64,000 bases of DNA from Armatimonadota bacterium (GTDB lineage Bacteria; Armatimonadota; Fimbriimonadia; Fimbriimonadales; Fimbriimonadaceae). A program made the translations under genes and the position numbers. Positions 1-64,000 of this stretch are shown here, piece after piece; the stretch's first letter is position 1, and each line of letters begins with the position of its first letter. The notes beneath the pieces were generated by a model. That model was given only the letters and a program-made list of their open reading frames with translations, made no database searches and was not told where the DNA came from. The DNA is taken from the NCBI GenBank assembly GCA_037138755.1, contig JBAXHT010000001.1, forward strand, positions 219,805 to 283,804. Direction: 5' to 3'.

Positions 1-2
1 TC

Positions 3-296
3 ATCACTTCTTTGGCTCAGGGTTCGATTGTCGTGTCGATTAAGGATCAAGGCGAGGGGATTGCTTTGGAGCACCTCGCACGACTAGGAGAACGGTTTTA
101 TCGCGCCGACGAACATCGGAATCGCAAGGACGGAGGTGCTGGGCTCGGGCTATCAATTGCAAAAGCAATCGTCGAACGCTCCGGGGGTGAACTCCGTATC
201 TCGAGCGAGCTTGGAAGAGGCACAACTGTGCAGCTAGTGCTCCCGATTTTTTCAGAACTTGACCAATCAAATAAATCCCAAACATCTGTTTCGTAA
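3..296 (+). CDS. Sensor histidine kinase, C-terminal part (5' end outside window)
   Basis: The frame is open from the left edge, so this is the tail of a longer gene. What remains is the end of the GHKL ATPase (HATPase_c) domain of a two-component sensor kinase: the G1 box (DQGEGI) near the start, a phenylalanine-containing lid region (ERFYRAD), then the G2 box (GAGLGLSIAK) and the closing strand ending in VQLVLP. These motifs bind ATP for autophosphorylation of a histidine encoded upstream of the window. A short hydrophilic tail follows. The sensor domain, and the response regulator if it is adjacent, are not visible. The next gene starts 39 bp downstream with its own Shine-Dalgarno site. 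Confidence 0.93.
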   Translation: MTSLAQGSIVVSIKDQGEGIALEHLARLGERFYRADEHRNRKDGGAGLGLSIAKAIVERSGGELRISSELGRGTTVQLVLPIFSELDQSNKSQTSVS

Positions 297-335
297 AGTA
301 ACCAATGTAAAGGAAAACCTTTGGAGGAAACTCAA

Positions 336-1184
336 ATGGAACGAACTCAACGAACAATCACTCGACTCTTCGCGATCACTGCACTGGTGGCAGCTTTCGC
401 CACATCGTTCGCACAGGGCGGCTTCGGTGGTCCTCCACAGGGAGGCCCTCCTCAGGGTGGGCAGCAAGGCGGTCGTCAAGGTGGACCAGGACAACAGTTC
501 CGCATCCCCAGAGGTCCCCAGCTCTTGCGGCATCCAGATGTTCAGAAGGAGCTCAAGCTAAGCGATGGTCAGATGAAAGCAATTGACCAGGCATTTCCTC
601 AGCTCGGTGGGGGGCAAGGTGGTCGCCAAGGCGGACCTGGTGGACCCGGCGGAGAAGGTGGCCAGCGCGGTGGCGGACAGGGTGGCGGGGGCCAGCGTGG
701 TGGCGGCCAAGGTGGACCCGGCGGTCAGGGCGGGCCTGGTGGCCCAGGTGGACAAGGAGGACAAGGAGGACCGAACCCCAAGAACGACGCAAAAATCAAG
801 GAAATCCTGACTCCACAGCAGTACAGTCGCTTCAAGCAAATTGAGATTCAGGTGGTCGGACCCCAAGCGTTCATGATGCCGGAGGTCGCAGAGCGGCTCC
901 AGATTAGCGAAGAACAGCACGAAGCAATTCGAGATGTCATGGAATCTGTGCGACCCCCTCAGGGCCAGCAAGGTGGACAGCGTCCGGATCCCGCAAAGTT
1001 CATGAAGGAAGTGATGGCTAAGGTGCTAGCGGTACTTTCTGATAAGCAGCGAACCGAGTACCGCGCAATGGTCGGGAAGGAGTTCTACTTGACCACGCCT
1101 CCAATGGGCGGACAGGGTGGACCGGGTAATCGCCAAGGCGGGCAAGGTGGTCCCGGAGGACCTCCTCCTCCAGATGGTAATTAA
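336..1184 (+). CDS. Secreted Gly/Gln-rich protein with Spy/LTxxQ-like segments
   Basis: I chose the ATG at 336 because GGAGG lies 8 nt upstream; an in-frame TTG at 321 overlaps that site and is less likely. Residues 1-22 form a signal peptide (basic MERTQRTITR, hydrophobic core, cleavage after FAQ). Two helical segments follow: a LRHPDVQKELKLSDGQ-type motif near residue 60, and a LTPQQYSRFKQIE ... LQISEEQHEAI pair around residues 155-200. They resemble the repeated LTxxQ pattern of periplasmic Spy/CpxP-like proteins and of many planctomycete secreted proteins. Between and after them lie collagen-like GGQGGPGG runs (about residues 90-145 and the C-terminus). It is probably a periplasmic or surface protein. 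Adjacency to a sensor kinase gene is compatible with an envelope-stress role, but that is inference. Confidence 0.85.
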   Translation: MERTQRTITRLFAITALVAAFATSFAQGGFGGPPQGGPPQGGQQGGRQGGPGQQFRIPRGPQLLRHPDVQKELKLSDGQMKAIDQAFPQLGGGQGGRQGGPGGPGGEGGQRGGGQGGGGQRGGGQGGPGGQGGPGGPGGQGGQGGPNPKNDAKIKEILTPQQYSRFKQIEIQVVGPQAFMMPEVAERLQISEEQHEAIRDVMESVRPPQGQQGGQRPDPAKFMKEVMAKVLAVLSDKQRTEYRAMVGKEFYLTTPPMGGQGGPGNRQGGQGGPGGPPPPDGN

Positions 1185-1217
1185 GAATTCGGTCAACTCT
1201 CTCTGACCGGTATCGAG

Positions 1218-1243
1218 CGGGTCGGGTCTTCGGACTCGGCCCG
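1218..1243 (+). terminator. Rho-independent terminator with UUCG tetraloop
   Basis: An 11-bp stem (two G-U pairs) closes a TTCG tetraloop at 1229-1232, followed by TCTTGATTT. It sits 33 bp after the Gly-rich gene and just before the hisN-like operon, so it separates the two units. Confidence 0.75.
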
Positions 1244-1263
1244 TCTTGATTTGGAATATCGAA

Positions 1264-1277
1264 TAAACTAACATCGA
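1264..1277 (+). promoter_or_regulatory. Candidate -10 box for the hisN-tsaC operon (leaderless start)
   Basis: TAAACT at 1264-1269 lies 8 nt before the ATG at 1278, and there is no Shine-Dalgarno sequence. A transcript starting about 7 nt after the box would begin at or next to the start codon. No convincing -35 hexamer is visible. Confidence 0.5.
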
Positions 1278-2045
1278 ATGAATCCCCGATTGGAATTTGC
1301 CCTCGAAGCTGTCCGCAAGGCGGGGGATTCGACGCTCGTCCACTTTCGCAACCGGGTGGGTTGGGAGCTTAAGGGTGATTCTTCGCCAGTGACCATCGCC
1401 GATCAAGAGGCGGAACAGATTTTGCGAGATGCGTTGGGCTTGTTGTTTCCCGGCGAGGCAATTTTAGGTGAAGAGCAGGGGTTAACCGGATCAGGAACTA
1501 CCCGCTGGATCATCGATCCGATCGATGGAACAAAGTCATTTGTCTCCGGGGTTCCACTGTATGCAACCCTCCTCGCGTACGAAGTTGACGGCGTTCCTGA
1601 ACTAGGCGTCTGCTACTTCCCGGCTCTTGGAGAGATCATCTACGCTGCTCGGGGCGAAGGTGCGTTTTTTAACGATTCACCCTGCCGAGTCTCGACTCGC
1701 ACTTCAATTTCTGGGTCGATTCTGGCCTGTGGCGGCCCCCTTTCGATGATCAAACACGGTAAATGGGATGGGTTTGCCATGCTTTCGGAGTCTTCTCTGA
1801 CCTCCCGAACTTGGAGCGATGCTTACGGCCACGCTCTGGTAGCAACCGGTCGTGTTGACGCTATGATTGATCCTGTGGTCAGCCGATGGGACCTCTCGGC
1901 GATTCGTGTGATTGTTGAAGAGGCGGGAGGAACTTTCTCGGACTTCAATGGAGGAGATCCTTTTGACCGGGGAGATTTCGGCCTCGAAGCGATTAGCTCG
2001 AACGGTTTGGTCCACCAGGCAGTTCTGGAGGCCTTCGCGTCTTGA
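1278..2045 (+). CDS. Inositol monophosphatase-family phosphatase, HisN-like
   Basis: A 255-aa Mg2+-dependent phosphatase of the IMPase/FIG superfamily. Visible family motifs are the PVTIADQEAE segment near residue 38, the metal-binding GEEQG near 70, the DPIDGT signature near 89, and WDLSAIRVIVEEAGG near 210. Length is typical. The RWIIDPIDGTKSFVSGVP context and the overall layout resemble HisN-type histidinol-phosphate phosphatases more than SuhB, but the substrate cannot be settled from sequence alone. It heads a chain of overlapping genes: its TGA shares bases with the TTG start of ruvX. It is cytoplasmic. Confidence 0.88.
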   Translation: MNPRLEFALEAVRKAGDSTLVHFRNRVGWELKGDSSPVTIADQEAEQILRDALGLLFPGEAILGEEQGLTGSGTTRWIIDPIDGTKSFVSGVPLYATLLAYEVDGVPELGVCYFPALGEIIYAARGEGAFFNDSPCRVSTRTSISGSILACGGPLSMIKHGKWDGFAMLSESSLTSRTWSDAYGHALVATGRVDAMIDPVVSRWDLSAIRVIVEEAGGTFSDFNGGDPFDRGDFGLEAISSNGLVHQAVLEAFAS

Positions 2046-2446
2046 GAGCACTCGGGGTGGATTTCGGTGGTAAACGAATTGGGATTGCCGTTGCCGAAGT
2101 TGAAGCGCGGGTTGCCTCACCAAGGTCGGCCATTGAGGCAAGCGGTGCATTGCGGCGGGATGCTGCAGCGATCAGCGAGCTCTGCAAGAAGGAGCAAGCG
2201 TCTCTGATTGTGGTTGGAGAGCCGCTAGGAGCTGACGGTGAGCCTACCAAAATGTCTAAGATTTGTCGCCGATTAGGGGATGAGATCTCCCTTCTGGGAC
2301 ATGAAGTGCGGTTTGTGGATGAATCCATGACCAGTGTTGCCGCGACCGCAGATTTGCGCAAGCAAGACTGGACAGCGGCTCAAAGACGGCGACACATCGA
2401 TAGCGAAGCGGCGTGCCGGATTCTTGAGAGGTTCTTTGATGCTTAA
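2042..2446 (+). CDS. ruvX: Putative pre-16S rRNA nuclease / Holliday junction resolvase-like YqgF
   Basis: A 134-aa RNase H-fold nuclease. The first acidic strand is LGVDFGGKRIGIAVAE at residues 3-18, the central strand motif is IVVGEPLG near residue 58, the DESMTS motif is near 98, and the closing acidic helix DSEAACRIL is near 124. These match the YqgF/RuvX catalytic aspartate arrangement. The family processes the 5' end of 16S rRNA and was formerly annotated as a Holliday junction resolvase. The TTG start at 2042 overlaps the hisN-like stop (TTGA), and mltG begins 8 bp before its own stop. The yqgF-mltG order is common in bacteria. Confidence 0.93.
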   Translation: MRALGVDFGGKRIGIAVAEVEARVASPRSAIEASGALRRDAAAISELCKKEQASLIVVGEPLGADGEPTKMSKICRRLGDEISLLGHEVRFVDESMTSVAATADLRKQDWTAAQRRRHIDSEAACRILERFFDA

Positions 2447-3440
2447 GAAGGCAAAGCGCCGGGTCGCCCAATTCGTGGTCCTCGGGGGACTCGTCTTGAG
2501 TGGATTTACCTTTGCGACACTGATTGCTCCAATGCCGCTAGGACCTAAGCAACGATTCGTTATGGTGAAGTCTCGCAAGCTCAGCGAGCAGCTTGCCATT
2601 ATGGCCGATAAGGGCGTGATTCGAAGCGCTTTCGCCACAAACTTGTACGGAATGGTAGTTGGTTTCCGGGGTAACCGGCTGATTGCTCCGGGAGTTTACG
2701 AAGTTCATCCTGGCCAATCGGTTGGCGAAGTCTTGAAGTCACTGGTCACGCCTCTGCGCCAACTCGTTCGGCTACGCGAGGGTCGCTGGGCGGCTAGAAC
2801 GGCGGAAGCTCTGGAAGTAAAAGAGGTGTGCACCGCGAAGGAATACGTCGATCTGGTCAAGAAGCCAGAACTGTTCGAGACGCCGGGAGTGCCGCTGGTG
2901 GGAGATACGCTCGAAGGTTACTTGTATCCAGACACTTACAACTTCCCGCCTGCGCTCGGAGCGGAACTGGTCATCCGGCGTCAACTGTTGAACTTCGCGA
3001 AGAAAACCAAAGGGCTGGGTCTGACTCAGGCAAACGTTCATCGAGTTTTGACAATAGCTTCGATGCTAGAGCTGGAGTCAGCAGAGCTCGAGGAAAAGAA
3101 AATGATCGCCGGCGTCATTGAAAACCGCCTTCGGAAAAGCATGCGGCTTCAAATTGATGCGACAGTGAACTATGGGATGCAACTCTGGAGACCACTTTTT
3201 TACAAGGACTACACGTCCGTGAAGTCACCCTATAATACATATCTTACAAAGGGACTTCCGCCCGGTCCAATCTGTTCGCCGACGATTGACAGTATCAAGG
3301 CCGCCCTATCTCCCGCAAAACACGATGATCTGTTCTACATTTCCCTTCCCGATGGACGGACACTGTTCACGCCGACCTACGAGGCTCATTTGAAGAACAT
3401 TGCCTTGCGCGACAAGATGAAGTCAGGAGCCAAAAAGTGA
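2439..3440 (+). CDS. mltG: Endolytic murein transglycosylase MltG
   Basis: Start set at the ATG at 2439, giving 333 aa that begin with a basic stretch (MLKKAKRR) and one hydrophobic signal anchor (about residues 9-29). The YceG-like domain covers about residues 95-325: LEGYLYPDTYNFP, then ASMLELESAE with the catalytic glutamate of the A-S-x-x-E motif, then ENRLRKSMRLQIDATVNY, and the closing segment SPYNTYLTKGLPPGPICSP. It cleaves nascent glycan strands on the outer face of the inner membrane and so limits peptidoglycan strand length. It overlaps ruvX by 8 bp and yqeG by 4 bp (GTGA). Confidence 0.95.
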   Translation: MLKKAKRRVAQFVVLGGLVLSGFTFATLIAPMPLGPKQRFVMVKSRKLSEQLAIMADKGVIRSAFATNLYGMVVGFRGNRLIAPGVYEVHPGQSVGEVLKSLVTPLRQLVRLREGRWAARTAEALEVKEVCTAKEYVDLVKKPELFETPGVPLVGDTLEGYLYPDTYNFPPALGAELVIRRQLLNFAKKTKGLGLTQANVHRVLTIASMLELESAELEEKKMIAGVIENRLRKSMRLQIDATVNYGMQLWRPLFYKDYTSVKSPYNTYLTKGLPPGPICSPTIDSIKAALSPAKHDDLFYISLPDGRTLFTPTYEAHLKNIALRDKMKSGAKK

Positions 3441-4009
3441 GCTTTCGAGCCGGAATGTTCGACCAAAATGCAGCAGGGGGACTGCGACGATTCTGCCCAT
3501 CACAGGCAGTGCACCGCTTACAGGATGTTTCCCTCGAGGAGCTTTGGGAGGCCGGTAAGCGGCTGATCCTTCTCGATGTCGACCACACGATTGTAAAATG
3601 GGGCGAAGAGGAGTTTTCGCCAGAAGTAGTCGCCTGGATTGGCGAAGCTAAGGCAAAAGGCTTCCAGTTGCGTATCCTGAGCAACACACGACACCCTCAG
3701 CGCCTGGCAAGGCTTTCCGCAAAAATTGATATCCCAACCAAGAATGGTAAGTTCAAGCCCTCTCCCGAAATGTACATGGAGGCGCTTCAAGAGACGGGCA
3801 TAGGTGCGGATCACGCGGTGATGATTGGAGACCAGATCATGACGGATATCCTAGGAGCCAATCGAAGCGGAATAGACAGCATCTGGCTTGAGAAAATGGA
3901 AGGGCCAGAGTTCTTTGGCACGAAATTCAATCGCGTCATAGAGCGAGTCATTATGTTATTCTTGTACCGAAGATCATTGGATCGGGGAACTGGAGCCAAC
4001 TCATCATGA
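3437..4009 (+). CDS. YqeG-family HAD phosphatase (putative phosphatidylglycerophosphatase)
   Basis: A 190-aa HAD-superfamily IIIA protein. The nucleophile motif is DVDHT (near residue 48), the second motif ends in LSNTR (near 87), a conserved lysine is in KPSPEMY (near 109), and the metal-binding motif is GDQIMTDILGAN (near 130). This is the YqeG/Gep4 pattern, some members of which dephosphorylate phosphatidylglycerophosphate. The GTG start overlaps the mltG stop, and its own TGA overlaps the gtrA ATG. The assignment to the family is secure; the substrate is inferred. Confidence 0.87.
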   Translation: MSFRAGMFDQNAAGGLRRFCPSQAVHRLQDVSLEELWEAGKRLILLDVDHTIVKWGEEEFSPEVVAWIGEAKAKGFQLRILSNTRHPQRLARLSAKIDIPTKNGKFKPSPEMYMEALQETGIGADHAVMIGDQIMTDILGANRSGIDSIWLEKMEGPEFFGTKFNRVIERVIMLFLYRRSLDRGTGANSS

Positions 4010-4521
4010 AAGCGATCCTAGAGAAACCCATTGCCCGGCAGTTCGCCAAGTTTTTGGTGGTTGGAGCAATCTCTTTCCTGATCGACACAACGATCCGCGT
4101 CATTTTGATGCGATTCGTGCATATCGACGGGAAACTGGCATCGGATGTCTGGGGAAGAGAGTTGATGGACTCCTATCCGACTCTGTTCAGATTTTCCAAA
4201 AAGGCTGACGAGGCATTTTTCCCCTTAGCCTGCGTCCTGGGCTCGTTTGTTGCAACGTTCAATTCCTATTTGATGAACCGCGCGCTGACGTTCAAGATAA
4301 AGGACAAAACTGATGCAGGCAAGCAGCTTTTTCGAGTCTTTATTGTCAACTACACAGGGCTAGCAATCAACGCGCTGATCTCGAGCATCTTTTATCGGAT
4401 CATCCCGGGGCATCCAACCCAGTCGACTATCGTCGCCAGCATGGCTGGGGCGGCAGTTGCAGCAATTTGGAACTTTGCGGGTCAAAGATACTTTGCATTC
4501 AAGGTCCACGAGAGACCATGA
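4006..4521 (+). CDS. GtrA-family membrane protein
   Basis: A 171-aa polytopic protein with four predicted transmembrane segments, at roughly residues 15-35, 75-97, 108-130 and 142-163. The opening (QFAKFLVVGAISFLIDT) and the distal NSYLMNRALTFKI plus WNFAGQRYFAF motifs are characteristic of GtrA-like proteins. The family is implicated in moving lipid-linked sugars across the inner membrane for cell-surface glycan modification. It is coupled to yqeG and aroE by ATGA overlaps. No glycosyltransferase gene adjoins it here, so the lipid-linked substrate is unknown. Confidence 0.87.
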   Translation: MKAILEKPIARQFAKFLVVGAISFLIDTTIRVILMRFVHIDGKLASDVWGRELMDSYPTLFRFSKKADEAFFPLACVLGSFVATFNSYLMNRALTFKIKDKTDAGKQLFRVFIVNYTGLAINALISSIFYRIIPGHPTQSTIVASMAGAAVAAIWNFAGQRYFAFKVHERP

Positions 4522-5315
4522 GTGTGTTCGCTTGGCGGGACGCCCCGGCTGCCGACTACGCCGTAATCGGGTTCCCGGTCAGGCACTCCTTGTCTCCGAT
4601 GATGCACATGGCGGCCTACAAGTCCCTAAGCATCGATGCTTCCTATGTCGCTGTCGAATTGAGCCCAGCAGAGCTTGAAGCCGGTCTGGAGCATCTTGTG
4701 CATCTCGGCTACAAAGGGGTCAATGTCACCATTCCACACAAGGAATCGGCTTTTCGTTGGGCGGCAACAACTTGCACAACGTCGGAAAAGCTACAAGTTT
4801 CGAACACCATCAGGTTTTCTGACCGGACTGCCGTGAATACGGATGTGCCGGGATTCCTAAGTTCCCTGCCAGGTCACGCACAGACGGCCCTTCTGTTAGG
4901 CGCTGGCGGCTCGGCGCGAGCAGTGGCTTATGCACTAGCCAGACAAGGAACCGAGGTTTCGATTTGGAACCGGACCCAAAGCCGCGCGGAGGAACTTGTT
5001 GAGCAAATCGGGATCGACTGCCGAGTCGTATCGACCCTAGAGGTAAAGGGCTACGGACTGATCGTCAACACCACCTCGACCGGGCTCTCTGGCGAAAGCC
5101 TGCCAATTGACTGGTCCGGAGCAGAACCGGACACTCAGCTTGCGTACGATCTGGCATACTCTGATTCCCTCACACCATTCCTTGCCGAGGCAAAAGCTTA
5201 CGGAATCGCAGGAATGGATGGGCGAAGAATGCTGATGGAACAGGGTGCGTACGCTTTTGAATACTGGTTCGACCGCCCAGCCCCGCGTGAGGCGATGTGG
5301 GAGGCAATCCAGTGA
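4518..5315 (+). CDS. aroE: Shikimate dehydrogenase (NADP+)
   Basis: The ATG at 4518 overlaps the gtrA stop, giving 265 aa. The substrate-binding domain holds GFPVRHSLSPMMHMAAY (near residue 16) and NVTIPHKESAF with the catalytic lysine (near 74). The Rossmann domain holds LLGAGGSARAVAYAL (near 127), the NRT motif that reads the NADP 2'-phosphate (near 153), and VNTTSTGL (near 185). It reduces 3-dehydroshikimate to shikimate in aromatic amino acid synthesis. A second aromatic pathway gene, pheA, lies far away at 55874. Confidence 0.95.
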   Translation: MSVFAWRDAPAADYAVIGFPVRHSLSPMMHMAAYKSLSIDASYVAVELSPAELEAGLEHLVHLGYKGVNVTIPHKESAFRWAATTCTTSEKLQVSNTIRFSDRTAVNTDVPGFLSSLPGHAQTALLLGAGGSARAVAYALARQGTEVSIWNRTQSRAEELVEQIGIDCRVVSTLEVKGYGLIVNTTSTGLSGESLPIDWSGAEPDTQLAYDLAYSDSLTPFLAEAKAYGIAGMDGRRMLMEQGAYAFEYWFDRPAPREAMWEAIQ

Positions 5316-6235
5316 GGCCCCTACGTCCGGTTGAGCCCAACTTGCGACGAGCCGCAAATGCGCTGCTCGCTGGCGACCTGGTGGTTCTTCCCACTGAGAC
5401 AGTCTACGGTCTTGCCGCAGATGCCGCCAATCCGGAAGCTGTCGCAAAAATCTTTGAAGCGAAAGGGCGTCCGCCGGAAAACCCGCTCATCGTCCACGTC
5501 TCGCACATGGATGCAGTCGAACTCTGGTCAGATCATCTTCCCAAGGGAATGTTGAAGCTTGCTCGTGCGTTCTGGCCCGGGCCATTGACGGTTGTCTTGC
5601 CGAAGAATCCCCGCGTACCGGATATTGTGACCGCTGGACTCGATACCGTCGCGATTCGAATACCCTCCCATTCACTAGCGCTGGCCGTCCTCGAGATGAC
5701 CGGGATGGGACTCGCTATGCCGAGTGCGAACCCATTTATGGGACTTTCACCGACCAGAGCAGATCGGATCGATCCGACCGTTGCGGCTCATGTCACGTGC
5801 ATTATTGATGGCGGGCCGTGCCGAGTGGGGATTGAGTCAACCGTGTTGGATTTGAGCGATGGAACGCCGAAGATTTTGCGTCCGGGGATGATTACGGCGG
5901 AGGAAATCGAAGCGGTCATCGGGTCACTCGAGGTCCTCGGGGATTCGGATCGGAAGTCGCCGGGGATGTATCGTCGCCACTACTCTCCTCGGGTTCCGAC
6001 GGTGCTTGTTCATAAAGCCGCAGAACAGGACGCTGGATTAGTCCTGGGCTATACGAACTCTCCTGACCAAATTCAGATGCCAAGCGACCCAGTGAACTAT
6101 GCGAAGAAGCTTTACGTTGCGTTGTCGGATTTGGAAGCTCGGCAAGTCAACAGAATTGTGATTGAGGAGCCGCCGAAGGGTTCCGAGTGGGCGGGTGTTT
6201 GGGATCGAGTGAGCAAGGCGACGGCCTCGGAGTGA
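5312..6235 (+). CDS. tsaC: L-threonylcarbamoyladenylate synthase (Sua5 type)
   Basis: The GTG at 5312 overlaps the aroE TGA (GTGA); another GTG at 5297 is possible but would deepen the overlap. The protein has about 307 aa. The YrdC domain (about residues 10-195) contains LPTETVYGLAADA, KGRPPENPLIVHV, the FWPGPLTVVL segment and MPSANPFMGLSPT. The SPGMYRRHYSP linker and about 85 further residues form the extra Sua5 domain absent from short TsaC. It makes threonylcarbamoyl-AMP from Thr, bicarbonate and ATP for the t6A37 modification of ANN-decoding tRNAs. It is the last gene of the overlapping chain. Confidence 0.94.
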   Translation: MRPLRPVEPNLRRAANALLAGDLVVLPTETVYGLAADAANPEAVAKIFEAKGRPPENPLIVHVSHMDAVELWSDHLPKGMLKLARAFWPGPLTVVLPKNPRVPDIVTAGLDTVAIRIPSHSLALAVLEMTGMGLAMPSANPFMGLSPTRADRIDPTVAAHVTCIIDGGPCRVGIESTVLDLSDGTPKILRPGMITAEEIEAVIGSLEVLGDSDRKSPGMYRRHYSPRVPTVLVHKAAEQDAGLVLGYTNSPDQIQMPSDPVNYAKKLYVALSDLEARQVNRIVIEEPPKGSEWAGVWDRVSKATASE

Positions 6236-6241
6236 GCCTGC

Positions 6242-6274
6242 CACCTCTCCCATCAAAAAGTTAGGAGAAGGGTG
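6242..6274. terminator. Imperfect hairpin between convergent tsaC and nagA
   Basis: CACCTCTCC at 6242-6250 can pair with GGAGAAGGGTG at 6264-6274, with a bulge, around an A-rich loop. It lies in the 46-bp gap between two converging genes, so a bidirectional terminator role is plausible but weak. It also resembles the palindrome at 61154-61181. Confidence 0.35.
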
Positions 6275-6281
6275 AAAGTTC

Positions 6282-7337
6282 TCAGTCGACCAAGTAGGTC
6301 TCGATCAGTTCGCCGGTCTCCTCGCTCACGAGGTTCCAGACTTCAGGGTGGTCCGTCATTCCGAGTGCCTCACGAGGGGTGTAGCAGCAGAGATTTGCGG
6401 CGACTTCGACACCGAAGTCCTGGGTGAGGTTCGCAAACACATTGCGGAGGGTGACAGCCGACCCCGCGAGAGAGCCGCCCTCGGCGAGTCTGACCTCGCC
6501 GTCACCGACGACACAGTCCAGGTTCCACATCTTGAGCTTGGTGCCTGGTTCGAGTCCGGACGCCATTGTTGAATCGCTGACCGCGATGACATCGCCATCG
6601 ACCAGCCGCGTTTGGATCAACACGAGAGCCGCCTCTGGTGAAACGTGAACTCGGTCGTAAATCAACTCTGCTCTGAACGGAGTGAGAGTCATAGCTGCTC
6701 CTACGGCGCCCGGTTCACGGTGATGGAACGGCCGCATGGCGTTGAACGTGTGTGTACTGTGCAAGAGGCCTGCATCATGTCCTGCCAAAGCCTCGGCGTA
6801 AGTCGCGTTGGTATGTCCCATTGAGCAGATAACCTTACGCTTGCTCAGCCTCTTGATGAGCTCAACTGCACCCGGTAGTTCGGGGGCAAGGGTGATCACC
6901 TTGAGGCGTTTGTCGTTGAAGATTTCATCCCACTCCGAGTCGCCCTCCGGTGGGTTCTGAATGAACTCCTTTGGCTGAGCTCCGGGAAACTCCGCTGAAA
7001 TAAACGGTCCTTCGAGGTGAAATCCTCCGATGAGTCGATGTTCTGGTAGGTTAGAAATCGCTCGTTTTACATCCGATGCCGAGGCGGTAACCGTGGTCGG
7101 AAGGAAACGCTCATACCCATCTTGGGCAAGAGTATTGCAAAGCTCCTTCATTTCGGGCTGAGTGGCCGTCATGAAGTCGATTCCGAAGGCACCGTGGAAG
7201 TGAATATCAATCCATCCGGGAACGAGAACACCTTGGGGATCACCCTTTTTGATGTCATTCATCTCGCCAGATTTGGTATCGAAACGGACGAGGTCCAGGC
7301 CATCTTCGCCAGGGGTGAGGGCTACAATTTGACTCAT
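6282..7337 (-). CDS. nagA: N-acetylglucosamine-6-phosphate deacetylase
   Basis: A 351-aa amidohydrolase. Visible active-site motifs are HFHGAFG (near residue 47), HLEGPF with the metal-binding glutamate (near 123), GHTNAT (near 173) and HTFNAM (near 192) with the metal-binding histidines, and the SDST aspartate near 256. It deacetylates GlcNAc-6-P to GlcN-6-P during amino-sugar recycling. The ATG overlaps the dprA TGA by 4 bp, so it is cotranscribed with dprA. No nagB or PTS gene is in the window. Confidence 0.93.
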   Translation of the reverse strand: MSQIVALTPGEDGLDLVRFDTKSGEMNDIKKGDPQGVLVPGWIDIHFHGAFGIDFMTATQPEMKELCNTLAQDGYERFLPTTVTASASDVKRAISNLPEHRLIGGFHLEGPFISAEFPGAQPKEFIQNPPEGDSEWDEIFNDKRLKVITLAPELPGAVELIKRLSKRKVICSMGHTNATYAEALAGHDAGLLHSTHTFNAMRPFHHREPGAVGAAMTLTPFRAELIYDRVHVSPEAALVLIQTRLVDGDVIAVSDSTMASGLEPGTKLKMWNLDCVVGDGEVRLAEGGSLAGSAVTLRNVFANLTQDFGVEVAANLCCYTPREALGMTDHPEVWNLVSEETGELIETYLVD

Positions 7338-8356
7338 AAGGCTTTTGAAAATCCACCGGGGTCGCGCAAGACGTTTCCATCCAGTTCGAGCAGGGTGAGT
7401 TCAGAGAGTACTTCACTGGTAGTCAATCCCGACAGTTCAACGATCTTTTCAACCGGTTTTGCTTGCGAATCGAGAACACTCAGTATTTGGGCCGCCGGGC
7501 CGGTGGCCGAAGGCTGATTTGTACTTTGGAAGTCGATTCCCAACTGCTCGAGGACCTGCATTGGATGATCGACCAGCGTCGCCCCGTCTCGAATGAGCGA
7601 GTGCGAGCCCTGAAATCCGAACTGATCGATCGGACCTGGAACGGCAAAAACTTCCCTCCCCATCTCGGCGGCGAACCCGGCGGTTCGGATTGCTCCTGAC
7701 TTGAGCGGCGCTTGGATGACCACAACTGCGTGGCATAGCGCGGCAATCAGTTGATTGCGGAGGATGAACTTGTAGTCGGCAGGCTTGGTGCCGAGGGCGA
7801 ACTGACTCACCAGACAACCGTTTGCTTTGATCTTGTCGAACAGCGCGGCATTCGCCGAAGGATAGACATGATCAACCCCATTGGCAAGAACCGCCACGGT
7901 TTTGCCACCAGCGTCTAGGGCCCCCTTATGAACTTCGGCGTCGATCCCAACCGCTCCGCCGCTAACCACCGTGACGCCATGTCGAGCAAACTCCTCGGCG
8001 AACTTCTTCGCACAGACTCTGCCGTAGCTGGTGGCTGAGCGCGTTCCAACGATGCCAATGCATGGAAGGTTCAAACAGAATGGGTCTCCTGAAACACCAA
8101 TGAATGGAGGAGCGGATCCAGAGTGTGCGAGGGCTTCAGGAAAATCAATTTCCGCCAGGAAGCGGATTGAACCGAACGACTCTGGCCCTTGATATGCTCG
8201 AAGTCTTCGCTTCTCGCCTTCGGTCAGCAATGTTGAGTTCAGAAGCTGAGCAGCCCAATCAGAAGAAAGGTCGAGAGACTCTAAAACCTCTCGACCCTTC
8301 GATACCGACATTTCGGCTGCTAGAAACAGATTCCTGTTCTCTGCCTCGCAGGGCAT
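7334..8356 (-). CDS. dprA: DNA processing protein A, recombination mediator for transformation
   Basis: A 340-aa protein with the DprA/Smf Rossmann-like core at about residues 75-280: GIVGTRSATSYGR, VVSGGAVGIDAEVHKGAL, and later VFAVPGPID with SHSLIRDGATLV. A C-terminal winged-helix domain (about 283-340) follows. DprA loads RecA onto incoming single-stranded DNA. The start lies 2 bp after the stop of the propeller gene upstream, and the stop overlaps nagA. With comEA at 33422 this supports natural competence, although the genes are about 25 kb apart. Confidence 0.94.
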   Translation of the reverse strand: MPCEAENRNLFLAAEMSVSKGREVLESLDLSSDWAAQLLNSTLLTEGEKRRLRAYQGPESFGSIRFLAEIDFPEALAHSGSAPPFIGVSGDPFCLNLPCIGIVGTRSATSYGRVCAKKFAEEFARHGVTVVSGGAVGIDAEVHKGALDAGGKTVAVLANGVDHVYPSANAALFDKIKANGCLVSQFALGTKPADYKFILRNQLIAALCHAVVVIQAPLKSGAIRTAGFAAEMGREVFAVPGPIDQFGFQGSHSLIRDGATLVDHPMQVLEQLGIDFQSTNQPSATGPAAQILSVLDSQAKPVEKIVELSGLTTSEVLSELTLLELDGNVLRDPGGFSKAL

Positions 8357-8358
8357 CG

Positions 8359-10053
8359 CTAGCCGCCGCCGAGCCCTGCACCGCCACCACCGAATCCACC
8401 GGCACCTCCAGGCCCACCGAGACCGCCTGGACCACCAGGGCCATTCGGGTTAGCCGGCTTAACACGTGGGACGAGCGGAAGTGAGTTATCAACTTTGAGA
8501 CTAACTGTATGGACGGTTTTGTTGCCCAGCCAGTCGGAAACTGTGACGACAATATCCTGTCGGCCGCTAGGAATGGTTGGATTCTTCTTCGCCTGCGACA
8601 CTCGAATCGCTAGAACTCCTTCCTTTCCAAAATCAAAGGCATATGGCTTGCCGCCGATCGTCACACTGATCGATTTTCCGTCAACACCAGAGGTGTCATC
8701 ATCGATCTGGAAGAGGAGCTCTTGACCAGTGGTTCCGGCAATAATCTCTCCGCTATTCGGCCAAATCGTCTTGACCACAGGCGACGTCAGATCAACGCCA
8801 AGTGTTTTATCGAACGCCAGCACACTACTGTCTCCAGCACTAACCAGCAACGTTGACCCCGCAAGCACAATTTGCGTAGCTATTGGGACAGTGACTACTG
8901 GAGCCGCACTCTGACTGGCGCCACCCGTTTGTCCGCCGCCAAGACCGGGACCGCTTTGTCCACCACCCAATCCTCCTGGTGACCCAGAACCGCCTGGAGG
9001 ACCCCCGGCAGCACCCGAGTTCAGGGCGGCTTTTGCCGCTTCATTCATTGGTCGGACGTAGTACTGCCAGCTGACAGCTCCTGACTCAGCATCAATAATG
9101 GTGAACGACCCATTCGTCAACGCAAAAGCAATTTTTTTGCCCATGATTGTCGGCTTCGTCAGCGGAATAGAACCAAGCGCGATCGGTGCTTTTGACTTCA
9201 GCGCACCTCCGTCCGAGTAGACGTAAGCGTTACCAGATCTGGAGATGGCAACAATGGAGCCCGAACCCACTTCCGGCGAGAAAATCATCGGCTCTTTGAC
9301 CGGCACCTGCCATTTGGGAGAACCCGAAGTCTCGTTGAGACAAACGAGAAAGTTCGCGGAGTAAGTGTAAACAAAGCCATTGCTGGCCTCGACCGTTCCA
9401 TCGGTAGGGCGGATCGCAAATGGCACACTCCAGTTGGATCGGCGAGATGACACGTTGATAGAGTGAAGCTTGTTCCGGTTATCGAAGAACATCACCGAGT
9501 CGCGACCGTTGCCGGTGAGTGGCCCGGCGATTCCGTCGAGCGATCGATATGGGGTGTCGTAGATACTCAAGCCTGTGGAAGCATCGAGAGCAGTGAACGA
9601 ACCACCCTCAAGCGGGAAAACGACATACTTCCCAAGACTGACCGGTTGACCGACGATGTTTGAAGGCGATTCATGGACCCACTTCATTTCACCGTTCGCG
9701 GGATTGACTCCATACACCTTTTTGTCTGTTCCTGCCGAGACAAGAACTCCACCGACAAGCACAGGTGAGCGTCGAAACGTTCCTTCAATCGCCTGAACGT
9801 TTGGGAACTTCCAGTTCGTGTTCCCGGATTCACGGTCGATTGAATAAACACGGTTCCCCAAGTTTAAGTAAATCGTGTTTCCGTCCACGAGCGGCGCACC
9901 AGTCGGTGCAGACGGCGATGGCTGCTGCCATCGCCAGGCCAGCGGGGCTGGCCCATCAAATTGAGCCATTGCTGCCGCAGAGACAAGCGTAAGCGTCGCG
10001 AGGACAAAACTTCGATTCCCAAGCATAGTAAGACGACTTCTCCTAGACCGCAT
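8359..10053 (-). CDS. Secreted PQQ-type beta-propeller protein with Gly-rich tail
   Basis: A 564-aa protein. The signal peptide ends at AAAMAQ whether translation begins at the ATG at 10053 or at the ATG at 10026 (AGGAG 13 nt upstream of the latter). Residues 40-400 carry repeating propeller blades of the PQQ/BamB type (for example GNTNWKFP, GEMKWVHES, SPKWQVPV, AVSWQYYV). A Gly/Ser/Gln-rich linker near 355-385 leads to an Ig-like domain (about 425-530) and a C-terminus of nearly pure GGPGG/GGAGG repeats. No catalytic residues of a quinoprotein dehydrogenase are evident, so a structural or assembly role is as likely as redox activity. It precedes dprA by 2 bp. Confidence 0.82.
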   Translation of the reverse strand: MRSRRSRLTMLGNRSFVLATLTLVSAAAMAQFDGPAPLAWRWQQPSPSAPTGAPLVDGNTIYLNLGNRVYSIDRESGNTNWKFPNVQAIEGTFRRSPVLVGGVLVSAGTDKKVYGVNPANGEMKWVHESPSNIVGQPVSLGKYVVFPLEGGSFTALDASTGLSIYDTPYRSLDGIAGPLTGNGRDSVMFFDNRNKLHSINVSSRRSNWSVPFAIRPTDGTVEASNGFVYTYSANFLVCLNETSGSPKWQVPVKEPMIFSPEVGSGSIVAISRSGNAYVYSDGGALKSKAPIALGSIPLTKPTIMGKKIAFALTNGSFTIIDAESGAVSWQYYVRPMNEAAKAALNSGAAGGPPGGSGSPGGLGGGQSGPGLGGGQTGGASQSAAPVVTVPIATQIVLAGSTLLVSAGDSSVLAFDKTLGVDLTSPVVKTIWPNSGEIIAGTTGQELLFQIDDDTSGVDGKSISVTIGGKPYAFDFGKEGVLAIRVSQAKKNPTIPSGRQDIVVTVSDWLGNKTVHTVSLKVDNSLPLVPRVKPANPNGPGGPGGLGGPGGAGGFGGGGAGLGGG

Positions 10054-10070
10054 TGCGACCTATGATGGAC

Positions 10071-10100
10071 ATTGTAGTCGTGTGAGGGCTACTTTGTCCA
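10071..10100 (-). promoter_or_regulatory. Sigma70-like promoter for the propeller-dprA-nagA unit
   Basis: Reading leftward, TGGACA (10100-10095), an 18-bp spacer and TACAAT (10076-10071) precede the propeller gene. The box lies 17 nt before the upstream ATG. The divergent deacetylase gene starts inside this element. Confidence 0.5.
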
Positions 10101-10831
10101 GCAAAAACCACAGCTATCGGTTGGACGTATCAAATAAACTTTGCGATACAAGCATTTTGAAAACCGTTATCCTGTGCTACCACAAGATTGGCACCGAGCC
10201 CGAGGAGGGTCGGTGGCTTAACTGTGCGCCCTCAACACTGACCTCCCACACTCAGTTCTTCAAGAGGTTTGGGTGGCCGGGCTTCCTACCTAGGGAGTTC
10301 GCGACCGGACGTCCACAAGGAGTCTGTTTCACGTTTGATGACGCGTATGCCTCGGCAGTGACTCATGCCCCAAGAATCCTCGAAGAGAGCGAGTTTCGAG
10401 GCGCATTCTACGCAGTCCCTTCCTTGGTGGGACAGACCTCCTCGTGGGATGGCGAAAAAGCAAGACCTTTGGCGACTTGGGGAGAGTTGCTGGACATCGC
10501 AGGTCGGGGACACGAGGTGGGGAACCACACGATGTGTCACCCCCGATTAGCGGATCTAGCTTTTGACGAGCAACTGCTCGAACTGAGGGAGGCTCAAGAT
10601 TTGCTTCGAGAAAGGGGCATCGTTCCAGCATCGGCTTGCTACCCATACGGCTCTTTCAACACCGATACTCTCCGCGCGATGAAGTCCGTCGGACTATCGG
10701 TAGGGTTGCGACTCGCAAAGACTCCGGTTTACAACGAATCCACTTTGGAACTAAACAGAATCGTGGTTGCCTTCTCGGATTCACTTCCCAAGCTGCTCTA
10801 CAAGATCTACATCCGTCCTTCGCTGCCCTAG
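10082..10831 (+). CDS. Polysaccharide deacetylase (NodB homology, CE4)
   Basis: Up to 249 aa. The GTG at 10082 is the longest start; a TTG at 10157 just before the conserved VILCYHKIG is also possible, and neither has a good ribosome site. The NodB domain shows the metal-binding TFDD motif (near residue 83), the H-x-x-x-H motif in VGNHTMCHPRL (near 145) and the ACYPYGSFN segment (near 184). Family members remove N-acetyl groups from chitin-like or peptidoglycan polymers, or act in exopolysaccharide export. No signal peptide is visible from either start. The gene ends in a 4-bp convergent overlap with the next one. Confidence 0.85.
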   Translation: MRATLSSKNHSYRLDVSNKLCDTSILKTVILCYHKIGTEPEEGRWLNCAPSTLTSHTQFFKRFGWPGFLPREFATGRPQGVCFTFDDAYASAVTHAPRILEESEFRGAFYAVPSLVGQTSSWDGEKARPLATWGELLDIAGRGHEVGNHTMCHPRLADLAFDEQLLELREAQDLLRERGIVPASACYPYGSFNTDTLRAMKSVGLSVGLRLAKTPVYNESTLELNRIVVAFSDSLPKLLYKIYIRPSLP

Positions 10832-12090
10832 ACACCTTTGGCATTCTTAACGGCGTTTTTGACCCGTGAAATGAGCGCCGACTCATCGACACCGATTCGC
10901 TTCAAATAGACCGCAGCGCGTTCAACTTGGTCAAGTTGGGGGACTTTCCGGATCGTGCGTCCGGTTGTCTTGATATCGTTAAGCAGAAGCCAAAGGTTCA
11001 ACCGGAAGCTCTGGGAGGCATAGGCCCTAAATCGCTTTTTGTCTTCGGGCTTGTCAGGTTCCCACTTCGCGATGTTCTCACTGGTTAGGAGGAAGGAGTA
11101 CTGAAACTCAAAAGGCAACTTCCCGGACTTCTGTTCGGCCAGCTTTCTTGTGAGCATGAAAAGGGCATGCGCCGGGAGCTTAGCATCTTGGAGCAGGGTC
11201 AATACGAAGTAGTCGCCCCGGATCGTTTCCTTACTCGGTCCAGAATGGGTCAGCGAAGGGTCGAACATCCAACCGAGCCAGAACCAACTCAAACGAAGAT
11301 CGCGCATCTGCTCGGAAGGGCTTGGGCCACCCGAATTCTCCGCGATGAGTTGCTCGCTCATTCCGAGGCTTTGGAAGTCCGCTTCGGCGTAAAGTCGACC
11401 AAAGTCGCCGACTTTCCACATCGGGTTGCCTTCGGGCATCCAGTGTTTCTTGAATTGTTGGTAGTAGCCGTAAGCAAGCAAGGAGCGATATTTGCTCTGC
11501 GCGAGGAGTTCAATTGGGGAGTTGGCGGGTCGGGCGGCGATCGCTCGATCATGATAGAAGTAGTCTTCCTCCGTGTTCAAGTTCACTGGCGAGCCGTCGG
11601 TCGCTGGCACGTCGGGAATCCAGTCGGCAATCGTGGCGTCCTTGAGGTTGTTAAATTTATCTCTGGATAGGAGATTGAGAACAAACGCGACTGGTTGATC
11701 GAACAGCGAGATCGCCAGAACACGTTTTTGGTAATCGAGGGCAGCTTCGATTGAATTGAGCTTGGTTCCGAGCACCCATTCGTCTCGAGTGATCATGCGA
11801 AGAAATTCGTTGTCATCGGCAGCAACTTCGTTGTCAAACTGGAATGGGATTGTAATGCCTTCGAAGGGAACAAAGGTGCGGAAACCCTTGTTTAAACGGT
11901 CAGCCTCATCATCCGCTAAGTGCCGTTTAGCCCTCCGCAACAATGATCCAGGACGTAGCACTCGAAGCTCGAATCCAGACGGCGAGTGACATGAAGCGCA
12001 ATTGCGTCCTTCCGTATCACGAACAAACCACTCGGGCGGAAGAGCCTGAGTGGTTTGAATGGCGACAGCAGCGAGTATCGGGACGATCAC
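10828..12090 (-). CDS. Exported monoheme cytochrome c-like protein, function unknown
   Basis: A 420-aa protein with a short hydrophobic leader (MIVPILAAVAIQTTQA) and one heme c attachment motif, CASCH, at about residues 31-35. The rest is largely helical with no domain I recognise, and an axial methionine cannot be assigned. The GTG start overlaps the stop of the propeller gene (GTGA), so the two are translated as a pair, which suggests electron transfer between a propeller dehydrogenase-like protein and this cytochrome. The single CXXCH is certain; the redox partnership is inference. Confidence 0.75.
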   Translation of the reverse strand: MIVPILAAVAIQTTQALPPEWFVRDTEGRNCASCHSPSGFELRVLRPGSLLRRAKRHLADDEADRLNKGFRTFVPFEGITIPFQFDNEVAADDNEFLRMITRDEWVLGTKLNSIEAALDYQKRVLAISLFDQPVAFVLNLLSRDKFNNLKDATIADWIPDVPATDGSPVNLNTEEDYFYHDRAIAARPANSPIELLAQSKYRSLLAYGYYQQFKKHWMPEGNPMWKVGDFGRLYAEADFQSLGMSEQLIAENSGGPSPSEQMRDLRLSWFWLGWMFDPSLTHSGPSKETIRGDYFVLTLLQDAKLPAHALFMLTRKLAEQKSGKLPFEFQYSFLLTSENIAKWEPDKPEDKKRFRAYASQSFRLNLWLLLNDIKTTGRTIRKVPQLDQVERAAVYLKRIGVDESALISRVKNAVKNAKGV

Positions 12091-13607
12091 TTTCCGACAG
12101 CGTACAACACAGCGTTGGCAATCGCGATGATCTTGCCGTCGGCAGCAACCGCAGTTGGGGTGTAGGCTTCACCGATTCCAGGGGTGAGCTGCAGTCGCTG
12201 ACTGAACGTATTGTTTGGCAAGCTCCATCGGTAAAGAATGCCATCTTCTCCAGTAACAAGGATGCTTTGCTTTTGAACGTCAACCACCGCCGAGTTCACA
12301 CACCACTCGCGAACTGCGTTCGGATACGTCTGGTTGTACTCCTCATCGGTGGTCGGGTTTAGGATCGATCTCACAACCTTCATGGTCATTTGCCCCGAGC
12401 GAGCGTCGATCTCCGCGTTCTGCGGGTCGATCACGGCCAGTCGGTTCAGACCCTGACCGCCTCCGACAGCGTAATTGTTGTACTTAACAAAGAGCAGGTA
12501 AGGGGAGCCACCGGTGTAATCAGGAATCATGAAGCTCGGCACAATCGAAGCCGTATCGTCCCAACCAAAAGCACCGGGAGTTTTCTTCACCGTAAGATCG
12601 CTGTTGAAGTGCAGCAACCATCCTCGGTAGCCATTGTGAGGGAAGGGATTCTCAAGAACGCCGACGTAGACGTCGCCGTCTGTTCCGATGGTAGGCGACG
12701 CCGTTCCGGAGCTGTCGATCGCGGCATCATTGCCAGTCTTGGGATCTTTAAGAGCCACTCGGCCCGTTACCGAATAGGTGTTCAAATCAGCTTTGACGAG
12801 CATTCCACGGCCGAAATTGGCCGTGTGTACGGTGATGTAGAACGAAGAGCCATCTGCCGTAATTGCAGGAGCGCAGTTGGTCTTGACCTGGGCCACTGCA
12901 CTATCGCCCGAAAGAGCGGCTGCCGAAACCCAGGAGCCAACTCCATCGGAGCGGACCCGCGCCACTCCGCTTGAAAGGTTTGCAGCGTTGGTTCCCAGCA
13001 CCACAAAGCCGAAGAGAACTGAACCGTCTGGACACGCCGTGAGGGGTGTGCAGATCTTGACATTGCTCCGCATATTGGAGGTGTTGGCGTCAAAGATCGC
13101 ATCACCATAGAAGGCTCTTGTCGTTACCGTGGCACTTTTTGAGTGAGCAGATCGGAAGGACACTCGCCCACCTCCAGCCTGATAGGCAACGCCGGGATCA
13201 AAAATGTTGGCTCTCCGCGTCAGGAGAGTCGGAGACATGCTGGGAAGCCAACCCGACGGTGGAAGCGAATAATCTGTATCCGCTGTCCATACTGCTTCAC
13301 CATTGAACGCATTGAACGCCCTGACTTTAAATCCATCGGTCAGATTCTGCTTTACCGGGGTGATGAGAATGTTGCCCCGAGTGACCACCGGAACGCCATA
13401 GTGAGTTAGCAAGCTATTGCCGGAGTATCGAGGGACAAGGTCCACTGGCGTCGACCAGTGTTTCTTCACGATGTCCTGGGACGCCATGAAGCTAATCCCG
13501 GAGTGCTGAGGGTCGCCACTGTGGCCAGCCCAGACGTTGTTACCTCGCAACTGCGCCGACAAACCCGATCCCGCTAGAACGGCCGTAAGAGCCAAAGAAC
13601 CAAACAT
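12087..13607 (-). CDS. Secreted beta-propeller (quinoprotein-like) protein
   Basis: A 506-aa protein with a signal peptide (cleavage near GLSA, residues 1-18). The mature start, NNVWAGHSGDPQHSG, is typical of PQQ/BamB-like propellers, and blade motifs recur (FNGEAVWTAD, DGSVLFGFV, ILVTGEDGILYRWSL). There is no recognisable PQQ-binding Cys-Cys pair. It overlaps the downstream CXXCH gene by 4 bp. A strong promoter with TAAACT 7 nt before the ATG lies directly upstream, so the pair probably forms its own unit, separate from the GH127 gene upstream. Confidence 0.78.
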   Translation of the reverse strand: MFGSLALTAVLAGSGLSAQLRGNNVWAGHSGDPQHSGISFMASQDIVKKHWSTPVDLVPRYSGNSLLTHYGVPVVTRGNILITPVKQNLTDGFKVRAFNAFNGEAVWTADTDYSLPPSGWLPSMSPTLLTRRANIFDPGVAYQAGGGRVSFRSAHSKSATVTTRAFYGDAIFDANTSNMRSNVKICTPLTACPDGSVLFGFVVLGTNAANLSSGVARVRSDGVGSWVSAAALSGDSAVAQVKTNCAPAITADGSSFYITVHTANFGRGMLVKADLNTYSVTGRVALKDPKTGNDAAIDSSGTASPTIGTDGDVYVGVLENPFPHNGYRGWLLHFNSDLTVKKTPGAFGWDDTASIVPSFMIPDYTGGSPYLLFVKYNNYAVGGGQGLNRLAVIDPQNAEIDARSGQMTMKVVRSILNPTTDEEYNQTYPNAVREWCVNSAVVDVQKQSILVTGEDGILYRWSLPNNTFSQRLQLTPGIGEAYTPTAVAADGKIIAIANAVLYAVGK

Positions 13608-13614
13608 TGGACGC

Positions 13615-13643
13615 AGTTTAGTCCTTTATCTCCAGCATTGCAA
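13615..13643 (-). promoter_or_regulatory. Strong promoter for the propeller/cytochrome pair, leaderless
   Basis: Reading leftward: TTGCAA (13643-13638), a 17-bp spacer, TAAACT (13620-13615), then 7 nt to the ATG at 13607. This is the best-formed promoter with a start codon at the expected transcription start in the window. Confidence 0.65.
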
Positions 13644-13655
13644 GCGATGCGATTA

Positions 13656-16007
13656 CTAGTCTTCGCCAAAAACTTGCCACTCGTGAATTCCGCTTGCGAA
13701 GCCGGGCTTCTGCGTGAGCGTTAGCCGAAGGGCAGTGGTGGTGACAGGCGCAAACTGCACATCGTTCCAAACATCCAGCGCAGTGCCATACCTCTCACCG
13801 GCATTAAGCTTAATTTCGATCCAAGTTCCTCCGATTAGTGCTTCGACCTTCCAGTCAGCCGGAATTCGGCATGCTCCTCGGCCCGTATCGTCGAACCAAA
13901 ACACGCGCATGTTAGCGACCTTGGTCGGTTTCGCGAAGTCGTAGCGAACCCACTCTTTCCCTCCGAGATGGCTCCAGAAGTGTAGCTGCTTGGGAGAGTT
14001 CGGATTGCTGGTTGGGGGGATGTAGCCATCATTAACTCCTTCGGGCTGGGAGATCGAATTTGCGTAGCTGACAGAAACCTTTGCGCCTGTTTCCAACCCT
14101 CTCAAAGGGGTAGGGACGGGGTTTGGAGAGAGCCAGACACGCATATCTCCCGGCTTACGATTGTCCCAAAGGAAGTAGGGAATCGCCTTTAACTTCACCT
14201 TTTGTGGCAATCCCATCGACTGAAAGAGCCTTCCCGACCAAGAGCCTTCGCTCAAGAAGTAGCCGTCACCTTCAAGGACCGTCGTGGCGTTGAACAGTGT
14301 GGTGTCCACCACTGGAACGAACTCAGAATTCGCCGGGACGCCGACTCGGTCCATATCAAACGGATTGTCCACCCCTTCCAAGCAGTACACCAGCGGTCCG
14401 CGCTTGAGGGCAAACATTCCGGCGGTGTCTTTGACGGAAGGATGCGAGACGATCTTTCTCACAGGCATCGGGATTTCCAGCTCAACAACATCGCCCTCCT
14501 TCCAGGTTCGGCGGATGTTTGCGAATCCGTCTTTGAGGTTCGGCTTCATCGCCGCCTTGTTTACGGAAAGATTGGTGAAAGCCCCCCACCCAGGTTGGCG
14601 TAGAGCGAGGCCAAACGTGCGAGTAGAGCCCGGATGCACCGTCATCCGCACTTTGCCATCCCAAGGATAGTTGGTTTTGACATCGAGCTTCACGTCGCTA
14701 CCGGCGACTTTTGCCGTGACGTTTCCGCCGACAAACAGCAGCACAAAGAGCTGATCTTCCTTCGTCCCGTAACTGAGCCCACCGATTTGCCCGACGAGGC
14801 GAGCGAGGTTGGGAGGACAACAGGCGCAACCAAACCAGTCTTGCCGATGATGCCCGCCCGTGCTTGCCAGAGGGTTAACGTAGTAATACTTGTCTCCGCT
14901 CATGCTGATACCGGCCAGCGCGCCGTTGTAGATTGCCTGCTCCATGACATCGGCGTACTTGCTCTGACCGTTTAAAAGCGCGAGGCGATAATTCCAAAGG
15001 GCGTTTGCGATGCTTGCACAGGACTCTTGGTATGCCGAATGGGTCGGCAAGTCGTAATCGACTGTGAAACCCTCGTTAGAACCGGATGGTCCAATGCCTC
15101 CGGTGATAAACATTCGCTTGAGAGCCGTTGACTTCCACACCCTTTCCAGCATGGCTTTGAGATCTTGGTCGTGAGTTTCGTGAGCGAGGTCAGTCACGCC
15201 GCTGAACAAGTAGGCGGCACGAACGGCGTGCCCGACGATGCTCGAATGCTCTCGGATCGGGACATTGTCACTCCAATAAGTTCCGTCGTAGTCCTTCTCA
15301 GGCGTCTTGTGTTCGGTAGCGAAGAAATGGGTTCCTCGCTTCTCAATAAAGAACTGAGCAAGGCGGAAGTAGCGCTGTTCTCCGGTAGCTCGCCAGAGTT
15401 TCATCAACGCCAGTTCGGCCTCGGGGTGGCCGGGATATCCCATCTTCTTGCCTTCGCCGAATCTTGCTTCGATATGATCAGCGAGCTTCGTAGCTATTTT
15501 CAAGAGATTCGTTTTGCCTGTCGCCTCGTAGTGAGCCGAGGCCGCCTCGAAGAGGTGTCCCGCGCAGTAGAGTTCATGATCGTCGCGCAGATTGGTCCAT
15601 TTCTTGTCCGGCTTATCTAACTGATAGGCGGTATCGAGATAACCGTCAGGGAGCTGGGCTCGACCAATGAGATTGATCCACTGATCGACTTCTTGGTCGA
15701 GCCAGGCAACCCGATTCTTTCCTAAGACGTAGCTCGCCGCCTCCAGCACTTTGTAGACATCTGAGTCATTGAAGACATAACCAACGTAGCCGCCGGTTTG
15801 CCGAGCTGCCGCACGCTCAAAATTCTGCCTGTACTTCTTTGCGACCAACTGATCGAGCTGTTGGCGCATCGTGACGGCTCCGAGGGTCCTTTGTCGGGGC
15901 GCCCAGAACTGGTCGGTAATATTGACGTTTTTCCAACTGACTGGCTGAATCTGGCTCATGGCCGCAGTAGCAACCAAGCTGAGCAGGAAACTTGAACAAA
16001 GACGCAT
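13656..16007 (-). CDS. Secreted GH127 family glycoside hydrolase (beta-L-arabinofuranosidase-like)
   Basis: The start at the ATG at 16007 yields 783 aa beginning with a signal peptide (MRLCSSFLLSLVATAAMS); an upstream TTG would add a basic extension and is less likely. The DUF1680/GH127 catalytic region contains HSAYQESCASIANALWN (near residue 330) and WFGCACCPPNLARL (near 405). These carry the glutamate and the cysteine cluster that bind zinc and form the cysteine nucleophile in characterised members. A beta-sandwich and a C-terminal F5/8-type or discoidin-like region follow. It likely removes L-arabinofuranose from plant glycans or glycoproteins. The exact specificity is inferred. Confidence 0.88.
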   Translation of the reverse strand: MRLCSSFLLSLVATAAMSQIQPVSWKNVNITDQFWAPRQRTLGAVTMRQQLDQLVAKKYRQNFERAAARQTGGYVGYVFNDSDVYKVLEAASYVLGKNRVAWLDQEVDQWINLIGRAQLPDGYLDTAYQLDKPDKKWTNLRDDHELYCAGHLFEAASAHYEATGKTNLLKIATKLADHIEARFGEGKKMGYPGHPEAELALMKLWRATGEQRYFRLAQFFIEKRGTHFFATEHKTPEKDYDGTYWSDNVPIREHSSIVGHAVRAAYLFSGVTDLAHETHDQDLKAMLERVWKSTALKRMFITGGIGPSGSNEGFTVDYDLPTHSAYQESCASIANALWNYRLALLNGQSKYADVMEQAIYNGALAGISMSGDKYYYVNPLASTGGHHRQDWFGCACCPPNLARLVGQIGGLSYGTKEDQLFVLLFVGGNVTAKVAGSDVKLDVKTNYPWDGKVRMTVHPGSTRTFGLALRQPGWGAFTNLSVNKAAMKPNLKDGFANIRRTWKEGDVVELEIPMPVRKIVSHPSVKDTAGMFALKRGPLVYCLEGVDNPFDMDRVGVPANSEFVPVVDTTLFNATTVLEGDGYFLSEGSWSGRLFQSMGLPQKVKLKAIPYFLWDNRKPGDMRVWLSPNPVPTPLRGLETGAKVSVSYANSISQPEGVNDGYIPPTSNPNSPKQLHFWSHLGGKEWVRYDFAKPTKVANMRVFWFDDTGRGACRIPADWKVEALIGGTWIEIKLNAGERYGTALDVWNDVQFAPVTTTALRLTLTQKPGFASGIHEWQVFGED

Positions 16008-16082
16008 CTTATTCGCGATTATGCATCGTCGTCGCCGAGCATTGCGCCGTAGAACCAAATCGGGTCTATAGTTGATAGGACG

Positions 16083-18314
16083 ATGTTGTTGTTTGCATGG
16101 ATTGTTTTTGGCGCGAATCTCAAGGGTCCGGTGTCAACGCCGTACCGTAGCACCGAAAAACTAATGGCGCGCTCAATCGTGGGTGCAAAATCCTCGGCGG
16201 TTGCCTATGAGCCAATCGATTTCGACATCACCACGACGGCGACGTTTGAGAATCCGTTCGACTCCCAAGATGTCTCCGTCAAAGTCACTGTTGAACAGCC
16301 AGACGGAACCTCTTTCGAAGTTCCGGGCTATTTCTCTATGGACTGCGAACGCAAGCTAGAGGGCGATAAGGAAGTTGTTACGAAGACCGGAAAGTCGGTA
16401 TGGAAAGCTCGAATCAGCTTTCTGAAGCCGGGCAAAAATGTGGTCGCGGCCATTGTGCGTGATCGAAGTGGCACCTCCCTGACCGACACATTCACCGTCG
16501 ACGTATCGCCGGGTGACTTGGAGGGCTTTGTCAAAAAGTCCGAACGAGATCATCGCTTCTTTGAGACTTCAAACGGTGTCAGTTTCTTCCCGATTGGCTC
16601 AAATGTCTGCTGGGCAGGGCCGAAGGGCACATACGACTTCGACACCTGGATTCCGAAGTACGGCGAGCAGGGTGCGAACTTCATGCGGGTCTGGCTCGCT
16701 CCCGGATTTTTCACGTTTGGACTGGAACAGAAAGGTTCAAGTCGCGATGGAAAAGGTCTTGGCGTTTACTCACTCGAGGGGCTTTGGCGTCTGGACTACG
16801 TCGTTGCTCTCGCTCGGAAGAACGGTCTTCGCGTTAAGTTTTGTGTCGAGTCTTTTAACGTGCTCCGCGAAAAGGACGGCTACAACGCTTTTGAAGAAGG
16901 GCCCCATACAATTGCGAACGGTGGGATTTTGCACACACCCGCCGAGTTTTGGGATAACGCCGAAATGGATCGGATTTTCCTTAACAAGATGCGCTATCTG
17001 ATCGCACGCTATTCCGCTGACCCCACGGTCTTCGCCTGGGAGTTGTGGAACGAAGTTGACCTCACAACCGGCTTTCCCGCAGATAAGGTGAAGGAGTGGC
17101 ACCAACGAATCGCTCGCGAGATTCGCAAGATGGACCCGTACAAGCATCTCATCACGACCAGCTTCGCTGATTCGATGGGGACCAAGGAGATCGACATGCT
17201 GGATGAAATTGACTTCATACAGACTCACAACTATTCGTCTCCCGATGTAATCAGCCAGGTGGCAAACCAGCAGTCGCGCAAAGGAAGCTGGGGCAAACCC
17301 CACTACATTGGCGAGATTGGCGCGGATTGGGCGGGGCCCAGGGCCGAAGAAGACCCGCTTGGCTTGCAGATTCACGACCCACTTTGGATCAGCACTGCGA
17401 TGGGTTCGTCGGGGGCTGCGATGCCGTGGTGGTGGGACAACTTGATCGAACCCAAAAACACTTACGGCCTGTTCGGAGCGGTCGCACGGTTCGTCAAAGG
17501 TGTCGATTGGGCTGGCGAAGACTTCCGACAAACTCAGCCAAAAATTGAGTGGCAAATCAAGCCGAACCCGCTGCCAAGGAGAGATTTGAGCGTGGCTGCG
17601 AACCCGCCGGAGTGGGCGGAGTCGGCGTATAACAAGCCCCGTTCGGTCAAAGTCTCTGAGACCGGAGCGTCCGGCCAAATTCCGATTGCAGGGATTGCCC
17701 ATGGAAAAGTGAACCACCCAACTTGGCACAATCCGGTGTCGTTCACAACCCAATTTACACGTCCGACGACCCTTGAGGTGGTTGTCGATAGCGTATCAGG
17801 ATATGGCGGCGCGAAGCTTGCCATTGAACTGAACGGAGCGCCCTATCTCACCCGCGACTTTCCGCAGATCGATCCCAAAAAGAACGACACGATTCACAAA
17901 TACGACGGCGTCTACGCGGTGACGATTCCTGCCGGAAAGCACCAAGTTGTCGTGAAGAACATCGGGGCCGATTGGATGACGTATTCGATTCGGTTTAAGG
18001 ATGCTCTGGTTCGCTCCAACCCACCCTTAGTGAGTTGGGCTACGGTGGGTAACACTGTGGCTCTGGCGTGGGCAAGGGTCGAAGATCGCGCGTGGCGTCG
18101 AGTCATCGTCTTGAAAGAGCCGATTCCTCCTGCACCTCCGACTCAGTTTTCACTGAGTGGTTTAGCAAGCGGAAATTGGAAAGTCGAGCTATGGGACACC
18201 TGGAAGGGTGAAGTTTTGCGAACGGAAACTGTTAAGGTTGGGATTGACGGAAACCTAAAATGTGGACTGCCTCAGATCGAGACAGATATTGCACTGAAGG
18301 CGGTCAAGCAGTGA
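16083..18314 (+). CDS. Secreted GH5-like glycoside hydrolase with DUF5060 domain
   Basis: A 743-aa protein with a short hydrophobic leader. Residues about 40-130 resemble DUF5060 (TVEQPDGTSFEVPGYF), a beta-sandwich found before TIM-barrel hydrolases. The barrel (about 155-480) carries FMRVWLAPG, the acid/base glutamate in WELWNEVD (near 322) and the probable nucleophile in YIGEIGADW (near 412). The C-terminal 200 residues look like carbohydrate-binding beta-sandwich domains. It probably acts on mannan- or glucan-type polysaccharide. TATAGT lies 10 nt before the ATG. The stop overlaps the nadB GTG, an unusual partner. Confidence 0.83.
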   Translation: MLLFAWIVFGANLKGPVSTPYRSTEKLMARSIVGAKSSAVAYEPIDFDITTTATFENPFDSQDVSVKVTVEQPDGTSFEVPGYFSMDCERKLEGDKEVVTKTGKSVWKARISFLKPGKNVVAAIVRDRSGTSLTDTFTVDVSPGDLEGFVKKSERDHRFFETSNGVSFFPIGSNVCWAGPKGTYDFDTWIPKYGEQGANFMRVWLAPGFFTFGLEQKGSSRDGKGLGVYSLEGLWRLDYVVALARKNGLRVKFCVESFNVLREKDGYNAFEEGPHTIANGGILHTPAEFWDNAEMDRIFLNKMRYLIARYSADPTVFAWELWNEVDLTTGFPADKVKEWHQRIAREIRKMDPYKHLITTSFADSMGTKEIDMLDEIDFIQTHNYSSPDVISQVANQQSRKGSWGKPHYIGEIGADWAGPRAEEDPLGLQIHDPLWISTAMGSSGAAMPWWWDNLIEPKNTYGLFGAVARFVKGVDWAGEDFRQTQPKIEWQIKPNPLPRRDLSVAANPPEWAESAYNKPRSVKVSETGASGQIPIAGIAHGKVNHPTWHNPVSFTTQFTRPTTLEVVVDSVSGYGGAKLAIELNGAPYLTRDFPQIDPKKNDTIHKYDGVYAVTIPAGKHQVVVKNIGADWMTYSIRFKDALVRSNPPLVSWATVGNTVALAWARVEDRAWRRVIVLKEPIPPAPPTQFSLSGLASGNWKVELWDTWKGEVLRTETVKVGIDGNLKCGLPQIETDIALKAVKQ

Positions 18315-19816
18315 CGCTTCCGCTGGAGAAATTCGATTTCATCGTCATCGGTAGCGGTCTCGCGGGACTTAGTTTCGCAGCCTCGGTCGCCGCACAAGGT
18401 CGTGTTGCCGTTCTGACGAAAGCGGAAATCTCGGACTCCAACACGCAGTGGGCGCAGGGCGGAATCGCCGCCGCAGTCGGCGAAGCTGATAAGTGGGAGT
18501 TTCATGAGCGCGACACGATGGTTGCAGGCGGCGGAATAAACGATCCAGCTGCAGTCCGCTACCTTGTGCAACACGCGGCAGAATCGATTGATTGGCTGCT
18601 CTCTTTAGGAGCAAACTTCGACCGAGCTGACGGTGAACTCTCGCTCGGGATGGAAGGTGGGCATAGCCAGCACCGAATCGTCAAGCACGCCGATAGAACA
18701 GGCTGGGAAGTCGAACGGACGGTGGTGCAAGCCGTGCGATCAAATCCAGCGATCACCGTGTTTGAAAAATCGTTTGTGACGCAGCTACTCGTGGAAGGTG
18801 GTCGTTGTATCGGAGCAGTCGCCGAAGTCGATCTTTTGGGGACACGAGCTTTTGGAGCTAAAGCAGTATTGCTCGCTACAGGTGGATGTGGCCGAATGTA
18901 CCAACACACCACGAACCCTCGGGTAGCAACCGGGGACGGAATTGGCTTAGCTCACGACGCCGGTGCCGTCATTTCGGAAATGGAATTCATGCAATTCCAC
19001 CCAACCACGCTGTATCATAACCAGCTTCGGAGCTTCTTGATCACCGAGGCGGTTCGGGGAGCGGGCGGAACTCTTAGGAACCATAACGGACGTCGCTTCA
19101 TGTACGACTACGACGAGCGGCTCGAACTCTCTCCACGCGATGTTGTAGCGCGCGCAATCGAGGCGGAGATGAAAAAGCTAGAGACTTGGTGCGTCTACCT
19201 CGATACTACTCATCTTTCGCCGACGCTACTGAGGCACGAGTTCCCGACAATATGGGAGAAGCTTGAGTCGATCGACATCCAGATGGATCGAGATTGGATT
19301 CCGGTAGTTCCGGCTCAGCACTATTCGTGTGGTGGAGTTCGAACCGGTATCGAGGGCCGGACATCGATTCCTGGACTTTTCGCGGCGGGTGAAGTTGCCC
19401 GGACAGGGGTACACGGGGCAAATCGGCTTGCTAGCAACTCACTCCTGGAGGCGATGGTCTTTGCCCGTTCCGCTTCTGTCGCGGCCCTGGGAGAAGAGCC
19501 GGAGCTGCCCGATCAGACAGAAATCCGGAAAACTAAGTGCGTGCCGGAAGCAGACGCCGTTCGGCTCCGCCGGTTGCTCCAACATCAGATGACCAAAGGA
19601 GCGGGAATCGTCAAAACTAATGTGGGTCTTGTCGAAACTCTCGACTTGATTTCAAAGCTTGAGCGCGAGTACGAGCGGCTCCCCGAAGCTCCTTTTTCTC
19701 CTTACTCGCTCGAGACGAGGAACTTGATGCTTGCCGCTCGATACGTTGTGCAGGGGGCGATCGATCGCCATACAAACGTGGGTTTGCACTATAATTCAGA
19801 TTTGATTACTGCCTGA
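18311..19816 (+). CDS. nadB: L-aspartate oxidase
   Basis: The GTG at 18311 overlaps the hydrolase stop (GTGA), giving 501 aa. FAD-binding GSGLAGLSFAA lies near residue 13, QWAQGGIAAAVG near 47, the active-site region EFMQFHPTTLY near 222, TEAVRGAGG near 243 and the closing LASNSLLEAMVF near 378. This matches NadB rather than the succinate dehydrogenase flavoprotein. It oxidises aspartate to iminoaspartate for quinolinate and NAD synthesis. No nadA or nadC gene lies nearby. The 3' end overlaps the minus-strand gene by 11 bp. Confidence 0.94.
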   Translation: MTLPLEKFDFIVIGSGLAGLSFAASVAAQGRVAVLTKAEISDSNTQWAQGGIAAAVGEADKWEFHERDTMVAGGGINDPAAVRYLVQHAAESIDWLLSLGANFDRADGELSLGMEGGHSQHRIVKHADRTGWEVERTVVQAVRSNPAITVFEKSFVTQLLVEGGRCIGAVAEVDLLGTRAFGAKAVLLATGGCGRMYQHTTNPRVATGDGIGLAHDAGAVISEMEFMQFHPTTLYHNQLRSFLITEAVRGAGGTLRNHNGRRFMYDYDERLELSPRDVVARAIEAEMKKLETWCVYLDTTHLSPTLLRHEFPTIWEKLESIDIQMDRDWIPVVPAQHYSCGGVRTGIEGRTSIPGLFAAGEVARTGVHGANRLASNSLLEAMVFARSASVAALGEEPELPDQTEIRKTKCVPEADAVRLRRLLQHQMTKGAGIVKTNVGLVETLDLISKLEREYERLPEAPFSPYSLETRNLMLAARYVVQGAIDRHTNVGLHYNSDLITA

Positions 19817-21659
19817 TTTCGGTGTAACGCGGGGGCAGGGCCGTCAGAGGAACAGGATCGGCAAAGCTTGGGAGGGCCACTACGGCAGAGCACTGACCGG
19901 ACGCTTGTGCCTCGTACCGCAAGCCCAGTGATCCAACTCCGGGGTTGATGAAGAGCCCTGCGATGTTTCGTTTAGAGCTGATTTGGATTTGGTAGGGCAA
20001 AGTCAAATTGATTTCCTCAATTTTCTTTTTCTCTCCTTCCCAACACAGCTCATATCCCGGATTCAGAGGATTGAGCCACACCGGAGCTTCGCTAAACACT
20101 CGGAGTTCCGAAAACCAATTTGCGACGATTGGGTCTACCCTTCCTTCCGTGGTGTGTGAAAAGAGTCCCTTTCGAATTGCCTGCAGCGGCTCAATGAATT
20201 GGGGCATCGCCCGAATCTGTCCCTGTCGTCGGAGCCAGATTTCCTTCCCTTTGTCCGCGCTCAGGGCTGCCTCCATAAGCGCCGCCTTCAAACGGAGTTC
20301 GGGATTTGTGGCAAAAGCACCTGCCACTCCCGCGATTGCCAATATGCGACGTTGATCATCGTGGTTGATCCCCAACGAGCCTGTGTAGGGGTCCTGGCGC
20401 CAACTGAGGCTGATGAATTGTGGGTCTTCTGCCGGACTCTCCGGCTCTCCAACGTTCGAGGACTGCGTGAGCAGGCTGTGGACGGCTGCGGCCAACATCC
20501 CATCACCTTTCTCGTTGTAGAAGACGTTCAGCTTTGTATTTGGCTCACTCACTGGCGAGCTTGCTTCGTAGTAGTCGGCTAACAGCTTTTTGACCAAAGG
20601 GCCCACGGATCGCGAGCGATTTGCTAGTGTATTTGCCAGGGCAACCGAAACGAGGTCCGTCGGATTCTTCCATGTTGGCTCGGGATTTTCGAACGGAAGC
20701 AACTCTCCTAAGCTCAGGCCTCGACCGTTGGGAATTCGCCGGATAGGAAAGCGCACTCGGAGTTGGGGTTCGGCAGAGACCAGTACAGGCTCTCCGTTGA
20801 TCCGGGACGGATACACCGTGAATAGGCTTTGGATTCTGATCGGATAGCTTCCGAATTGGGCAAAGAACAACACGTTTGGAAGAATCGTCTTCTGCCTCGG
20901 GAGTTGCCACGTCACGTCGAGACCGAGCGAGTCCTCTTCTATTGTCGGTTCCGGCAAATCGGTCAGCGGTCCGTACCAGAGTAGCTCTTGCTGCACACAT
21001 CTCTCGGAGAGTCTTCCTACGGCGCGTGCAGTTGTTGCCTGGTAGGGTTCGGTTCCGAAGGGCAACGAGACTCGGACCCAACCTTTGAACTTTGGGTCGG
21101 ACTTGATTGTCCAAGAACCCAACTCGCCCGTGACTTTGAGGCCAGTCTTATCCTCAGGAAATCCAAAGACGAGGGCGGGTTGACGATCCTGGAAGGATAG
21201 TGCGACCCAGTCGGCATCTGGCGTAGGCACGCCATTTCCTGCAGATCCCTCTTTCCAGGTGAGAAAGGGTGATGCGCTGGAATTTACCTGCAATTCGATC
21301 CCTTGAGCGAAGTACATGCTGAAGCCGAAGTCAGCTAGGTCAAACCGAAGCTTTGACGGTTTACCTACGCCGCCCTCAGTAAGAGCCACGACTCGATTTG
21401 GATTGACCAAAACTCTGTTGAGAGTCTTTAGCGGCGTTGCGAAGCGAATTTGGTCGGAACCAGAGGATTTGGACCTGAATCCCTGGTCGCTGAACACGAA
21501 ACCGGGGATCTCGGGATAGCGAGTGTAGCCAAATCTTCCGAACCCCTGTTGAGCTGACGCGCTACCGAAGACCGTTAAGCACAACAAAACCGATACGGTT
21601 AGTCTCTTTAGAGTATGCGAGACCGAAAAACGGCTTATCCTTGGCGATTCTGTATGCAA
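19806..21659 (-). CDS. Secreted protein of unknown function
   Basis: A 617-aa protein starting at a TTG (21659), the only start that keeps a complete signal peptide (LTVSVLLCLTVFGSASAQ, ending near residue 36). No alternative ATG or GTG exists in that stretch. The N-terminal half is beta-rich; residues about 340-520 are more helical, with DYYEASSP and MEAALSADKGKEIW. I recognise no domain. The first 98 bp overlap the 3' end of the Big-1/LptD-like gene in another frame, implying cotranscription and perhaps translational coupling. It probably serves the envelope alongside that gene. Confidence 0.72.
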   Translation of the reverse strand: MHTESPRISRFSVSHTLKRLTVSVLLCLTVFGSASAQQGFGRFGYTRYPEIPGFVFSDQGFRSKSSGSDQIRFATPLKTLNRVLVNPNRVVALTEGGVGKPSKLRFDLADFGFSMYFAQGIELQVNSSASPFLTWKEGSAGNGVPTPDADWVALSFQDRQPALVFGFPEDKTGLKVTGELGSWTIKSDPKFKGWVRVSLPFGTEPYQATTARAVGRLSERCVQQELLWYGPLTDLPEPTIEEDSLGLDVTWQLPRQKTILPNVLFFAQFGSYPIRIQSLFTVYPSRINGEPVLVSAEPQLRVRFPIRRIPNGRGLSLGELLPFENPEPTWKNPTDLVSVALANTLANRSRSVGPLVKKLLADYYEASSPVSEPNTKLNVFYNEKGDGMLAAAVHSLLTQSSNVGEPESPAEDPQFISLSWRQDPYTGSLGINHDDQRRILAIAGVAGAFATNPELRLKAALMEAALSADKGKEIWLRRQGQIRAMPQFIEPLQAIRKGLFSHTTEGRVDPIVANWFSELRVFSEAPVWLNPLNPGYELCWEGEKKKIEEINLTLPYQIQISSKRNIAGLFINPGVGSLGLRYEAQASGQCSAVVALPSFADPVPLTALPPRYTEIRQ

Positions 21660-23646
21660 GTATGAGATTGTAGTCCACGAATGTGTCGGTTGAGAACTTG
21701 TTCATTCGATAATTGAAACTCGTCTTCCAAAGGTCTGCTAGCAGATAGTCTGCTTGGCCGTTCAGGAACAGATTGTCGACATCGAGCGTTTTTGTCGTGT
21801 TAAGGCTCAATGCGAGTTTGCCTTTTTCAAACCATAAGTAGTTGGAGAGTTGTTGTTGACCAACAGATTGGTCTGAACTTTGATTTCTTGAGAAGTTGTA
21901 AATCCAAGTAGAGCTGAATGCGTTCCCAAGCGACTTCCGATAGGAAAGTTCTCCGACGGTGTTCAGTGTGTTTCCACTTGAGCCTACGAACTGTTCGAGG
22001 GTGAAGCCCGCTGACAAAGATGTGCGAGTGTTCACCTGCAATTGATCTGTTGTAATACGCATTCTAGGCGCGAATCCAGATAGGACGCTTTTGCCCGTCT
22101 CACGCTCTGCTTCGCTGTAGAGAGCACTAAATCCAGGGTAGAGGCTGATTGGTGCGCCTTTTAGTCTCACGGGGTTGGTTTCGCCGATCAGCGAATAGTC
22201 TTGTTGATTATTCTTTACGCCTCTTAGCGAGCGGTTCTGAGTGGAGTTGAGGGTGAACTGGAACTCACGTTGCTGCTGACTCAACGACACGTTTCCCAAG
22301 AGACTGTTGAACTGAGGCGAACCAATGGTGAAGTTTGCTGATGTGTTGGGATTGAGCCTCAGAGTCTGGCGGAGGTCAACTTGATAGTCGTCACGGCCAA
22401 CACCGCTAATTGTCATGCCTCCGACGGAGTTGTCACGGCGATTCCAGTTTGATTCGTAGTCGAAGAAGACACCGCGGTTGACGTTGATGCCACTTCCGTA
22501 CGATTGCCCCGTTCTGAATCTGACCGCAGAGCTGCTTTGTCTTCCTAAGTTAAGGAAAAAGGGGTAGTTCACGCCGAATTGGTTGTCGGTGATCGTGAAA
22601 TACTGCTGCATGGGGTACTGGCCCTGGAATCCCCCTGCTGAGAACGACATCAGCCCCTGTGACCATATTTTGTCCTCACCCTGGTAGACCTTAACGTCTT
22701 GGAACTGGAGCTCTCGTCGCATGACATAGCTGAATCGAGTTGCGGTCAGGTAGCCGGTTTGGAGGTCGTTGGGATCTTCTAGCTTGAGTTCTTCCTGGGT
22801 GGCGGCGATGTTAGATTTTCTCGTTTTCTTAAATGTAAAGGTCTCTGGAGGAATGGGAACCGTGATTGGCTTGACCCCGAGTGGCGTGATATCGACAACT
22901 GCGACTCGCTGCCTTGGCTTGAGCTTGCCAAAGTCTTCGCCTTCTCCGGCGCCCGAGAGACTGAACAAACCATGAGTGTAAGTGAGGGTCGCTTTCGGTG
23001 TGTACTCAATGACAGTAACGCCGTATCCCCTCCCCGACCTTGTGTCCATAAAGAATTCGGAGAAGGTGTACGTTTTCTTATTGACGCTGAGTGTCGCGTT
23101 TTTCGCTCGAAGCTCGCCAGAATCAAGTAAGTATTGGATATCGTCACATTTGAACGCCGTTTCCCGGAATACTCCGGTGACGTTCTGTTTCGATCCAGCC
23201 CCGGTTAACGTCCGGGTCTCCAAGTGGTATTCAAATCGGCTTGGTACATTGATGCTGATGTAATCACTTGCGGTAGCCAACTTGTCTTTGCTCGAAACAA
23301 AGAGGACTTCGAGCGTTGATGGGTTGCTCTGGTTGTTCAGCTCTGTTGCGGTGATTTTTGCAACGCCGGGGATGTTGCCGGCGGTTAGGATCGCCTGTCC
23401 TCTTCCTCCAGAGATGGTGACTACTTGTTCGCGGAAGGAGCCCAGGGTTGTGTTGAGGAGAATCTTCGTTCCGTCAGGAACTACGGAACCATCGTTGTTC
23501 CGAGCTTCGATAGAGATGTTGACCTGGGAACGCCCATCAGCGACGATCTCATAAGGATAGGACTGCAATCGGATGTTAATTGCTGCGCTCGAGCACGCGG
23601 CGGTGACCAGGAGAGCGAGAAGGGCAAGCGGCTTGCTTCTGGACAT
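21562..23646 (-). CDS. Big-1 domain plus LptA/LptD-like outer membrane protein
   Basis: A 694-aa protein. Residues 1-21 are a leader ending near VTAACSS, a weak lipobox. Residues about 25-118 form an invasin-type Big-1 Ig domain (YEIVADGRSQVNISI, TLGSFREQVVTISGGRG). Residues about 150-330 resemble the OstA/LptA jelly roll (CDDIQYLLDSGELRAKNATL). The remaining half is a series of amphipathic strands (QREFQFTLNSTQNRS and similar), as in an LptD-type barrel. It may insert or receive LPS at the outer membrane, but the fold assignment is by eye. TACAAT lies 7 nt before the ATG, suggesting a leaderless start. Confidence 0.68.
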   Translation of the reverse strand: MSRSKPLALLALLVTAACSSAAINIRLQSYPYEIVADGRSQVNISIEARNNDGSVVPDGTKILLNTTLGSFREQVVTISGGRGQAILTAGNIPGVAKITATELNNQSNPSTLEVLFVSSKDKLATASDYISINVPSRFEYHLETRTLTGAGSKQNVTGVFRETAFKCDDIQYLLDSGELRAKNATLSVNKKTYTFSEFFMDTRSGRGYGVTVIEYTPKATLTYTHGLFSLSGAGEGEDFGKLKPRQRVAVVDITPLGVKPITVPIPPETFTFKKTRKSNIAATQEELKLEDPNDLQTGYLTATRFSYVMRRELQFQDVKVYQGEDKIWSQGLMSFSAGGFQGQYPMQQYFTITDNQFGVNYPFFLNLGRQSSSAVRFRTGQSYGSGINVNRGVFFDYESNWNRRDNSVGGMTISGVGRDDYQVDLRQTLRLNPNTSANFTIGSPQFNSLLGNVSLSQQQREFQFTLNSTQNRSLRGVKNNQQDYSLIGETNPVRLKGAPISLYPGFSALYSEAERETGKSVLSGFAPRMRITTDQLQVNTRTSLSAGFTLEQFVGSSGNTLNTVGELSYRKSLGNAFSSTWIYNFSRNQSSDQSVGQQQLSNYLWFEKGKLALSLNTTKTLDVDNLFLNGQADYLLADLWKTSFNYRMNKFSTDTFVDYNLILAYRIAKDKPFFGLAYSKETNRIGFVVLNGLR

Positions 23647-23663
23647 TCAGGTAATTGTAATAG

Positions 23664-23697
23664 AAAAGAGCCAAATCCGGACAGATTTGGCTCTTTT
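23664..23697 (-). terminator. Strong hairpin terminator
   Basis: A perfect 14-bp stem (23664-23677 with 23684-23697) closes a 6-nt loop and has T-runs on both sides. It follows the 930-aa gene and separates it from the Big-1/LptD-like gene. Confidence 0.85.
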
Positions 23698-23710
23698 TGT
23701 TTTGCTTATT

Positions 23711-26503
23711 TTATCGGCTGATGACGATCGGAACGATCTTGCGAACTCGCTCGCCGTCTTGTCCTTCAGCGACGATCTCTGCCCGGTAGGTGCCAGGAGG
23801 CTGAGCTCGGTTTGCTTGGTCCATAAGGTTCCAAACTACCTCGTTCTGTCCGGCTTTGTCGGCACGCCCTCGGCTGATCGTCATGACCTCTGAACCGTTG
23901 GCTTTGAGGATTCTGACCGTCGTTGTCGCATCTGCAGCGAGGCTGTAGGTCAGTCGAATCGAGGCGTCTCCACCAGTGCTTCGACTGTTTCGAGTGACCA
24001 CGACGTTTCCGATCACAGCTCGGCTAACGGCTCCTGTTTCCACTTGAATCTTGAATTCTCGTGTGCTGGCACTGGTTGCGTCGAATCGGTATCCGGAGAC
24101 CTTTCGAAGGTCACGGGTTTCTCCGGTAGCGGTGTCTACCAGGCGCACTCGAATGTTCTTCGGAATGGTGCTCAGGTTCGGCCAGGTGACCGTTACCGGT
24201 CCTGCGTCCTTTGCGAACACCGAGACCTTGAACTCCTGTCGCCCTGCCTTGTCAGAGAGAGACTGTGCAAGCCGAGTAGCTTGTCCATTGACCTCTTTCT
24301 CGACAGCCATACTGATCGCCCCATCAATCGGTGCGATCGGCGGCTCTTCAATCACGTTGTTCTTCGCAACGGTCGCTGATCCGGCGAGACCGATGTAGTT
24401 GAAATCGTCCGCAGAAGCGTTGGTTCGAGCCGCGAGTTGCAGCCGCCATTGCTTATCAGACTGTGTCCAAGTTGGCTCGTTGCTCTTTCGTGCGAACGGT
24501 GTGAAGACGGCTGGGTAGCGAATCACAACATTTTGGGCCGAGTACACGTAGATCCAGTAGCCTCGCTGAGGCTCCATTGAGTCAGATGACTTCTGGATAA
24601 ACTTGTAAGTAGCGGTGTCTTGATCCCAGTAAGCGAGTGAACCGGAAACAAGACCCTGCTGCACGAGTTCAGCGAACGTGAACGCTCCAGACGAGTTCGA
24701 AGCGGCGGATCCAACGATTTGGCCCAACTGAATCGATGTCTGATAAGGATTACCTACCAAGTTCCAACCTGGCTGCAGAGTGATCAGCGGAGCTCCACCA
24801 GAACCATCTGGACGAGGCGCTCCGTCGCTAGGCGCACTAGGCGAACCGCCAAGTGTAATCGCTTGCTCTTGATTGACGATCAGCCATTGACCCTTACCTC
24901 GATCCGGACCAGACGATATGATGTAACGCCGCTGAGCTGGTTCGTAGCTGAAAGCGCGGAAGTCTGCGTCTGGGGCTAGACCGAGAATAGTTTCCCAGGT
25001 CGGAGTGGAGAACGTCCACGGTGACGTCACCAGGTTCGCATTTTGCCTCAACTGCATCCTGGGCTGAGAAACGATTTTGATCTGACCAGTAATGGTTTTG
25101 ACAGGGCCTGGCGTCGGTGTTACCCGCACCTGGTAAGTCAGGTCTCCTGCAGCAAAGTCATCAACTCGCACTTGGAAGTCGATTGGAACCATTCTTCGGG
25201 CGTCGATTCTAGCGATGGTTCTCGTCGAACCGCCAACTGCGGTCAAACCGGTAGGGAGAAGTAACTCGACTCGTACGTCTTGCAGTGGCAATTCCTTGTC
25301 GATTGTAGAGAATCCACGATTGTTATCCACCCAGACTCGAACGGGGAACGGGTTGTTTTCGAATGCGTTGGAGTTTGCAGGATCAAGGTTGACGACCTTC
25401 GGAGGGTCAACGACTACCGAGTACGGCTTGCCATACTGTGCATCACTCCAGGTGCTGCGGTAGAAGGCTACAACCTTTCTGGATCCACCGACCGCCAAGT
25501 TTTGCGGAGCCCATGTCTGGATGAACGCTGGGCTGTCAGACATCAACACGTCTGAAATTGGCTCTTGGAAGATGACATCAGGGAACGCATCTACACCGTC
25601 TGCGGCGGGAGTACCGAGAGTCGTACCGAGAAGGAAGAGTGGCTGTCCGAGTACAAAGCCATCGGTCGGCGTCTGGCTTGCGGATGGATCTGCTGAATCA
25701 GTGGTCGCATCTGAAGCTGCATTATCAACTCTCAAGCCATATGCTTGAGTGCGCGAGAATCCAAAATTGACTTCACTTGGATAACCCGATGGGTCTAACA
25801 ATCGGTTCCATCGTCGTTCAGTTCTAGGAGGCTTGATTCCGGGAATCGTAATGTAATACTCCGGTGTAGGCACTGCTGGGGTGGGTGGCGCTGAGATCAA
25901 TCCCAATACTTGTCCAAAACGCATACCAACGGTATGCGAGTTAGCAGCATCAACATTTGCTAGGGTCCAGTCAAGGCGAGCTGCGTCCCCGACGAGGTCA
26001 GCCCTCAGGTCTATTTGAACATTTCCGTTCGTCGTCCGCGCATAAAAATATGTATCTGATTCGCCTTCAAACGTCGTCGAAAATCCGTTTGCACCGAACC
26101 TCGAACTTACGCCATCTTGTTGTATGGTCGCGTAGCCCATTCGTCCGAAGACAGCACTTCCAAGATGCTGGAAGCCGAAGGTGATTGACATCAGGTTATC
26201 CAGAGCGGTTCGAACCGTTCCTTCTGGCCCGATACCGAAACCGATTCGACCCGCCAGGTTTCCGTTAACAGCATTAGCAAAGCAACCGCCGTCATCATCT
26301 GCCGCCCAGTTACTGTTGCCGGATATACCCATCGACACTTCAAACAATGGATTGTCGAGGTTTTGGCCACCCGCATCGTCGGAGTATCGATTGGTCATCG
26401 GAGGAGGCGGACAAACGTCCGTCCAGTCGGCATAAACCGAGGACACACCTGCTGTGCCTAGAAGAAAAGCTGAGAAAAAGCGACTGTTGCGAAACTTGCT
26501 CAT
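23711..26503 (-). CDS. Large secreted protein with FlgD-like C-terminal domain
   Basis: A 930-aa protein with a signal peptide (about residues 1-25, ending SVYA). Residues about 30-330 form a beta-rich region with a variable DUF-like fold. An Ig-like segment lies around 370-480. A domain with GWNLVGNPYQTS near 595 resembles motifs in many secreted, T9SS-type or extracellular proteins. The last about 80 residues match the FlgD Ig-like repeat (ILKANGSEVMTISRG ... PPGTYRAEIVAEGQDG). It is probably cell-surface or extracellular. It is bounded by a hairpin on each side, so it is likely monocistronic. Confidence 0.78.
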   Translation of the reverse strand: MSKFRNSRFFSAFLLGTAGVSSVYADWTDVCPPPPMTNRYSDDAGGQNLDNPLFEVSMGISGNSNWAADDDGGCFANAVNGNLAGRIGFGIGPEGTVRTALDNLMSITFGFQHLGSAVFGRMGYATIQQDGVSSRFGANGFSTTFEGESDTYFYARTTNGNVQIDLRADLVGDAARLDWTLANVDAANSHTVGMRFGQVLGLISAPPTPAVPTPEYYITIPGIKPPRTERRWNRLLDPSGYPSEVNFGFSRTQAYGLRVDNAASDATTDSADPSASQTPTDGFVLGQPLFLLGTTLGTPAADGVDAFPDVIFQEPISDVLMSDSPAFIQTWAPQNLAVGGSRKVVAFYRSTWSDAQYGKPYSVVVDPPKVVNLDPANSNAFENNPFPVRVWVDNNRGFSTIDKELPLQDVRVELLLPTGLTAVGGSTRTIARIDARRMVPIDFQVRVDDFAAGDLTYQVRVTPTPGPVKTITGQIKIVSQPRMQLRQNANLVTSPWTFSTPTWETILGLAPDADFRAFSYEPAQRRYIISSGPDRGKGQWLIVNQEQAITLGGSPSAPSDGAPRPDGSGGAPLITLQPGWNLVGNPYQTSIQLGQIVGSAASNSSGAFTFAELVQQGLVSGSLAYWDQDTATYKFIQKSSDSMEPQRGYWIYVYSAQNVVIRYPAVFTPFARKSNEPTWTQSDKQWRLQLAARTNASADDFNYIGLAGSATVAKNNVIEEPPIAPIDGAISMAVEKEVNGQATRLAQSLSDKAGRQEFKVSVFAKDAGPVTVTWPNLSTIPKNIRVRLVDTATGETRDLRKVSGYRFDATSASTREFKIQVETGAVSRAVIGNVVVTRNSRSTGGDASIRLTYSLAADATTTVRILKANGSEVMTISRGRADKAGQNEVVWNLMDQANRAQPPGTYRAEIVAEGQDGERVRKIVPIVISR

Positions 26504-26530
26504 GTTGGCCTAGTTCGTTTAGAAAACGTT

Positions 26531-26554
26531 CCTGGGGGGATTGTTCCCCCCAGG
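26531..26554 (-). terminator. GC-rich hairpin terminator
   Basis: CCTGGGGGG (26531-26539) pairs perfectly with CCCCCCAGG (26546-26554) around a 6-nt loop. It lies 13 bp after the CsgG/FlgT-like gene on the minus strand; the following bases are only moderately T-rich (AACGTTTTC). Confidence 0.7.
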
Positions 26555-26566
26555 GAGAGGGATTTT

Positions 26567-28537
26567 TTAGTTAGTTGGAGGAGGTGGTGGCGCACCAGGT
26601 CTGGTCAGCTGATTAACAACACTGAAGATGTATCTCTTCTGGGTGAAGTCATCTGGCACCGGACCAGGATTGTCCAACACGTTCCTTGCGCCCATTCTCC
26701 AGTGGAGAGTTGTCGCTGTGAGGATGCTCGATGGAAGACTGGTGTCGTTCAGGTCAATTGCCTGAGTCGCCAGAGTTCCGGTATCTCTTCGCTGGAATAC
26801 AGTGCGCTGCACATACGTGTTCGGAGCAAAGTTTGGCGTGCTTGAGATCTGGATCACATACTCAACAGTGATGTCGTAGAGCGGATTTGCGACGCTCAAG
26901 AACGTGAACTGCTGAGGATTCTGCAACGTCGCGTTCGACGCCGGAGCTACGAGGCCCGGACGATTGAGCGGAGTTGCATACCCGTTCGAGGTTGTTCTTG
27001 GTGACAAGAAGAAGCATGAACCATTTCCTCCACCTGTTGCACCACCAGTGGTTGCAGCTGTTGACGATGTCGTCGAACCAGTGGTACCCGTGGTACCTGT
27101 CGTCGCCGTGGTACCTGTCGTACCAGTTGTTCCAGTCGTTCCAGTTGTTGCTGTACCACCTGTCGTGACTCCACCAGCGGTCTGCCCGCCAGCAGTTTGA
27201 CCGCCGCCACCTCCAGACGAACCGCCTGGCAGGTCGCTTTGAGCCATCGAGAACACAAGCGATACTGCGTACTGATATGGGCGACCTGGAATTACTCCCG
27301 ATAGATTTGTCGCAGTGGTTGTCGAGTTACCTACGCAAGTGCTGAAGTCCGGAGGGCTTGTCAGCGTCGAGTAAGTTACTGTCGCAACTGGCGACGTGTT
27401 GTCGAGAGCTTGCGTGTTTCCGCCAATTGCAATTCGAACCGGAACGTCAAAGAAGTCGTTTCGGAAGATTTGCCAGAACTGTCGCATCTGATTGCCTTTC
27501 GCGAATGCGTTTGGCATCCAAGAGATCTTCACAGATGGACCATTGGTTGGATCCGAATAAGCTTCTGCAGTCACATCTTGGAGAACTTCTCCTCCACGAC
27601 CACCTGAGCCACCTACAAGGAAAGCAACCAATCCGAGCACCAATAGAGTGGTTATCAGATTGCTGCTCACACCTTTTGATTTTGGCCGGGCGACTGACGG
27701 AGTTCCGTCAACGTTCCACTTCGGAGTGATGTCGGGGACTTGGAAGATGGCACGAACCTTATCTCCTGGCTGATGTCCCTTAAAGCTTCGCTTGATGCGA
27801 ACATAAGACTTGTCTGCACTGAGGTCAAAGACAACACCGGTCGCCACTTGCTCTCGCCCCCGCGAGATGATGACTTCCTGGCCGTCCTTGAATCCAGTTC
27901 GCGAACCCTGATTCATCAAAGCGATGTCTGGACCAGTGTTCAAAATCGTTCCCGTTGGGAGCGATTGCTGATTGATCTTATCAACTGCGAGGCTGGCAGC
28001 CTGCGCAATCGCGTCATTGATCAATGATTCGTCACTTGCGTCCTGACCCCGAACGGTGGAGAACGCAGCGACTGCGGCACCGTTGACTGGCTCCTGAGCA
28101 GCGACATCATACGCCACAACCTTCATCGAAATGCGAGCTTGCTTACCAGCCGCGCTCTTGTCAACTCGATAGTCAACGAGCGTGCCGCTGACAATCGTTC
28201 CGACCTTGAGCTCTCGACCGACCGCCATCAAGTTAGTTCGATCTGCCAAAGGTTGGGTGAGACCAATTCCTTCAGCAACTCGAGCAACCGTTTCTTGCGG
28301 CTGAACATCGTACTTGCCAGTCTTACTCAAGCTGTTTGCAACCGCTTTGGCTGCTTCGGCACCGTAGACAGACTTTCCTTTCTTATCGACGAAGTCGGCG
28401 ACGGCCCAGCTTGGAAGTTGCTTGATTTGAGCAACACTCCTCGTGGCTAGTCCGAGCGCGACGTACGGCACCATAAGTGCCGTGATTACGACGTGACTGA
28501 GCACCTTGCCGGGCAGAGATGCAATGAAACGCCTCAT
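26567..28537 (-). CDS. CsgG/FlgT-like exported protein with TG-rich linker
   Basis: A 656-aa protein with a basic start and a hydrophobic segment (about residues 13-36). Residues about 42-190 have the CsgG/TolB-N-like pattern (AVADFVDKKGKSVYG, then GTIVSGTLVDYRV). Residues about 200-275 resemble the FlgT C-terminal domain (LMNQGSRTGFKDGQEVIISR). A second transmembrane segment follows near 297 (LITTLLVLGLVAFLVGG), then a fibronectin-like domain, a Thr/Gly-rich linker near 450-500 encoded by a 9-bp repeat, and a beta-rich C-terminus ending in PPPPP. GGAGG lies 10 nt before the ATG. Probably an envelope assembly or secretion component. Confidence 0.7.
   Translation of the reverse strand: MRRFIASLPGKVLSHVVITALMVPYVALGLATRSVAQIKQLPSWAVADFVDKKGKSVYGAEAAKAVANSLSKTGKYDVQPQETVARVAEGIGLTQPLADRTNLMAVGRELKVGTIVSGTLVDYRVDKSAAGKQARISMKVVAYDVAAQEPVNGAAVAAFSTVRGQDASDESLINDAIAQAASLAVDKINQQSLPTGTILNTGPDIALMNQGSRTGFKDGQEVIISRGREQVATGVVFDLSADKSYVRIKRSFKGHQPGDKVRAIFQVPDITPKWNVDGTPSVARPKSKGVSSNLITTLLVLGLVAFLVGGSGGRGGEVLQDVTAEAYSDPTNGPSVKISWMPNAFAKGNQMRQFWQIFRNDFFDVPVRIAIGGNTQALDNTSPVATVTYSTLTSPPDFSTCVGNSTTTATNLSGVIPGRPYQYAVSLVFSMAQSDLPGGSSGGGGGQTAGGQTAGGVTTGGTATTGTTGTTGTTGTTATTGTTGTTGSTTSSTAATTGGATGGGNGSCFFLSPRTTSNGYATPLNRPGLVAPASNATLQNPQQFTFLSVANPLYDITVEYVIQISSTPNFAPNTYVQRTVFQRRDTGTLATQAIDLNDTSLPSSILTATTLHWRMGARNVLDNPGPVPDDFTQKRYIFSVVNQLTRPGAPPPPPTN
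27078..27170. repeat. Imperfect 9-bp repeat encoding the TGT/TTG linker
   Basis: Variants of GTGGTACCT, GTCGTTCCA and GTTGTTCCA recur in frame and encode the alternating Thr/Gly linker on the minus strand. Slippage could change its length between strains. Confidence 0.6.
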
Positions 28538-28599
28538 TTTGACGTGTCCTCCATAGTTGAACTGAACATGTGGTTTGATCGCATATTGGTTCCGTTGTC

Positions 28600-28629
28600 A
28601 GTATAAGCCGAAACTGCTTGGACTTGTAA
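28600..28629 (-). promoter_or_regulatory. Promoter upstream of the CsgG/FlgT-like gene
   Basis: Reading leftward: TTACAA (28629-28624), an 18-bp spacer, TATACT (28605-28600). This gives a leader of about 55 nt that includes the GGAGG site. The 192-bp gap to coaE holds nothing else I can identify. Confidence 0.55.
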
Positions 28630-28729
28630 CATCTCCAACCGAATCAACCTTAATCCCTCTTTAAGTTTCCCGTTCGAGTCACGCGCACAATTGCCCATTC
28701 CTCGTACAGGTCGGTGGAGTATAGCACGA

Positions 28730-29290
28730 TCACTCGCTCGAAACAACAAGAGGAAAGCCGTAACTTTTCACCTCTTTTTTCAATTGCTCAGCGGTCTCGG
28801 CAATTGAAAGGTCTGTGTTGAATACGCAGTCGGCAAATGCCAGCCTGGCTTCAGACTCAAATTGAACCTGAAACATCTGATTACTAGGTTCTTTAATACC
28901 TCGTTCGGCGAGCCTTGATAGCTTTGTTTCAGTGCTGCATTTTGCTACCCAAATCGCATCGAATTGCGACTGCAGGCAGGTCTCGATCAGCAGTGGAATC
29001 TCAATAAAAGTTGCGCTCTGCTGCAATACCAGAGCCATGATTTGCGGGTGGAGTAGCAAATTGACTTCTCGCCGCAAGGAATCATCAGAAGCGATCATAG
29101 ACCTCAGTAACAGCGGTGACACTTCTCCTTCGATGCCCAGGAGAATCGAAAGGTCCTGCTGAACGGACGGATCAAAGAAGATGTCGCGGGCTGCAGCGTC
29201 TGCGCTCACGCACTCAAAGCCCATTCCTGCCAATAGTTTTAGAAGTGTGGACTTCCCTTCGGCAATTCCCCCGGTGACCGCTATTCGCAT
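28730..29290 (-). CDS. coaE: Dephospho-CoA kinase
   Basis: A 186-aa P-loop kinase performing the last step of CoA synthesis, phosphorylation of the ribose 3'-hydroxyl of dephospho-CoA. The Walker A motif is GGIAEGKST at residues 7-15, followed by the substrate-binding VSADAAARDIF (near 28) and the CoA-domain IEIPLLIET (near 96). The LAERGIKEP segment in the lid region is close to the family pattern, and the length is slightly short. TATAGT lies 8 nt before the ATG with no Shine-Dalgarno, so a leaderless transcript is likely. It follows the rpsA terminator. Confidence 0.92.
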   Translation of the reverse strand: MRIAVTGGIAEGKSTLLKLLAGMGFECVSADAAARDIFFDPSVQQDLSILLGIEGEVSPLLLRSMIASDDSLRREVNLLLHPQIMALVLQQSATFIEIPLLIETCLQSQFDAIWVAKCSTETKLSRLAERGIKEPSNQMFQVQFESEARLAFADCVFNTDLSIAETAEQLKKEVKSYGFPLVVSSE

Positions 29291-29315
29291 TGTTTTTGAC
29301 TATAGCCCAAAACAA

Positions 29316-29340
29316 AACGGGGAGCTAATCGCTCCCCGTT
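29316..29340 (-). terminator. Terminator of rpsA
   Basis: A perfect 10-bp stem (29316-29325 with 29331-29340) with a 5-nt loop, followed on the minus strand by TTGTTTTGG. It lies 20 bp after the rpsA stop. Confidence 0.85.
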
Positions 29341-29360
29341 TCTTAACTTCTGATGGCGAA

Positions 29361-30983
29361 TTACTCGCCAGATTCTGCTGATTCCTCTCCGGACTTGAGA
29401 AGACCCTTGAGCATTCCCAGACGCTCACCGATGGTTGCACCGCCGGTCGCGATTCCTCGTCGGGAATCGTCGTCTCCGCCGCCGCGCCCGCCGCGCCCGC
29501 CGCCTCTTGGACCGCCAGGACCACCGCTGGTCCGTGGCTTTCGATACTCTTCGTCCATGCCTGCGCCAGGGCGAAGTTCGCCACCGCCGCCGAGGGCTCG
29601 CATTGAAAGAACCATTCGCCTCTCGTCAGCCCGAAGATCAATGACCTGAACTTCCACTTCTTGGTTGTCTTCAACAACGTCCTGTGGTCGCTTCAGACGC
29701 CGATAGCTCATCTCGCTAAGAGGAAGGAATGCCTCTGCACCCTCTTCGAGCTTGACAAAAGCGCCACTCGTGACAAGACGACCAACATTGACCTTTAAGG
29801 TCTGGCCGATCTTGTAGTTCTGCTTGATAAGCTGCCAAGGATCCGGAAGGACCTGTCGGTGCCCGAGAGAAATCTTGCCAACGCCCTGGTCAAGTCGAAG
29901 AACCATGACTTTAATGTCCTGCCCTTCCTTGAACATCTCTTTCGGGTGGCTAATGCGCGCCCAGCTCATTTCTGAGATGTGCAGCAGACCATCAACTCCG
30001 CCAAGATCGACAAACGCGCCGTAGTCAGCAAGTCGTCGAACGGTTCCGTCAAGGATGTCGCCAACCTTAATGTTCTTGAAGACTTCTTCCTTAGCAGCAC
30101 CCTTGGTCTCTTCCTCAGCCAGTCGGTTCGAAAGAACAACTTTCTTTCGCTCTCGCTCGAGCTCGATGACCTTGAGCTTCATCGGCTGGCCGACATACTT
30201 GTCGATGTTTCGAAGCTTGCCGTTCCCAACGTGAGTTGCCGGAACGAAGCCTCGAACGCCAATATCGACCACTAGACCACCTTTGACTCGGTCAATAACC
30301 GGAGCCTCGATCGTGGTGCCTTCTTCGTGAGCCTGGATGATCTTGGCCCACTGCTCTTCAAACACAGCTCGCTTTCTCGAAACAGTTGGGTTTCCGTCCG
30401 AACCGGTTGGGTTCAGAACGACAACCAGGAGCTTGTCATCAACATTGACATGGCCGATTGCGGATGAAAGGCTCTGCTCAGCAAGCTCAGCGAGAGGAAT
30501 CACACCCTCCGCTTTGGTGCCAAGGTTAACAAAAACTCGGTCGTTATCAACTTGGATAACGGTTGCTTCAATGAGATCCCCTTTACTTAGTCGCTTGTAG
30601 GTCGTATCGCCAGCAGCTTCCGACTCGCCCGAATCGAGCGCGTTCATGTATTGCTCGAACAGGTCAGCGTCGTTCTTTGTCGTCACACCTTCAGCAGCTG
30701 GAGCGGCTTCTGCGACAACGGCAGGAGCGGCGACAGGTGCAGGTACTTCAGCAACAGCTGCAGCTTCAACAACGGGCTCTGCAGGAGCAACTGCCTCAAT
30801 GGCAGGCTCAACAACTTCGGCAACAGCTGGTTCAGCTTCGGTAGGGGCGACTTCGGCAGTCGCGGGCTCAGTCAGGGACGCTTCAACAACGGCATCCACC
30901 GGGGCAGTTGCCTCGGCTTCAGCGGCTGGCGTCAAATTCTCATCGACAGTCATGGGTTTCTCAGAAATGTGCGCAGGACGCAC
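29361..30983 (-). CDS. rpsA: 30S ribosomal protein S1 with Ala/Glu-rich N-terminus and RGG-like tail
   Basis: Up to 540 aa. The GTG at 30983 has TATATT 8 nt upstream and could be a leaderless start; the ATG at 30953 is the alternative. Four S1 RNA-binding domains lie at about residues 132-200 (KGDLIEATVIQVDNDRVFV), 215-285, 302-372 (GAFVDLGGVDGLLHISEMSW) and 389-459. The first about 105 residues are a low-complexity Ala/Glu/Pro/Val extension not seen in typical S1. The C-terminal 60 are Gly/Arg-rich (GGPRGGGRGGRGGG). S1 helps mRNAs dock on the 30S subunit. Confidence 0.92.
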   Translation of the reverse strand: MRPAHISEKPMTVDENLTPAAEAEATAPVDAVVEASLTEPATAEVAPTEAEPAVAEVVEPAIEAVAPAEPVVEAAAVAEVPAPVAAPAVVAEAAPAAEGVTTKNDADLFEQYMNALDSGESEAAGDTTYKRLSKGDLIEATVIQVDNDRVFVNLGTKAEGVIPLAELAEQSLSSAIGHVNVDDKLLVVVLNPTGSDGNPTVSRKRAVFEEQWAKIIQAHEEGTTIEAPVIDRVKGGLVVDIGVRGFVPATHVGNGKLRNIDKYVGQPMKLKVIELERERKKVVLSNRLAEEETKGAAKEEVFKNIKVGDILDGTVRRLADYGAFVDLGGVDGLLHISEMSWARISHPKEMFKEGQDIKVMVLRLDQGVGKISLGHRQVLPDPWQLIKQNYKIGQTLKVNVGRLVTSGAFVKLEEGAEAFLPLSEMSYRRLKRPQDVVEDNQEVEVQVIDLRADERRMVLSMRALGGGGELRPGAGMDEEYRKPRTSGGPGGPRGGGRGGRGGGDDDSRRGIATGGATIGERLGMLKGLLKSGEESAESGE

Positions 30984-31021
30984 AGACTAAGAATATACCC
31001 CACAGGTTCCAGGGAAGTTAG

Positions 31022-32461
31022 CTATTTAGCCCCATTCCAAGGTTTGACTGCCGGGTAAAGTTCCCCGTATCGAGCAAAAGCAACCGAGTAATCTGTCCCG
31101 CTCGGCGAAATCTCTTCGTTGATCTTAATAATTTCTTTACATGATGTCTGCACGTCTGGCCAGACGCCAATCCCGACTCCGGCGAGAATTGCCGCTCCCA
31201 TTGCAGGTCCCTCGTCCACGGCAAGTCGGACGCATGGCGCATCGAAGCAGTCGGCCAGCATTTGGACCCAAAAGTTACTTTTACTCCCTCCGCTGGTCAC
31301 CCTGATTTCGGTTGCACTTGCGCCGAGCCCTTTCAGCAAATTGAACGCCCCCAAGAGGCCGAAGCTGAGGCCCTCGAAGACCGCCCGATCGAAGTCGGCA
31401 CGGGTGCTTTCGAGCCCAAATCCCGCAAAATGAGCTCTGGCAGCTGGGTCGATGTGAGGACAACGCTCGCCCGTTAGATAAGGCAAAAAGGTCAGCCCCG
31501 AGCCAGGTCGTGAAGTCGACGCGCTTGCGGCGATTTCGTCGTAGCTCCGTCCTCCGCCAAGCGTGTCTCGATACCATCGCAAGGCTCCGCCACAGCTGAG
31601 CATCACACCCATTGCGTGCCAACCTCGGTTCGCATGGCAAAAAGTATGCGCAGCGCCGCTCTGGTCGTGATCGCTGGAAGGCAGGCTCGTGAAGACAACC
31701 CCGCTCGTCCCCAAGCTGACCGAAATGATTCCTGGTTCAACTGCGCCTGTCCCTACTGCCGCCGCTGCTTGATCTCCGCCACCGCCAACGACAGGAATTC
31801 CCGCATTCAGGCTAGCCAATTGAATTGTCTCACCCGTGACTTCGTCCGACTCATACACCTTTGGAAACAGGCCTAGATCGACTCCGAGAGCGTCGGCAAC
31901 TGGCTGCGACCACTTACGGTTCTTGACATCGAAAATTCCCGTGCCGCTCGCATCACTCACCTCCGTGGCGTACGCTCCCGTTAGCTTGAACCGGATGTAG
32001 TCCTTGGGTAATAAAACTTGGTGGGTTTGCTGGTAGTTCTCCGGCTCGTGATTCCTCAGCCAGAGCAGTTTGGGAAGTTGGAACCCGGTCAGCGCAGGAT
32101 TACAGGTGAGTTCCTTGAGATGCTCACTACCGACAGTTGCTTCGATTTGCTCACATTCGGCAACAGTTCGCTGGTCATTCCACAGTAGTGCCGGTCGGAC
32201 TACTTTTCCATTTGCATCGAGGAATACAGAGCCGTGCATCTGTCCGGTGACTCCGATTGCGTCCGGTTGTTTCTCGTCAATCTCGGCTAAGCACTTTTCA
32301 ACTCCGACCCACCAGTCATCTGGATTCTGTTCCGTCCAGCCTGGCTTGGGAACGCTGATCGGATATTCGGCGGAGGCTTGGTTGAGAATGTTTCCCTTTT
32401 CGTCAATGAGGAGCACTTTGCAACCTGATGTGCCGATATCGATTCCGAGGAGCTTTGCCAT
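31022..32461 (-). CDS. xylB: Xylulokinase (FGGY family)
   Basis: A 479-aa sugar kinase. LLGIDIGTSGCKVLLID (residues 4-20) is the phosphate-1 motif, and PGWTEQNPDDWW (near 40) and VTGQMHGSVFLD (near 75) are characteristic of xylulokinase. DASGTGIFD (near 165), GGGGDQAAAAVGTG (near 227) and GGSKSNFWVQMLAD (near 393) complete the FGGY layout. It phosphorylates D-xylulose, feeding the pentose phosphate pathway, and fits with the arabinose/xylose-directed hydrolases elsewhere in the window. It is divergent from the ppx gene with overlapping promoters. Confidence 0.9.
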   Translation of the reverse strand: MAKLLGIDIGTSGCKVLLIDEKGNILNQASAEYPISVPKPGWTEQNPDDWWVGVEKCLAEIDEKQPDAIGVTGQMHGSVFLDANGKVVRPALLWNDQRTVAECEQIEATVGSEHLKELTCNPALTGFQLPKLLWLRNHEPENYQQTHQVLLPKDYIRFKLTGAYATEVSDASGTGIFDVKNRKWSQPVADALGVDLGLFPKVYESDEVTGETIQLASLNAGIPVVGGGGDQAAAAVGTGAVEPGIISVSLGTSGVVFTSLPSSDHDQSGAAHTFCHANRGWHAMGVMLSCGGALRWYRDTLGGGRSYDEIAASASTSRPGSGLTFLPYLTGERCPHIDPAARAHFAGFGLESTRADFDRAVFEGLSFGLLGAFNLLKGLGASATEIRVTSGGSKSNFWVQMLADCFDAPCVRLAVDEGPAMGAAILAGVGIGVWPDVQTSCKEIIKINEEISPSGTDYSVAFARYGELYPAVKPWNGAK

Positions 32462-32470
32462 AGGGCAACG

Positions 32471-32480
32471 AGCATATACT
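32471..32480. promoter_or_regulatory. Overlapping divergent -10 boxes of xylB and ppx
   Basis: TATACT (32475-32480, + strand) lies 7 nt before the ppx GTG at 32488. TATGCT (32476-32471, - strand) lies 9 nt before the xylB ATG at 32461. The two boxes share two bases, so both genes would be leaderless and their promoters could not be open at the same time. Confidence 0.55.
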
Positions 32481-32487
32481 TTTGGAA

Positions 32488-33414
32488 GTGCGACGCGCTG
32501 TCATTGATGTTGGTTCCAACTCGGTTTTGCTTCTGGTTTGCGAGTTCATCGATGGCTCCTGGAGTCCCGTTGTTGACGACACTGCCATCACGGCTCTTGG
32601 CGAAGGCACGAAGAAGACTGGCGTTTTGTCGGAGCGCGGCATGACCGAGACTCTTGGAGCCCTGGCTCGCTTTTGGACTACCGCACTCGAAGCTGGAGCG
32701 GAGAGTATTGTTGCGGGAGCGACGATGGCGGCGAGAATCGCTTCGAATTCTGCAGAATTTCTTGAGCGAGCCGCCGGACAAGGGACACCGGTCAAGATTT
32801 TGTCGGGCGAACAAGAGGCTCAACTGGGCTTTGAGGCGGTCGTGAACGACCCAGCTTTCACTGACTACCAAAGAATCTCGATCATCGATCCAGGCGGGCA
32901 GAGTACCGAAATGGTCACGGCATCTCGCACAGATGATGGCTGGACCGTCGATTTTCGCCGCAGCTACCCGATCGGGACGCTGGGGCTAAAGTCAACCAAT
33001 TTTCCGGGCGAGCAAGTCGACGGTTTATCTTTGCTTCGAGCGTCGGGAGCAATCGATGACCTGATCGGAGTTTGCTACCGGCCCGGACAATGTGGAGAGG
33101 TAGTCGTTCTCGGCGCTGCAGGAACAAATCTGGTTTCGGTACGAGATCAACTGACGACTTGGCAGCCAGATGTGGTTCACGGTTCAACCTTGCAGTACGA
33201 AGAGATCAGCAAGGCCGTTGGATGGATGATGCCAATGAACGACTCGGATCGCCGAGCGATTCCTGGCCTGGAAAAGGGTCGAGAAAACACGATCCATGTA
33301 GGAGCCTTTATTTTGGAACGCTTCCTTTTCGCTCTGCGAGCCGAGGCTTGCCGCGTGAGCGTGCGGGGTTGGCGACATGCGCTACTAGCTAATTCAGATG
33401 CGTTCCCGCTATAA
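32488..33414 (+). CDS. Ppx/GppA-type exopolyphosphatase / pppGpp phosphohydrolase
   Basis: About 308 aa from the GTG at 32488 (a TTG at 32482 is the alternative). It is an actin-like ASKHA ATPase fold: phosphate loop AVIDVGSNSVLLLV (residues 4-17), the catalytic-glutamate region KILSGEQEAQLGFEAV (near 110) and the second phosphate loop IIDPGGQSTEM (near 133). It lacks the C-terminal HD domain of long Ppx, as do many short bacterial members. Such enzymes hydrolyse polyphosphate or pppGpp; which one is not decidable here. It is followed closely by comEA. Confidence 0.87.
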   Translation: MRRAVIDVGSNSVLLLVCEFIDGSWSPVVDDTAITALGEGTKKTGVLSERGMTETLGALARFWTTALEAGAESIVAGATMAARIASNSAEFLERAAGQGTPVKILSGEQEAQLGFEAVVNDPAFTDYQRISIIDPGGQSTEMVTASRTDDGWTVDFRRSYPIGTLGLKSTNFPGEQVDGLSLLRASGAIDDLIGVCYRPGQCGEVVVLGAAGTNLVSVRDQLTTWQPDVVHGSTLQYEEISKAVGWMMPMNDSDRRAIPGLEKGRENTIHVGAFILERFLFALRAEACRVSVRGWRHALLANSDAFPL

Positions 33415-33421
33415 ATAAGTC

Positions 33422-34099
33422 ATGGAGAATCCGAACTGGCGACAAGTGCTCGCGAGCATTTTGGGCATCTCCGTTCTCGGCGTTATCGGCTACCTTGGCG
33501 GCGCGAGGGCGAAGACCACACCGAATCCCGCCCCTAATCAGAAGCTCCAAAGCTTTGTGGGCTCCGCACCGTCGACCCAGGCAACCCCTCAACCCGAGGC
33601 CAAGGGCGCCGAGCCGAAAGAAGCCAAAAAAATTGTTCTTGATATCGGCGGCGCGATCTCAAAGCCGGGAGTCTATTGGCTGTATGAAGGTGCACGGTTG
33701 GACGAACTAGTTGTCCTCGCGGGCGGTTTGTTGCCAACTGCGGATCGAGAGAGAATCAACCTGGCTCAGCCGCTCAAAGACGGTTCGAAGGTGTCGATCC
33801 CATTCAGGCAGCTCCCCTCCAGTCAGAACTCGACGGCCGCGCCGATGCCATCCGCTCCAGAGGGCCCAGATTCTTCGCCTAACGAACCCGAACTACCGGC
33901 TCAGCCAAGGGTTGTCAACATTAACCAAGCCACGGTGGCTGAGCTTGAGGCATTGCCGGCAATCGGGCACGAGCTCGCAGGCAGGATCGTGACTTATCGC
34001 GAGGGAATTGGCGGGTTCAAGTCCATCGAGGAAGTGAAGCAGGTCCGAGGCATTGGCGAAAAGTTGTTCGAGAAGATCAGGCCCTTTTTGACGCTATGA
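33422..34099 (+). CDS. comEA: ComEA-like DNA-binding competence protein
   Basis: A 225-aa protein with one N-terminal transmembrane anchor (about residues 10-27). A SLBB domain (about 72-130: DIGGAISKPGVYWLYEGARLDELV), a Pro/Ser linker and two helix-hairpin-helix motifs (about 160-225: ININ-type VNINQATVAELEALPAIG and IGGFKSIEEVKQVRGIG) follow. This is the ComEA layout; it binds transforming double-stranded DNA in the periplasm. TATAAA lies 6 nt before the ATG. The TGA overlaps the next gene by 4 bp. No comEC gene follows, as it would in Firmicutes. Confidence 0.9.
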   Translation: MENPNWRQVLASILGISVLGVIGYLGGARAKTTPNPAPNQKLQSFVGSAPSTQATPQPEAKGAEPKEAKKIVLDIGGAISKPGVYWLYEGARLDELVVLAGGLLPTADRERINLAQPLKDGSKVSIPFRQLPSSQNSTAAPMPSAPEGPDSSPNEPELPAQPRVVNINQATVAELEALPAIGHELAGRIVTYREGIGGFKSIEEVKQVRGIGEKLFEKIRPFLTL

Positions 34100-34920
34100 A
34101 AGTCCTCGCCGTCCCGAATTGGAGCTTTTTTGATCCTGAATTGTGCGACCGAGCACTTGGCCAGTTTTTACCAGAACTGACCGTTCACTACGTTCAAGGT
34201 GACGTTGATCACCAGCGGACAGTGACCGCATTCTCTGGCCCAGCCCCTGAAGTTTTTCGGCAGATGGACGAACTCTGCAGGCTATTTCTCGACTACATCG
34301 ACCTCGGTAAAGGCGGCGTCCACCCCTTTTCTGGAGCACTCGACGTTGCTCCCTTCGTGCTTCTGGATGGATCTGAGTCAAAGCTGATTGGCGAAGTTAA
34401 GGAGTGGGCAAAGGAGTTCTCGGGCACTTGGTCGATTCCTGTCCACATGTACGAAAAGGCAGCTTTGCCAGGTGCAGAGTCGCGCTTGCCAGTACTGCGC
34501 GGCCAGTTGGGACCGGTTACGAAGCCTTTTGATTTTGGAACCGCTTCACACTCATGGTGGGGGTATTCGGTCATCGGAGCGCGCGAATTCTTGCTCGCCG
34601 TCAACTTTAACTTTGGAGCGCCTGACTTGACGAGGGTTCGAGAATTGGCGAAAGAGATTCGCCGAATTCGCGAAAGTGGCGAAGCAGAATGGGCTGGTGT
34701 CCGTGTTTTAGCATTCCACCTTCAAAAACAAGAGATTGCTCAGCTAAGCTTCAATCTCACCCAACCAAATCGTACAAGCATTGATTACATTCATTCGTGG
34801 GTGAGTGACCAAATCGCCTCAAACTTTGAAACCGAATTGATTGGAGTGATCCGGGATGTTGATCTACCGAATTCGACCTGCCTTGTCCCTGAACCAAGTC
34901 AGATTGTGCCAACCTTATAG
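34096..34920 (+). CDS. Formiminotransferase-like protein
   Basis: A 274-aa protein resembling the N- and C-subdomains of glutamate formimidoyltransferase: opening VLAVPNWSF, VDHQRTVTAFSG (near residue 37), the HPFSGALDVAPFVLL segment with the catalytic-type histidine (near 76), IPVHMYEKAA (near 116) and GAREFLLAVNFNF (near 160). In that family it transfers formimino or formyl groups to tetrahydrofolate during histidine breakdown. The opening SF replaces the usual SE/SEG, and no hut gene is nearby, so a folate-linked role beside purK is possible. It overlaps comEA by 4 bp. Confidence 0.8.
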   Translation: MKVLAVPNWSFFDPELCDRALGQFLPELTVHYVQGDVDHQRTVTAFSGPAPEVFRQMDELCRLFLDYIDLGKGGVHPFSGALDVAPFVLLDGSESKLIGEVKEWAKEFSGTWSIPVHMYEKAALPGAESRLPVLRGQLGPVTKPFDFGTASHSWWGYSVIGAREFLLAVNFNFGAPDLTRVRELAKEIRRIRESGEAEWAGVRVLAFHLQKQEIAQLSFNLTQPNRTSIDYIHSWVSDQIASNFETELIGVIRDVDLPNSTCLVPEPSQIVPTL

Positions 34921-34925
34921 GCGTC

Positions 34926-36038
34926 GTGGCGCAGTATCAGGTTGGAATCTTGGGTGGAGGGCAGCTCGCTCGGATGTCAATAATCGCCGCCCATCAGCTG
35001 GGGGTCAAAGCAGTCTCTCTTGATCCGGACTCAAATTCGCCTGCAGCTCAAGTAGGTCCGTTCATCGTCGGTTCAATCACCAATCCTGACGACATCGCCA
35101 AGGTGATGAGATGCTGCGAATTCGTGACTTTTGAGAACGAGTTCATTCCTGCGGAAGCAATGCGCCAGGCTTGCCGACAGGCAACCTTCTCACCAGAACG
35201 TGTGACTCCCAGTATCGAAACCCTGGAAGTCATCCAGGACAAACTCACTCAGCGAAGAACATTGTTGGCTCAGGGAGTTCCCTCCCCGAGAGCCCTCTCG
35301 GCGGCCGATGCCCGCGAGCTCGGGTTTCCTTGCGTTCTCAAGTCGCGTTTTGGTGGCTACGATGGAAAAGGAACTCGATACGCCCGAGACGAAGCAGAAT
35401 ACGAGTCGATTCTAGAGCAAATCGAAGTCGAACAGTGGCTCGCCGAAGAGTTTGTGCCTTTCAAACGTGAGCTGGCGGTCATGGTTTGTGCGGGTGATGA
35501 AATGAGCTGTTTTCCGACGATGGTCACTGAACAGAAGAACCATGTCTGTGATCTTGTCTACAACGTTGAAGATGAAATAACCCAAGAACGGGGGGCGCAG
35601 GTCGCGATGGCGGCGGTTGCCGCCCTAAATGCAAAGGGGTTGTACGGCGTTGAACTCTTCGAACTTGAAGACGGGACAATCAGCGTCAACGAAATTGCTC
35701 CACGCCCCCATAACTCAGGGCACTACACGCTGGATTGGGGCGCGATGTCTCAGTTTGAAGCGCATATTCTTTTGACCATGGGCGCTTTCGGAACTGCTCA
35801 TTGGGGAGACAAGACGTGTATGGCAAACATCCTAGGACAGTCTAACTCCGGAGACTATCTGAAGGCCCTTAGCGAAATGACCATATCGCACCCCGAGGCG
35901 AGGATGCACTGGTATGGCAAAGCCGAAGCCAAACCAGGTCGCAAGATGGGACACATCAATGTGTGTGCTCCTGCTGTAAGCGTTGAGTGGGCTCGCCAAG
36001 CACGCGAGACATTCTATAGGTCCTGGGGGACTAAGTGA
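34926..36038 (+). CDS. purK: N5-carboxyaminoimidazole ribonucleotide synthase
   Basis: A 370-aa ATP-grasp enzyme starting at a GTG 5 nt after the previous stop. The N-terminal domain opens with VGILGGGQLARM (residues 5-16) and has TFENEFIPAEA (near 67). The ATP-grasp core has VLKSRFGGYDGKGT (near 136), ELAVMVCAG (near 183) and VNEIAPRPHNSGHYT (near 257), which is diagnostic for PurK. It converts AIR, ATP and bicarbonate to N5-CAIR in purine synthesis. No purE lies in the window. The stop overlaps deoB (GTGA). Confidence 0.95.
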   Translation: MAQYQVGILGGGQLARMSIIAAHQLGVKAVSLDPDSNSPAAQVGPFIVGSITNPDDIAKVMRCCEFVTFENEFIPAEAMRQACRQATFSPERVTPSIETLEVIQDKLTQRRTLLAQGVPSPRALSAADARELGFPCVLKSRFGGYDGKGTRYARDEAEYESILEQIEVEQWLAEEFVPFKRELAVMVCAGDEMSCFPTMVTEQKNHVCDLVYNVEDEITQERGAQVAMAAVAALNAKGLYGVELFELEDGTISVNEIAPRPHNSGHYTLDWGAMSQFEAHILLTMGAFGTAHWGDKTCMANILGQSNSGDYLKALSEMTISHPEARMHWYGKAEAKPGRKMGHINVCAPAVSVEWARQARETFYRSWGTK

Positions 36039-37150
36039 GAAGAGCTATTGTTCTGGTCCTGGATGGATGCGGGGCCGGCGAGGCTCCCGATGCCGCCTTG
36101 TTTAACGACCATGACCATCCGTCAACGCTTAAGCACGTGTGGGAACATTGCGGAGGGCTGACCGCTCCCTTCCTCGCGGGGGCTGGCTATTTTGCGGCGG
36201 GCGGTATCGAGACTTCCGTTGGCCTAGACGGCTTTCACGTAGAGTACGGGCGGCTCCAGGAGATGTCGATGGGAAAAGACTCCGTGACTGGACACTGGGA
36301 GATGATGGGCGTTCATACGAAGGTGGCCTTTCCGACCTATCCAAACGGGTTCCCTTCTGACCTCGTCACTGCCTTTGAAGAAAGGATTGGTCGTATGGTC
36401 ATCGGTAACAAGGCGGCCAGTGGAACCGCGATCATTTCCGAGCTTGCCGAGGAACACATTCACACCGGCTCGCCAATCTTGTATACAAGCGCAGACAGTG
36501 TTTTTCAGATTGCCTGTCACGAAGACCACGTTCCGATCGAACAACTGTACGAGTTTTGCCGGATCGGCCGCGAGATTTGCTCCGAACCTCACAACGTTCA
36601 GCGGGTCATCGCTCGCCCGTTTATTGGGTCCAAAGAAGCAGGCTTTACTCGAACCGAACGAAGAAAAGATTTCCCACTCCCCGCACCCGCCAACTACATT
36701 GATGGGATCCTTGACGTGTTCGGGATCGGCGTTGTTCCGGAGCTGTTCGATGGCAGAGGTTTCCGGCAGGTAAGGCGCACTCAGAACAATGCCGAGCACG
36801 AAGGCATGCTCTGGGCAGCACTGGACTCCGATGCAAGATTCATCTTTGCGAACTTCGAGGACTTCGATATGCTGTATGGACATCGAAATGACCCAACAGG
36901 GTTTGGCAGAGCCTTTGAGGTCTTTGATGTTGTTTTACAGAAGCTCCTCGCTAAGCTCACGGCTGACGATCTGCTGATCCTGACAGCGGATCACGGGAAC
37001 GACCCTACGACGCCTTCGACTGACCATTCTCGTGAATTCGTACCGTTTTCGGTGATTCATAGGGGATCAGGCGTAGCGGAACTAGGCGATCAACAAGGGC
37101 TGTGGCAAGTTGGCAGACGAGTGACAGATTGGCTCGGATGCTCAGCCTAG
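36035..37150 (+). CDS. deoB: Phosphopentomutase
   Basis: A 371-aa alkaline-phosphatase-superfamily enzyme. The metal-binding motif is LVLDGCGAGEAPDA (near residue 7), the phosphorylated threonine lies in GKDSVTGHWEMMG (near 80), and further metal ligands are in NFEDFDMLYGHRNDP (near 274) and LTADHGNDPTTPSTDHSRE (near 321). It interconverts ribose-1-P and ribose-5-P in nucleoside salvage. The GTG start overlaps the purK stop. It closes the ppx-deoB run; a 139-bp gap with a promoter for the next operon follows. Confidence 0.93.
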   Translation: MRRAIVLVLDGCGAGEAPDAALFNDHDHPSTLKHVWEHCGGLTAPFLAGAGYFAAGGIETSVGLDGFHVEYGRLQEMSMGKDSVTGHWEMMGVHTKVAFPTYPNGFPSDLVTAFEERIGRMVIGNKAASGTAIISELAEEHIHTGSPILYTSADSVFQIACHEDHVPIEQLYEFCRIGREICSEPHNVQRVIARPFIGSKEAGFTRTERRKDFPLPAPANYIDGILDVFGIGVVPELFDGRGFRQVRRTQNNAEHEGMLWAALDSDARFIFANFEDFDMLYGHRNDPTGFGRAFEVFDVVLQKLLAKLTADDLLILTADHGNDPTTPSTDHSREFVPFSVIHRGSGVAELGDQQGLWQVGRRVTDWLGCSA

Positions 37151-37205
37151 CAACTTTGCCGATTGCATACCAGTTTTCTTTGGGATAGGGAGAAAGGCAC
37201 TCATT

Positions 37206-37235
37206 TTGTTCCGATACTTAGCCGCAGAGTAAACT
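37206..37235 (+). promoter_or_regulatory. Promoter of the epimerase/LhgO/acetyltransferase operon
   Basis: TTGTTC (37206-37211), an 18-bp spacer and TAAACT (37230-37235), giving a leader of about 48 nt before the ATG at 37290. Unlike most operons here, this one has a real leader. Confidence 0.5.
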
Positions 37236-37289
37236 AGATTTTTGGGCGCATCTCTGCGTCGCTGATCTGTTTGATGCTGGGACTAGAAG

Positions 37290-38825
37290 ATGAAAAAATC
37301 TACTGAAATCGCGTTTCGTCTGTTTGCAGATAGTGTTTTGTTGCTGATTTCTTCCATTTTCGGAATGTTGGTTGGCTTTGCTTTTGGAGCGGAACCCGGG
37401 AAGACATTTGGTGCCTACGCTTCGCAAAACATTCTCGCGCCGACATCGCTTCTGGCTATCTGCTTACCAGTCTTCTACTTCTCGGGCTTTTACACAAAAG
37501 GTCGGGCATATTCGACAAGCTACAAGCCAATTTTCGTCCTGCAAGTTTCCGCTGTTGCTGTCATGGCGTGGGGCTTCTTATTGTTCATGCTTGGTCGTAA
37601 CATTGAGTCGAGCCGAAGCTTGGTGATGAGCACAGGCGTGATGGCCGTCGTCCTTGCGATTGGTGCTCGAATTTGGAGCATGGTTTGGATCAAGGTCAAC
37701 CACAAGGTTCTACCGCGCCATTCTGCAAGCGCCGCCTCATTCGATGAATACAGACCAAAGAGCGTGCTGGTTATCGGGGGAGCGGGCTACATCGGCTCAG
37801 GACTTCTGAAGAAGTTGATTGACAAAGGCTATCGAGTCAGACTGGTTGACGCCTTCATGTTTGGCGAAGAGCCAATTGCCGCAGTTGCAGGACACGAGAA
37901 TCTCGAGATCGTTCGAGCCGACTTCCGGCAGATCGATAAAATAGTCGAGTCGATGCGCGGCATGGACGCGGTTGTTCACCTTGGTGCAATCGTTGGCGAC
38001 CCTGCATGTGCTCTTGATGAAGACTTCACGATCGAAGTGAATCTGATGGCAACCCAGATGATCGCCGAGTGCGCGAAAGGATTTGGAATCAAGAAGTTTA
38101 TCTTCGCTTCAACATGCTCCGTATATGGAGCTTCGGATGAGGTTCTGAACGAGAAGTCTCAACTCAACCCGGTTTCGCTTTACGCTCGATCCAAGATTGC
38201 GTGCGAACGAATTTTGCTTGAGATGCAGGACGATAAATTCAAACCGACAATCTTGCGGTTTGGAACCGTCTTCGGACTTAGTGGACGGACACGATTTGAC
38301 CTCGTTGTCAACTTGTTGACGGCAAAGGCAATCGTTGACGGAAAGATCACCGTTTTCGGCGAAGACCAGTGGAGACCGTTCGTGCACGTGGATGACGCTT
38401 CCCTGGCCGTTGCTACCGCGCTTGAAGCTCCGCTTGAGGTCACTGGCGGCGAAACGTTCAATGTCGGCTCCGATGAAGGAAACTACACCTTGGGAGATGT
38501 CGGACGCCTGATCCAGAAGTTCGTACCGACCGCCGAACTGATTGCGAGCGGTAGCGATGGCGACCGACGCAACTACCGTGTCGACTTCTCGAAGATCAAA
38601 AACCAAATCGGATTTAAAGCTCAGTGGTCATTAGAAATGGGTGTCAAGCAGGTCATTGAAGCGTTCGAACAAGGGAAAGTCTCTGACTACAATGCACCAC
38701 AATACTCGAACGTGAAGCTTCTGAGCGAAGAAGCGTCCTCACGCGGATTGATGACCGAGGCGCAACGGTTACGGAACATGGTTGAAGAAGCCGCCTACGA
38801 CCAGGGCATCCTTCGGTCAAACTAA
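37290..38825 (+). CDS. Membrane-anchored NAD-dependent sugar epimerase/dehydratase
   Basis: A 511-aa protein. Residues about 8-135 hold four hydrophobic segments (VLLLISSIFGMLVGFAFG, LLAICLPVFYFSGF, AVMAWGFLLFMLG, VMAVVLAIGARIW). They resemble the membrane domain of FlaA1/CapD-type proteins but are followed directly by the catalytic part. The extended SDR domain begins at VLVIGGAGYIGSGLL (near 154), with STCSVYG (near 273) and the catalytic SLYARSK (near 294). It probably modifies a nucleotide sugar at the membrane. It is followed 4 bp later by the LhgO-like gene. Confidence 0.85.
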   Translation: MKKSTEIAFRLFADSVLLLISSIFGMLVGFAFGAEPGKTFGAYASQNILAPTSLLAICLPVFYFSGFYTKGRAYSTSYKPIFVLQVSAVAVMAWGFLLFMLGRNIESSRSLVMSTGVMAVVLAIGARIWSMVWIKVNHKVLPRHSASAASFDEYRPKSVLVIGGAGYIGSGLLKKLIDKGYRVRLVDAFMFGEEPIAAVAGHENLEIVRADFRQIDKIVESMRGMDAVVHLGAIVGDPACALDEDFTIEVNLMATQMIAECAKGFGIKKFIFASTCSVYGASDEVLNEKSQLNPVSLYARSKIACERILLEMQDDKFKPTILRFGTVFGLSGRTRFDLVVNLLTAKAIVDGKITVFGEDQWRPFVHVDDASLAVATALEAPLEVTGGETFNVGSDEGNYTLGDVGRLIQKFVPTAELIASGSDGDRRNYRVDFSKIKNQIGFKAQWSLEMGVKQVIEAFEQGKVSDYNAPQYSNVKLLSEEASSRGLMTEAQRLRNMVEEAAYDQGILRSN

Positions 38826-38829
38826 GCGG

Positions 38830-40035
38830 ATGGCTCAGATACGCATCGGAATCGTTGGCGGTGGAATTGTGGGGCTTTCAGTAGCCTACAAAATCTCGCT
38901 CAGGTTTCCCCACGTAAAGATCGTCCTTTTCGAAAAGGAAGCAAAGCTAGCTGAACACCAAACCGGTAGAAACTCCGGAGTCATTCACTCCGGAATCTAC
39001 TATAAGCCGGGATCGCTCAAGGCGACCACTTGCCGAGATGGCAAGGCTCAGCTCGAAGCGTTTTGCGATGAACATTCCGTGAAATGGGAGAAGTGCGGAA
39101 AGGTCATCGTCGCACTCAATGATGGAGAGTTGCCTGCCCTAGACCGCATCTACGAACGCGGTCAACAGAACGGCGTCGAATGCCGCTTCATCGACGGAGA
39201 TGAACTACGCGAACGAGAACCCCATGTCGCGGGGATCAAAGCCATACACGTCCCAGAAACGGGGATTGTCGACTATGTCGGCTTCTGCGTCAAGCTGGGA
39301 GCACTTCTTGAAGAGAAAGGACACGAGATTCGGCTGAACTCGAAAATCATCAGCATCATCAAAACAACCGACGGAGTGACCATCGGAACGGAAGATAAGA
39401 ATGGTGAACACCTCGATTTTTTGGTGAACTGCGCTGGCCTTTACTCCGACAAAGTTGCCCAGATGGCCGGGCACAAACCCTCGATCAAAATCATCCCATT
39501 CCGGGGCGAGTATTACGAACTCAAGGAAGACGTCCACCATCTGTGCCGACATCTCATCTATCCGGTCCCCGATCCGGCCTTCCCCTTCCTAGGGGTCCAC
39601 TTTACGCGAATGGTCTTGGGTGGCGTGGAGTGCGGACCGAACGCGGTTCTTGCGTTTGCCCGTGAAGGGTACACAAACCGCCAGATCAACCCCGGCGAGC
39701 TGTTTGAATCTCTCACCTACGGCGGATTCATCAAGCTGGCAGGAAAGTTTTGGAAGACCGGAGCCGGCGAAATGCACCGCTCGTTCAGCAAAAAGGCTTT
39801 TGTAAAGGCGCTTTCACGCTTGATCCCCGAGATCAGCGAAGAGCACCTGGTTGCGGCTCTGGCTGGAGTCCGGGCGCAAGCCATCAGCCCCGAGGGTGCA
39901 CCGGTGGATGACTTTGTGATTGAGCACGATGAGCGCGCAGTGCATGTCATCAATGCAGTCTCCCCAGCCGCCACCGCTTGCCTTGCGATTGCGGACCACA
40001 TTGTTGCAGTCTTGGAACCAAAACTGGTGTCCTGA
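38830..40035 (+). CDS. lhgO: LhgO-like FAD-dependent oxidoreductase (L-2-hydroxyglutarate oxidase family)
   Basis: The ATG at 38830 gives 401 aa. The dinucleotide fold is IGIVGGGIVGLSVAYK (residues 4-19), followed by AEHQTGRNSGVIHSGIYYKPGS (in short blocks: HQTGRNSGVIH near 39, GIYYKPGS near 51). PFRGEYYEL (near 220) and GVRAQAISPEGAPVDDF (near 348) are typical of LhgO. Family members oxidise L-2-hydroxyglutarate, but homologues also sit in surface-sugar operons. Its place between two epimerases favours a sugar-acid or glycan-related substrate; this is inference. Confidence 0.85.
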   Translation: MAQIRIGIVGGGIVGLSVAYKISLRFPHVKIVLFEKEAKLAEHQTGRNSGVIHSGIYYKPGSLKATTCRDGKAQLEAFCDEHSVKWEKCGKVIVALNDGELPALDRIYERGQQNGVECRFIDGDELREREPHVAGIKAIHVPETGIVDYVGFCVKLGALLEEKGHEIRLNSKIISIIKTTDGVTIGTEDKNGEHLDFLVNCAGLYSDKVAQMAGHKPSIKIIPFRGEYYELKEDVHHLCRHLIYPVPDPAFPFLGVHFTRMVLGGVECGPNAVLAFAREGYTNRQINPGELFESLTYGGFIKLAGKFWKTGAGEMHRSFSKKAFVKALSRLIPEISEEHLVAALAGVRAQAISPEGAPVDDFVIEHDERAVHVINAVSPAATACLAIADHIVAVLEPKLVS

Positions 40036-40880
40036 TGCGAATAGGGGTGACGGGCGGTGGTGGATTCCTGGGCCGTTCGCTCGTCACTGAGCTCTCGGGT
40101 GAGGGTCACGATGTCATCGTTCTCGACGAACGAGAAGTGAACTGTTCGCAACAGGTGTATGGCCGGGCATTCGATAGCGATTTAAAGGCTATTTTTGCGG
40201 ACTGCGAGAAGATCTTTCACCTTGAGTGGAGTGGCTCTTTTCGTCAGGCAAAGGACGATCCGGTCGGCACTCGGCAACGCAATTTGAGCGCTGTCCAGAA
40301 GGTGCTGGATTGCGGTGTTCCCGTCATTTTTGCAAGCACAAGCCTGGTCTACGGCGGCAATCTTGCCCATCCAAGCAAAGAAGACGAGGACGTCGCTCCG
40401 CGCGCGCCGTACGGTGAGCAGAAACTCGAAGCCGAGGAACTCATCCGCGCCGCAGGCGGGTGTGCAGTGCGAGTTTTTAATCTCTATGGCCCCAATTCGA
40501 CCGATCCCGCACAGATCATTCCTCGACTGGTCGCCGCAGGGCAGGGCGATGGTCGAGTCTCACTGAATGGTGACGGATTGCAGAAGCGAGATTTCGTTCA
40601 CCGTATTGATGCGGCAATAGCGCTAAGCCAACTCGTTTCGCAATCCGTCTCTGGGGGGGTCCTCAACCTCAGTTCGGGCATCGGCACGACGATGTTGGAA
40701 CTCGTCGAACTAGTCTTCCGGGAGGCTAGACGAAAGCCGGATATCACTTGGAATCCCACTGTTTCGGGGGAAGCTCGAATGATCTGCGGAGACCCCACCG
40801 CACTCAAGACTTTAACCCGTTGGGAGCCAACTATTCAACTCAACGAGGGAATCAGAGACTTGCTCGCAAATCCGTCGTAA
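40035..40880 (+). CDS. NAD-dependent epimerase/dehydratase (extended SDR)
   Basis: The ATG at 40035 shares a base with the previous stop (TGATG), giving 281 aa. It has a Rossmann motif RIGVTGGGGFLGRSLV (residues 2-17), the catalytic serine region FASTSLVYGGN (near 99) and a Tyr-x-x-x-Lys in PYGEQKLEAEEL (near 126). The RVFNLYGPNS segment (near 149) and RDFVHRIDAAIAL (near 187) are typical of UDP-sugar epimerases. The product is probably a modified nucleotide sugar used with the neighbouring genes. It is soluble, with no membrane segment. Confidence 0.88.
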   Translation: MRIGVTGGGGFLGRSLVTELSGEGHDVIVLDEREVNCSQQVYGRAFDSDLKAIFADCEKIFHLEWSGSFRQAKDDPVGTRQRNLSAVQKVLDCGVPVIFASTSLVYGGNLAHPSKEDEDVAPRAPYGEQKLEAEELIRAAGGCAVRVFNLYGPNSTDPAQIIPRLVAAGQGDGRVSLNGDGLQKRDFVHRIDAAIALSQLVSQSVSGGVLNLSSGIGTTMLELVELVFREARRKPDITWNPTVSGEARMICGDPTALKTLTRWEPTIQLNEGIRDLLANPS

Positions 40881-40893
40881 ACTAAGAATCTCA

Positions 40894-41631
40894 GTGAATC
40901 TTGTCAGAGAAATCGAGCATCTGGGAGTCAAGGGACGGCCAGTCCTGATCCACACGGCGCTTCGCGCGGTCGGAGATATCGACGCCAAGAACTACATCAA
41001 CGACTGGCGAGAGGCGGTCTCGGAGCAGGGACTCGCGATGTTCCCTACTTTCACGGGTCAACCGACCGACTTGCCGGAGAGTCCTCCTGCCTTCGACGTC
41101 GCCAAGAGTGTCCCAGTGAGAATTGGAGTGGTTCCGGTCGAAGCCGCGAAGCTGGAAGGCGGGTTTCGCTCAGTCCATGCAACTCACTCCGTTAAAGGGT
41201 TTGGAGTGGCCGCTGAGAGCTTTTTGAACGACCACTTTGACAGCTATTCGCCTTGCGACGAACACAGCCCTTTTCGCAAGTTAGCACAGGCCGAGGGGTT
41301 GATTGCGTTAGTCGGGTGCACTCATACGTCGAACACCACGATTCATGCAGCAGAGGAGCAAGCTGAGGTTCCTTACCATCTGATTCCCGGCGAAGGAACG
41401 TGCATCGTCACGGATCGAGACGGTAATCGCTTAGAGCAACGAACTAGATTCCACTCCTGGGCGACCGAGCGAGACTTTATGCGCATTGACAAGGATCTCG
41501 GCGCGCTCGGTATTCAAACCTACCACTCGATCGGCGATGCCATTGTGCGGCTTGTTGATGCACGGCAAATGATGGAATGGCTTGTTCAAAGGCTTAGGGC
41601 GTACCCTTATCTGCTGTGTAAACCGAAGTGA
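40894..41631 (+). CDS. AAC(3)-family N-acetyltransferase
   Basis: A 245-aa protein of the antibiotic_NAT fold. The motifs are VLIHTALRAVGDI (near residue 17), RSVHATHSVKGFG (near 92), DEHSPFRKLAQ (near 122), LVGCTHTSNTTIHAAEE (near 139) and the distal DALG-type end. The family uses acetyl-CoA. Besides aminoglycoside 3-N-acetylation, many members acetylate amino sugars in polysaccharide loci, which suits this operon better than drug resistance. GTG start; no clear ribosome site, but TAAACT lies 10 nt upstream across the previous stop. Confidence 0.83.
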   Translation: MNLVREIEHLGVKGRPVLIHTALRAVGDIDAKNYINDWREAVSEQGLAMFPTFTGQPTDLPESPPAFDVAKSVPVRIGVVPVEAAKLEGGFRSVHATHSVKGFGVAAESFLNDHFDSYSPCDEHSPFRKLAQAEGLIALVGCTHTSNTTIHAAEEQAEVPYHLIPGEGTCIVTDRDGNRLEQRTRFHSWATERDFMRIDKDLGALGIQTYHSIGDAIVRLVDARQMMEWLVQRLRAYPYLLCKPK

Positions 41632-41646
41632 CGGGGTAGGTCTAGT

Positions 41647-41723
41647 TGGTCGGGGCGACACGATTCGAACGTGCGACCTTTTCCACCCCATGGAAACGCG
41701 CTACCAAACTGCGCCACGCCCCG
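41647..41723 (-). tRNA. tRNA-Pro (anticodon GGG), CCA encoded
   Basis: All stems form: acceptor CGGGGCG/CGCCCCG (7 bp), D stem GCGC/GCGC, anticodon stem TTTCC/GGAAA with loop ATGGGGT (anticodon GGG, reading CCC and CCU), and T stem GCACG/CGTGT with one G-U pair and loop TTCGAAT. The discriminator base is A and the 3' CCA is in the DNA (41649-41647). It lies alone after the AAC(3)-like gene on the opposite strand. Confidence 0.97.
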
Positions 41724-41739
41724 AAAGGAATCAAGAGGA

Positions 41740-41764
41740 TACCCCGATCTGATTGACCGGGGTA
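41740..41764 (-). terminator. Hairpin after the TPR gene
   Basis: TACCCCG (41740-41746) pairs with CGGGGTA (41758-41764) around an 11-nt loop, and TCCTCTTGATT follows on the minus strand. It would separate the TPR gene from the tRNA. Confidence 0.5.
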
Positions 41765-41778
41765 CCGGTTGCGGCAGT

Positions 41779-43575
41779 TTAGCCTCGGGCCGGAGTCGAG
41801 ATCACTGGGGTTCGCCCGGTGGTGTTGAAGTACTTGAAGACGTTATCGACGGTAGGTGTCGATCGGCCTTTCAAGTTGCGTGCGTCGAGTCCCTCTGCGC
41901 GGAGCATTGCGTTTGTTCGGCTCTTGAGCAAAGCTGGGCGAAGCGATTCGATGGCACTCTTCTGCTTTCGATAAGCATCATTGCCCGGATCCTTAGTCAG
42001 GCCGTTAACGACGGCGGTGTAGGCCTTTGCAAGCTCCCCATCTTTTGCGGCCAGGGCCGCGGCTGAGGCATAGAATGCCGCAGCATAATTCGGACTGGCT
42101 TTTGTTGCCGCTTCGGTGAACTTGACCGCGTCATCGAATTTCTTCTGATAGAGCGAAGCGATACCAATTCCAGCGAGAGCCTGGCCAGAGCTGGGACGGC
42201 ATTCAAGTGCCGTGGAGTACATCGCCTTTGCAAACTCAAACTGATAGTCTTTGTCGGCGGCCGTCAAGTTCGGGGTCAGTGCTAACGAGATCGCCTCATT
42301 GCCCTGCTCAACGTACATATCGTGATCGGCGGCGTCTGCCCGAATTGCCTTCTCAAAGTTCGCGCGGCCTTTATTGATCTGGGTGAGACGGTTCGCGAGC
42401 GCGGCCGCGAAATAGTACGCCTCGCTCCTTACTTCGCCGTCGCGCAGTAGTGCCGAAGCAGCATCCGCCAAAGCCTTTGCACGGTCACGCTTGATGGCGA
42501 TGTACGCTTGGGCGGTTTTGACACCTAAGGAATCTGGGGAATTCAGAATTGCTTCTTTGATCGCTTCATCTGAACCGTTATCATCGCCAAGTTCAGCTTG
42601 ATTCACGGCGAGAAGGGCGAAGGAGTACGCATCGTACTCGCCAAACTTCTTGAGATTCTTGAGAAGTCCGTCCGCTTGGTTGACCCGGCTGAGCATCAGA
42701 TAGCTGAATACCAATCGATTGACCAAATCCGTTCGTTTGTATTGGTTCGGAATCTCCTTCTCAAGCGAGTCGACGACAAGCGCATAGCGTCGAGCTTTTA
42801 TGGCGGCATCAAGGAACTCTATCGACGTCCCATCTCTTTTCATGCCGTCCAAGTCCTCGTCGCGAATTGCCGTCCGCATTTTCGCCGCGTTCATGAGTGA
42901 CTTCTTGATGGCATCGACGGTCTCGCGGCGGTCGGTCGTCGCCTTCGAAGTCGCACTGAACGCCTTTTGAACATTCAACGAGATAATTAGCTCGCGAGCA
43001 TCTCGGTTCTTCTTGTCGACTTCCAAAACGTCTTCAGCATTCTTTTGAGCCTTATCGTATGCGCCCTTCGCAAAGTTTGCGCGTCCCAAAAGAAGTCGAG
43101 CCGCAACGGAGTCTTTATCGGCTTTGAGGGCGATTCGGCCCTCGGTTAGTGCTTCGTCGAACTTGCTCTCGGCCAGGTAGGCGTTTCCTTTTGCGACGTG
43201 AGCGTCTGCGCCCAACGACACGCCGTTGTCGACATTGAGGGTCACGAGTTTTTCGGCGTTCTCGCCTTCCGAGGTGAATCCCTTAAACCGCAACTTAATC
43301 GGACCATCCTCTTCGGAAAGACTGTCCAGTTTGAACTCGTAGGGAGTTGATCCGTCGGTTTCCCGGAGATCGTCGCCGACGTACATCTCAATGGCTTGGA
43401 TTGGGTTCGTCGTTATCGGTTTGATCACAAACGTGACCTCACCAGTCAACGACTCTCCGCCCTTGACGGCAACCGGCGACTTGCCTTGCATCAAGTACAC
43501 GTCGATGGAAAACTTTGGCTTGGCTCCTCCGCCTTGGAGAGCCAAAAATGCAGTGAGAAGTGGAAGTACGCTCAT
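41779..43575 (-). CDS. Exported TPR-repeat protein
   Basis: A 598-aa protein with a short signal-like leader (MSVLPLLTAFLALQGGGA). Residues about 20-118 form an Ig-like beta domain (GGESLTGEVTFVIK, GDDLRETDGSTPYEF). From residue about 122 to 575 runs a solenoid of tetratricopeptide repeats (AHVAKGNAYLAESKFDEALTEG, LLLGRANFAKGAYDKAQKNA, and PNYAAAFYASAAALAAKDGEL near 505). It probably scaffolds a periplasmic or surface complex. The Ig-plus-TPR architecture is not one I can name. It is the last gene of a three-gene minus-strand run. Confidence 0.82.
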   Translation of the reverse strand: MSVLPLLTAFLALQGGGAKPKFSIDVYLMQGKSPVAVKGGESLTGEVTFVIKPITTNPIQAIEMYVGDDLRETDGSTPYEFKLDSLSEEDGPIKLRFKGFTSEGENAEKLVTLNVDNGVSLGADAHVAKGNAYLAESKFDEALTEGRIALKADKDSVAARLLLGRANFAKGAYDKAQKNAEDVLEVDKKNRDARELIISLNVQKAFSATSKATTDRRETVDAIKKSLMNAAKMRTAIRDEDLDGMKRDGTSIEFLDAAIKARRYALVVDSLEKEIPNQYKRTDLVNRLVFSYLMLSRVNQADGLLKNLKKFGEYDAYSFALLAVNQAELGDDNGSDEAIKEAILNSPDSLGVKTAQAYIAIKRDRAKALADAASALLRDGEVRSEAYYFAAALANRLTQINKGRANFEKAIRADAADHDMYVEQGNEAISLALTPNLTAADKDYQFEFAKAMYSTALECRPSSGQALAGIGIASLYQKKFDDAVKFTEAATKASPNYAAAFYASAAALAAKDGELAKAYTAVVNGLTKDPGNDAYRKQKSAIESLRPALLKSRTNAMLRAEGLDARNLKGRSTPTVDNVFKYFNTTGRTPVISTPARG

Positions 43576-43602
43576 TCGTCCGACCTACAGACGGTAAGTA
43601 TG

Positions 43603-43623
43603 ACGAATCACGAAGCGATTCGT
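43603..43623 (-). terminator. Short inverted repeat upstream of the TPR gene
   Basis: ACGAATC and GATTCGT (7 bp, 7-nt loop) lie between the membrane protein gene and the TPR gene. There is no T-run, so it is a weak terminator or attenuator candidate. Confidence 0.3.
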
Positions 43624-43652
43624 ATTCGTTTCAAGGCGAATCTCGCAGGTGT

Positions 43653-44378
43653 TTAGTCCTCTAGCCACCGGCGAAACGGCAAGTCGAACGACAGATCGTT
43701 GAGGATGCGATGCCGATACCAATGCATGATCACTCTTGGGACCCACCCAAATGGGTTAAAAATGTCTCGAAAAAGATCGACCGAAGCTGCTGTAACCTCA
43801 GTCACTTTTCTTCGGCACATAAGCGAGGCAAGGTCGTAAACCAGATAGAGTAGCGCGAACGCATTCCAGAGAATTGCCTGCCAGCTCTGAAGGCTCGTCA
43901 GGGCTTCTTCGATCATGATGAAGGCGATGATTGTACTGCTCGCAATCAGGGCTAGGACGTAGCCACCAACGAAGCTAAAATCGCGTCCGCAAAAAATTGC
44001 GTAGACCGCAAAGCAACCAATCCCCGCCAGCACGGACCAGGCGGGAAAGGAGAACGCCGTCGCGCTACGAGCCGCTAGCGCAGTCGTTCCGATGCAAACG
44101 AGCGCTTGAATTGGAGCGGATTTCACTTCCCAAGTCGTTCCTCTGCCGAAGGTTCTTAGCAGACTGATGAGCGCAAGCGACAGGAGCCAGAGCCACCCAA
44201 AGCGTGGTTCGCGTCCAAATTCCGTCGGAATTGCCCAAGCCAGTAGAGCAATCACCAATACCCACAGGCAGAACCTGTAAAAGGTCTCACGGATAAACAG
44301 GAGCCGCTTCGAGTAGCGTTCTTGCGTCACGTTCCCTGGCATTGCCTCGGGCTCAGGAACGTAATTGGGAACGTACAT
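43653..44378 (-). CDS. Polytopic membrane protein, function unknown
   Basis: A 241-aa protein with about six transmembrane segments: FCLWVLVIALLAWAI, FGWLWLLSLALISLL, IQALVCIGTTALAA, WSVLAGIGCFAVYAIF, YVLALIASSTIIAFIM and ILWNAFALLYLVYDL. The C-terminal 60 residues (RKVTEVTAASVDLFRDIF) are hydrophilic and probably cytoplasmic. No family is recognised. The ATG follows the TAG of the barrel-like gene without any gap, so the two are cotranscribed. Confidence 0.75.
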   Translation of the reverse strand: MYVPNYVPEPEAMPGNVTQERYSKRLLFIRETFYRFCLWVLVIALLAWAIPTEFGREPRFGWLWLLSLALISLLRTFGRGTTWEVKSAPIQALVCIGTTALAARSATAFSFPAWSVLAGIGCFAVYAIFCGRDFSFVGGYVLALIASSTIIAFIMIEEALTSLQSWQAILWNAFALLYLVYDLASLMCRRKVTEVTAASVDLFRDIFNPFGWVPRVIMHWYRHRILNDLSFDLPFRRWLED

Positions 44379-45158
44379 CTAGAACACCCAGTTGATCGAC
44401 CATGTCGCGAGGTTCCCTCGCACGAGTCCGGCTTGGAGATATGCCTTCTTGCCGACAATCTCGATTTCCGTCGCAGCTCCAAAGTTCCAATTGAACGTGT
44501 CGTACTCGCCGAAGGCTCGCCAGTTGTCGTTGATTGGCAGGGTGTAGGATCCAAAGAACCCTTTCCAGCGCGTCCCACCTAATCCAAGAGTGAAATACTG
44601 CTCGCGACTGCACTCTTTGGTGCCCACGATGAAGAAGGAACGGCTGAGCTTGGAGTCCTCGACGGGGTCATCATCGCCGTTTGCCGCGGGTCGATCCGTA
44701 ACGTTGTGACAGCCAATCGAAAACGCCCAGTCGCCAGTTTTCTCTTGATTTAGCGGTAGCTGATACTGAAGATGCTGGACGCTGTCACCAGTTCCACTGA
44801 CGATCATATGCGTGATCGCGATTCGAGACCCGAGCGAGTCCAAGGAGAACATCCCTTGCAGCGTGCCATCACTTCCTACGCCTCCAGTGCTGGTTGTGTT
44901 GAACCATCGCAGATTCCTGTCAGTGCTCCGGGAGCACAAACCAAGGACAATCTTCTTCGTACCCAACACATAGCCGAGCGGGGTCGATAGAGACATCGCC
45001 CCGTTCATACCGATGCTGCCATCTCGAAGAACCGGAAAGCCGTTTCCACTTAGTCCCGCCATGTCTCGGAATTGCGGGTAAGTACGCGGTCCGCCAATCG
45101 TCTGAGCATGCCCAGCCCCGCATACCAAGAAGGGAAAAACTGCTAAAGCGAATCGCAT
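44379..45158 (-). CDS. Secreted or outer-membrane protein, barrel-like
   Basis: A 259-aa protein with a signal peptide (MRFALAVFPFLVCGAGHA). The mature part is Gly/Ser/Thr-rich with alternating hydrophobic strands (YFTLGLGGTRWKGFFGSY, YLQAGLVRGNLATWSINWVF) and ends in phenylalanine, the usual outer-membrane barrel signature recognised by BamA. No known family is recognised. It heads the unit with the membrane and TPR proteins, whose products may work together in the envelope. The divergent gmhB gene starts 75 bp away. Confidence 0.72.
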   Translation of the reverse strand: MRFALAVFPFLVCGAGHAQTIGGPRTYPQFRDMAGLSGNGFPVLRDGSIGMNGAMSLSTPLGYVLGTKKIVLGLCSRSTDRNLRWFNTTSTGGVGSDGTLQGMFSLDSLGSRIAITHMIVSGTGDSVQHLQYQLPLNQEKTGDWAFSIGCHNVTDRPAANGDDDPVEDSKLSRSFFIVGTKECSREQYFTLGLGGTRWKGFFGSYTLPINDNWRAFGEYDTFNWNFGAATEIEIVGKKAYLQAGLVRGNLATWSINWVF

Positions 45159-45233
45159 AGAGACTATTATCTCGTAAAATCCTGTTCTGCGATTGCTAAT
45201 GTCAAACTCCCTTCACCGTCTTGCGAGCAAAGC

Positions 45234-45809
45234 ATGAGTCTTGACAAGAAGTACATTCTGGCCGACCGGGATGGCACCTTGATCGTCGAGAAGAACTACT
45301 TGTCAGATCCCGCTGAAGTGGAACTAATCCCGGGAGTAGCGGAGGCGATTGCGACCTTCAACGAGGCAGGTTGGGAAGTGATATGTGTTTCCAACCAATC
45401 GGGGATCGGACGCGGATACTTCACCTCGGCCGCGGTAGTTCGTGTGAACCAACGTGTTCAGGAGCTGCTTGCTCCTTGCGGAGCGAGGATTCTGGAGTTC
45501 TACTTCTGTCCGGACACTTCTGAAGTGGAATCCACGCATCGTAAGCCAGCACCCGGGATGGCCTTGGACGCCGCAAAAGCGTACGGATTTGATCTCCGAT
45601 CCGCCATCGTCGTTGGCGATAAGCTCTGCGACATTCAACTGGGGGAGAACATACGCGCCACGTCGGTTCTTGTCCGAACGGGCTACGGGTCTGCCACCGA
45701 GCAGGAACAGGGACTCCGACCAGATTTGGTAATCGACAGCTTCGCTGACCTGCCTGCCATACTATTGGAACCGGGAGAGAATCATGCGAAATTGGGAACA
45801 GGTCGCTAA
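45234..45809 (+). CDS. gmhB: D,D-heptose 1,7-bisphosphate phosphatase-like (GmhB) HAD enzyme
   Basis: A 191-aa HAD-IIIA phosphatase. The nucleophile motif is ADRDGTL (near residue 11), the second motif SNQSGIGRG (near 54), the RKPAPGM lysine motif is near 103 and the metal-binding GDKLCDIQLGEN is near 122. In GmhB a zinc loop with three cysteines and a histidine follows the second motif. Here only FCPD and STH are visible there, so the zinc site appears reduced or lost. It removes the C7 phosphate in ADP-heptose synthesis. It overlaps gmhA by 26 bp, which supports the assignment. Confidence 0.87.
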   Translation: MSLDKKYILADRDGTLIVEKNYLSDPAEVELIPGVAEAIATFNEAGWEVICVSNQSGIGRGYFTSAAVVRVNQRVQELLAPCGARILEFYFCPDTSEVESTHRKPAPGMALDAAKAYGFDLRSAIVVGDKLCDIQLGENIRATSVLVRTGYGSATEQEQGLRPDLVIDSFADLPAILLEPGENHAKLGTGR

Positions 45810-46401
45810 AGAGCATCTTATCGAGAGCATCCGCGTGAAGCAAGCGGTGACCGAAAGCTGTATTCCCTCTCTGTTAGCGGCGGCAGACTTGCTCTCCGAA
45901 GCATTCCAGCGAGGCAACAAGCTTCTCATTTGCGGAAATGGAGGAAGTGCTGCCGATGCACAGCACCTGGCGGCGGAATTCATTTCCACCCTCTCAACAT
46001 CTTTCCCACGAAAGGCACTGCCTGCAATTGCCCTGACAACAGACTCTTCGACGCTGACGTCACGCGCAAATGACTACGGTTTCGATGAAGTATTTTCGAG
46101 GCAGGTCGAGGCGTTCGGCCAGCCGGGGGACGTGCTTTTGTCCATTTCCACCAGTGGCGGCTCAAAGAACTGTGTCGCGGCCATGCAAGCGGCGCAGGTT
46201 GCGGGTGTGAAAAAAGTGGCACTCGTGGGCGGAAGCGGGGGCGTGATGGCTAAGCTCGCCGATGTCGCGATCATCGTCCCGAGCTCTCAGACGATGCATG
46301 TCCAAGAGTCACATCTGGCTCTGTATCACATTCTTTGCCACATCGTTGAACGGAAACTGAACCCTGAAATGGCGGCAGCAGAGGAACTCGCAAAGGTATG
46401 A
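45784..46401 (+). CDS. gmhA: Phosphoheptose isomerase
   Basis: A 205-aa SIS-domain enzyme that converts sedoheptulose-7-P to D-glycero-D-manno-heptose-7-P, the first step to ADP-heptose for LPS core. The motifs are LLICGNGGSAADAQHLAAEF (near residue 47), LTTDSSTLTSRANDYGFDEVF (in two blocks near 80 and 92), LLSISTSGGSKN (near 119), and VQESHLALYHILCHIVE (near 172) with the catalytic histidine and zinc-site residues. The ATG lies inside the 3' end of gmhB, and the stop overlaps the sugar transferase (ATGA). A second enzyme (HldE) must be elsewhere. Confidence 0.93.
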   Translation: MRNWEQVAKEHLIESIRVKQAVTESCIPSLLAAADLLSEAFQRGNKLLICGNGGSAADAQHLAAEFISTLSTSFPRKALPAIALTTDSSTLTSRANDYGFDEVFSRQVEAFGQPGDVLLSISTSGGSKNCVAAMQAAQVAGVKKVALVGGSGGVMAKLADVAIIVPSSQTMHVQESHLALYHILCHIVERKLNPEMAAAEELAKV

Positions 46402-47000
46402 AACGAGGCATTGATCTGGTGGGAGCGTTGATCGCACTCGCTATTTTTGGAATCCCGATGTTGATAGTGGCTCTTCTGATCAAGGTTGTCGACCCGGGCC
46501 CAGTCTTTTTCCGCCAAGCCCGCCTCGGCCTCAACGGCAAGCCTTTCCGCATCTTCAAGTTCCGCTCGATGAAGGTCAACGCTCCGACGATAAGAAACCC
46601 TGACGGATCGGCGTACACCAATGCTGACGATCCTAGGGTCACCAAATTCGGTAGCTTTCTCCGGACGACAAGTTTGGATGAGTTACCCCAATTCTTGAAC
46701 GTCGTTGCAGGAGACATGAGCCTAGTCGGTCCCCGCCCCGACGAAGTTTCTCAACTCGAGTTTTACACGGAAGCAGAAAAAGCAAAACTGCTGGTCAAGC
46801 CTGGGATCACTGGTCCTTGTCAGATCAGTGGAAGAAACCTAAACTCTTGGGAGGAGCGCAAGAGGATCGACTCCGAGTACGCCTTGCACCCTTCGTTAGT
46901 CACCGACCTCCGGATACTCCTACTCACGATTCCTCATGTCCTCCTTCGCAGAGGGGTTAACTCTACTGAGAAGGGCGTAGAGAATCAGCCGAATCGTTGA
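46398..47000 (+). CDS. Undecaprenyl-phosphate sugar phosphotransferase (bacterial sugar transferase)
   Basis: A 200-aa monotopic phosphoglycosyl transferase. The re-entrant hydrophobic helix spans residues about 5-30 (LVGALIALAIFGIPMLIVALLI). The signature blocks are PGPVFFRQARLGLNGKPF (near 33), FKFRSMKV (near 52), SLDELPQFLNVVAGDMSLVGPRP (in blocks near 94 and 107, including the Asp-Glu catalytic pair), and KPGITGPCQISGR (near 134). It starts assembly of a lipid-linked oligosaccharide by moving a sugar-1-phosphate to undecaprenyl phosphate. It overlaps gmhA by 4 bp, and the antisense formyltransferase gene overlaps its 3' end by 38 bp. Confidence 0.93.
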   Translation: MKRGIDLVGALIALAIFGIPMLIVALLIKVVDPGPVFFRQARLGLNGKPFRIFKFRSMKVNAPTIRNPDGSAYTNADDPRVTKFGSFLRTTSLDELPQFLNVVAGDMSLVGPRPDEVSQLEFYTEAEKAKLLVKPGITGPCQISGRNLNSWEERKRIDSEYALHPSLVTDLRILLLTIPHVLLRRGVNSTEKGVENQPNR

Positions 47001-47667
47001 CGACCGCCATCGGAGCTAACTCGATGCGATCAAGCTTTTCAAGTTTCAGACTATAGACGTAGCCCCTGTGTTCAAACGTGAGAGGATAGCGGTCTGGGTC
47101 CGACGCTCTCAAAAGATCAAAAATCTCCTCTAGCGACTTCGTTACTGAGACGCGGCTGTCTGCAGATGTCCGGCGGGGATAGTAGGATGACTCCACGGAA
47201 TCATCTTGACGAACCGGGTCTAAGCTGTCGAAGTTCTGCACAGCAAAATTCATGAGTTCGATCTCCGCTAAAAACAGTTTCTCGAAGATCTCCTCAAACG
47301 TCTCGTGACCTTCATTGAAGATGGTTTTCTGGTGGTAGATGTCGCCGGAATCAACCTTCGCCGCCGCGTCCATCATGGTTACCACAATTTCTGATTGCCC
47401 TTCGAGTATCTGCCAGTTCAAAGGAGCAAATCCCCGCCCCTTCGGAACGTCGGAAGCATGGATCACAAGCGTGTGAACATACATCGACTTCGTTGCCTCT
47501 CGAATCATCTCCTGGCAGCTGATCAAAAATAGCAAGTCTCCGCCACTCAACTCATTCTTGCTCGCCACGATTTCCACTTCGTGTTCGTTCAACTCCTCAG
47601 ACCAAAGCTTTAGGTGCGGCATCACCGGATGACCAGGATCAGAACACAACACAGATATTTTCAACAC
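46963..47667 (-). CDS. Formyltransferase-family protein (nucleotide sugar N-formyltransferase-like)
   Basis: A 234-aa protein from a TTG with GGAGG 5 nt upstream. It has the Formyl_trans_N Rossmann-like fold: KISVLCSDPGHP (residues 3-14), LVIHASDVPKGRGFAP (near 66) and the DSGDIYHQ segment (near 103) that carries the catalytic-type aspartate. The usual N-x-H motif reads V-I-H, so the first triad residue is replaced; variants like this occur in sugar-modifying relatives. It sits antisense inside the glycan locus, so it probably formylates an amino sugar made by the DegT-type aminotransferase. Methionyl-tRNA formyltransferase is excluded by length. Confidence 0.75.
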   Translation of the reverse strand: MLKISVLCSDPGHPVMPHLKLWSEELNEHEVEIVASKNELSGGDLLFLISCQEMIREATKSMYVHTLVIHASDVPKGRGFAPLNWQILEGQSEIVVTMMDAAAKVDSGDIYHQKTIFNEGHETFEEIFEKLFLAEIELMNFAVQNFDSLDPVRQDDSVESSYYPRRTSADSRVSVTKSLEEIFDLLRASDPDRYPLTFEHRGYVYSLKLEKLDRIELAPMAVVNDSADSLRPSQ

Positions 47668-47862
47668 ACCCTCCGAAAGCCCAAGATCAAAACTTGAACG
47701 CTCAGTTTATTCAACATTCTCGGCCAACTATCCGGCGAGATACAAATCAGGTATCCAGACGAGGTCGACTGGCATAGAAAATGCGACCTATCTCCTGAAG
47801 GGAACTCGCTCCAGATGGTCCCCGATAAACCACATCCCTGGCACAAACACTGTTGAAAAACT

Positions 47863-47881
47863 GATCTTGTATGCCAAGATC
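47863..47881 (+). promoter_or_regulatory. Inverted repeat 9 nt before the DegT-type gene
   Basis: GATCTTG and CAAGATC (7 bp) flank TATGC, just upstream of the ATG at 47891. It could be an operator or an mRNA hairpin. The 223-bp gap (47668-47890) otherwise shows only a possible TTGAAA -35-like hexamer at 47853-47858. Confidence 0.35.
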
Positions 47882-47890
47882 GTTAAGTAG

Positions 47891-49069
47891 ATGTCTGCAA
47901 ATCCGTTTGTTATCCGAGACGAGTTCATTCCTTTTTCTCCGCCTATGATTGAGGCGGATGACATCGCCGGAGTGGTCGACACTCTCAGTACAGATTGGAT
48001 TACAACCGGTCCAAAGACTCGACGCTTTCAGGAAGTCTTCTGCGAGACCTACGGCTCACGTGCTGCACTCGCCGTCAACTCGTGCACAGCAGGACTTCAC
48101 GTTGCCCTCGTCGTGCTCGGAGTAGGCCCCGGGGACGAAGTCATCACAGTCTCGCACACGTTCTGTGCGACGGCAAATGTGATCGAGCACGTTGGAGCAA
48201 AACCGGTATTGGTGGACATCGAACCGGAGACGATGAACATGGACCCGGTCGCCTTCGAGGCGGCGATCACGCCGCGAACTAAGGCCGTCATCCCCGTCCA
48301 CTATGCCGGACATGCTGCCGAAATGGATGAAATCAACGCAATCGCTAAGAAACATGGAATCCACGTGATTGAAGATGCCGCTCACCCAATTTCGGGCAAG
48401 TACAAGGGCTCCTTTGTCGGGTCGTCCGAAAATCCAACGTCGTTCAGCTTTTACGCCACAAAGAATCTCACCACCGCCGAAGGCGGAATGCTAACCGGAA
48501 CCCCGGAATTCATCGAAAAGGCGCGGGTGGTCCACCTTCATGGAATGAGCAAGGACGCTCTCAAGCGGTACGAGAAGGGCGGATCTTGGAAGTACGAAGT
48601 TGTTCTTCCTGGTTTCAAATACAACATGACCGATCTTCAAGCGGCACTGGGGCTGACCCAGCTTGCCAAGCTTGACCGATTCCAAGCTCGTCGCCGAGAA
48701 GTGGTCGCCCAATATACAAAGGCTCTGGGCGATCATCCGGCATTCACCGTGCCTGTCGAGAAGCCACATGTCGAATCATCCTGGCACCTCTACGTTCTTA
48801 GGTTGAACCTGGATCAGCTCACCATTGACCGGGATCAGTTCATTGACGAATTGAAGGAACGAAATGTGGGAACCTCGGTCCACTACATCTCAGTTCACCT
48901 TCACCCATTCTATGCTCAGAAGTACGGATTCGCGCCAGAATCGCTACCGGTCACCTGGGATACCTACAACCGAATCATCAGCCTTCCGCTCAATGTGAGA
49001 ATCACGGACGAGGAAGTTGCCTACGTGATCGAAGCGCTAAAGGATATTGCGGCAAAGTACACTCGATAG
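47891..49069 (+). CDS. DegT/DnrJ/EryC1-type PLP sugar aminotransferase
   Basis: A 392-aa fold-type I aminotransferase. The motifs are ALAVNSCTAGLHVALVVLG (near residue 57), AVIPVHYAGHAAEMDEI (near 134), VIEDAAHPISGKYKG (near 155) with the PLP-binding aspartate, and the Schiff-base lysine in SFYATKNLTTAEGGM (near 184). FKYNMTDLQAALG (near 241) and WHLYVLRL (near 298) are typical of the family that aminates keto nucleotide sugars such as UDP-4-keto sugars. Its product would be the natural substrate for the antisense formyltransferase. wecB follows directly. Confidence 0.92.
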   Translation: MSANPFVIRDEFIPFSPPMIEADDIAGVVDTLSTDWITTGPKTRRFQEVFCETYGSRAALAVNSCTAGLHVALVVLGVGPGDEVITVSHTFCATANVIEHVGAKPVLVDIEPETMNMDPVAFEAAITPRTKAVIPVHYAGHAAEMDEINAIAKKHGIHVIEDAAHPISGKYKGSFVGSSENPTSFSFYATKNLTTAEGGMLTGTPEFIEKARVVHLHGMSKDALKRYEKGGSWKYEVVLPGFKYNMTDLQAALGLTQLAKLDRFQARRREVVAQYTKALGDHPAFTVPVEKPHVESSWHLYVLRLNLDQLTIDRDQFIDELKERNVGTSVHYISVHLHPFYAQKYGFAPESLPVTWDTYNRIISLPLNVRITDEEVAYVIEALKDIAAKYTR

Positions 49070-50179
49070 GTGAGCAAACCAAGAGTTGTTCTTGTCGTTG
49101 GAACTCGACCGGACGCGATCAAAACGCTTCCGGTCGTTTTGGCGTTAAGGCAGGAGTCGTCGCTCGAAACTGTTTTGGTTTCGACTGGCCAGCACCGCGA
49201 GATGCTGCAGCAAGTTTTCGATACGTTTGGCGTCCAGCCAGACCGAGACTTGGGGCTGATGAAGCACGGCCAATCGCTTGGCGAACTAACCGGACGTATG
49301 TCGCTCGCTCTTGACGAGCTTTTCAAGGAGCTCAAGCCACAGTTTGTGATCGCTCAGGGGGACACGACGACCACGTTTGTCGCGGGCCTTTCGGCCTTCT
49401 ATAACCAAATTCCGTTTGGGCACGTTGAGGCGGGCCTCCGCACTCACAACGTTTTCGATCCATTCCCGGAAGAGTTTAATCGTCAGGCGGTTGGGCTGTT
49501 TGCGACTCATCACTACGCGCCGACCGAACTCTCGGCGTCCAACCTTCGTCGGGAACATGTCTCGGATGACAAGATCTTTGTGACTGGCAATACTGGCATC
49601 GACGCGGTTCTCATGGTTGCCGAGCGGGAGCCACAGACATGGTTCCCTGATCACGCAGGTCGAGTCATTCTGATGACGATGCATCGCCGCGAGAACTGGG
49701 GCGATCCGATGGCGGCATGCGCGAAGGCCGCACGACAGTTAGTCGACCAACACCCCGACACTCTCCTTGCCGTGCCTATGCACCGCAACCCGATTGTTCG
49801 CGAGGTCTTGGAACGCGAACTTGGTGGACACGACCGAATTCATCTCATTGAGCCACCTGAATACGCGCGGTTCACCAAACTGATTCAGCGAGCAAATTTG
49901 ATCCTGACGGATTCTGGTGGTGTCCAGGAGGAAGCACCGAGCTTTGGCATTCCCATTCTCGTGCTCCGCAACACCACCGAGCGTCCTGAAGGAGTTGATG
50001 CAGGCTGCGCCAAGCTCATCGGCACCGACCCTGAAGCTCTGCTGGCTCAGGGGACCCAGTTACTGAACGACTCGAAAAGCTATCAAAGCATGAGTCAGGT
50101 CAAGAGTCCATACGGCGAAGGAAGAGCGTCAGAACAAATTGTTGAGGCGGTGAAGACATATCTTCACCGCGGTTCATAG
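49070..50179 (+). CDS. wecB: UDP-N-acetylglucosamine 2-epimerase (non-hydrolysing)
   Basis: A 369-aa GT-B-fold enzyme starting at a GTG immediately after the previous stop. LVVGTRPDAIKTLPVV (near residue 7) carries the TRPD/E signature, followed by VSTGQHREMLQQVFDTFG (near 37), QGDTTTTFVAG (near 93), GHVEAGLRTHN (near 115), PFPEEFNRQ (near 128) and TDSGGVQEEAPSFGIP (near 281). The Asp in TRPD replaces the more usual Glu. It interconverts UDP-GlcNAc and UDP-ManNAc for surface glycans. It ends the glycan locus; a 455-bp structured non-coding region follows. Confidence 0.94.
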   Translation: MSKPRVVLVVGTRPDAIKTLPVVLALRQESSLETVLVSTGQHREMLQQVFDTFGVQPDRDLGLMKHGQSLGELTGRMSLALDELFKELKPQFVIAQGDTTTTFVAGLSAFYNQIPFGHVEAGLRTHNVFDPFPEEFNRQAVGLFATHHYAPTELSASNLRREHVSDDKIFVTGNTGIDAVLMVAEREPQTWFPDHAGRVILMTMHRRENWGDPMAACAKAARQLVDQHPDTLLAVPMHRNPIVREVLERELGGHDRIHLIEPPEYARFTKLIQRANLILTDSGGVQEEAPSFGIPILVLRNTTERPEGVDAGCAKLIGTDPEALLAQGTQLLNDSKSYQSMSQVKSPYGEGRASEQIVEAVKTYLHRGS

Positions 50180-50634
50180 TCGATCGGACTTGAGATTTCG
50201 ATAGTTTGTGACACGTCTTTGGGGGTGCGCCGCCGAAAAGATGTGTCATTTCCTGGTTCAAACGTGGCTTTCTGATCGAAATCGTGTGTCATTTCGGTGG
50301 TGAATTTTTCCTTGGCGGTGAGGTTTGGATACGAAAGGTGGGCTCTGGGCTGCGGGCTTTTCGTATCTATTTGAACCTGAAACGTTGTTTTGAGCCCGAT
50401 AGGTCGTGTCTTTCGGTGGGGAATTCTTCCGTTGGGCTTCGCATGTGGTCGTCTATTAGCTGAACAGTTCGGTGTGTGGAAAGCTGCTAAAGCCCTGATT
50501 GCATCGGAGGCACTCCAAAACTTGTTCATCACCTACTAGGCGATGAAATCGGGGCTTTGTCAACCTTATCAATTGATTCTCGTTGGATAATCCTCGCGAC
50601 TAGGCATTTTGTATAATGACTTTCGGGAGGTGTT
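50180..50634. other. Structured non-coding region with direct repeats and hairpins
   Basis: No convincing gene lies here. A roughly 56-bp imperfect direct repeat occurs twice (50261-50316 and 50381-50437, offset 120 bp). Between the copies is a hairpin with a perfect 9-bp stem (GATACGAAA at 50328-50336, TTTCGTATC at 50359-50367). A longer imperfect hairpin with 16 of 18 pairs follows (50489-50506 with 50541-50558, 34-nt loop). TATAAT at 50612-50617 and GGGAGG at 50625-50630 lead into the next gene. A minus-strand frame spans most of the region but looks like a chance ORF. Confidence 0.6.
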
Positions 50635-51102
50635 GTGACGGAGTTCAAACGAATCGGGAGCTTGGTTTGGCGTGGGCTGTTTGTCGCACTGAACGTCTAC
50701 TTCTTTGTCACTCGATTTGCTGATTTGGTAGCTCCTGATAATCGAGCCTCGTGGTCTTCCTTCAGTGTCAGTCGTTCCGTGCCCTATTGGCAAATTCTCA
50801 GCAGTCAGGCACTGACAGTTTTGCTGACTGGAATACTATTCTATTGCTGCGTTGAGCGCTATCGGTACGAGAAGATGCACGACCGGATCGAATTCATCGG
50901 AGTCCAATTTGCTTCGTTCAATTTGACGCACTGGATGTATGCCTACAAATCCCGAGTCGAAACCGGTGTTCCTGTCGCACGGATTGCTGAGAAGATGAAC
51001 ACGCAGTTCGGACTCAGTCTGTTCATGTTGGCCTTCTGCATCATTTTGGCCGTCGGCATTGAAGTCATTTTTCGCGAGAAGTCGGAGAGGCGGACGACTT
51101 GA
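50635..51102 (+). CDS. Small four-helix membrane protein (cassette gene 1)
   Basis: A 155-aa protein starting at a GTG 4 nt after a GGGAGG site, with TATAAT 17 nt upstream of the start. Hydrophobic segments lie at about residues 8-28 (LVWRGLFVALNVYFFV), 52-72 (ALTVLLTGILFYCC), 84-100 (weaker) and 122-145 (LFMLAFCIILAVGIEVIF). No family is recognised. It is the first of four overlapping genes of similar size and topology, and it lacks the ELxP N-terminal motif of the other three. The stop overlaps the TTG of the next gene. Confidence 0.75.
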   Translation: MTEFKRIGSLVWRGLFVALNVYFFVTRFADLVAPDNRASWSSFSVSRSVPYWQILSSQALTVLLTGILFYCCVERYRYEKMHDRIEFIGVQFASFNLTHWMYAYKSRVETGVPVARIAEKMNTQFGLSLFMLAFCIILAVGIEVIFREKSERRTT

Positions 51103-51575
51103 ATCTAACACATGAGCTCATTCCGAATGTTGAAGAGTTTCGAACTCGGAACCAGCCTCGGGCAGAGCATGCGGCAAGGCTGCTTATTGGCGGACTCGCC
51201 CTCAACCATTTTTCGATCTTCTGCTACTCGTTTTGGCTCATACGGAGTAAGGGGAAACCAGCTGGGGACCTTGCAGACGGTTACACTTGGATTGTGGGAT
51301 TCTGGGCCGTCGGATTGCTCGCGCTGATCGTGTGGGCTTGTTTCCGCAAAAGTGGTCGCTGGCACGTCAATCGCGTCGTCTGGCTGTGCCTGACGTCCTG
51401 TCTCTCTATCAATGCCTTCGTCTCTTGGCTCAAAGAGCACGGTATCGAGCGAGCATTTCCCCAGTGGCAGCGCTACTCAATCGTCACTACACTGCTACTA
51501 CTGACCGTCGTCGCAATCCCCCTTGAACTCACTTTCTTGGACGCGGCGAAACGGAAGATGGAGGAGACAGATTGA
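51099..51575 (+). CDS. Small four-helix membrane protein (cassette gene 2)
   Basis: A 158-aa protein from a TTG overlapping the previous TGA (TTGA). The N-terminus reads LTHELIPNVEEFRTRNQPR, then four hydrophobic segments: LLIGGLALNHFSIFCYSFWL (near 28), WIVGFWAVGLLALIVWACF (near 63), VVWLCLTSCLSINAFVSWL (near 92) and IVTTLLLLTVVAIPLELTF (near 126). The opening motif (ELxP ... R) matches the start of genes 3 and 4, suggesting paralogy by duplication. Function unknown. Confidence 0.75.
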   Translation: MNLTHELIPNVEEFRTRNQPRAEHAARLLIGGLALNHFSIFCYSFWLIRSKGKPAGDLADGYTWIVGFWAVGLLALIVWACFRKSGRWHVNRVVWLCLTSCLSINAFVSWLKEHGIERAFPQWQRYSIVTTLLLLTVVAIPLELTFLDAAKRKMEETD

Positions 51576-52054
51576 TCGACCCTCAAGCCGAACTAACTCC
51601 TGGACTTAGGGGATGGTATGACCATCGTCGGGCAGTGCTGGGGGAGATTGGGGTTTGGTTGCCGCTTGGGGTCTATGGAGCGGCGTGGGTTTACGCAGCA
51701 CCGAGGATGGTGGCGGAAACTTCGTTTCGGCAGGTCTTGGCGAATGCAGACCAGGCTGGTGTGATGCGCTTGCTACCGATTAGCGGGACGGTGCTCCACT
51801 TGGTCGGTATTGCTCTGGCTTTCGTCGCAGTGAGCTGGCGTAGCTTTCCTCGAATGGAACGGTTCCAGCAGACGGTGCGGGGCATCCTAATCTCGATCGC
51901 TGGATCGTTCTGCTACATCGAGTTCTCGGGTTCGAAGTTCGAAGGCACTTCAGGGGGGCTGTTCATGACCAAGGTCTACTTCGTGATGGGATTCGTCTTT
52001 TTGGGGCTCTGGATTTGGAAGTTCATCGATCTGAGGATGGAGCAGAAAGCGTGA
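51572..52054 (+). CDS. Small four-helix membrane protein (cassette gene 3)
   Basis: A 160-aa protein from a TTG overlapping the previous stop. It begins IDPQAELTPGLRGWYDHRR; the ELTPGLRxW block recurs in gene 4. The hydrophobic segments are about residues 22-42 (LGEIGVWLPLGVYGAAWVY), 67-88 (ISGTVLHLVGIALAFVAVSW), 103-118 and 131-150 (VYFVMGFVFLGLWIWKFI). No catalytic or transport signature. Function unknown. Confidence 0.75.
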   Translation: MIDPQAELTPGLRGWYDHRRAVLGEIGVWLPLGVYGAAWVYAAPRMVAETSFRQVLANADQAGVMRLLPISGTVLHLVGIALAFVAVSWRSFPRMERFQQTVRGILISIAGSFCYIEFSGSKFEGTSGGLFMTKVYFVMGFVFLGLWIWKFIDLRMEQKA

Positions 52055-52596
52055 TCGACTGGAATAGGGAGCTGACCCCGGGATTGCGTGAGTGGTTTCG
52101 TTTGCGGGGTCCTCATATCCGCACGGCTGCGACCTTGCTACTTTGGACGGTTCAGCTAATCATGCCCACACTGATCCTCGCAAACTTTTCGCAGGTTGGC
52201 TGGGGTGGGCTAGAGCGTGGCGCTGAGCATTCCCAAATCGAGGTTTGGGTTCCCGTCATCAGTGGATTGATCGGCTTAGGCGGAGTCGTTCTGCTGACGA
52301 CCTTTCTGCTTCAACAGCGAAGACGACTTCCCAGCCTAGCGCTCCTGATGACCATTTTCTTCATGATGGGAAATGAGAATTGTTTTAAGGTTCTTCACGA
52401 AGTCATATCCAAACAAGAGCCACCCATTCTTCCGTCTCAACCCTTCCACCTCTACGTTTGTTTAGTGTTAGGCATTTGTTCGGTCGGATTTTGCACTTGG
52501 GTCTGCTTGAACAAAGACTTTCGTGCAGACTTGGAACTTCAACTCGCTCGCAAGGACGCCAAAGAGGAGCCGCCAACTTCTCAATCAAAACTCTAG
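52051..52596 (+). CDS. Small four-helix membrane protein (cassette gene 4)
   Basis: The GTG at 52051 overlaps the previous TGA, giving 181 aa. It begins IDWNRELTPGLREWFRLRG, then AATLLLWTVQLIMPTLILA (near 27), VWVPVISGLIGLGGVVLLTTF (near 60), LALLMTIFFMMG (near 92) and LYVCLVLGICSVGFCTWVC (near 134), with a charged C-terminus. A longer frame starting at 52015 would overlap gene 3 by 40 bp and is unlikely. It is the last gene of the cassette; 226 bp to the next gene hold no other clear feature. Confidence 0.75.
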   Translation: MIDWNRELTPGLREWFRLRGPHIRTAATLLLWTVQLIMPTLILANFSQVGWGGLERGAEHSQIEVWVPVISGLIGLGGVVLLTTFLLQQRRRLPSLALLMTIFFMMGNENCFKVLHEVISKQEPPILPSQPFHLYVCLVLGICSVGFCTWVCLNKDFRADLELQLARKDAKEEPPTSQSKL

Positions 52597-52822
52597 CTGC
52601 CTTGGGCTGCCATCGCGGATATTCCGCGTCTGCTTCGCTTCGCTCCCAACGATCTTCTTGATCCATTTTGGAACCACGGCTCGCTAGCCAACTTGCTATC
52701 TTGAGGAGCTGTGACTCCGCTTGCTGACGAGTCAGGTTCTTTTCGTGCGCTTTTGGCGAAAAGGTGATGAGCGACATCCGAGTTATTGAGTCTATTCTAA
52801 GCTCGTGTGCCAGAATTGGCTC

Positions 52823-53095
52823 ATGCAGTTCATGGTCATCGAGCGGTTCGTCAACTCTGACCCGAGGCCAATTTATGCTCGTCTGATCGAGAAGGGCCGA
52901 ATGATGCCGGAGGGGCTTCTCTACATCAATAGCTGGATCAGCGAGGATTTCTCGACTTGCTGGCAAGTGATGGAGGCCGATGATCCGGCAAAGTTCGACG
53001 AGTGGACTCGAAACTGGGACGACCTGGTGGACTTTGAGATCGTGCCCGTGATGACCTCGGCCGAAGCAAAGTCTAGATCCGAAGCTGCTGGTTGA
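52823..53095 (+). CDS. DUF3303 domain protein
   Basis: A 90-aa protein from the ATG at 52823 (a GTG at 52805, with TATTCT 6 nt upstream, would add six residues). The whole length matches the DUF3303 pattern: FMVIERFVNSDPRPIYARL at the start, GRMMPEGLLYINSWI near 27, the cysteine in FSTCWQVMEADD near 45, and WDDLVDFEIVPV near 69. The family is small, cytoplasmic and of unknown function. The 3' end overlaps the convergent cupin gene by 23 bp. Confidence 0.85.
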   Translation: MQFMVIERFVNSDPRPIYARLIEKGRMMPEGLLYINSWISEDFSTCWQVMEADDPAKFDEWTRNWDDLVDFEIVPVMTSAEAKSRSEAAG

Positions 53096-53432
53096 CGGTG
53101 CGCTCCGAAACAACTTCCCCGGTGTGTTTGGTGGCCGCAGGCTCAAATAGCATCAGATGACACTCTTCGTTCGCAACTGGGCAGTGCTCGACTCCTCGCG
53201 GAACGATGATAAACTCGCCCGCTCTTACTGGAGTGTTCCGGTCCCGAAACTGCATTGTCATCTCCCCACGTACGACGAGGAACATCTCATCTTCATTCTC
53301 GTGAGAGTGCCAAACGAACTCACCGTGTAGTTTGACGAGCTTGACTATCTGTCCATTAAGTTCACCCACGATTCTAGGTGACCAGAAGTCATCAAACATT
53401 CCGAGCTTTTCAGCCAAGTTGACCGGTTGCAC
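53073..53432 (-). CDS. Cupin domain protein
   Basis: A 119-aa single-domain cupin from a GTG with AGGA 7 nt upstream. The first cupin motif is WHSHENEDEMFLVVRGEM (near residue 41), with two histidines and the glutamate that bind a metal. The second is PRGVEHCP (near 78), with the third histidine. Many such proteins bind Mn, Fe or Zn and act as isomerases or dioxygenases; no substrate can be assigned. It lies 23 bp after the GNAT gene, perhaps in the same unit as cdaA-cdaR. Confidence 0.87.
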   Translation of the reverse strand: MQPVNLAEKLGMFDDFWSPRIVGELNGQIVKLVKLHGEFVWHSHENEDEMFLVVRGEMTMQFRDRNTPVRAGEFIIVPRGVEHCPVANEECHLMLFEPAATKHTGEVVSERTVNQQLRI

Positions 53433-53455
53433 CCAACAATCCTACCTTCTGAACC

Positions 53456-54229
53456 TCAAAACTGATCAGTCATGAAGAACTGGGGTTGGCCGGGGACGTT
53501 GCGGCCCATGAGGTACATGGGGACGTTGACAGCGCCAAGCGGGACTTCGAGTTGGTCGGTCATGTAGGACGTCCCCATCCACTCGGTTCCGCGCGGAACC
53601 GGCCACTTTTTGAGGTTCGATGTATTCAGAACCTCCCGCACCGTCTCGTTTTCCAAGCTCAGGTAGCCGTCGCCGAAGGCCATCGAGTCGCGGTAGTTCC
53701 ACTGCCAGTATCGCCAGCGGCGTTCGTCGCGGCGGAGGCGGTCCGGGTGTTCGGCGGCCCAGGCGTCGTAGCGTTGGCGGATGTCCGAGAAATCGTACGT
53801 TGGCAGATCGACTTCTAATGGGAGCGACGTGATCGGGCCTCGGACGACTCTATCAAGTCCTTCGAACCCAAGTTGCTCGTAGAGGCGTAGGTCGGTGGCG
53901 AACAGCATCGCGGCGCCTTCACCGGCGCGTTCCGAGTCGCGCAAGACGCGCTCGATGAGACGCCGGCCGTAGCCCTCGTTGCGGCGATCAGGATGGGTGG
54001 CAACTCCGGCGATTCCGATGGCTTTACCCCAGCCGAATTCAAGTGGGGTTGTGGTGAGTACGGAGACGATCTCCTGGCCTTCGATGATCGCCCATTTGCG
54101 ATTGATGTCGAACATCGGTTCGGTAAAGAAGATATCGAGGGCAAGCTCGAAATCGAGCTCGAAGACCTTGCAGAGCAGGCTGAGAAACGCCTCGCCTTCG
54201 GATTCACGAATCGGTCGAATCTCAGTCAT
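53456..54229 (-). CDS. GNAT-family N-acetyltransferase, Eis-like N-terminal part
   Basis: A 257-aa protein. The acetyl-CoA-binding motif A is GVATHPDRRNEGYGRRLIERVL (in two blocks near residue 75 and 85), with VLTTTPLEFG (near 57) before it and AAMLFATDLRLYEQLGF (near 106) after it. The order and RxxxxGxG pattern match Eis-like GNATs, but Eis proteins are longer (about 400 aa), with a second GNAT-like and a sterol-carrier domain. Here only about 130 residues follow. It overlaps cdaR by 4 bp (ATGA). Substrate unknown. Confidence 0.85.
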   Translation of the reverse strand: MTEIRPIRESEGEAFLSLLCKVFELDFELALDIFFTEPMFDINRKWAIIEGQEIVSVLTTTPLEFGWGKAIGIAGVATHPDRRNEGYGRRLIERVLRDSERAGEGAAMLFATDLRLYEQLGFEGLDRVVRGPITSLPLEVDLPTYDFSDIRQRYDAWAAEHPDRLRRDERRWRYWQWNYRDSMAFGDGYLSLENETVREVLNTSNLKKWPVPRGTEWMGTSYMTDQLEVPLGAVNVPMYLMGRNVPGQPQFFMTDQF

Positions 54230-54939
54230 CGGGCAGGAATCACCAGAGGCTTTAGCTTAACGCGGACGCGCACAAGAAACGGGGCGAGAACCGCCTCTTC
54301 GCGGTAGTGGACGTCTTTATTCGAGCTGGATATCATCACTTTGGGCACGTTCTTTCCACTAAGGTCTACGGGCTTGGCGTCCAGTTCCGTCCCAGCAGCT
54401 GATGTTACTTCTTCGCTTAAATCGACATTGACCGCCACCGAAGCAGTCTTTTGCAGAGCATCCGAGGTTCCGGCAACATAGATTGATCGCGGAAAGGTGT
54501 CAATTGATTCTACGGAGACTCCGGGTGCCGCGAGTCGCCCAATTCGGTTGACGGTGATCGGAACTTCCTTAATCACCACCGGCTCGACCTTGATTCGGGC
54601 CGTAACGGTTGGGTTGACCAATAGATCGCGGACATTTGGCGGATAGACCACGACGGGATAGCTGCTGGTGCCTGGCCTCGCCTGCGACAGATCGACGTAG
54701 CCGGACACGTCGGAACCGAGCACGGTTCGGATTTGGGCGGTTGAACCGGCTACGGTTACGGAAACGTTTTCGGGCGAATCGGAGACCAAGAACTTTGTGT
54801 CGTCCAGGCTGACGGTCATGATCTTCACCGAAAGCGCCTGGGTGCGGGCGCGTACGGAGCGGGTGTTGAAGATATTAAGCCAAAGCAGCACACTGATGAG
54901 CAACGACATCAAGGCAAGTGGCACGTTCACCTTCTTCAT
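54226..54939 (-). CDS. cdaR: YbbR-domain protein, CdaA regulator
   Basis: A 237-aa protein with one N-terminal transmembrane helix (about residues 6-24, LALMSLLISVLLWLNIF) and extracytoplasmic YbbR repeats. Repeat one lies around 38-115 (VSVTVAGSTAQI), and repeat two around 118-210 (ITVNRIGRLAAPGVSVESI, IYVAGTSDALQKTASV). CdaR binds and modulates the membrane diadenylate cyclase CdaA. It overlaps cdaA by 4 bp and the GNAT gene by 4 bp. In Firmicutes glmM follows; here it does not. Confidence 0.9.
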   Translation of the reverse strand: MKKVNVPLALMSLLISVLLWLNIFNTRSVRARTQALSVKIMTVSLDDTKFLVSDSPENVSVTVAGSTAQIRTVLGSDVSGYVDLSQARPGTSSYPVVVYPPNVRDLLVNPTVTARIKVEPVVIKEVPITVNRIGRLAAPGVSVESIDTFPRSIYVAGTSDALQKTASVAVNVDLSEEVTSAAGTELDAKPVDLSGKNVPKVMISSSNKDVHYREEAVLAPFLVRVRVKLKPLVIPAR

Positions 54940-55793
54940 GCCGTTTCCTCCTCCTTTCTCTCTCGGTCGCGACGGCGTCGGCGCGGTTGAGCCTCGGGTT
55001 CCTCTTGCTCGACCGTGTTCTTGATTAAGAACTCGCGTAGCTCGGTGGTGGTCGCAAGGGTCGTAATTCTGCCTTCTTGGGCGACCGAGATCGTCCCGCG
55101 CTCTTCGCTGACCACAATGGAGATCACGTCGCTGCTCTCGGTGACCCCAACGGCGGCGCGGTGGCGCATGTGCATTCGGCGGTCGATCCGTTGGTTCTCG
55201 CTCAAAGGTAGGCGGCAGGCGGCAGCTAAAACGAGGTCTCCGCGAATGATGACAGCGCCGTCGTGCAACGGATTCTGGCCAAAGAAAATCGAGCCGAGGA
55301 TTGAGTTCGTGATCTTGGCGTTTAAGGTGACTCCGGTTGCCGCAATCTCGTCGAGCCGACTGCCGGTCTCAACCACCACGATTGCGCCCACCTTGTCTTT
55401 TGCCATCTCGGCAATCGCACCCACGATTTCTTCTACGGAGGCACGGTCAAGATTTTGTTCGTGCCCAACGTCCTTGACCGCATCGGCGAGAAAGCCGAAG
55501 CGGGTGAGCCCCTCCAGAGCCTGACGAAGCTCGGGCAAAAACAAGATGACAAGCGCGACAGGGCCCAAGAGTGTGGCTTTCTCAAGGATCCAATGAAGGG
55601 TTGTCAGACGGAGGGTGTCGCTGACCAGCAACACGACAGTGAAGACTAAGACGCCAAGGAGGATTCTCCAGCCGCGGGTGCCCCTTACGAGCATGAGAAT
55701 GCGGTAGATCAGGAATGCCACAATCAGCACGTCAACCACTGCGACCGCCAAGTCCCGCGTTGACATCTCCTTGAGGCTCTGAATTAATTCCAC
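54936..55793 (-). CDS. cdaA: Membrane diadenylate cyclase
   Basis: A 285-aa protein starting at a GTG. Three N-terminal helices lie within residues about 15-95 (VVDVLIVAFLIYRILML, ILLGVLVFTVVLLVSDTL, ATLLGPVALVILFLP). The DAC domain (about 115-270) contains FFGQNPLHDGAVIIRGD with the DGA catalytic motif (near 176) and MRHRAAVGVTESSD with the RHR motif (near 208). It makes c-di-AMP from two ATP; c-di-AMP controls cell-wall and potassium homeostasis. TAGAAT lies 15 nt upstream of the start. Divergent from pheA. Confidence 0.94.
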   Translation of the reverse strand: MELIQSLKEMSTRDLAVAVVDVLIVAFLIYRILMLVRGTRGWRILLGVLVFTVVLLVSDTLRLTTLHWILEKATLLGPVALVILFLPELRQALEGLTRFGFLADAVKDVGHEQNLDRASVEEIVGAIAEMAKDKVGAIVVVETGSRLDEIAATGVTLNAKITNSILGSIFFGQNPLHDGAVIIRGDLVLAAACRLPLSENQRIDRRMHMRHRAAVGVTESSDVISIVVSEERGTISVAQEGRITTLATTTELREFLIKNTVEQEEPEAQPRRRRRDRERKEEETA

Positions 55794-55834
55794 CGTCGAC
55801 TGCCAATGATTCTATCTGGAAAAGCCGGTTGAGG

Positions 55835-55864
55835 TTGCGGCTTTCCCTCGGACATTTCTATAAT
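55835..55864 (+). promoter_or_regulatory. pheA promoter, near-leaderless
   Basis: TTGCGG (55835-55840), an 18-bp spacer and the consensus TATAAT (55859-55864), then 9 nt to the ATG at 55874. The expected transcription start is 2-3 nt before the ATG, and there is no Shine-Dalgarno site. Confidence 0.6.
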
Positions 55865-55873
55865 GTTAGGTTC

Positions 55874-56980
55874 ATGGCGCATCTTCCGCACGGCGATAAC
55901 TCTGATCCGCGACCTTTGGATCAAATCCGCGCGGATATCGACGCGGTTGATGCCGAGTTGGTGCGGTTACTTTCGCGGCGTACGGAGCTTGCGACCGAGG
56001 TCGGGGCGATCAAGCGGATTGATGGGAAGCCGTTCTTCACTCCTGAGCGCGAGCGGGCGGTTTATGAGAAGCTCTCGGCGATCAATCCGGGGCCATTGTT
56101 GCCGAAGCAGTTGAAGGCGATCTATCGTGAGATTATCTCGGCGGCGATCGCGGCGGAGAAGCCGATGTCGATCGCGTACTGGGGCCCTCCGGGGACGTTT
56201 ACAAACATGGCTGCTTTGCAGACGTTCGGTTCGAGTGCGGCGATGGTGGCGCAGGATTCGATCTCGGATGTGTTTCTTGCCGTCGAGAATGGGAAAGCCG
56301 ATTATGGTGTGGTACCGGTTGAGAACTCTGTAGCTGGTGTCGTGCCCGAGACTCTGGATATGTTTCCGCAGACGAACGTGAAAATTTGTGCAGAGACATA
56401 CGTGCCGATCCACCATATCCTGGTTTCGACCGCTTCTTCTTTAGATCAGATTGAGCGGGTTTTTGCTGGTCCCCAGCCTGCAACGCAGTGCAAACGGTGG
56501 CTCAAGATGAACCTGCCTTCGGCGGAGATTATCGAAGTCGTTCCGACCGCAAAGGCTGCTCAACGGGCTCTAGAAGACCCTCGTTCGGCGGCAATTTCGA
56601 ACGCACTCGGGGCCGAGACGGTCGGTATTCCGATCCTCGAAGAGCACATTGCCGACAACCCGACCAACCGAACTCGGTTTTTGGTCATCGGCTACAACGA
56701 GCCGATGAAGACGGGACGTGACAAGACGAGTGTGATGTTCAACCTTCGCAACCGTCCAGGTGAGCTGTATCGCGCGTTGGAGACGTTTTATGAGCAGGGC
56801 GTCAACCTCATGATGATCGAGTCACGTCCGGCGCCCCGGGCGTCATTTGAGTACATCTTCTACGCCGACTGCGCCGGTCACCGGACGGACGAGCACTTTG
56901 TGGCTGCGATTCATCGGCTGAGGAGTTTGGCGCTGGAGACGACTGTGCTAGGCAGCTATCCGTTGGCGGATAGTCAGTGA
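55874..56980 (+). CDS. pheA: Bifunctional chorismate mutase / prephenate dehydratase
   Basis: The ATG at 55874 gives 368 aa; a longer frame to 55829 would run through the promoter. The AroQ chorismate mutase domain covers about residues 10-95 (LDQIRADIDAVDAELVRLLSRR in blocks, KRIDGKPFFTPERE). Prephenate dehydratase covers about 98-275 (IAYWGPPGTFTNMAALQTFG, GVVPVENSVAGVVPETLD, NRTRFLVIG with the Thr-Arg-Phe motif near 270). The ACT regulatory domain (about 285-365) contains RPGELYRALETFYEQGVN and ESRPAP, which bind phenylalanine for feedback inhibition. It makes phenylpyruvate. Confidence 0.94.
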   Translation: MAHLPHGDNSDPRPLDQIRADIDAVDAELVRLLSRRTELATEVGAIKRIDGKPFFTPERERAVYEKLSAINPGPLLPKQLKAIYREIISAAIAAEKPMSIAYWGPPGTFTNMAALQTFGSSAAMVAQDSISDVFLAVENGKADYGVVPVENSVAGVVPETLDMFPQTNVKICAETYVPIHHILVSTASSLDQIERVFAGPQPATQCKRWLKMNLPSAEIIEVVPTAKAAQRALEDPRSAAISNALGAETVGIPILEEHIADNPTNRTRFLVIGYNEPMKTGRDKTSVMFNLRNRPGELYRALETFYEQGVNLMMIESRPAPRASFEYIFYADCAGHRTDEHFVAAIHRLRSLALETTVLGSYPLADSQ

Positions 56981-56986
56981 GGGCGT

Positions 56987-57571
56987 ATGGTTTCAACACG
57001 CCCGGAATTGATCGAAGCCATCAAGGCAGCATTTCGAGGAGTCAGCCGTGAAGGCGGCGTTTCCTGGAGTGAAACCGACGTCATTGATGATTACGGAACC
57101 GAAGAGATGCGAGCGATTGCCCGGGCAAGTGATACTGACTCCGAATGGGAAGAGTTGATTCTCTCAGGAACATTTCTTGACGATGCGGCGCCAGGTAGTT
57201 TTTGCTTTCTTGATGCAATCGGGTTTAGATACTATCTTCCGGCAGCAATGTGTCAGGCGCTTATGCCGGAACTCGACACTCAAGGTCGTTTCTTTGGTTG
57301 GCATGGCTCGCTAATCTATCATTTGATCGAAGCTGACAGATCAATTTTTCGCGAAGGCTTCTTGTTACTCAGCAAAGAGCAAAAGAGGGTGATCGCAAAC
57401 TTTATTACTTATAACGAGGCAGAAATGCTCTTCAATTTGGGAGTTAAGGAGCCAAGAGATTTTGACGAGCTCTTCCCCGAGGGAAGACAGCATTACATCT
57501 CTCAGGCAGTGATTGCGAATCGAGAAGGACCCTTCAGCTGCTGGTTTCCGAAAACAGAAGCGCAAATCTAA
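56987..57571 (+). CDS. DUF6714-like protein
   Basis: A 194-aa soluble protein. The opening (ELIEAIKAAFRGV), the VIDDYG block near residue 34 and, centrally, SFCFLDAIGFRYYLPAAMCQAL (in blocks near 72 and 84) resemble the DUF6714 family, in which a YLxxxGFRYYLPAYM-like motif is conserved. No catalytic residues are apparent. It starts 6 bp after the pheA stop, so it may be read from the pheA promoter. Its codon usage looks somewhat more A/T-rich than pheA. Function unknown. Confidence 0.7.
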   Translation: MVSTRPELIEAIKAAFRGVSREGGVSWSETDVIDDYGTEEMRAIARASDTDSEWEELILSGTFLDDAAPGSFCFLDAIGFRYYLPAAMCQALMPELDTQGRFFGWHGSLIYHLIEADRSIFREGFLLLSKEQKRVIANFITYNEAEMLFNLGVKEPRDFDELFPEGRQHYISQAVIANREGPFSCWFPKTEAQI

Positions 57572-57624
57572 GCAAATTTTTCACCGACACTTCGCTGAGA
57601 GATTCGATTCGCCGAGTGTCCGAT

Positions 57625-58794
57625 CTATCTAAGCGCAACCAACGCCTGAGCGATATCCGCTTGCAGATCCTCCGGATCCTCTAAGCCGCAGAAGAGGCGG
57701 ATGAACCAGCGGGGCTTGTCGTAGTCGCAGGGCTTGACGTGCGACGCGACCACCAAACTCTCAAAACCGCCCCACGAAATTCCGCGACCGAACAGCTGGA
57801 GGCGGTTGCAGAAGTCCATGACCTTCGCCTTGTCGTCCTGAACCGTCTCGAATGAGAACAGGCCGGACGTGCCTTTCAAATTAGAGTTCACTAGATCGCG
57901 CTGTGGATAAGAATCAAGGCCCAAGTGGTGAACAACCTTGATCTCTGATTGCTGCTCCAGCCAACCCGCAACCTGATTCGCCGCAATCTCGTGCTGCTTC
58001 AGCCGAACCTTGAGGGTTCGCGTTCCTTGGGTGAACAGCCACGATTGAAATGGTCCCAAGAGTGAACCCATCAGCACAATTTCGTTCACAAGGAGCTTGT
58101 CGATATAGGCCGCTGAGCCGATGATCGCCCCGCCAGTTGCGTTGCTGTGGCCGCCGTAATACTTCGTCAACGAATGAACAACAACGTCGATTCCGAGGTC
58201 CAGCGGGCGCATGTGGAGCGGTGTATTGTAGGTGCTATCGATGATTGTCGTGATTCCGCGCGACCGTGCGAATGTCGCAACAGCTCCGACGTCTTGAAGG
58301 CGAAATGTTAAGGAGGTCGGACTCTCTAGGTAGATGAGGGACGTATTTTCGCGGCAGGCATCGATAATGGCCTGGGTGTCTCGTCCGTCGACCATCGTGC
58401 ACTCAACTCCGAATTTAGCGAGATAGTTCGTCAGCAGACCCTTGGCGGGGCCGTAAATGCCATCCACGGTGACGACGTGAGAACCTTGCTGCACTGCGCT
58501 CATGATCGCAATTGCCACCGCAGTCATGCCGGCCGAAAACACTTTGCACTTTTCTCCTCCCTCAAAGTGCGCGAGCTTGGTTTCCAGGAGTTCCAGGGTC
58601 GGATTGCTCACTCGGCTGTAGTGGTGTGGCGGGCCACCGGGGTTGTTGTACATGTTGTCCAGCAACTCCTCCATGGTTGGAAACACAAAGAGCGAGTTTT
58701 GATAGATCGGCGGAATCACGGCACCGATGTGCTTTTCATCCTCGCCGAAATGGGCTAGATCAGTTCCGAAACCGTACGATCCTGCGGGGGACAT
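57625..58794 (-). CDS. Trans-sulfuration PLP enzyme (cystathionine gamma-synthase/beta-lyase family)
   Basis: About 389 aa from the ATG at 58794, which has CATAAT 7 nt upstream (a TTG at 58800 is possible). The Cys/Met metabolism PLP domain shows HYSRVSNPTLELLETKLA (near residue 52), the GMTAVAIAIMSA helix (near 84), LIYLESPTSLTFRLQDV (near 148), IIDSTYNTPLHMRPLDLG (near 178) and the Schiff-base lysine in HSLTKYYGGHSNATGG (near 203). It could be MetB, MetC or a methionine gamma-lyase; length and motifs do not separate them. It is a single-gene unit. Confidence 0.88.
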   Translation of the reverse strand: MSPAGSYGFGTDLAHFGEDEKHIGAVIPPIYQNSLFVFPTMEELLDNMYNNPGGPPHHYSRVSNPTLELLETKLAHFEGGEKCKVFSAGMTAVAIAIMSAVQQGSHVVTVDGIYGPAKGLLTNYLAKFGVECTMVDGRDTQAIIDACRENTSLIYLESPTSLTFRLQDVGAVATFARSRGITTIIDSTYNTPLHMRPLDLGIDVVVHSLTKYYGGHSNATGGAIIGSAAYIDKLLVNEIVLMGSLLGPFQSWLFTQGTRTLKVRLKQHEIAANQVAGWLEQQSEIKVVHHLGLDSYPQRDLVNSNLKGTSGLFSFETVQDDKAKVMDFCNRLQLFGRGISWGGFESLVVASHVKPCDYDKPRWFIRLFCGLEDPEDLQADIAQALVALR

Positions 58795-58861
58795 GCACAA
58801 GATTATGAAGGATCAGGGAGACAAACCGACCCAATGAACCCGATTTCAAATGTTGGAAAGG

Positions 58862-59329
58862 CTAGCGTGGAAGACCGGGAAACATTTCGGAGGAGATTCC
58901 GCCTGGAACAACTTTCCATTTACCGCCTTCCTTCTCCATAGGTAGCTCATATTTTTCGTCGTAAGAACTGCCGCTTGCGAGGTTGCGCTGAACTTGGAGG
59001 GTCACCGAAGCCGAATCTTCGCTCGACTTCCTAGATCCGCTAATTCGCCATCCAAACGTATAGTACTTGCCCGCCGTGTTGACGCAGAAATCCCAGTCCT
59101 TGCTAAGCTTTTCGCGAGACGATTCAATCTCGGCTGGCTCAGTCTTGCCAATGTAGCTCAGCTCGGTCAGTTTCTTTGCATCGTGCTTGGCAAGTGCCGA
59201 CATGAACTGAGCTGCCACAGACCCAGGTTCTTCTTTTGCTAGCGCAAAAGCCCCTACGACTAGAACCAGCATCAAGATTAGCCCCAGCACCAAAAAATTG
59301 ACCGCACCACGAATTCGCATTTCCTTCAT
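58862..59329 (-). CDS. Membrane-anchored protein, NTF2/DUF4878-like (downstream of pair)
   Basis: The ATG at 59329 lies 5 bp after the stop of the upstream gene, giving 155 aa; a second ATG at 59320 is possible. One transmembrane anchor covers about residues 7-31 (AVNFLVLGLILMLVLVVGAFALA). The exported part starts with EEPGSVAAQFMSALAKHDAKKL, in the manner of DUF4878/NTF2-like domains, and ends with GGKWKVVPGG, typical of that fold. Function unknown. It is cotranscribed with the next gene upstream. Confidence 0.7.
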   Translation of the reverse strand: MKEMRIRGAVNFLVLGLILMLVLVVGAFALAKEEPGSVAAQFMSALAKHDAKKLTELSYIGKTEPAEIESSREKLSKDWDFCVNTAGKYYTFGWRISGSRKSSEDSASVTLQVQRNLASGSSYDEKYELPMEKEGGKWKVVPGGISSEMFPGLPR

Positions 59330-59334
59330 TAAAC

Positions 59335-59808
59335 CTAATTCACAAAGTTCGCTTGAATGGTTTTCGACGCATTCAACTTCCATTCACGCGCTCCTACGGG
59401 CTTTTCGACCACGTAAACAATTGGATATCTCACACCATCGGCATGGGAATAGACCACCACAACTCTGACTTCTCTCGGAAATCGGTCCGTTTTGGCGAGG
59501 CTGTAGCGCGCAGTGTTCCGGAACTCCTCGTAGAGGCCACTGATGACTCGCATCGAATTCTGATTGCCTGTCGTGTCTCTGGGAGACGCGCCGGGGTCTT
59601 CGATCATCAGTCCACGAATCTCAGCCCAACGCCAGTTTTGGATTCCTTTTCCCTCGAGCTGCTCGTCGTACATCGACTTCAGGGAGGTGTGGAGTGATCG
59701 GACCGTACTCTCCGGGCCGTAATTGCGGAGAGTCGCAAAAGGCACTGCAACCACGCCTGCCAGTAGCAATGCGGGGAAGAGTGAGGCTTTTGGCACGGTG
59801 AACTGCAT
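59335..59808 (-). CDS. Membrane-anchored protein, NTF2-like (upstream of pair)
   Basis: A 157-aa protein with an N-terminal transmembrane or signal segment (about residues 9-26, LFPALLLAGVVAVPFATL). The rest runs ESTVRSLHTSLKSMYDEQLEG, then a basic, Arg-rich centre, and closes with VGAREWKLNAS, so its layout parallels the downstream gene. Both may be NTF2-like domains exported as a pair. No family is recognised with confidence. TAATCT lies 12 nt before the ATG. Function unknown. Confidence 0.68.
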   Translation of the reverse strand: MQFTVPKASLFPALLLAGVVAVPFATLRNYGPESTVRSLHTSLKSMYDEQLEGKGIQNWRWAEIRGLMIEDPGASPRDTTGNQNSMRVISGLYEEFRNTARYSLAKTDRFPREVRVVVVYSHADGVRYPIVYVVEKPVGAREWKLNASKTIQANFVN

Positions 59809-59913
59809 CGCGACGAACTCAGATTACCAATCTTTGAACTTTTACATTTCAACGTCGTTTGTTGGCTCAAGGATTCCAAAAACATCCTAAAATAGAACAA
59901 GGTTGTAAACAAG

Positions 59914-61146
59914 ATGAGCGATTTTCTAAGCCGAAGAGATTTGATCAAGCATGGCGGCATGATTGCCGTCGGACTAGCCGCTCCGCGATGGCTCTCCACA
60001 ATTGCCGAAGCTGACGTTGCTCGGGTGGCACAGGGCGGAAAGATCTCAGCCGATACAGTGCTCGTGGTCTGCCAGCTTTCGGGCGGGAACGACGGCCTTA
60101 ATACGGTTGTTCCTTACGCAGATTCGCTGTACTACAAGGCTCGACCAACTTTGGCGCACAAGGAAGATGCCGTTCTCAAGATCAACGAGCAGCTTGGCTT
60201 CCACCCCAACATGAAGGGAGTTCATGGTTTGTACAAACAGGGCAAAGTTGCGGTTATCCAAAACGTTGGATATCCGAAGCCAAATCGTTCCCACTTCAAG
60301 TCAATGGACATCTGGCAGTCGGCATCGCCGGACGATAAGCTGAAGTACGGCTGGCTTGGGCGACACGTTGACAGCAAGCTCCGTAACGGCGCGGTGAACC
60401 CGGTCATGACCCTCGGTCTTTCGACTGAAAAGCCTTTGGCACTTGCTGGTGAAAAGGCTTCGATTCCATGCTTTGCATCGCTCGCCGATGTTTCCAACAT
60501 GCTGGGTGACAAGGACTCCGAGCGAATGCTTCGAGAAATTCAAGGTGCGGACGCCATGATGGATTCACCAACCCGAGTCGTTCAACAGGCCAACAAGTCT
60601 GCGCTCGATGCGATGTCAGTGTTGTCGAAGCAGCTTTCAACGTTCACACCGAAGCAGACCTATGGAGACGACGCCTTCGGCAAGGGCTTTAAGCAGATTT
60701 CTCAGCTCATCGGAGCATCGCCGGCGACACGAGTGGTCTACTTCTCAGCGGGCGGATTCGATACCCACGCTCGTCAGGCAGACGCACACGGCAAGCTGAT
60801 GGAAAACTTCAGCAACGCAGTCACCGCATTCCAAACCGAGATGGAAGCAATCGGAAAAGCTGACAAAGTCATCGTCCTCGTCTTCTCCGAGTTCGGACGA
60901 CGAGTTACCGAGAACGCTTCGCAAGGTACCGACCACGGCGCGGCATCTTCGATGTTCGTTATCGGCTCAAAGGTTAAGGGCGGCGTGTACGGCGGCTCTC
61001 CAAACTTGACGGATTTGCAGGACGGCGATATCAAATTCAAAATCGACTTCCGCGAAGTCTACGCAGCGGCACTGGATAACTGGATGGGCGGCGACAGCGA
61101 GCTCGTCCTCGGCCAGAAGTTCACCCCGCTTGGAGTGATAAAGTAA
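59914..61146 (+). CDS. DUF1501 family protein with Tat signal
   Basis: A 410-aa protein. The N-terminus FLSRRDLIKHGGMIAVGLAA carries a twin-arginine motif (S-R-R-D-L-I-K) and a hydrophobic stretch, so it is exported folded by the Tat pathway. The DUF1501 domain (sulfatase/alkaline-phosphatase-like fold) shows VVCQLSGGNDGLNTVVPY (near residue 49), SHFKSMDIWQS (near 127), SAGGFDTHARQ (near 276) and VFSEFGRRVTENASQGTDHG (in blocks near 324). The family is common in Planctomycetes and Armatimonadota; no substrate is assigned. AAGG lies upstream of the ATG, with TAAAAT further up. A converging gene follows, across a hairpin. Confidence 0.9.
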   Translation: MSDFLSRRDLIKHGGMIAVGLAAPRWLSTIAEADVARVAQGGKISADTVLVVCQLSGGNDGLNTVVPYADSLYYKARPTLAHKEDAVLKINEQLGFHPNMKGVHGLYKQGKVAVIQNVGYPKPNRSHFKSMDIWQSASPDDKLKYGWLGRHVDSKLRNGAVNPVMTLGLSTEKPLALAGEKASIPCFASLADVSNMLGDKDSERMLREIQGADAMMDSPTRVVQQANKSALDAMSVLSKQLSTFTPKQTYGDDAFGKGFKQISQLIGASPATRVVYFSAGGFDTHARQADAHGKLMENFSNAVTAFQTEMEAIGKADKVIVLVFSEFGRRVTENASQGTDHGAASSMFVIGSKVKGGVYGGSPNLTDLQDGDIKFKIDFREVYAAALDNWMGGDSELVLGQKFTPLGVIK

Positions 61147-61153
61147 CCTCCGA

Positions 61154-61181
61154 AGCCCCTCTCCTGGGAAGGGGAGGGGCT
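61154..61181. terminator. Bidirectional hairpin between DUF1501 and DUF1080 genes
   Basis: AGCCCCTCTCC (61154-61164) pairs with GGGGAGGGGCT (61171-61181), an 11-bp stem with one G-U pair and a 6-nt loop. It lies 8 bp after the DUF1501 stop. There is no T-run, and it resembles dispersed palindromic repeats found in many genomes. Confidence 0.55.
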
Positions 61182-61206
61182 AAGGTGACGGAGGCAAAGC
61201 CAGCAG

Positions 61207-61866
61207 TTACTTAAGCTTAATCAGCCAGAGTTTTCGAAATTCGACTTCCGATCCTTCCGCCTGAATCGCAATTTGCCCGCTTCGAGCGGTGCAGTCCGTT
61301 CCCTCGTTCACTACGACATCGTTCACCCAAACTTTGACTGAAGAACCTCGGCATTCGATTGACATCGAGTTCCACTCTCCGAGTGGGTTTTCGGTACCGT
61401 CGGTCAGGTTCTTGATCCGTCGCTCTTTGCCCTCGGTGACCCCCCAGTTGGCCTTCGGTCCTCGGCGGGCTTCCATGTCAGGCACAGTGACTTCCTCGCC
61501 GATGCACCAAAAATCTCCGGCATCACCGCTTTGCATCTGCACCTCAAGAGATTGAGGGAACATCCCGTAGAGCATGCGTGGTTTGGAGGCGTGGACCAGC
61601 ACACCGCAGTTCCCTGGCTTATTGGCGAATCTGTACTCAACTTCCAGTCGGTAATTCTCGTACTTCCGGTCGGTGATCAAGTGTCCACCGGGAGAGCCAA
61701 GGCTCACGAGCATCCCATTTCGTACAATAAATGGCATCCTCGCCATTTTGTCTTTGTCCATTTCTGGAACATCTGCGTGCCAGCCTCTTAGATCCTTTCC
61801 GTTGAAAAGAGAAACTGGCTTGCTATGTTGACCGGTGAGCAGAATCGCGGCGAGCATTGTCGTCAT
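61207..61866 (-). CDS. DUF1080 (3-keto-disaccharide hydrolase) domain protein
   Basis: The ATG at 61866 has TACAAT 6 nt upstream and gives 219 aa; a longer frame to 61983 overlaps the GH43 gene and lacks a leader. A short signal-like stretch (MTTMLAAILLTG) precedes VSLFNGKDLRGWHAD (near residue 18), the defining start of DUF1080. Then come NYRLEVEYRFANKPGNCGVLV (in blocks near 67 and 78) and EWNSMSIECRGSSVKVWVNDVVVN (in blocks near 162 and 173). The fold is a concanavalin-like jelly roll, and the family is linked to exported sugar hydrolysis in Planctomycetes-like bacteria. Confidence 0.87.
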   Translation of the reverse strand: MTTMLAAILLTGQHSKPVSLFNGKDLRGWHADVPEMDKDKMARMPFIVRNGMLVSLGSPGGHLITDRKYENYRLEVEYRFANKPGNCGVLVHASKPRMLYGMFPQSLEVQMQSGDAGDFWCIGEEVTVPDMEARRGPKANWGVTEGKERRIKNLTDGTENPLGEWNSMSIECRGSSVKVWVNDVVVNEGTDCTARSGQIAIQAEGSEVEFRKLWLIKLK

Positions 61867-61909
61867 GCGAGAATTGTAGCCGAGAATTCCGTGTCCGACA
61901 GAAGGAGGA

Positions 61910-63421
61910 CTAGGCCGAGATGCGGAAGAAGTCGAAATCCGCGTGGCCGCCGGACTGAATCGTGGCCATGTTGAACAATCCAAATCGGCAACCCATGAAA
62001 TGGCTGAGTTCGTAGCGCAGCTTAATCGGTTCGCCGAGCATGATCCAATTCCTCCCGTCTCGAGAAAAAGAGAACGAGCAAAGATCGGCTTGGTTTCGGA
62101 AGTCGCATGCCATTCTCAGATACGCAACCTTTTCGGACAGTGGCACGGTCGCAACAAGTTTCGGTTTGCCCGAGGTCCCAGAGACGACGACGACCTCGCG
62201 AATGTCTCCGTTACGCCTGATCCCGATGTATCCATACTTGCCCATAAGCGCGACTATGCCGGCAGCGTCGCCGTCTTTGAGATTGGATGAATCCAATCGG
62301 ACTGTGCCAGTGCACGTCGGTCCAAACGTTCGTTGAGTCAACGTGTTCCGGGCCTGGGTGACTATTGGATCAACCCGGCAAGTTCGAATACGCAGCCACC
62401 CCGGCCTTTCGCTTACCGACCAATTGCTGGGGTCCGGATTGTGGTTCCACTGCCATTCAATTGCCAACTTCTTGCTTCGAAACTCGTCGGAACGAACGAT
62501 GCCTTTGAGGTCAGCCTGGCCGGGTAATAGGTCGGCGGAATGCGGAATCAGTTCGCCCGATCCAATGACGGGCCAGCCATCTTCCCAATGCATTGGCAGC
62601 ATGTACGGAATGCGACCAACTGCCCCACGATCACCGAACATATTTGTATACCAGCGGCCATCGGGTGTGTCGACGATGCCGCCTTGAGCGATGCCTTGAT
62701 CGGCAAGAAAGACTCGCCCTTCGTATGGACCTAGCAAGGAATCGGAACGATGGACGACCTGGGTCCGCATTCCACCTCTGGGCCAGACGATGTTGAATAG
62801 GTAGTATTTGCTGTTGACTTTGAAGAGCTGCGATCCTTCGCCCATCAGGCCGGTTTTTGCACCAGTCGGCGCCGCAGCGTCTTCGATAATGACCTGGTCG
62901 ATCCCACCCGGTTTGAGGCCACTCAGGTCGTCCTTCAACTCCTGAATCCTGATCTTCCCGACCCCGTGAATCAGGTACGCCTTGCCTTCGTCGAACACAA
63001 GCGAGTGATCGTGGATCGCGGGTGAGAATTCGATCTTCTTCCATGGTCCCTTGTCAGGCGTTTTGGTCGAGAAGATGTAGGTCTTTCCGGTGGTGTTGCT
63101 GAAGGTGGAGCAATAGAACGTTCCATTGTGAAACCTCAGTGAGCTGGCCCAGGTCCCCTTCCCGTACTCGTTCTTTCCGTCTAAGAGGTCCTGCCGAGGG
63201 CTACTTCCGAGGTCATCGTAGCAGTAGCTCACGATCCGCCAATTCACCAGATCGCTCGACTTCATGATCGGCACACCGGGATTCATGTGCATCGTCGTGC
63301 TGCTCATGTAGTAGTCCCTCCCCGCCCGAACCACCGAGATATCCGGCACGTCCGCCCAAATTGTCGGGGTGGGAACAACGGGATTCTGGCTCATGGTCGC
63401 GTAGGCGAGAAGGGTAAGCAT
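61910..63421 (-). CDS. GH43-like glycoside hydrolase (beta-xylosidase/arabinofuranosidase)
   Basis: The ATG at 63421 gives 503 aa with a weak leader (MLTLLAYATMSQ). The five-bladed propeller shows the three acidic residues of GH43: the base aspartate in WADVPDISVV (near residue 24), the pKa-modulating aspartate in HDHSLVFD (near 132) and the acid glutamate in GEGSQLFKV (near 190). GGIVDTPDGRWY (near 250) is also typical. A C-terminal beta-sandwich (about 330-500, TLTQRTFGPTCTGTVRL) matches the GH43 subfamily with a DUF1349/concanavalin-like module. It likely removes xylose or arabinose from plant glycans and belongs functionally with the GH127 enzyme and xylB. Confidence 0.88.
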   Translation of the reverse strand: MLTLLAYATMSQNPVVPTPTIWADVPDISVVRAGRDYYMSSTTMHMNPGVPIMKSSDLVNWRIVSYCYDDLGSSPRQDLLDGKNEYGKGTWASSLRFHNGTFYCSTFSNTTGKTYIFSTKTPDKGPWKKIEFSPAIHDHSLVFDEGKAYLIHGVGKIRIQELKDDLSGLKPGGIDQVIIEDAAAPTGAKTGLMGEGSQLFKVNSKYYLFNIVWPRGGMRTQVVHRSDSLLGPYEGRVFLADQGIAQGGIVDTPDGRWYTNMFGDRGAVGRIPYMLPMHWEDGWPVIGSGELIPHSADLLPGQADLKGIVRSDEFRSKKLAIEWQWNHNPDPSNWSVSERPGWLRIRTCRVDPIVTQARNTLTQRTFGPTCTGTVRLDSSNLKDGDAAGIVALMGKYGYIGIRRNGDIREVVVVSGTSGKPKLVATVPLSEKVAYLRMACDFRNQADLCSFSFSRDGRNWIMLGEPIKLRYELSHFMGCRFGLFNMATIQSGGHADFDFFRISA

Positions 63422-63515
63422 TCTCAAGTGCGAGTTTACATAGAAACGTATCTCATTCGCCCTTGAGATAGTGCTTCTCCAACAATCCCTCAATCCGGGC
63501 CGTTAGCCAGCACAT

Positions 63516-64000
63516 TCAAAGGTTTATGGCAGGAGTTAACTGCACATTGGATCCGTTCGGCAAACGAACCTGCAAGAAAAGCACAAGACCTATCGCGGAG
63601 GATTTATAGCTCGATTTTTGAAGAATGTTGTCAATCCGCTTGGGTTCGACTCCATTAACTTCAAGATTGAACTTTAGGCTTTCGCGAAATCTGTTGATTT
63701 CACTCTCCGTCGGGGCGGTTCGTTGCTCGAGGGGAAACCGAAATTTGTCTAGCTTATAAAGTATTTGATCCAACTCTTTCGACTTCTCCCTGAGTTCCGT
63801 TCGTATGAGCTCTTTTGCTTCCGCCACTGTTTCCGACAGAATGCGCGAAGTGAGATTCATATCATTTATGCCAACATTTAAAGAGTTCAGTTGTAGTTGG
63901 TAGCCTCGGTACCTACTGAAACTTCCGCCCAGCAATAGGCTGTCGGGCTGCGCTACTTGAGCGCAGGGTGTCGAGGCTGAGCTTGACTTTTGGCCAGGGC
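63516..64000 (-). CDS. Exported protein of unknown function, 5' end outside window
   Basis: The frame is open from the last base of the window to the TAA at 63516, so the start lies beyond the right edge; internal starts at 63935 (TTG) and 63860 (ATG) exist but cut into conserved-looking sequence. About 161 residues are visible. The first are Ser-rich (QKSSSASTPCAQVAQPDS), like the region just after a signal peptide. Then comes a helical stretch (AEAKELIRTELREKSKELDQIL), and the end is beta-rich (IGLVLFLQVRLPNGSNVQL). No family is recognised. The frame choice rests on the absence of stops over 485 bp. Confidence 0.55.
   Translation of the reverse strand, partial: PGQKSSSASTPCAQVAQPDSLLLGGSFSRYRGYQLQLNSLNVGINDMNLTSRILSETVAEAKELIRTELREKSKELDQILYKLDKFRFPLEQRTAPTESEINRFRESLKFNLEVNGVEPKRIDNILQKSSYKSSAIGLVLFLQVRLPNGSNVQLTPAINL

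Follow-up and report, generated by a model that had tools for sequence, protein, structure and literature searches.

A block of four overlapping genes, designated g1 to g4 and encoding small membrane proteins, lies in the genome of an Armatimonadota bacterium and is tentatively read here as a lineage-specific accessory operon at a variable intergenic spot, which probably encodes a hetero-oligomeric inner-membrane assembly (probability about 0.45). The operon is real, orphan and mildly unusual in its tidy four-gene packing and its duplicated N-terminus, and it is better described as a modest accessory operon than as a recognised or new system. The window, that is, the whole stretch of 64,000 nucleotides that was analysed, corresponds to C1:219805-283804 of a 3.27-Mb draft genome.

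Results

Layout and coding status of the four genes

In agreement with the earlier note on this DNA, four consecutive same-strand frames of 155 to 181 aa were found at 50635-52596, and all three joints between them are 4-nt start/stop overlaps (TTGA, TTGA, and GTGA) (Table 1). Each gene starts with GTG or TTG. For g4, an in-frame TTG at 52015 offers an alternative start that would add 12 residues, and the GTG is favoured because MID is common to the N-termini of g3 and g4. About four membrane helices had been claimed for each protein; hydropathy bore this out for g2, g3, and g4, with four segments each, and gave three clear segments for g1 plus a weak candidate for a fourth at about residues 85 to 101 (read by eye). 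Arg/Lys clusters, as read from the sequences, are present in g1-g4 at the N-terminus, in the loop that joins segment 2 to segment 3, and in the C-tail. This placement of positive residues suggests that both ends of the four proteins are cytoplasmic (N-in/C-in).

Table 1. Features of the four-gene block, the adjoining repeat and the ribonuclease/barstar neighbourhood (positions without a prefix are those of the window)
Feature	Position	Strand	Remarks
g1	50635..51102	+	GTG start; 155 aa; membrane protein; N-terminal motif absent
g2	51099..51575	+	TTG start within TTGA overlap; 158 aa; four membrane segments; N-terminus HELIPNVEEF
g3	51572..52054	+	TTG start within TTGA overlap; 160 aa; four membrane segments; N-terminus MIDPQAELTPGLRGWY
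g4	52051..52596	+	GTG start within GTGA overlap; 181 aa; four membrane segments; N-terminus MIDWNRELTPGLREWF
Shared N-terminal motif, copy 1 (g3)	51572..51619	+	
Shared N-terminal motif, copy 2 (g4)	52051..52098	+	
Multicopy intergenic repeat	50206..50594 (wider bounds C1:269984-270438)	+	directly upstream of g1; a neighbour, with only putative functional membership
Other repeat copies	C1:303015-303473, C1:431550-431983, C1:1206231-1206338		plus about 15 shorter matches
Ribonuclease + barstar pair, own genome	L087:4021-5444	-	
Ribonuclease + barstar pair, G017	L081:5845-7242		
Ribonuclease + barstar pair	L082:4635-5584		
Small membrane protein before ribonuclease, own genome	L087:5444-5941	-	165 aa
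Small membrane protein before ribonuclease, G017	L081:5372-5848		158 aa

Clear ribosome-binding sequences were seen 5' of g1 (CGGGAGGTGTTGTG, with CGGGAGG at the usual distance) and 5' of g3 (GGAGGAGACAGATTG, with GGAGGA at the usual distance); the purine stretches at the starts of g2 and g4 are weaker than these. Codon scores were trained on the 44 other genes of the window (training mean, 0.155) and compared over six frames. The frames of g1, g2, and g3 ranked top of the six, and g4 reached 0.058, with one antisense frame slightly above it at 0.076; thus, the status of g4 as a gene relies on the motif, the overlap and the hydrophobicity. All four scores (0.058 to 0.133) lay under the mean for window genes, and the GC content was ordinary (0.50 to 0.56, versus 0.54 for the window). 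The overlaps, together with the motif of g3 and g4 and the ribosome-binding sequences, led us to accept all four frames as genes.

Two of the four genes share an N-terminus

Genes 2 to 4 had been taken for tandem duplicates. We compared N-termini over a 14-residue window, with 946 N-terminus pairs from other genes of the window as the background. The g3/g4 pair scored 50, and no background pair exceeded 32, whereas g2/g4 scored only 18, a marginal value equalled by 21 of the 946 background pairs, and g2/g3 scored 13 (equalled by 79 of the 946). The claim is therefore supported only for g3 and g4. The N-terminus of g1 was no better than this background against any of the other three. The pattern common to g3 and g4, MID...ELTPGLR.W[YF], has ten identities besides the starting M (I, D, E, L, T, P, G, L, R, and W), and six of them (E, L, T, P, L, and R) are written with differing codons; thus, the likeness is at the protein level and is not a result of recent DNA copying.

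Genes 2 to 4 do not align significantly beyond the motif, an outcome that the note had named as refuting its reading. Significance was judged by shuffling membrane segments and loops separately, and no pair of g2, g3, and g4 reached P 0.05 once the first 20 residues had been removed; nor was any similarity of g2 to g4 detected under such shuffles. From their N-terminal 16 residues, g3 and g4 are likely duplicates. A relation of g1 and g2 to that pair has no significant support in these comparisons, which counts against the operon and assembly reading. Among 85 genomes of the family, the strict motif pattern occurred solely at the g3 and g4 sites, and no record of it was found in a genome collection of 85,000 species or among viral contigs. 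A relaxed motif matched 13 times in the own genome, versus 14 times for the reversed control pattern; four of its sites (L109, L114, L115, and L117) were inspected and rejected, since they are not N-termini of membrane proteins.

The four proteins are orphans

The earlier note recognised no family, and profile, genome and PDB searches agree with it. None of the four proteins reached a curated cut-off in Pfam or NCBIfam, matched PADLOC or PHROG at an E value of at most 0.001, or had a relative among PDB sequences. At E 0.01, a fused g1-g4 query recovered only the own genome among the 291 of the phylum, 19 of which are congeners. With g1-g4 in one genome only, a gene order shared between species, the check that the note had suggested, provides no evidence for a complex or an undescribed system. 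When g3 was searched in the 85 family genomes, it found itself and one weak match (E 0.008), which was rejected because it overlaps unrelated frames. Searches with g1, g2, and g4 in 61 relatives gave nothing convincing; the best-looking N-terminal match (g4 to L009, E 0.07) falls within a 728-aa peptidase gene, out of phase with it, and was discarded. Other weak genome matches (L002, L018, L037, and L102) were likewise rejected, being either implausible as genes or placed over unrelated genes in a different frame. In scans whose reach is limited to close relatives, g4 found nothing in plasmids and the genome collection, and g3 found nothing in phages and viral contigs. Single-sequence AlphaFold models of g3 (long helices; mean pLDDT, 58.8) and g4 (58.3) were nearly all helix; Foldseek comparison of these poor models (pLDDT 58 to 59) with the PDB gave no match at E 0.001. 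Judged by the sequence searches, g1-g4 are orphans.

The block is absent from the matching site in two relatives

In G017, a sister genome (96% over the neighbouring acetyltransferase), a barstar side ends at position 99225, within C34:89135-117095, and a DUF3303 side starts at 99303, so that the two are 78 bp apart with no block between them. The counterparts of this junction in the own genome are C1:303533, where a stretch with barstar, ribonuclease, acyl-CoA dehydrogenase and glyS starts, and C1:272598, where a stretch with DUF3303, the acetyltransferase and onward starts. The block is also absent from G023 (C37), in which 2.7 kb separate the barstar stretch from that of the acetyltransferase (C1:273259 in the own genome) and contain a protease-like gene and a HEAT-repeat gene. 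Thus, an old neighbourhood that is joined in G017 is split in the own genome, with g1-g4 at one of the two broken ends. The rearrangement spans 33 kb (C1:269984-303473) and has inverted copies of a repeat at both ends, one before g1 and one beside barstar. An inversion between the two repeats would explain this simply, since reversing it would bring g1-g4 and their repeat to the site that separates barstar from DUF3303; its direction is inferred. The block may have been gained in the own genome or lost in both sisters. Separately, a shortened relic of the G023 HEAT-repeat gene may survive at positions 52574-52777 of the window (minus strand), where the start and the end of that gene each have a weak match (E 0.044 and 0.10), oriented as would be expected.

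The repeat is about 400 nt long, and a blastn search of the own genome gave 27 matches to it, the query among them. Its conserved 3' module consists of a near-palindrome, CATCACCTACTAGGCGATG, followed by TTTGTCAACCT. The inverted copy at C1:303015-303473 is 81% identical to the one before g1 over 244 columns. Copies sit in varied, unrelated intergenic contexts, some of them convergent, and an Rfam scan of 46000-56000 found no family; on these two grounds, a function as a shared promoter or riboswitch was set aside. The repeat may be a REP-like family. Y1-type transposases accompany REP elements, and a gene for one (L048:601-1104, minus strand; PF01797, E 1.9e-7) was found about 400 bp from one repeat copy, the copy being upstream; this transposase is a plausible source of the repeat.

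A ribonuclease (PF00545) with a hydrophobic N-terminus is followed by barstar (PF01337) in three related genomes. A related protein of 191/203 aa that belongs to no Pfam family precedes the ribonuclease in the own genome and in G017. The two small membrane proteins encoded before the ribonuclease (Table 1) had no detectable similarity to each other and no convincing relatives in the 85 family genomes; a match to the 165-aa protein (L105) was rejected because it spans the start of a purA-like gene on the opposite strand. This slot looks variable. The ribonuclease/barstar neighbourhood offers no functional link to g1-g4.

Discussion

According to the accessory-operon reading, the operon would once have stood beside the ribonuclease/barstar pair and would later have been moved by rearrangement between intergenic repeat copies. 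Its products would be four small inner-membrane proteins. The start codons of g2 to g4 overlap the stops before them, so that translation is probably coupled and would yield similar amounts of the four. The simplest purpose of such coupled production, together with the similar layout of the proteins, would be a hetero-oligomeric membrane assembly. The ELTPGLR.W segment of g3 and g4 would be cytoplasmic and likely starts a helix just before the first membrane helix. It probably stems from one ancestor and was kept at the protein level, and we therefore infer contact with a common partner or a neighbouring subunit. That no homologue was found counts against the operon and assembly reading, as do the low codon scores, and overlapping genes need not encode a complex.

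Alternatively, the locus could simply be four small orphan membrane proteins in one hot-spot operon that form no complex, with only g3 and g4 as duplicates. The lack of a significant relation of g1 and g2 to g3/g4 speaks for this, and so do the different orphan membrane proteins in the slot before the ribonuclease (165 aa in the own genome, 158 aa in G017); since these single orphans differ, such genes appear to be gained and lost singly here. However, three successive 4-nt overlaps and the very similar size and layout favour joint production, and we regard independent orphans as a possible, if somewhat unlikely, explanation. A bolder version of the assembly, in which a novel machine peculiar to the lineage has subunits that share ELTPGLR.W as a cytoplasmic docking segment and came as one cassette into a ribonuclease/barstar hot spot, is very unlikely. 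That the frames are spurious or decaying would fit the absence of conservation and the below-average codon scores, yet it is barely credible for four long frames that overlap by 4 nt, with ribosome-binding sequences and with a motif that two of the genes retain despite synonymous change.

All four proteins could also be fast-diverging paralogues of one old four-helix family that includes the 158-aa protein of G017, with similarity eroded. Layout and size are the same, segments 2 to 4 of g4 align in register with the G017 protein and share an MGN.N stretch (score 52, P ~0.01), and g3 and g1 also gave weak scores against it. However, no weak score survives correction for the roughly 15 pairs tested several ways, a common composition is a property of four-helix proteins in general, and g1-g4 were not recovered when the G017 protein was searched against genomes, so we consider such a family quite improbable. 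There is only a very slight chance that g1-g4 belong in disguise to a family already described, for example DUF2157 (PF09925). The best library score of all four proteins was indeed that of g3 to this family (E 0.0012), but its 19.0 bits are below the Pfam gathering cut-off of 32.4, the match is partial (residues 50 to 135), g1, g2, and g4 have no match at all, NCBIfam gave none, and there was no fold match, with models too poor to be decisive.

The accessory operon, as we prefer to read it, offers a clear case of an orphan operon with a comparable site, since it is absent at the matching junction in two close relatives, and it adjoins a multicopy repeat, copies of which also mark a rearrangement. 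Should the four proteins prove to assemble, they would be a case of a multi-subunit membrane complex without detectable relatives in its phylum. The present contribution is undescribed proteins and no mechanism.

Comparison with known proteins and genes

DUF2157, a predicted membrane protein, resembles the block through the score of g3 only, and that score is under the cut-off. The 158-aa membrane protein of G017, itself an orphan without a Pfam match, is like g1-g4 in size and hydrophobic layout, is weakly similar, in register, to g4 and g3, and is encoded about 1.5 kb from the matching site, before the ribonuclease/barstar pair; it differs in being the product of a single gene, in lacking the ELTPGLR.W motif, and in that its similarity is not significant after multiple testing. 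Closest in kind are the orphan (taxonomically restricted) genes of bacteria: g1-g4 likewise occur in one genome, belong to no family and are absent from the matching site of relatives. The kind is thus already known, namely, orphan accessory genes, while the protein families themselves are undescribed. The usual orphan is a single short gene, and four long overlapping genes for membrane proteins with a duplicated pair among them make a tidier arrangement.
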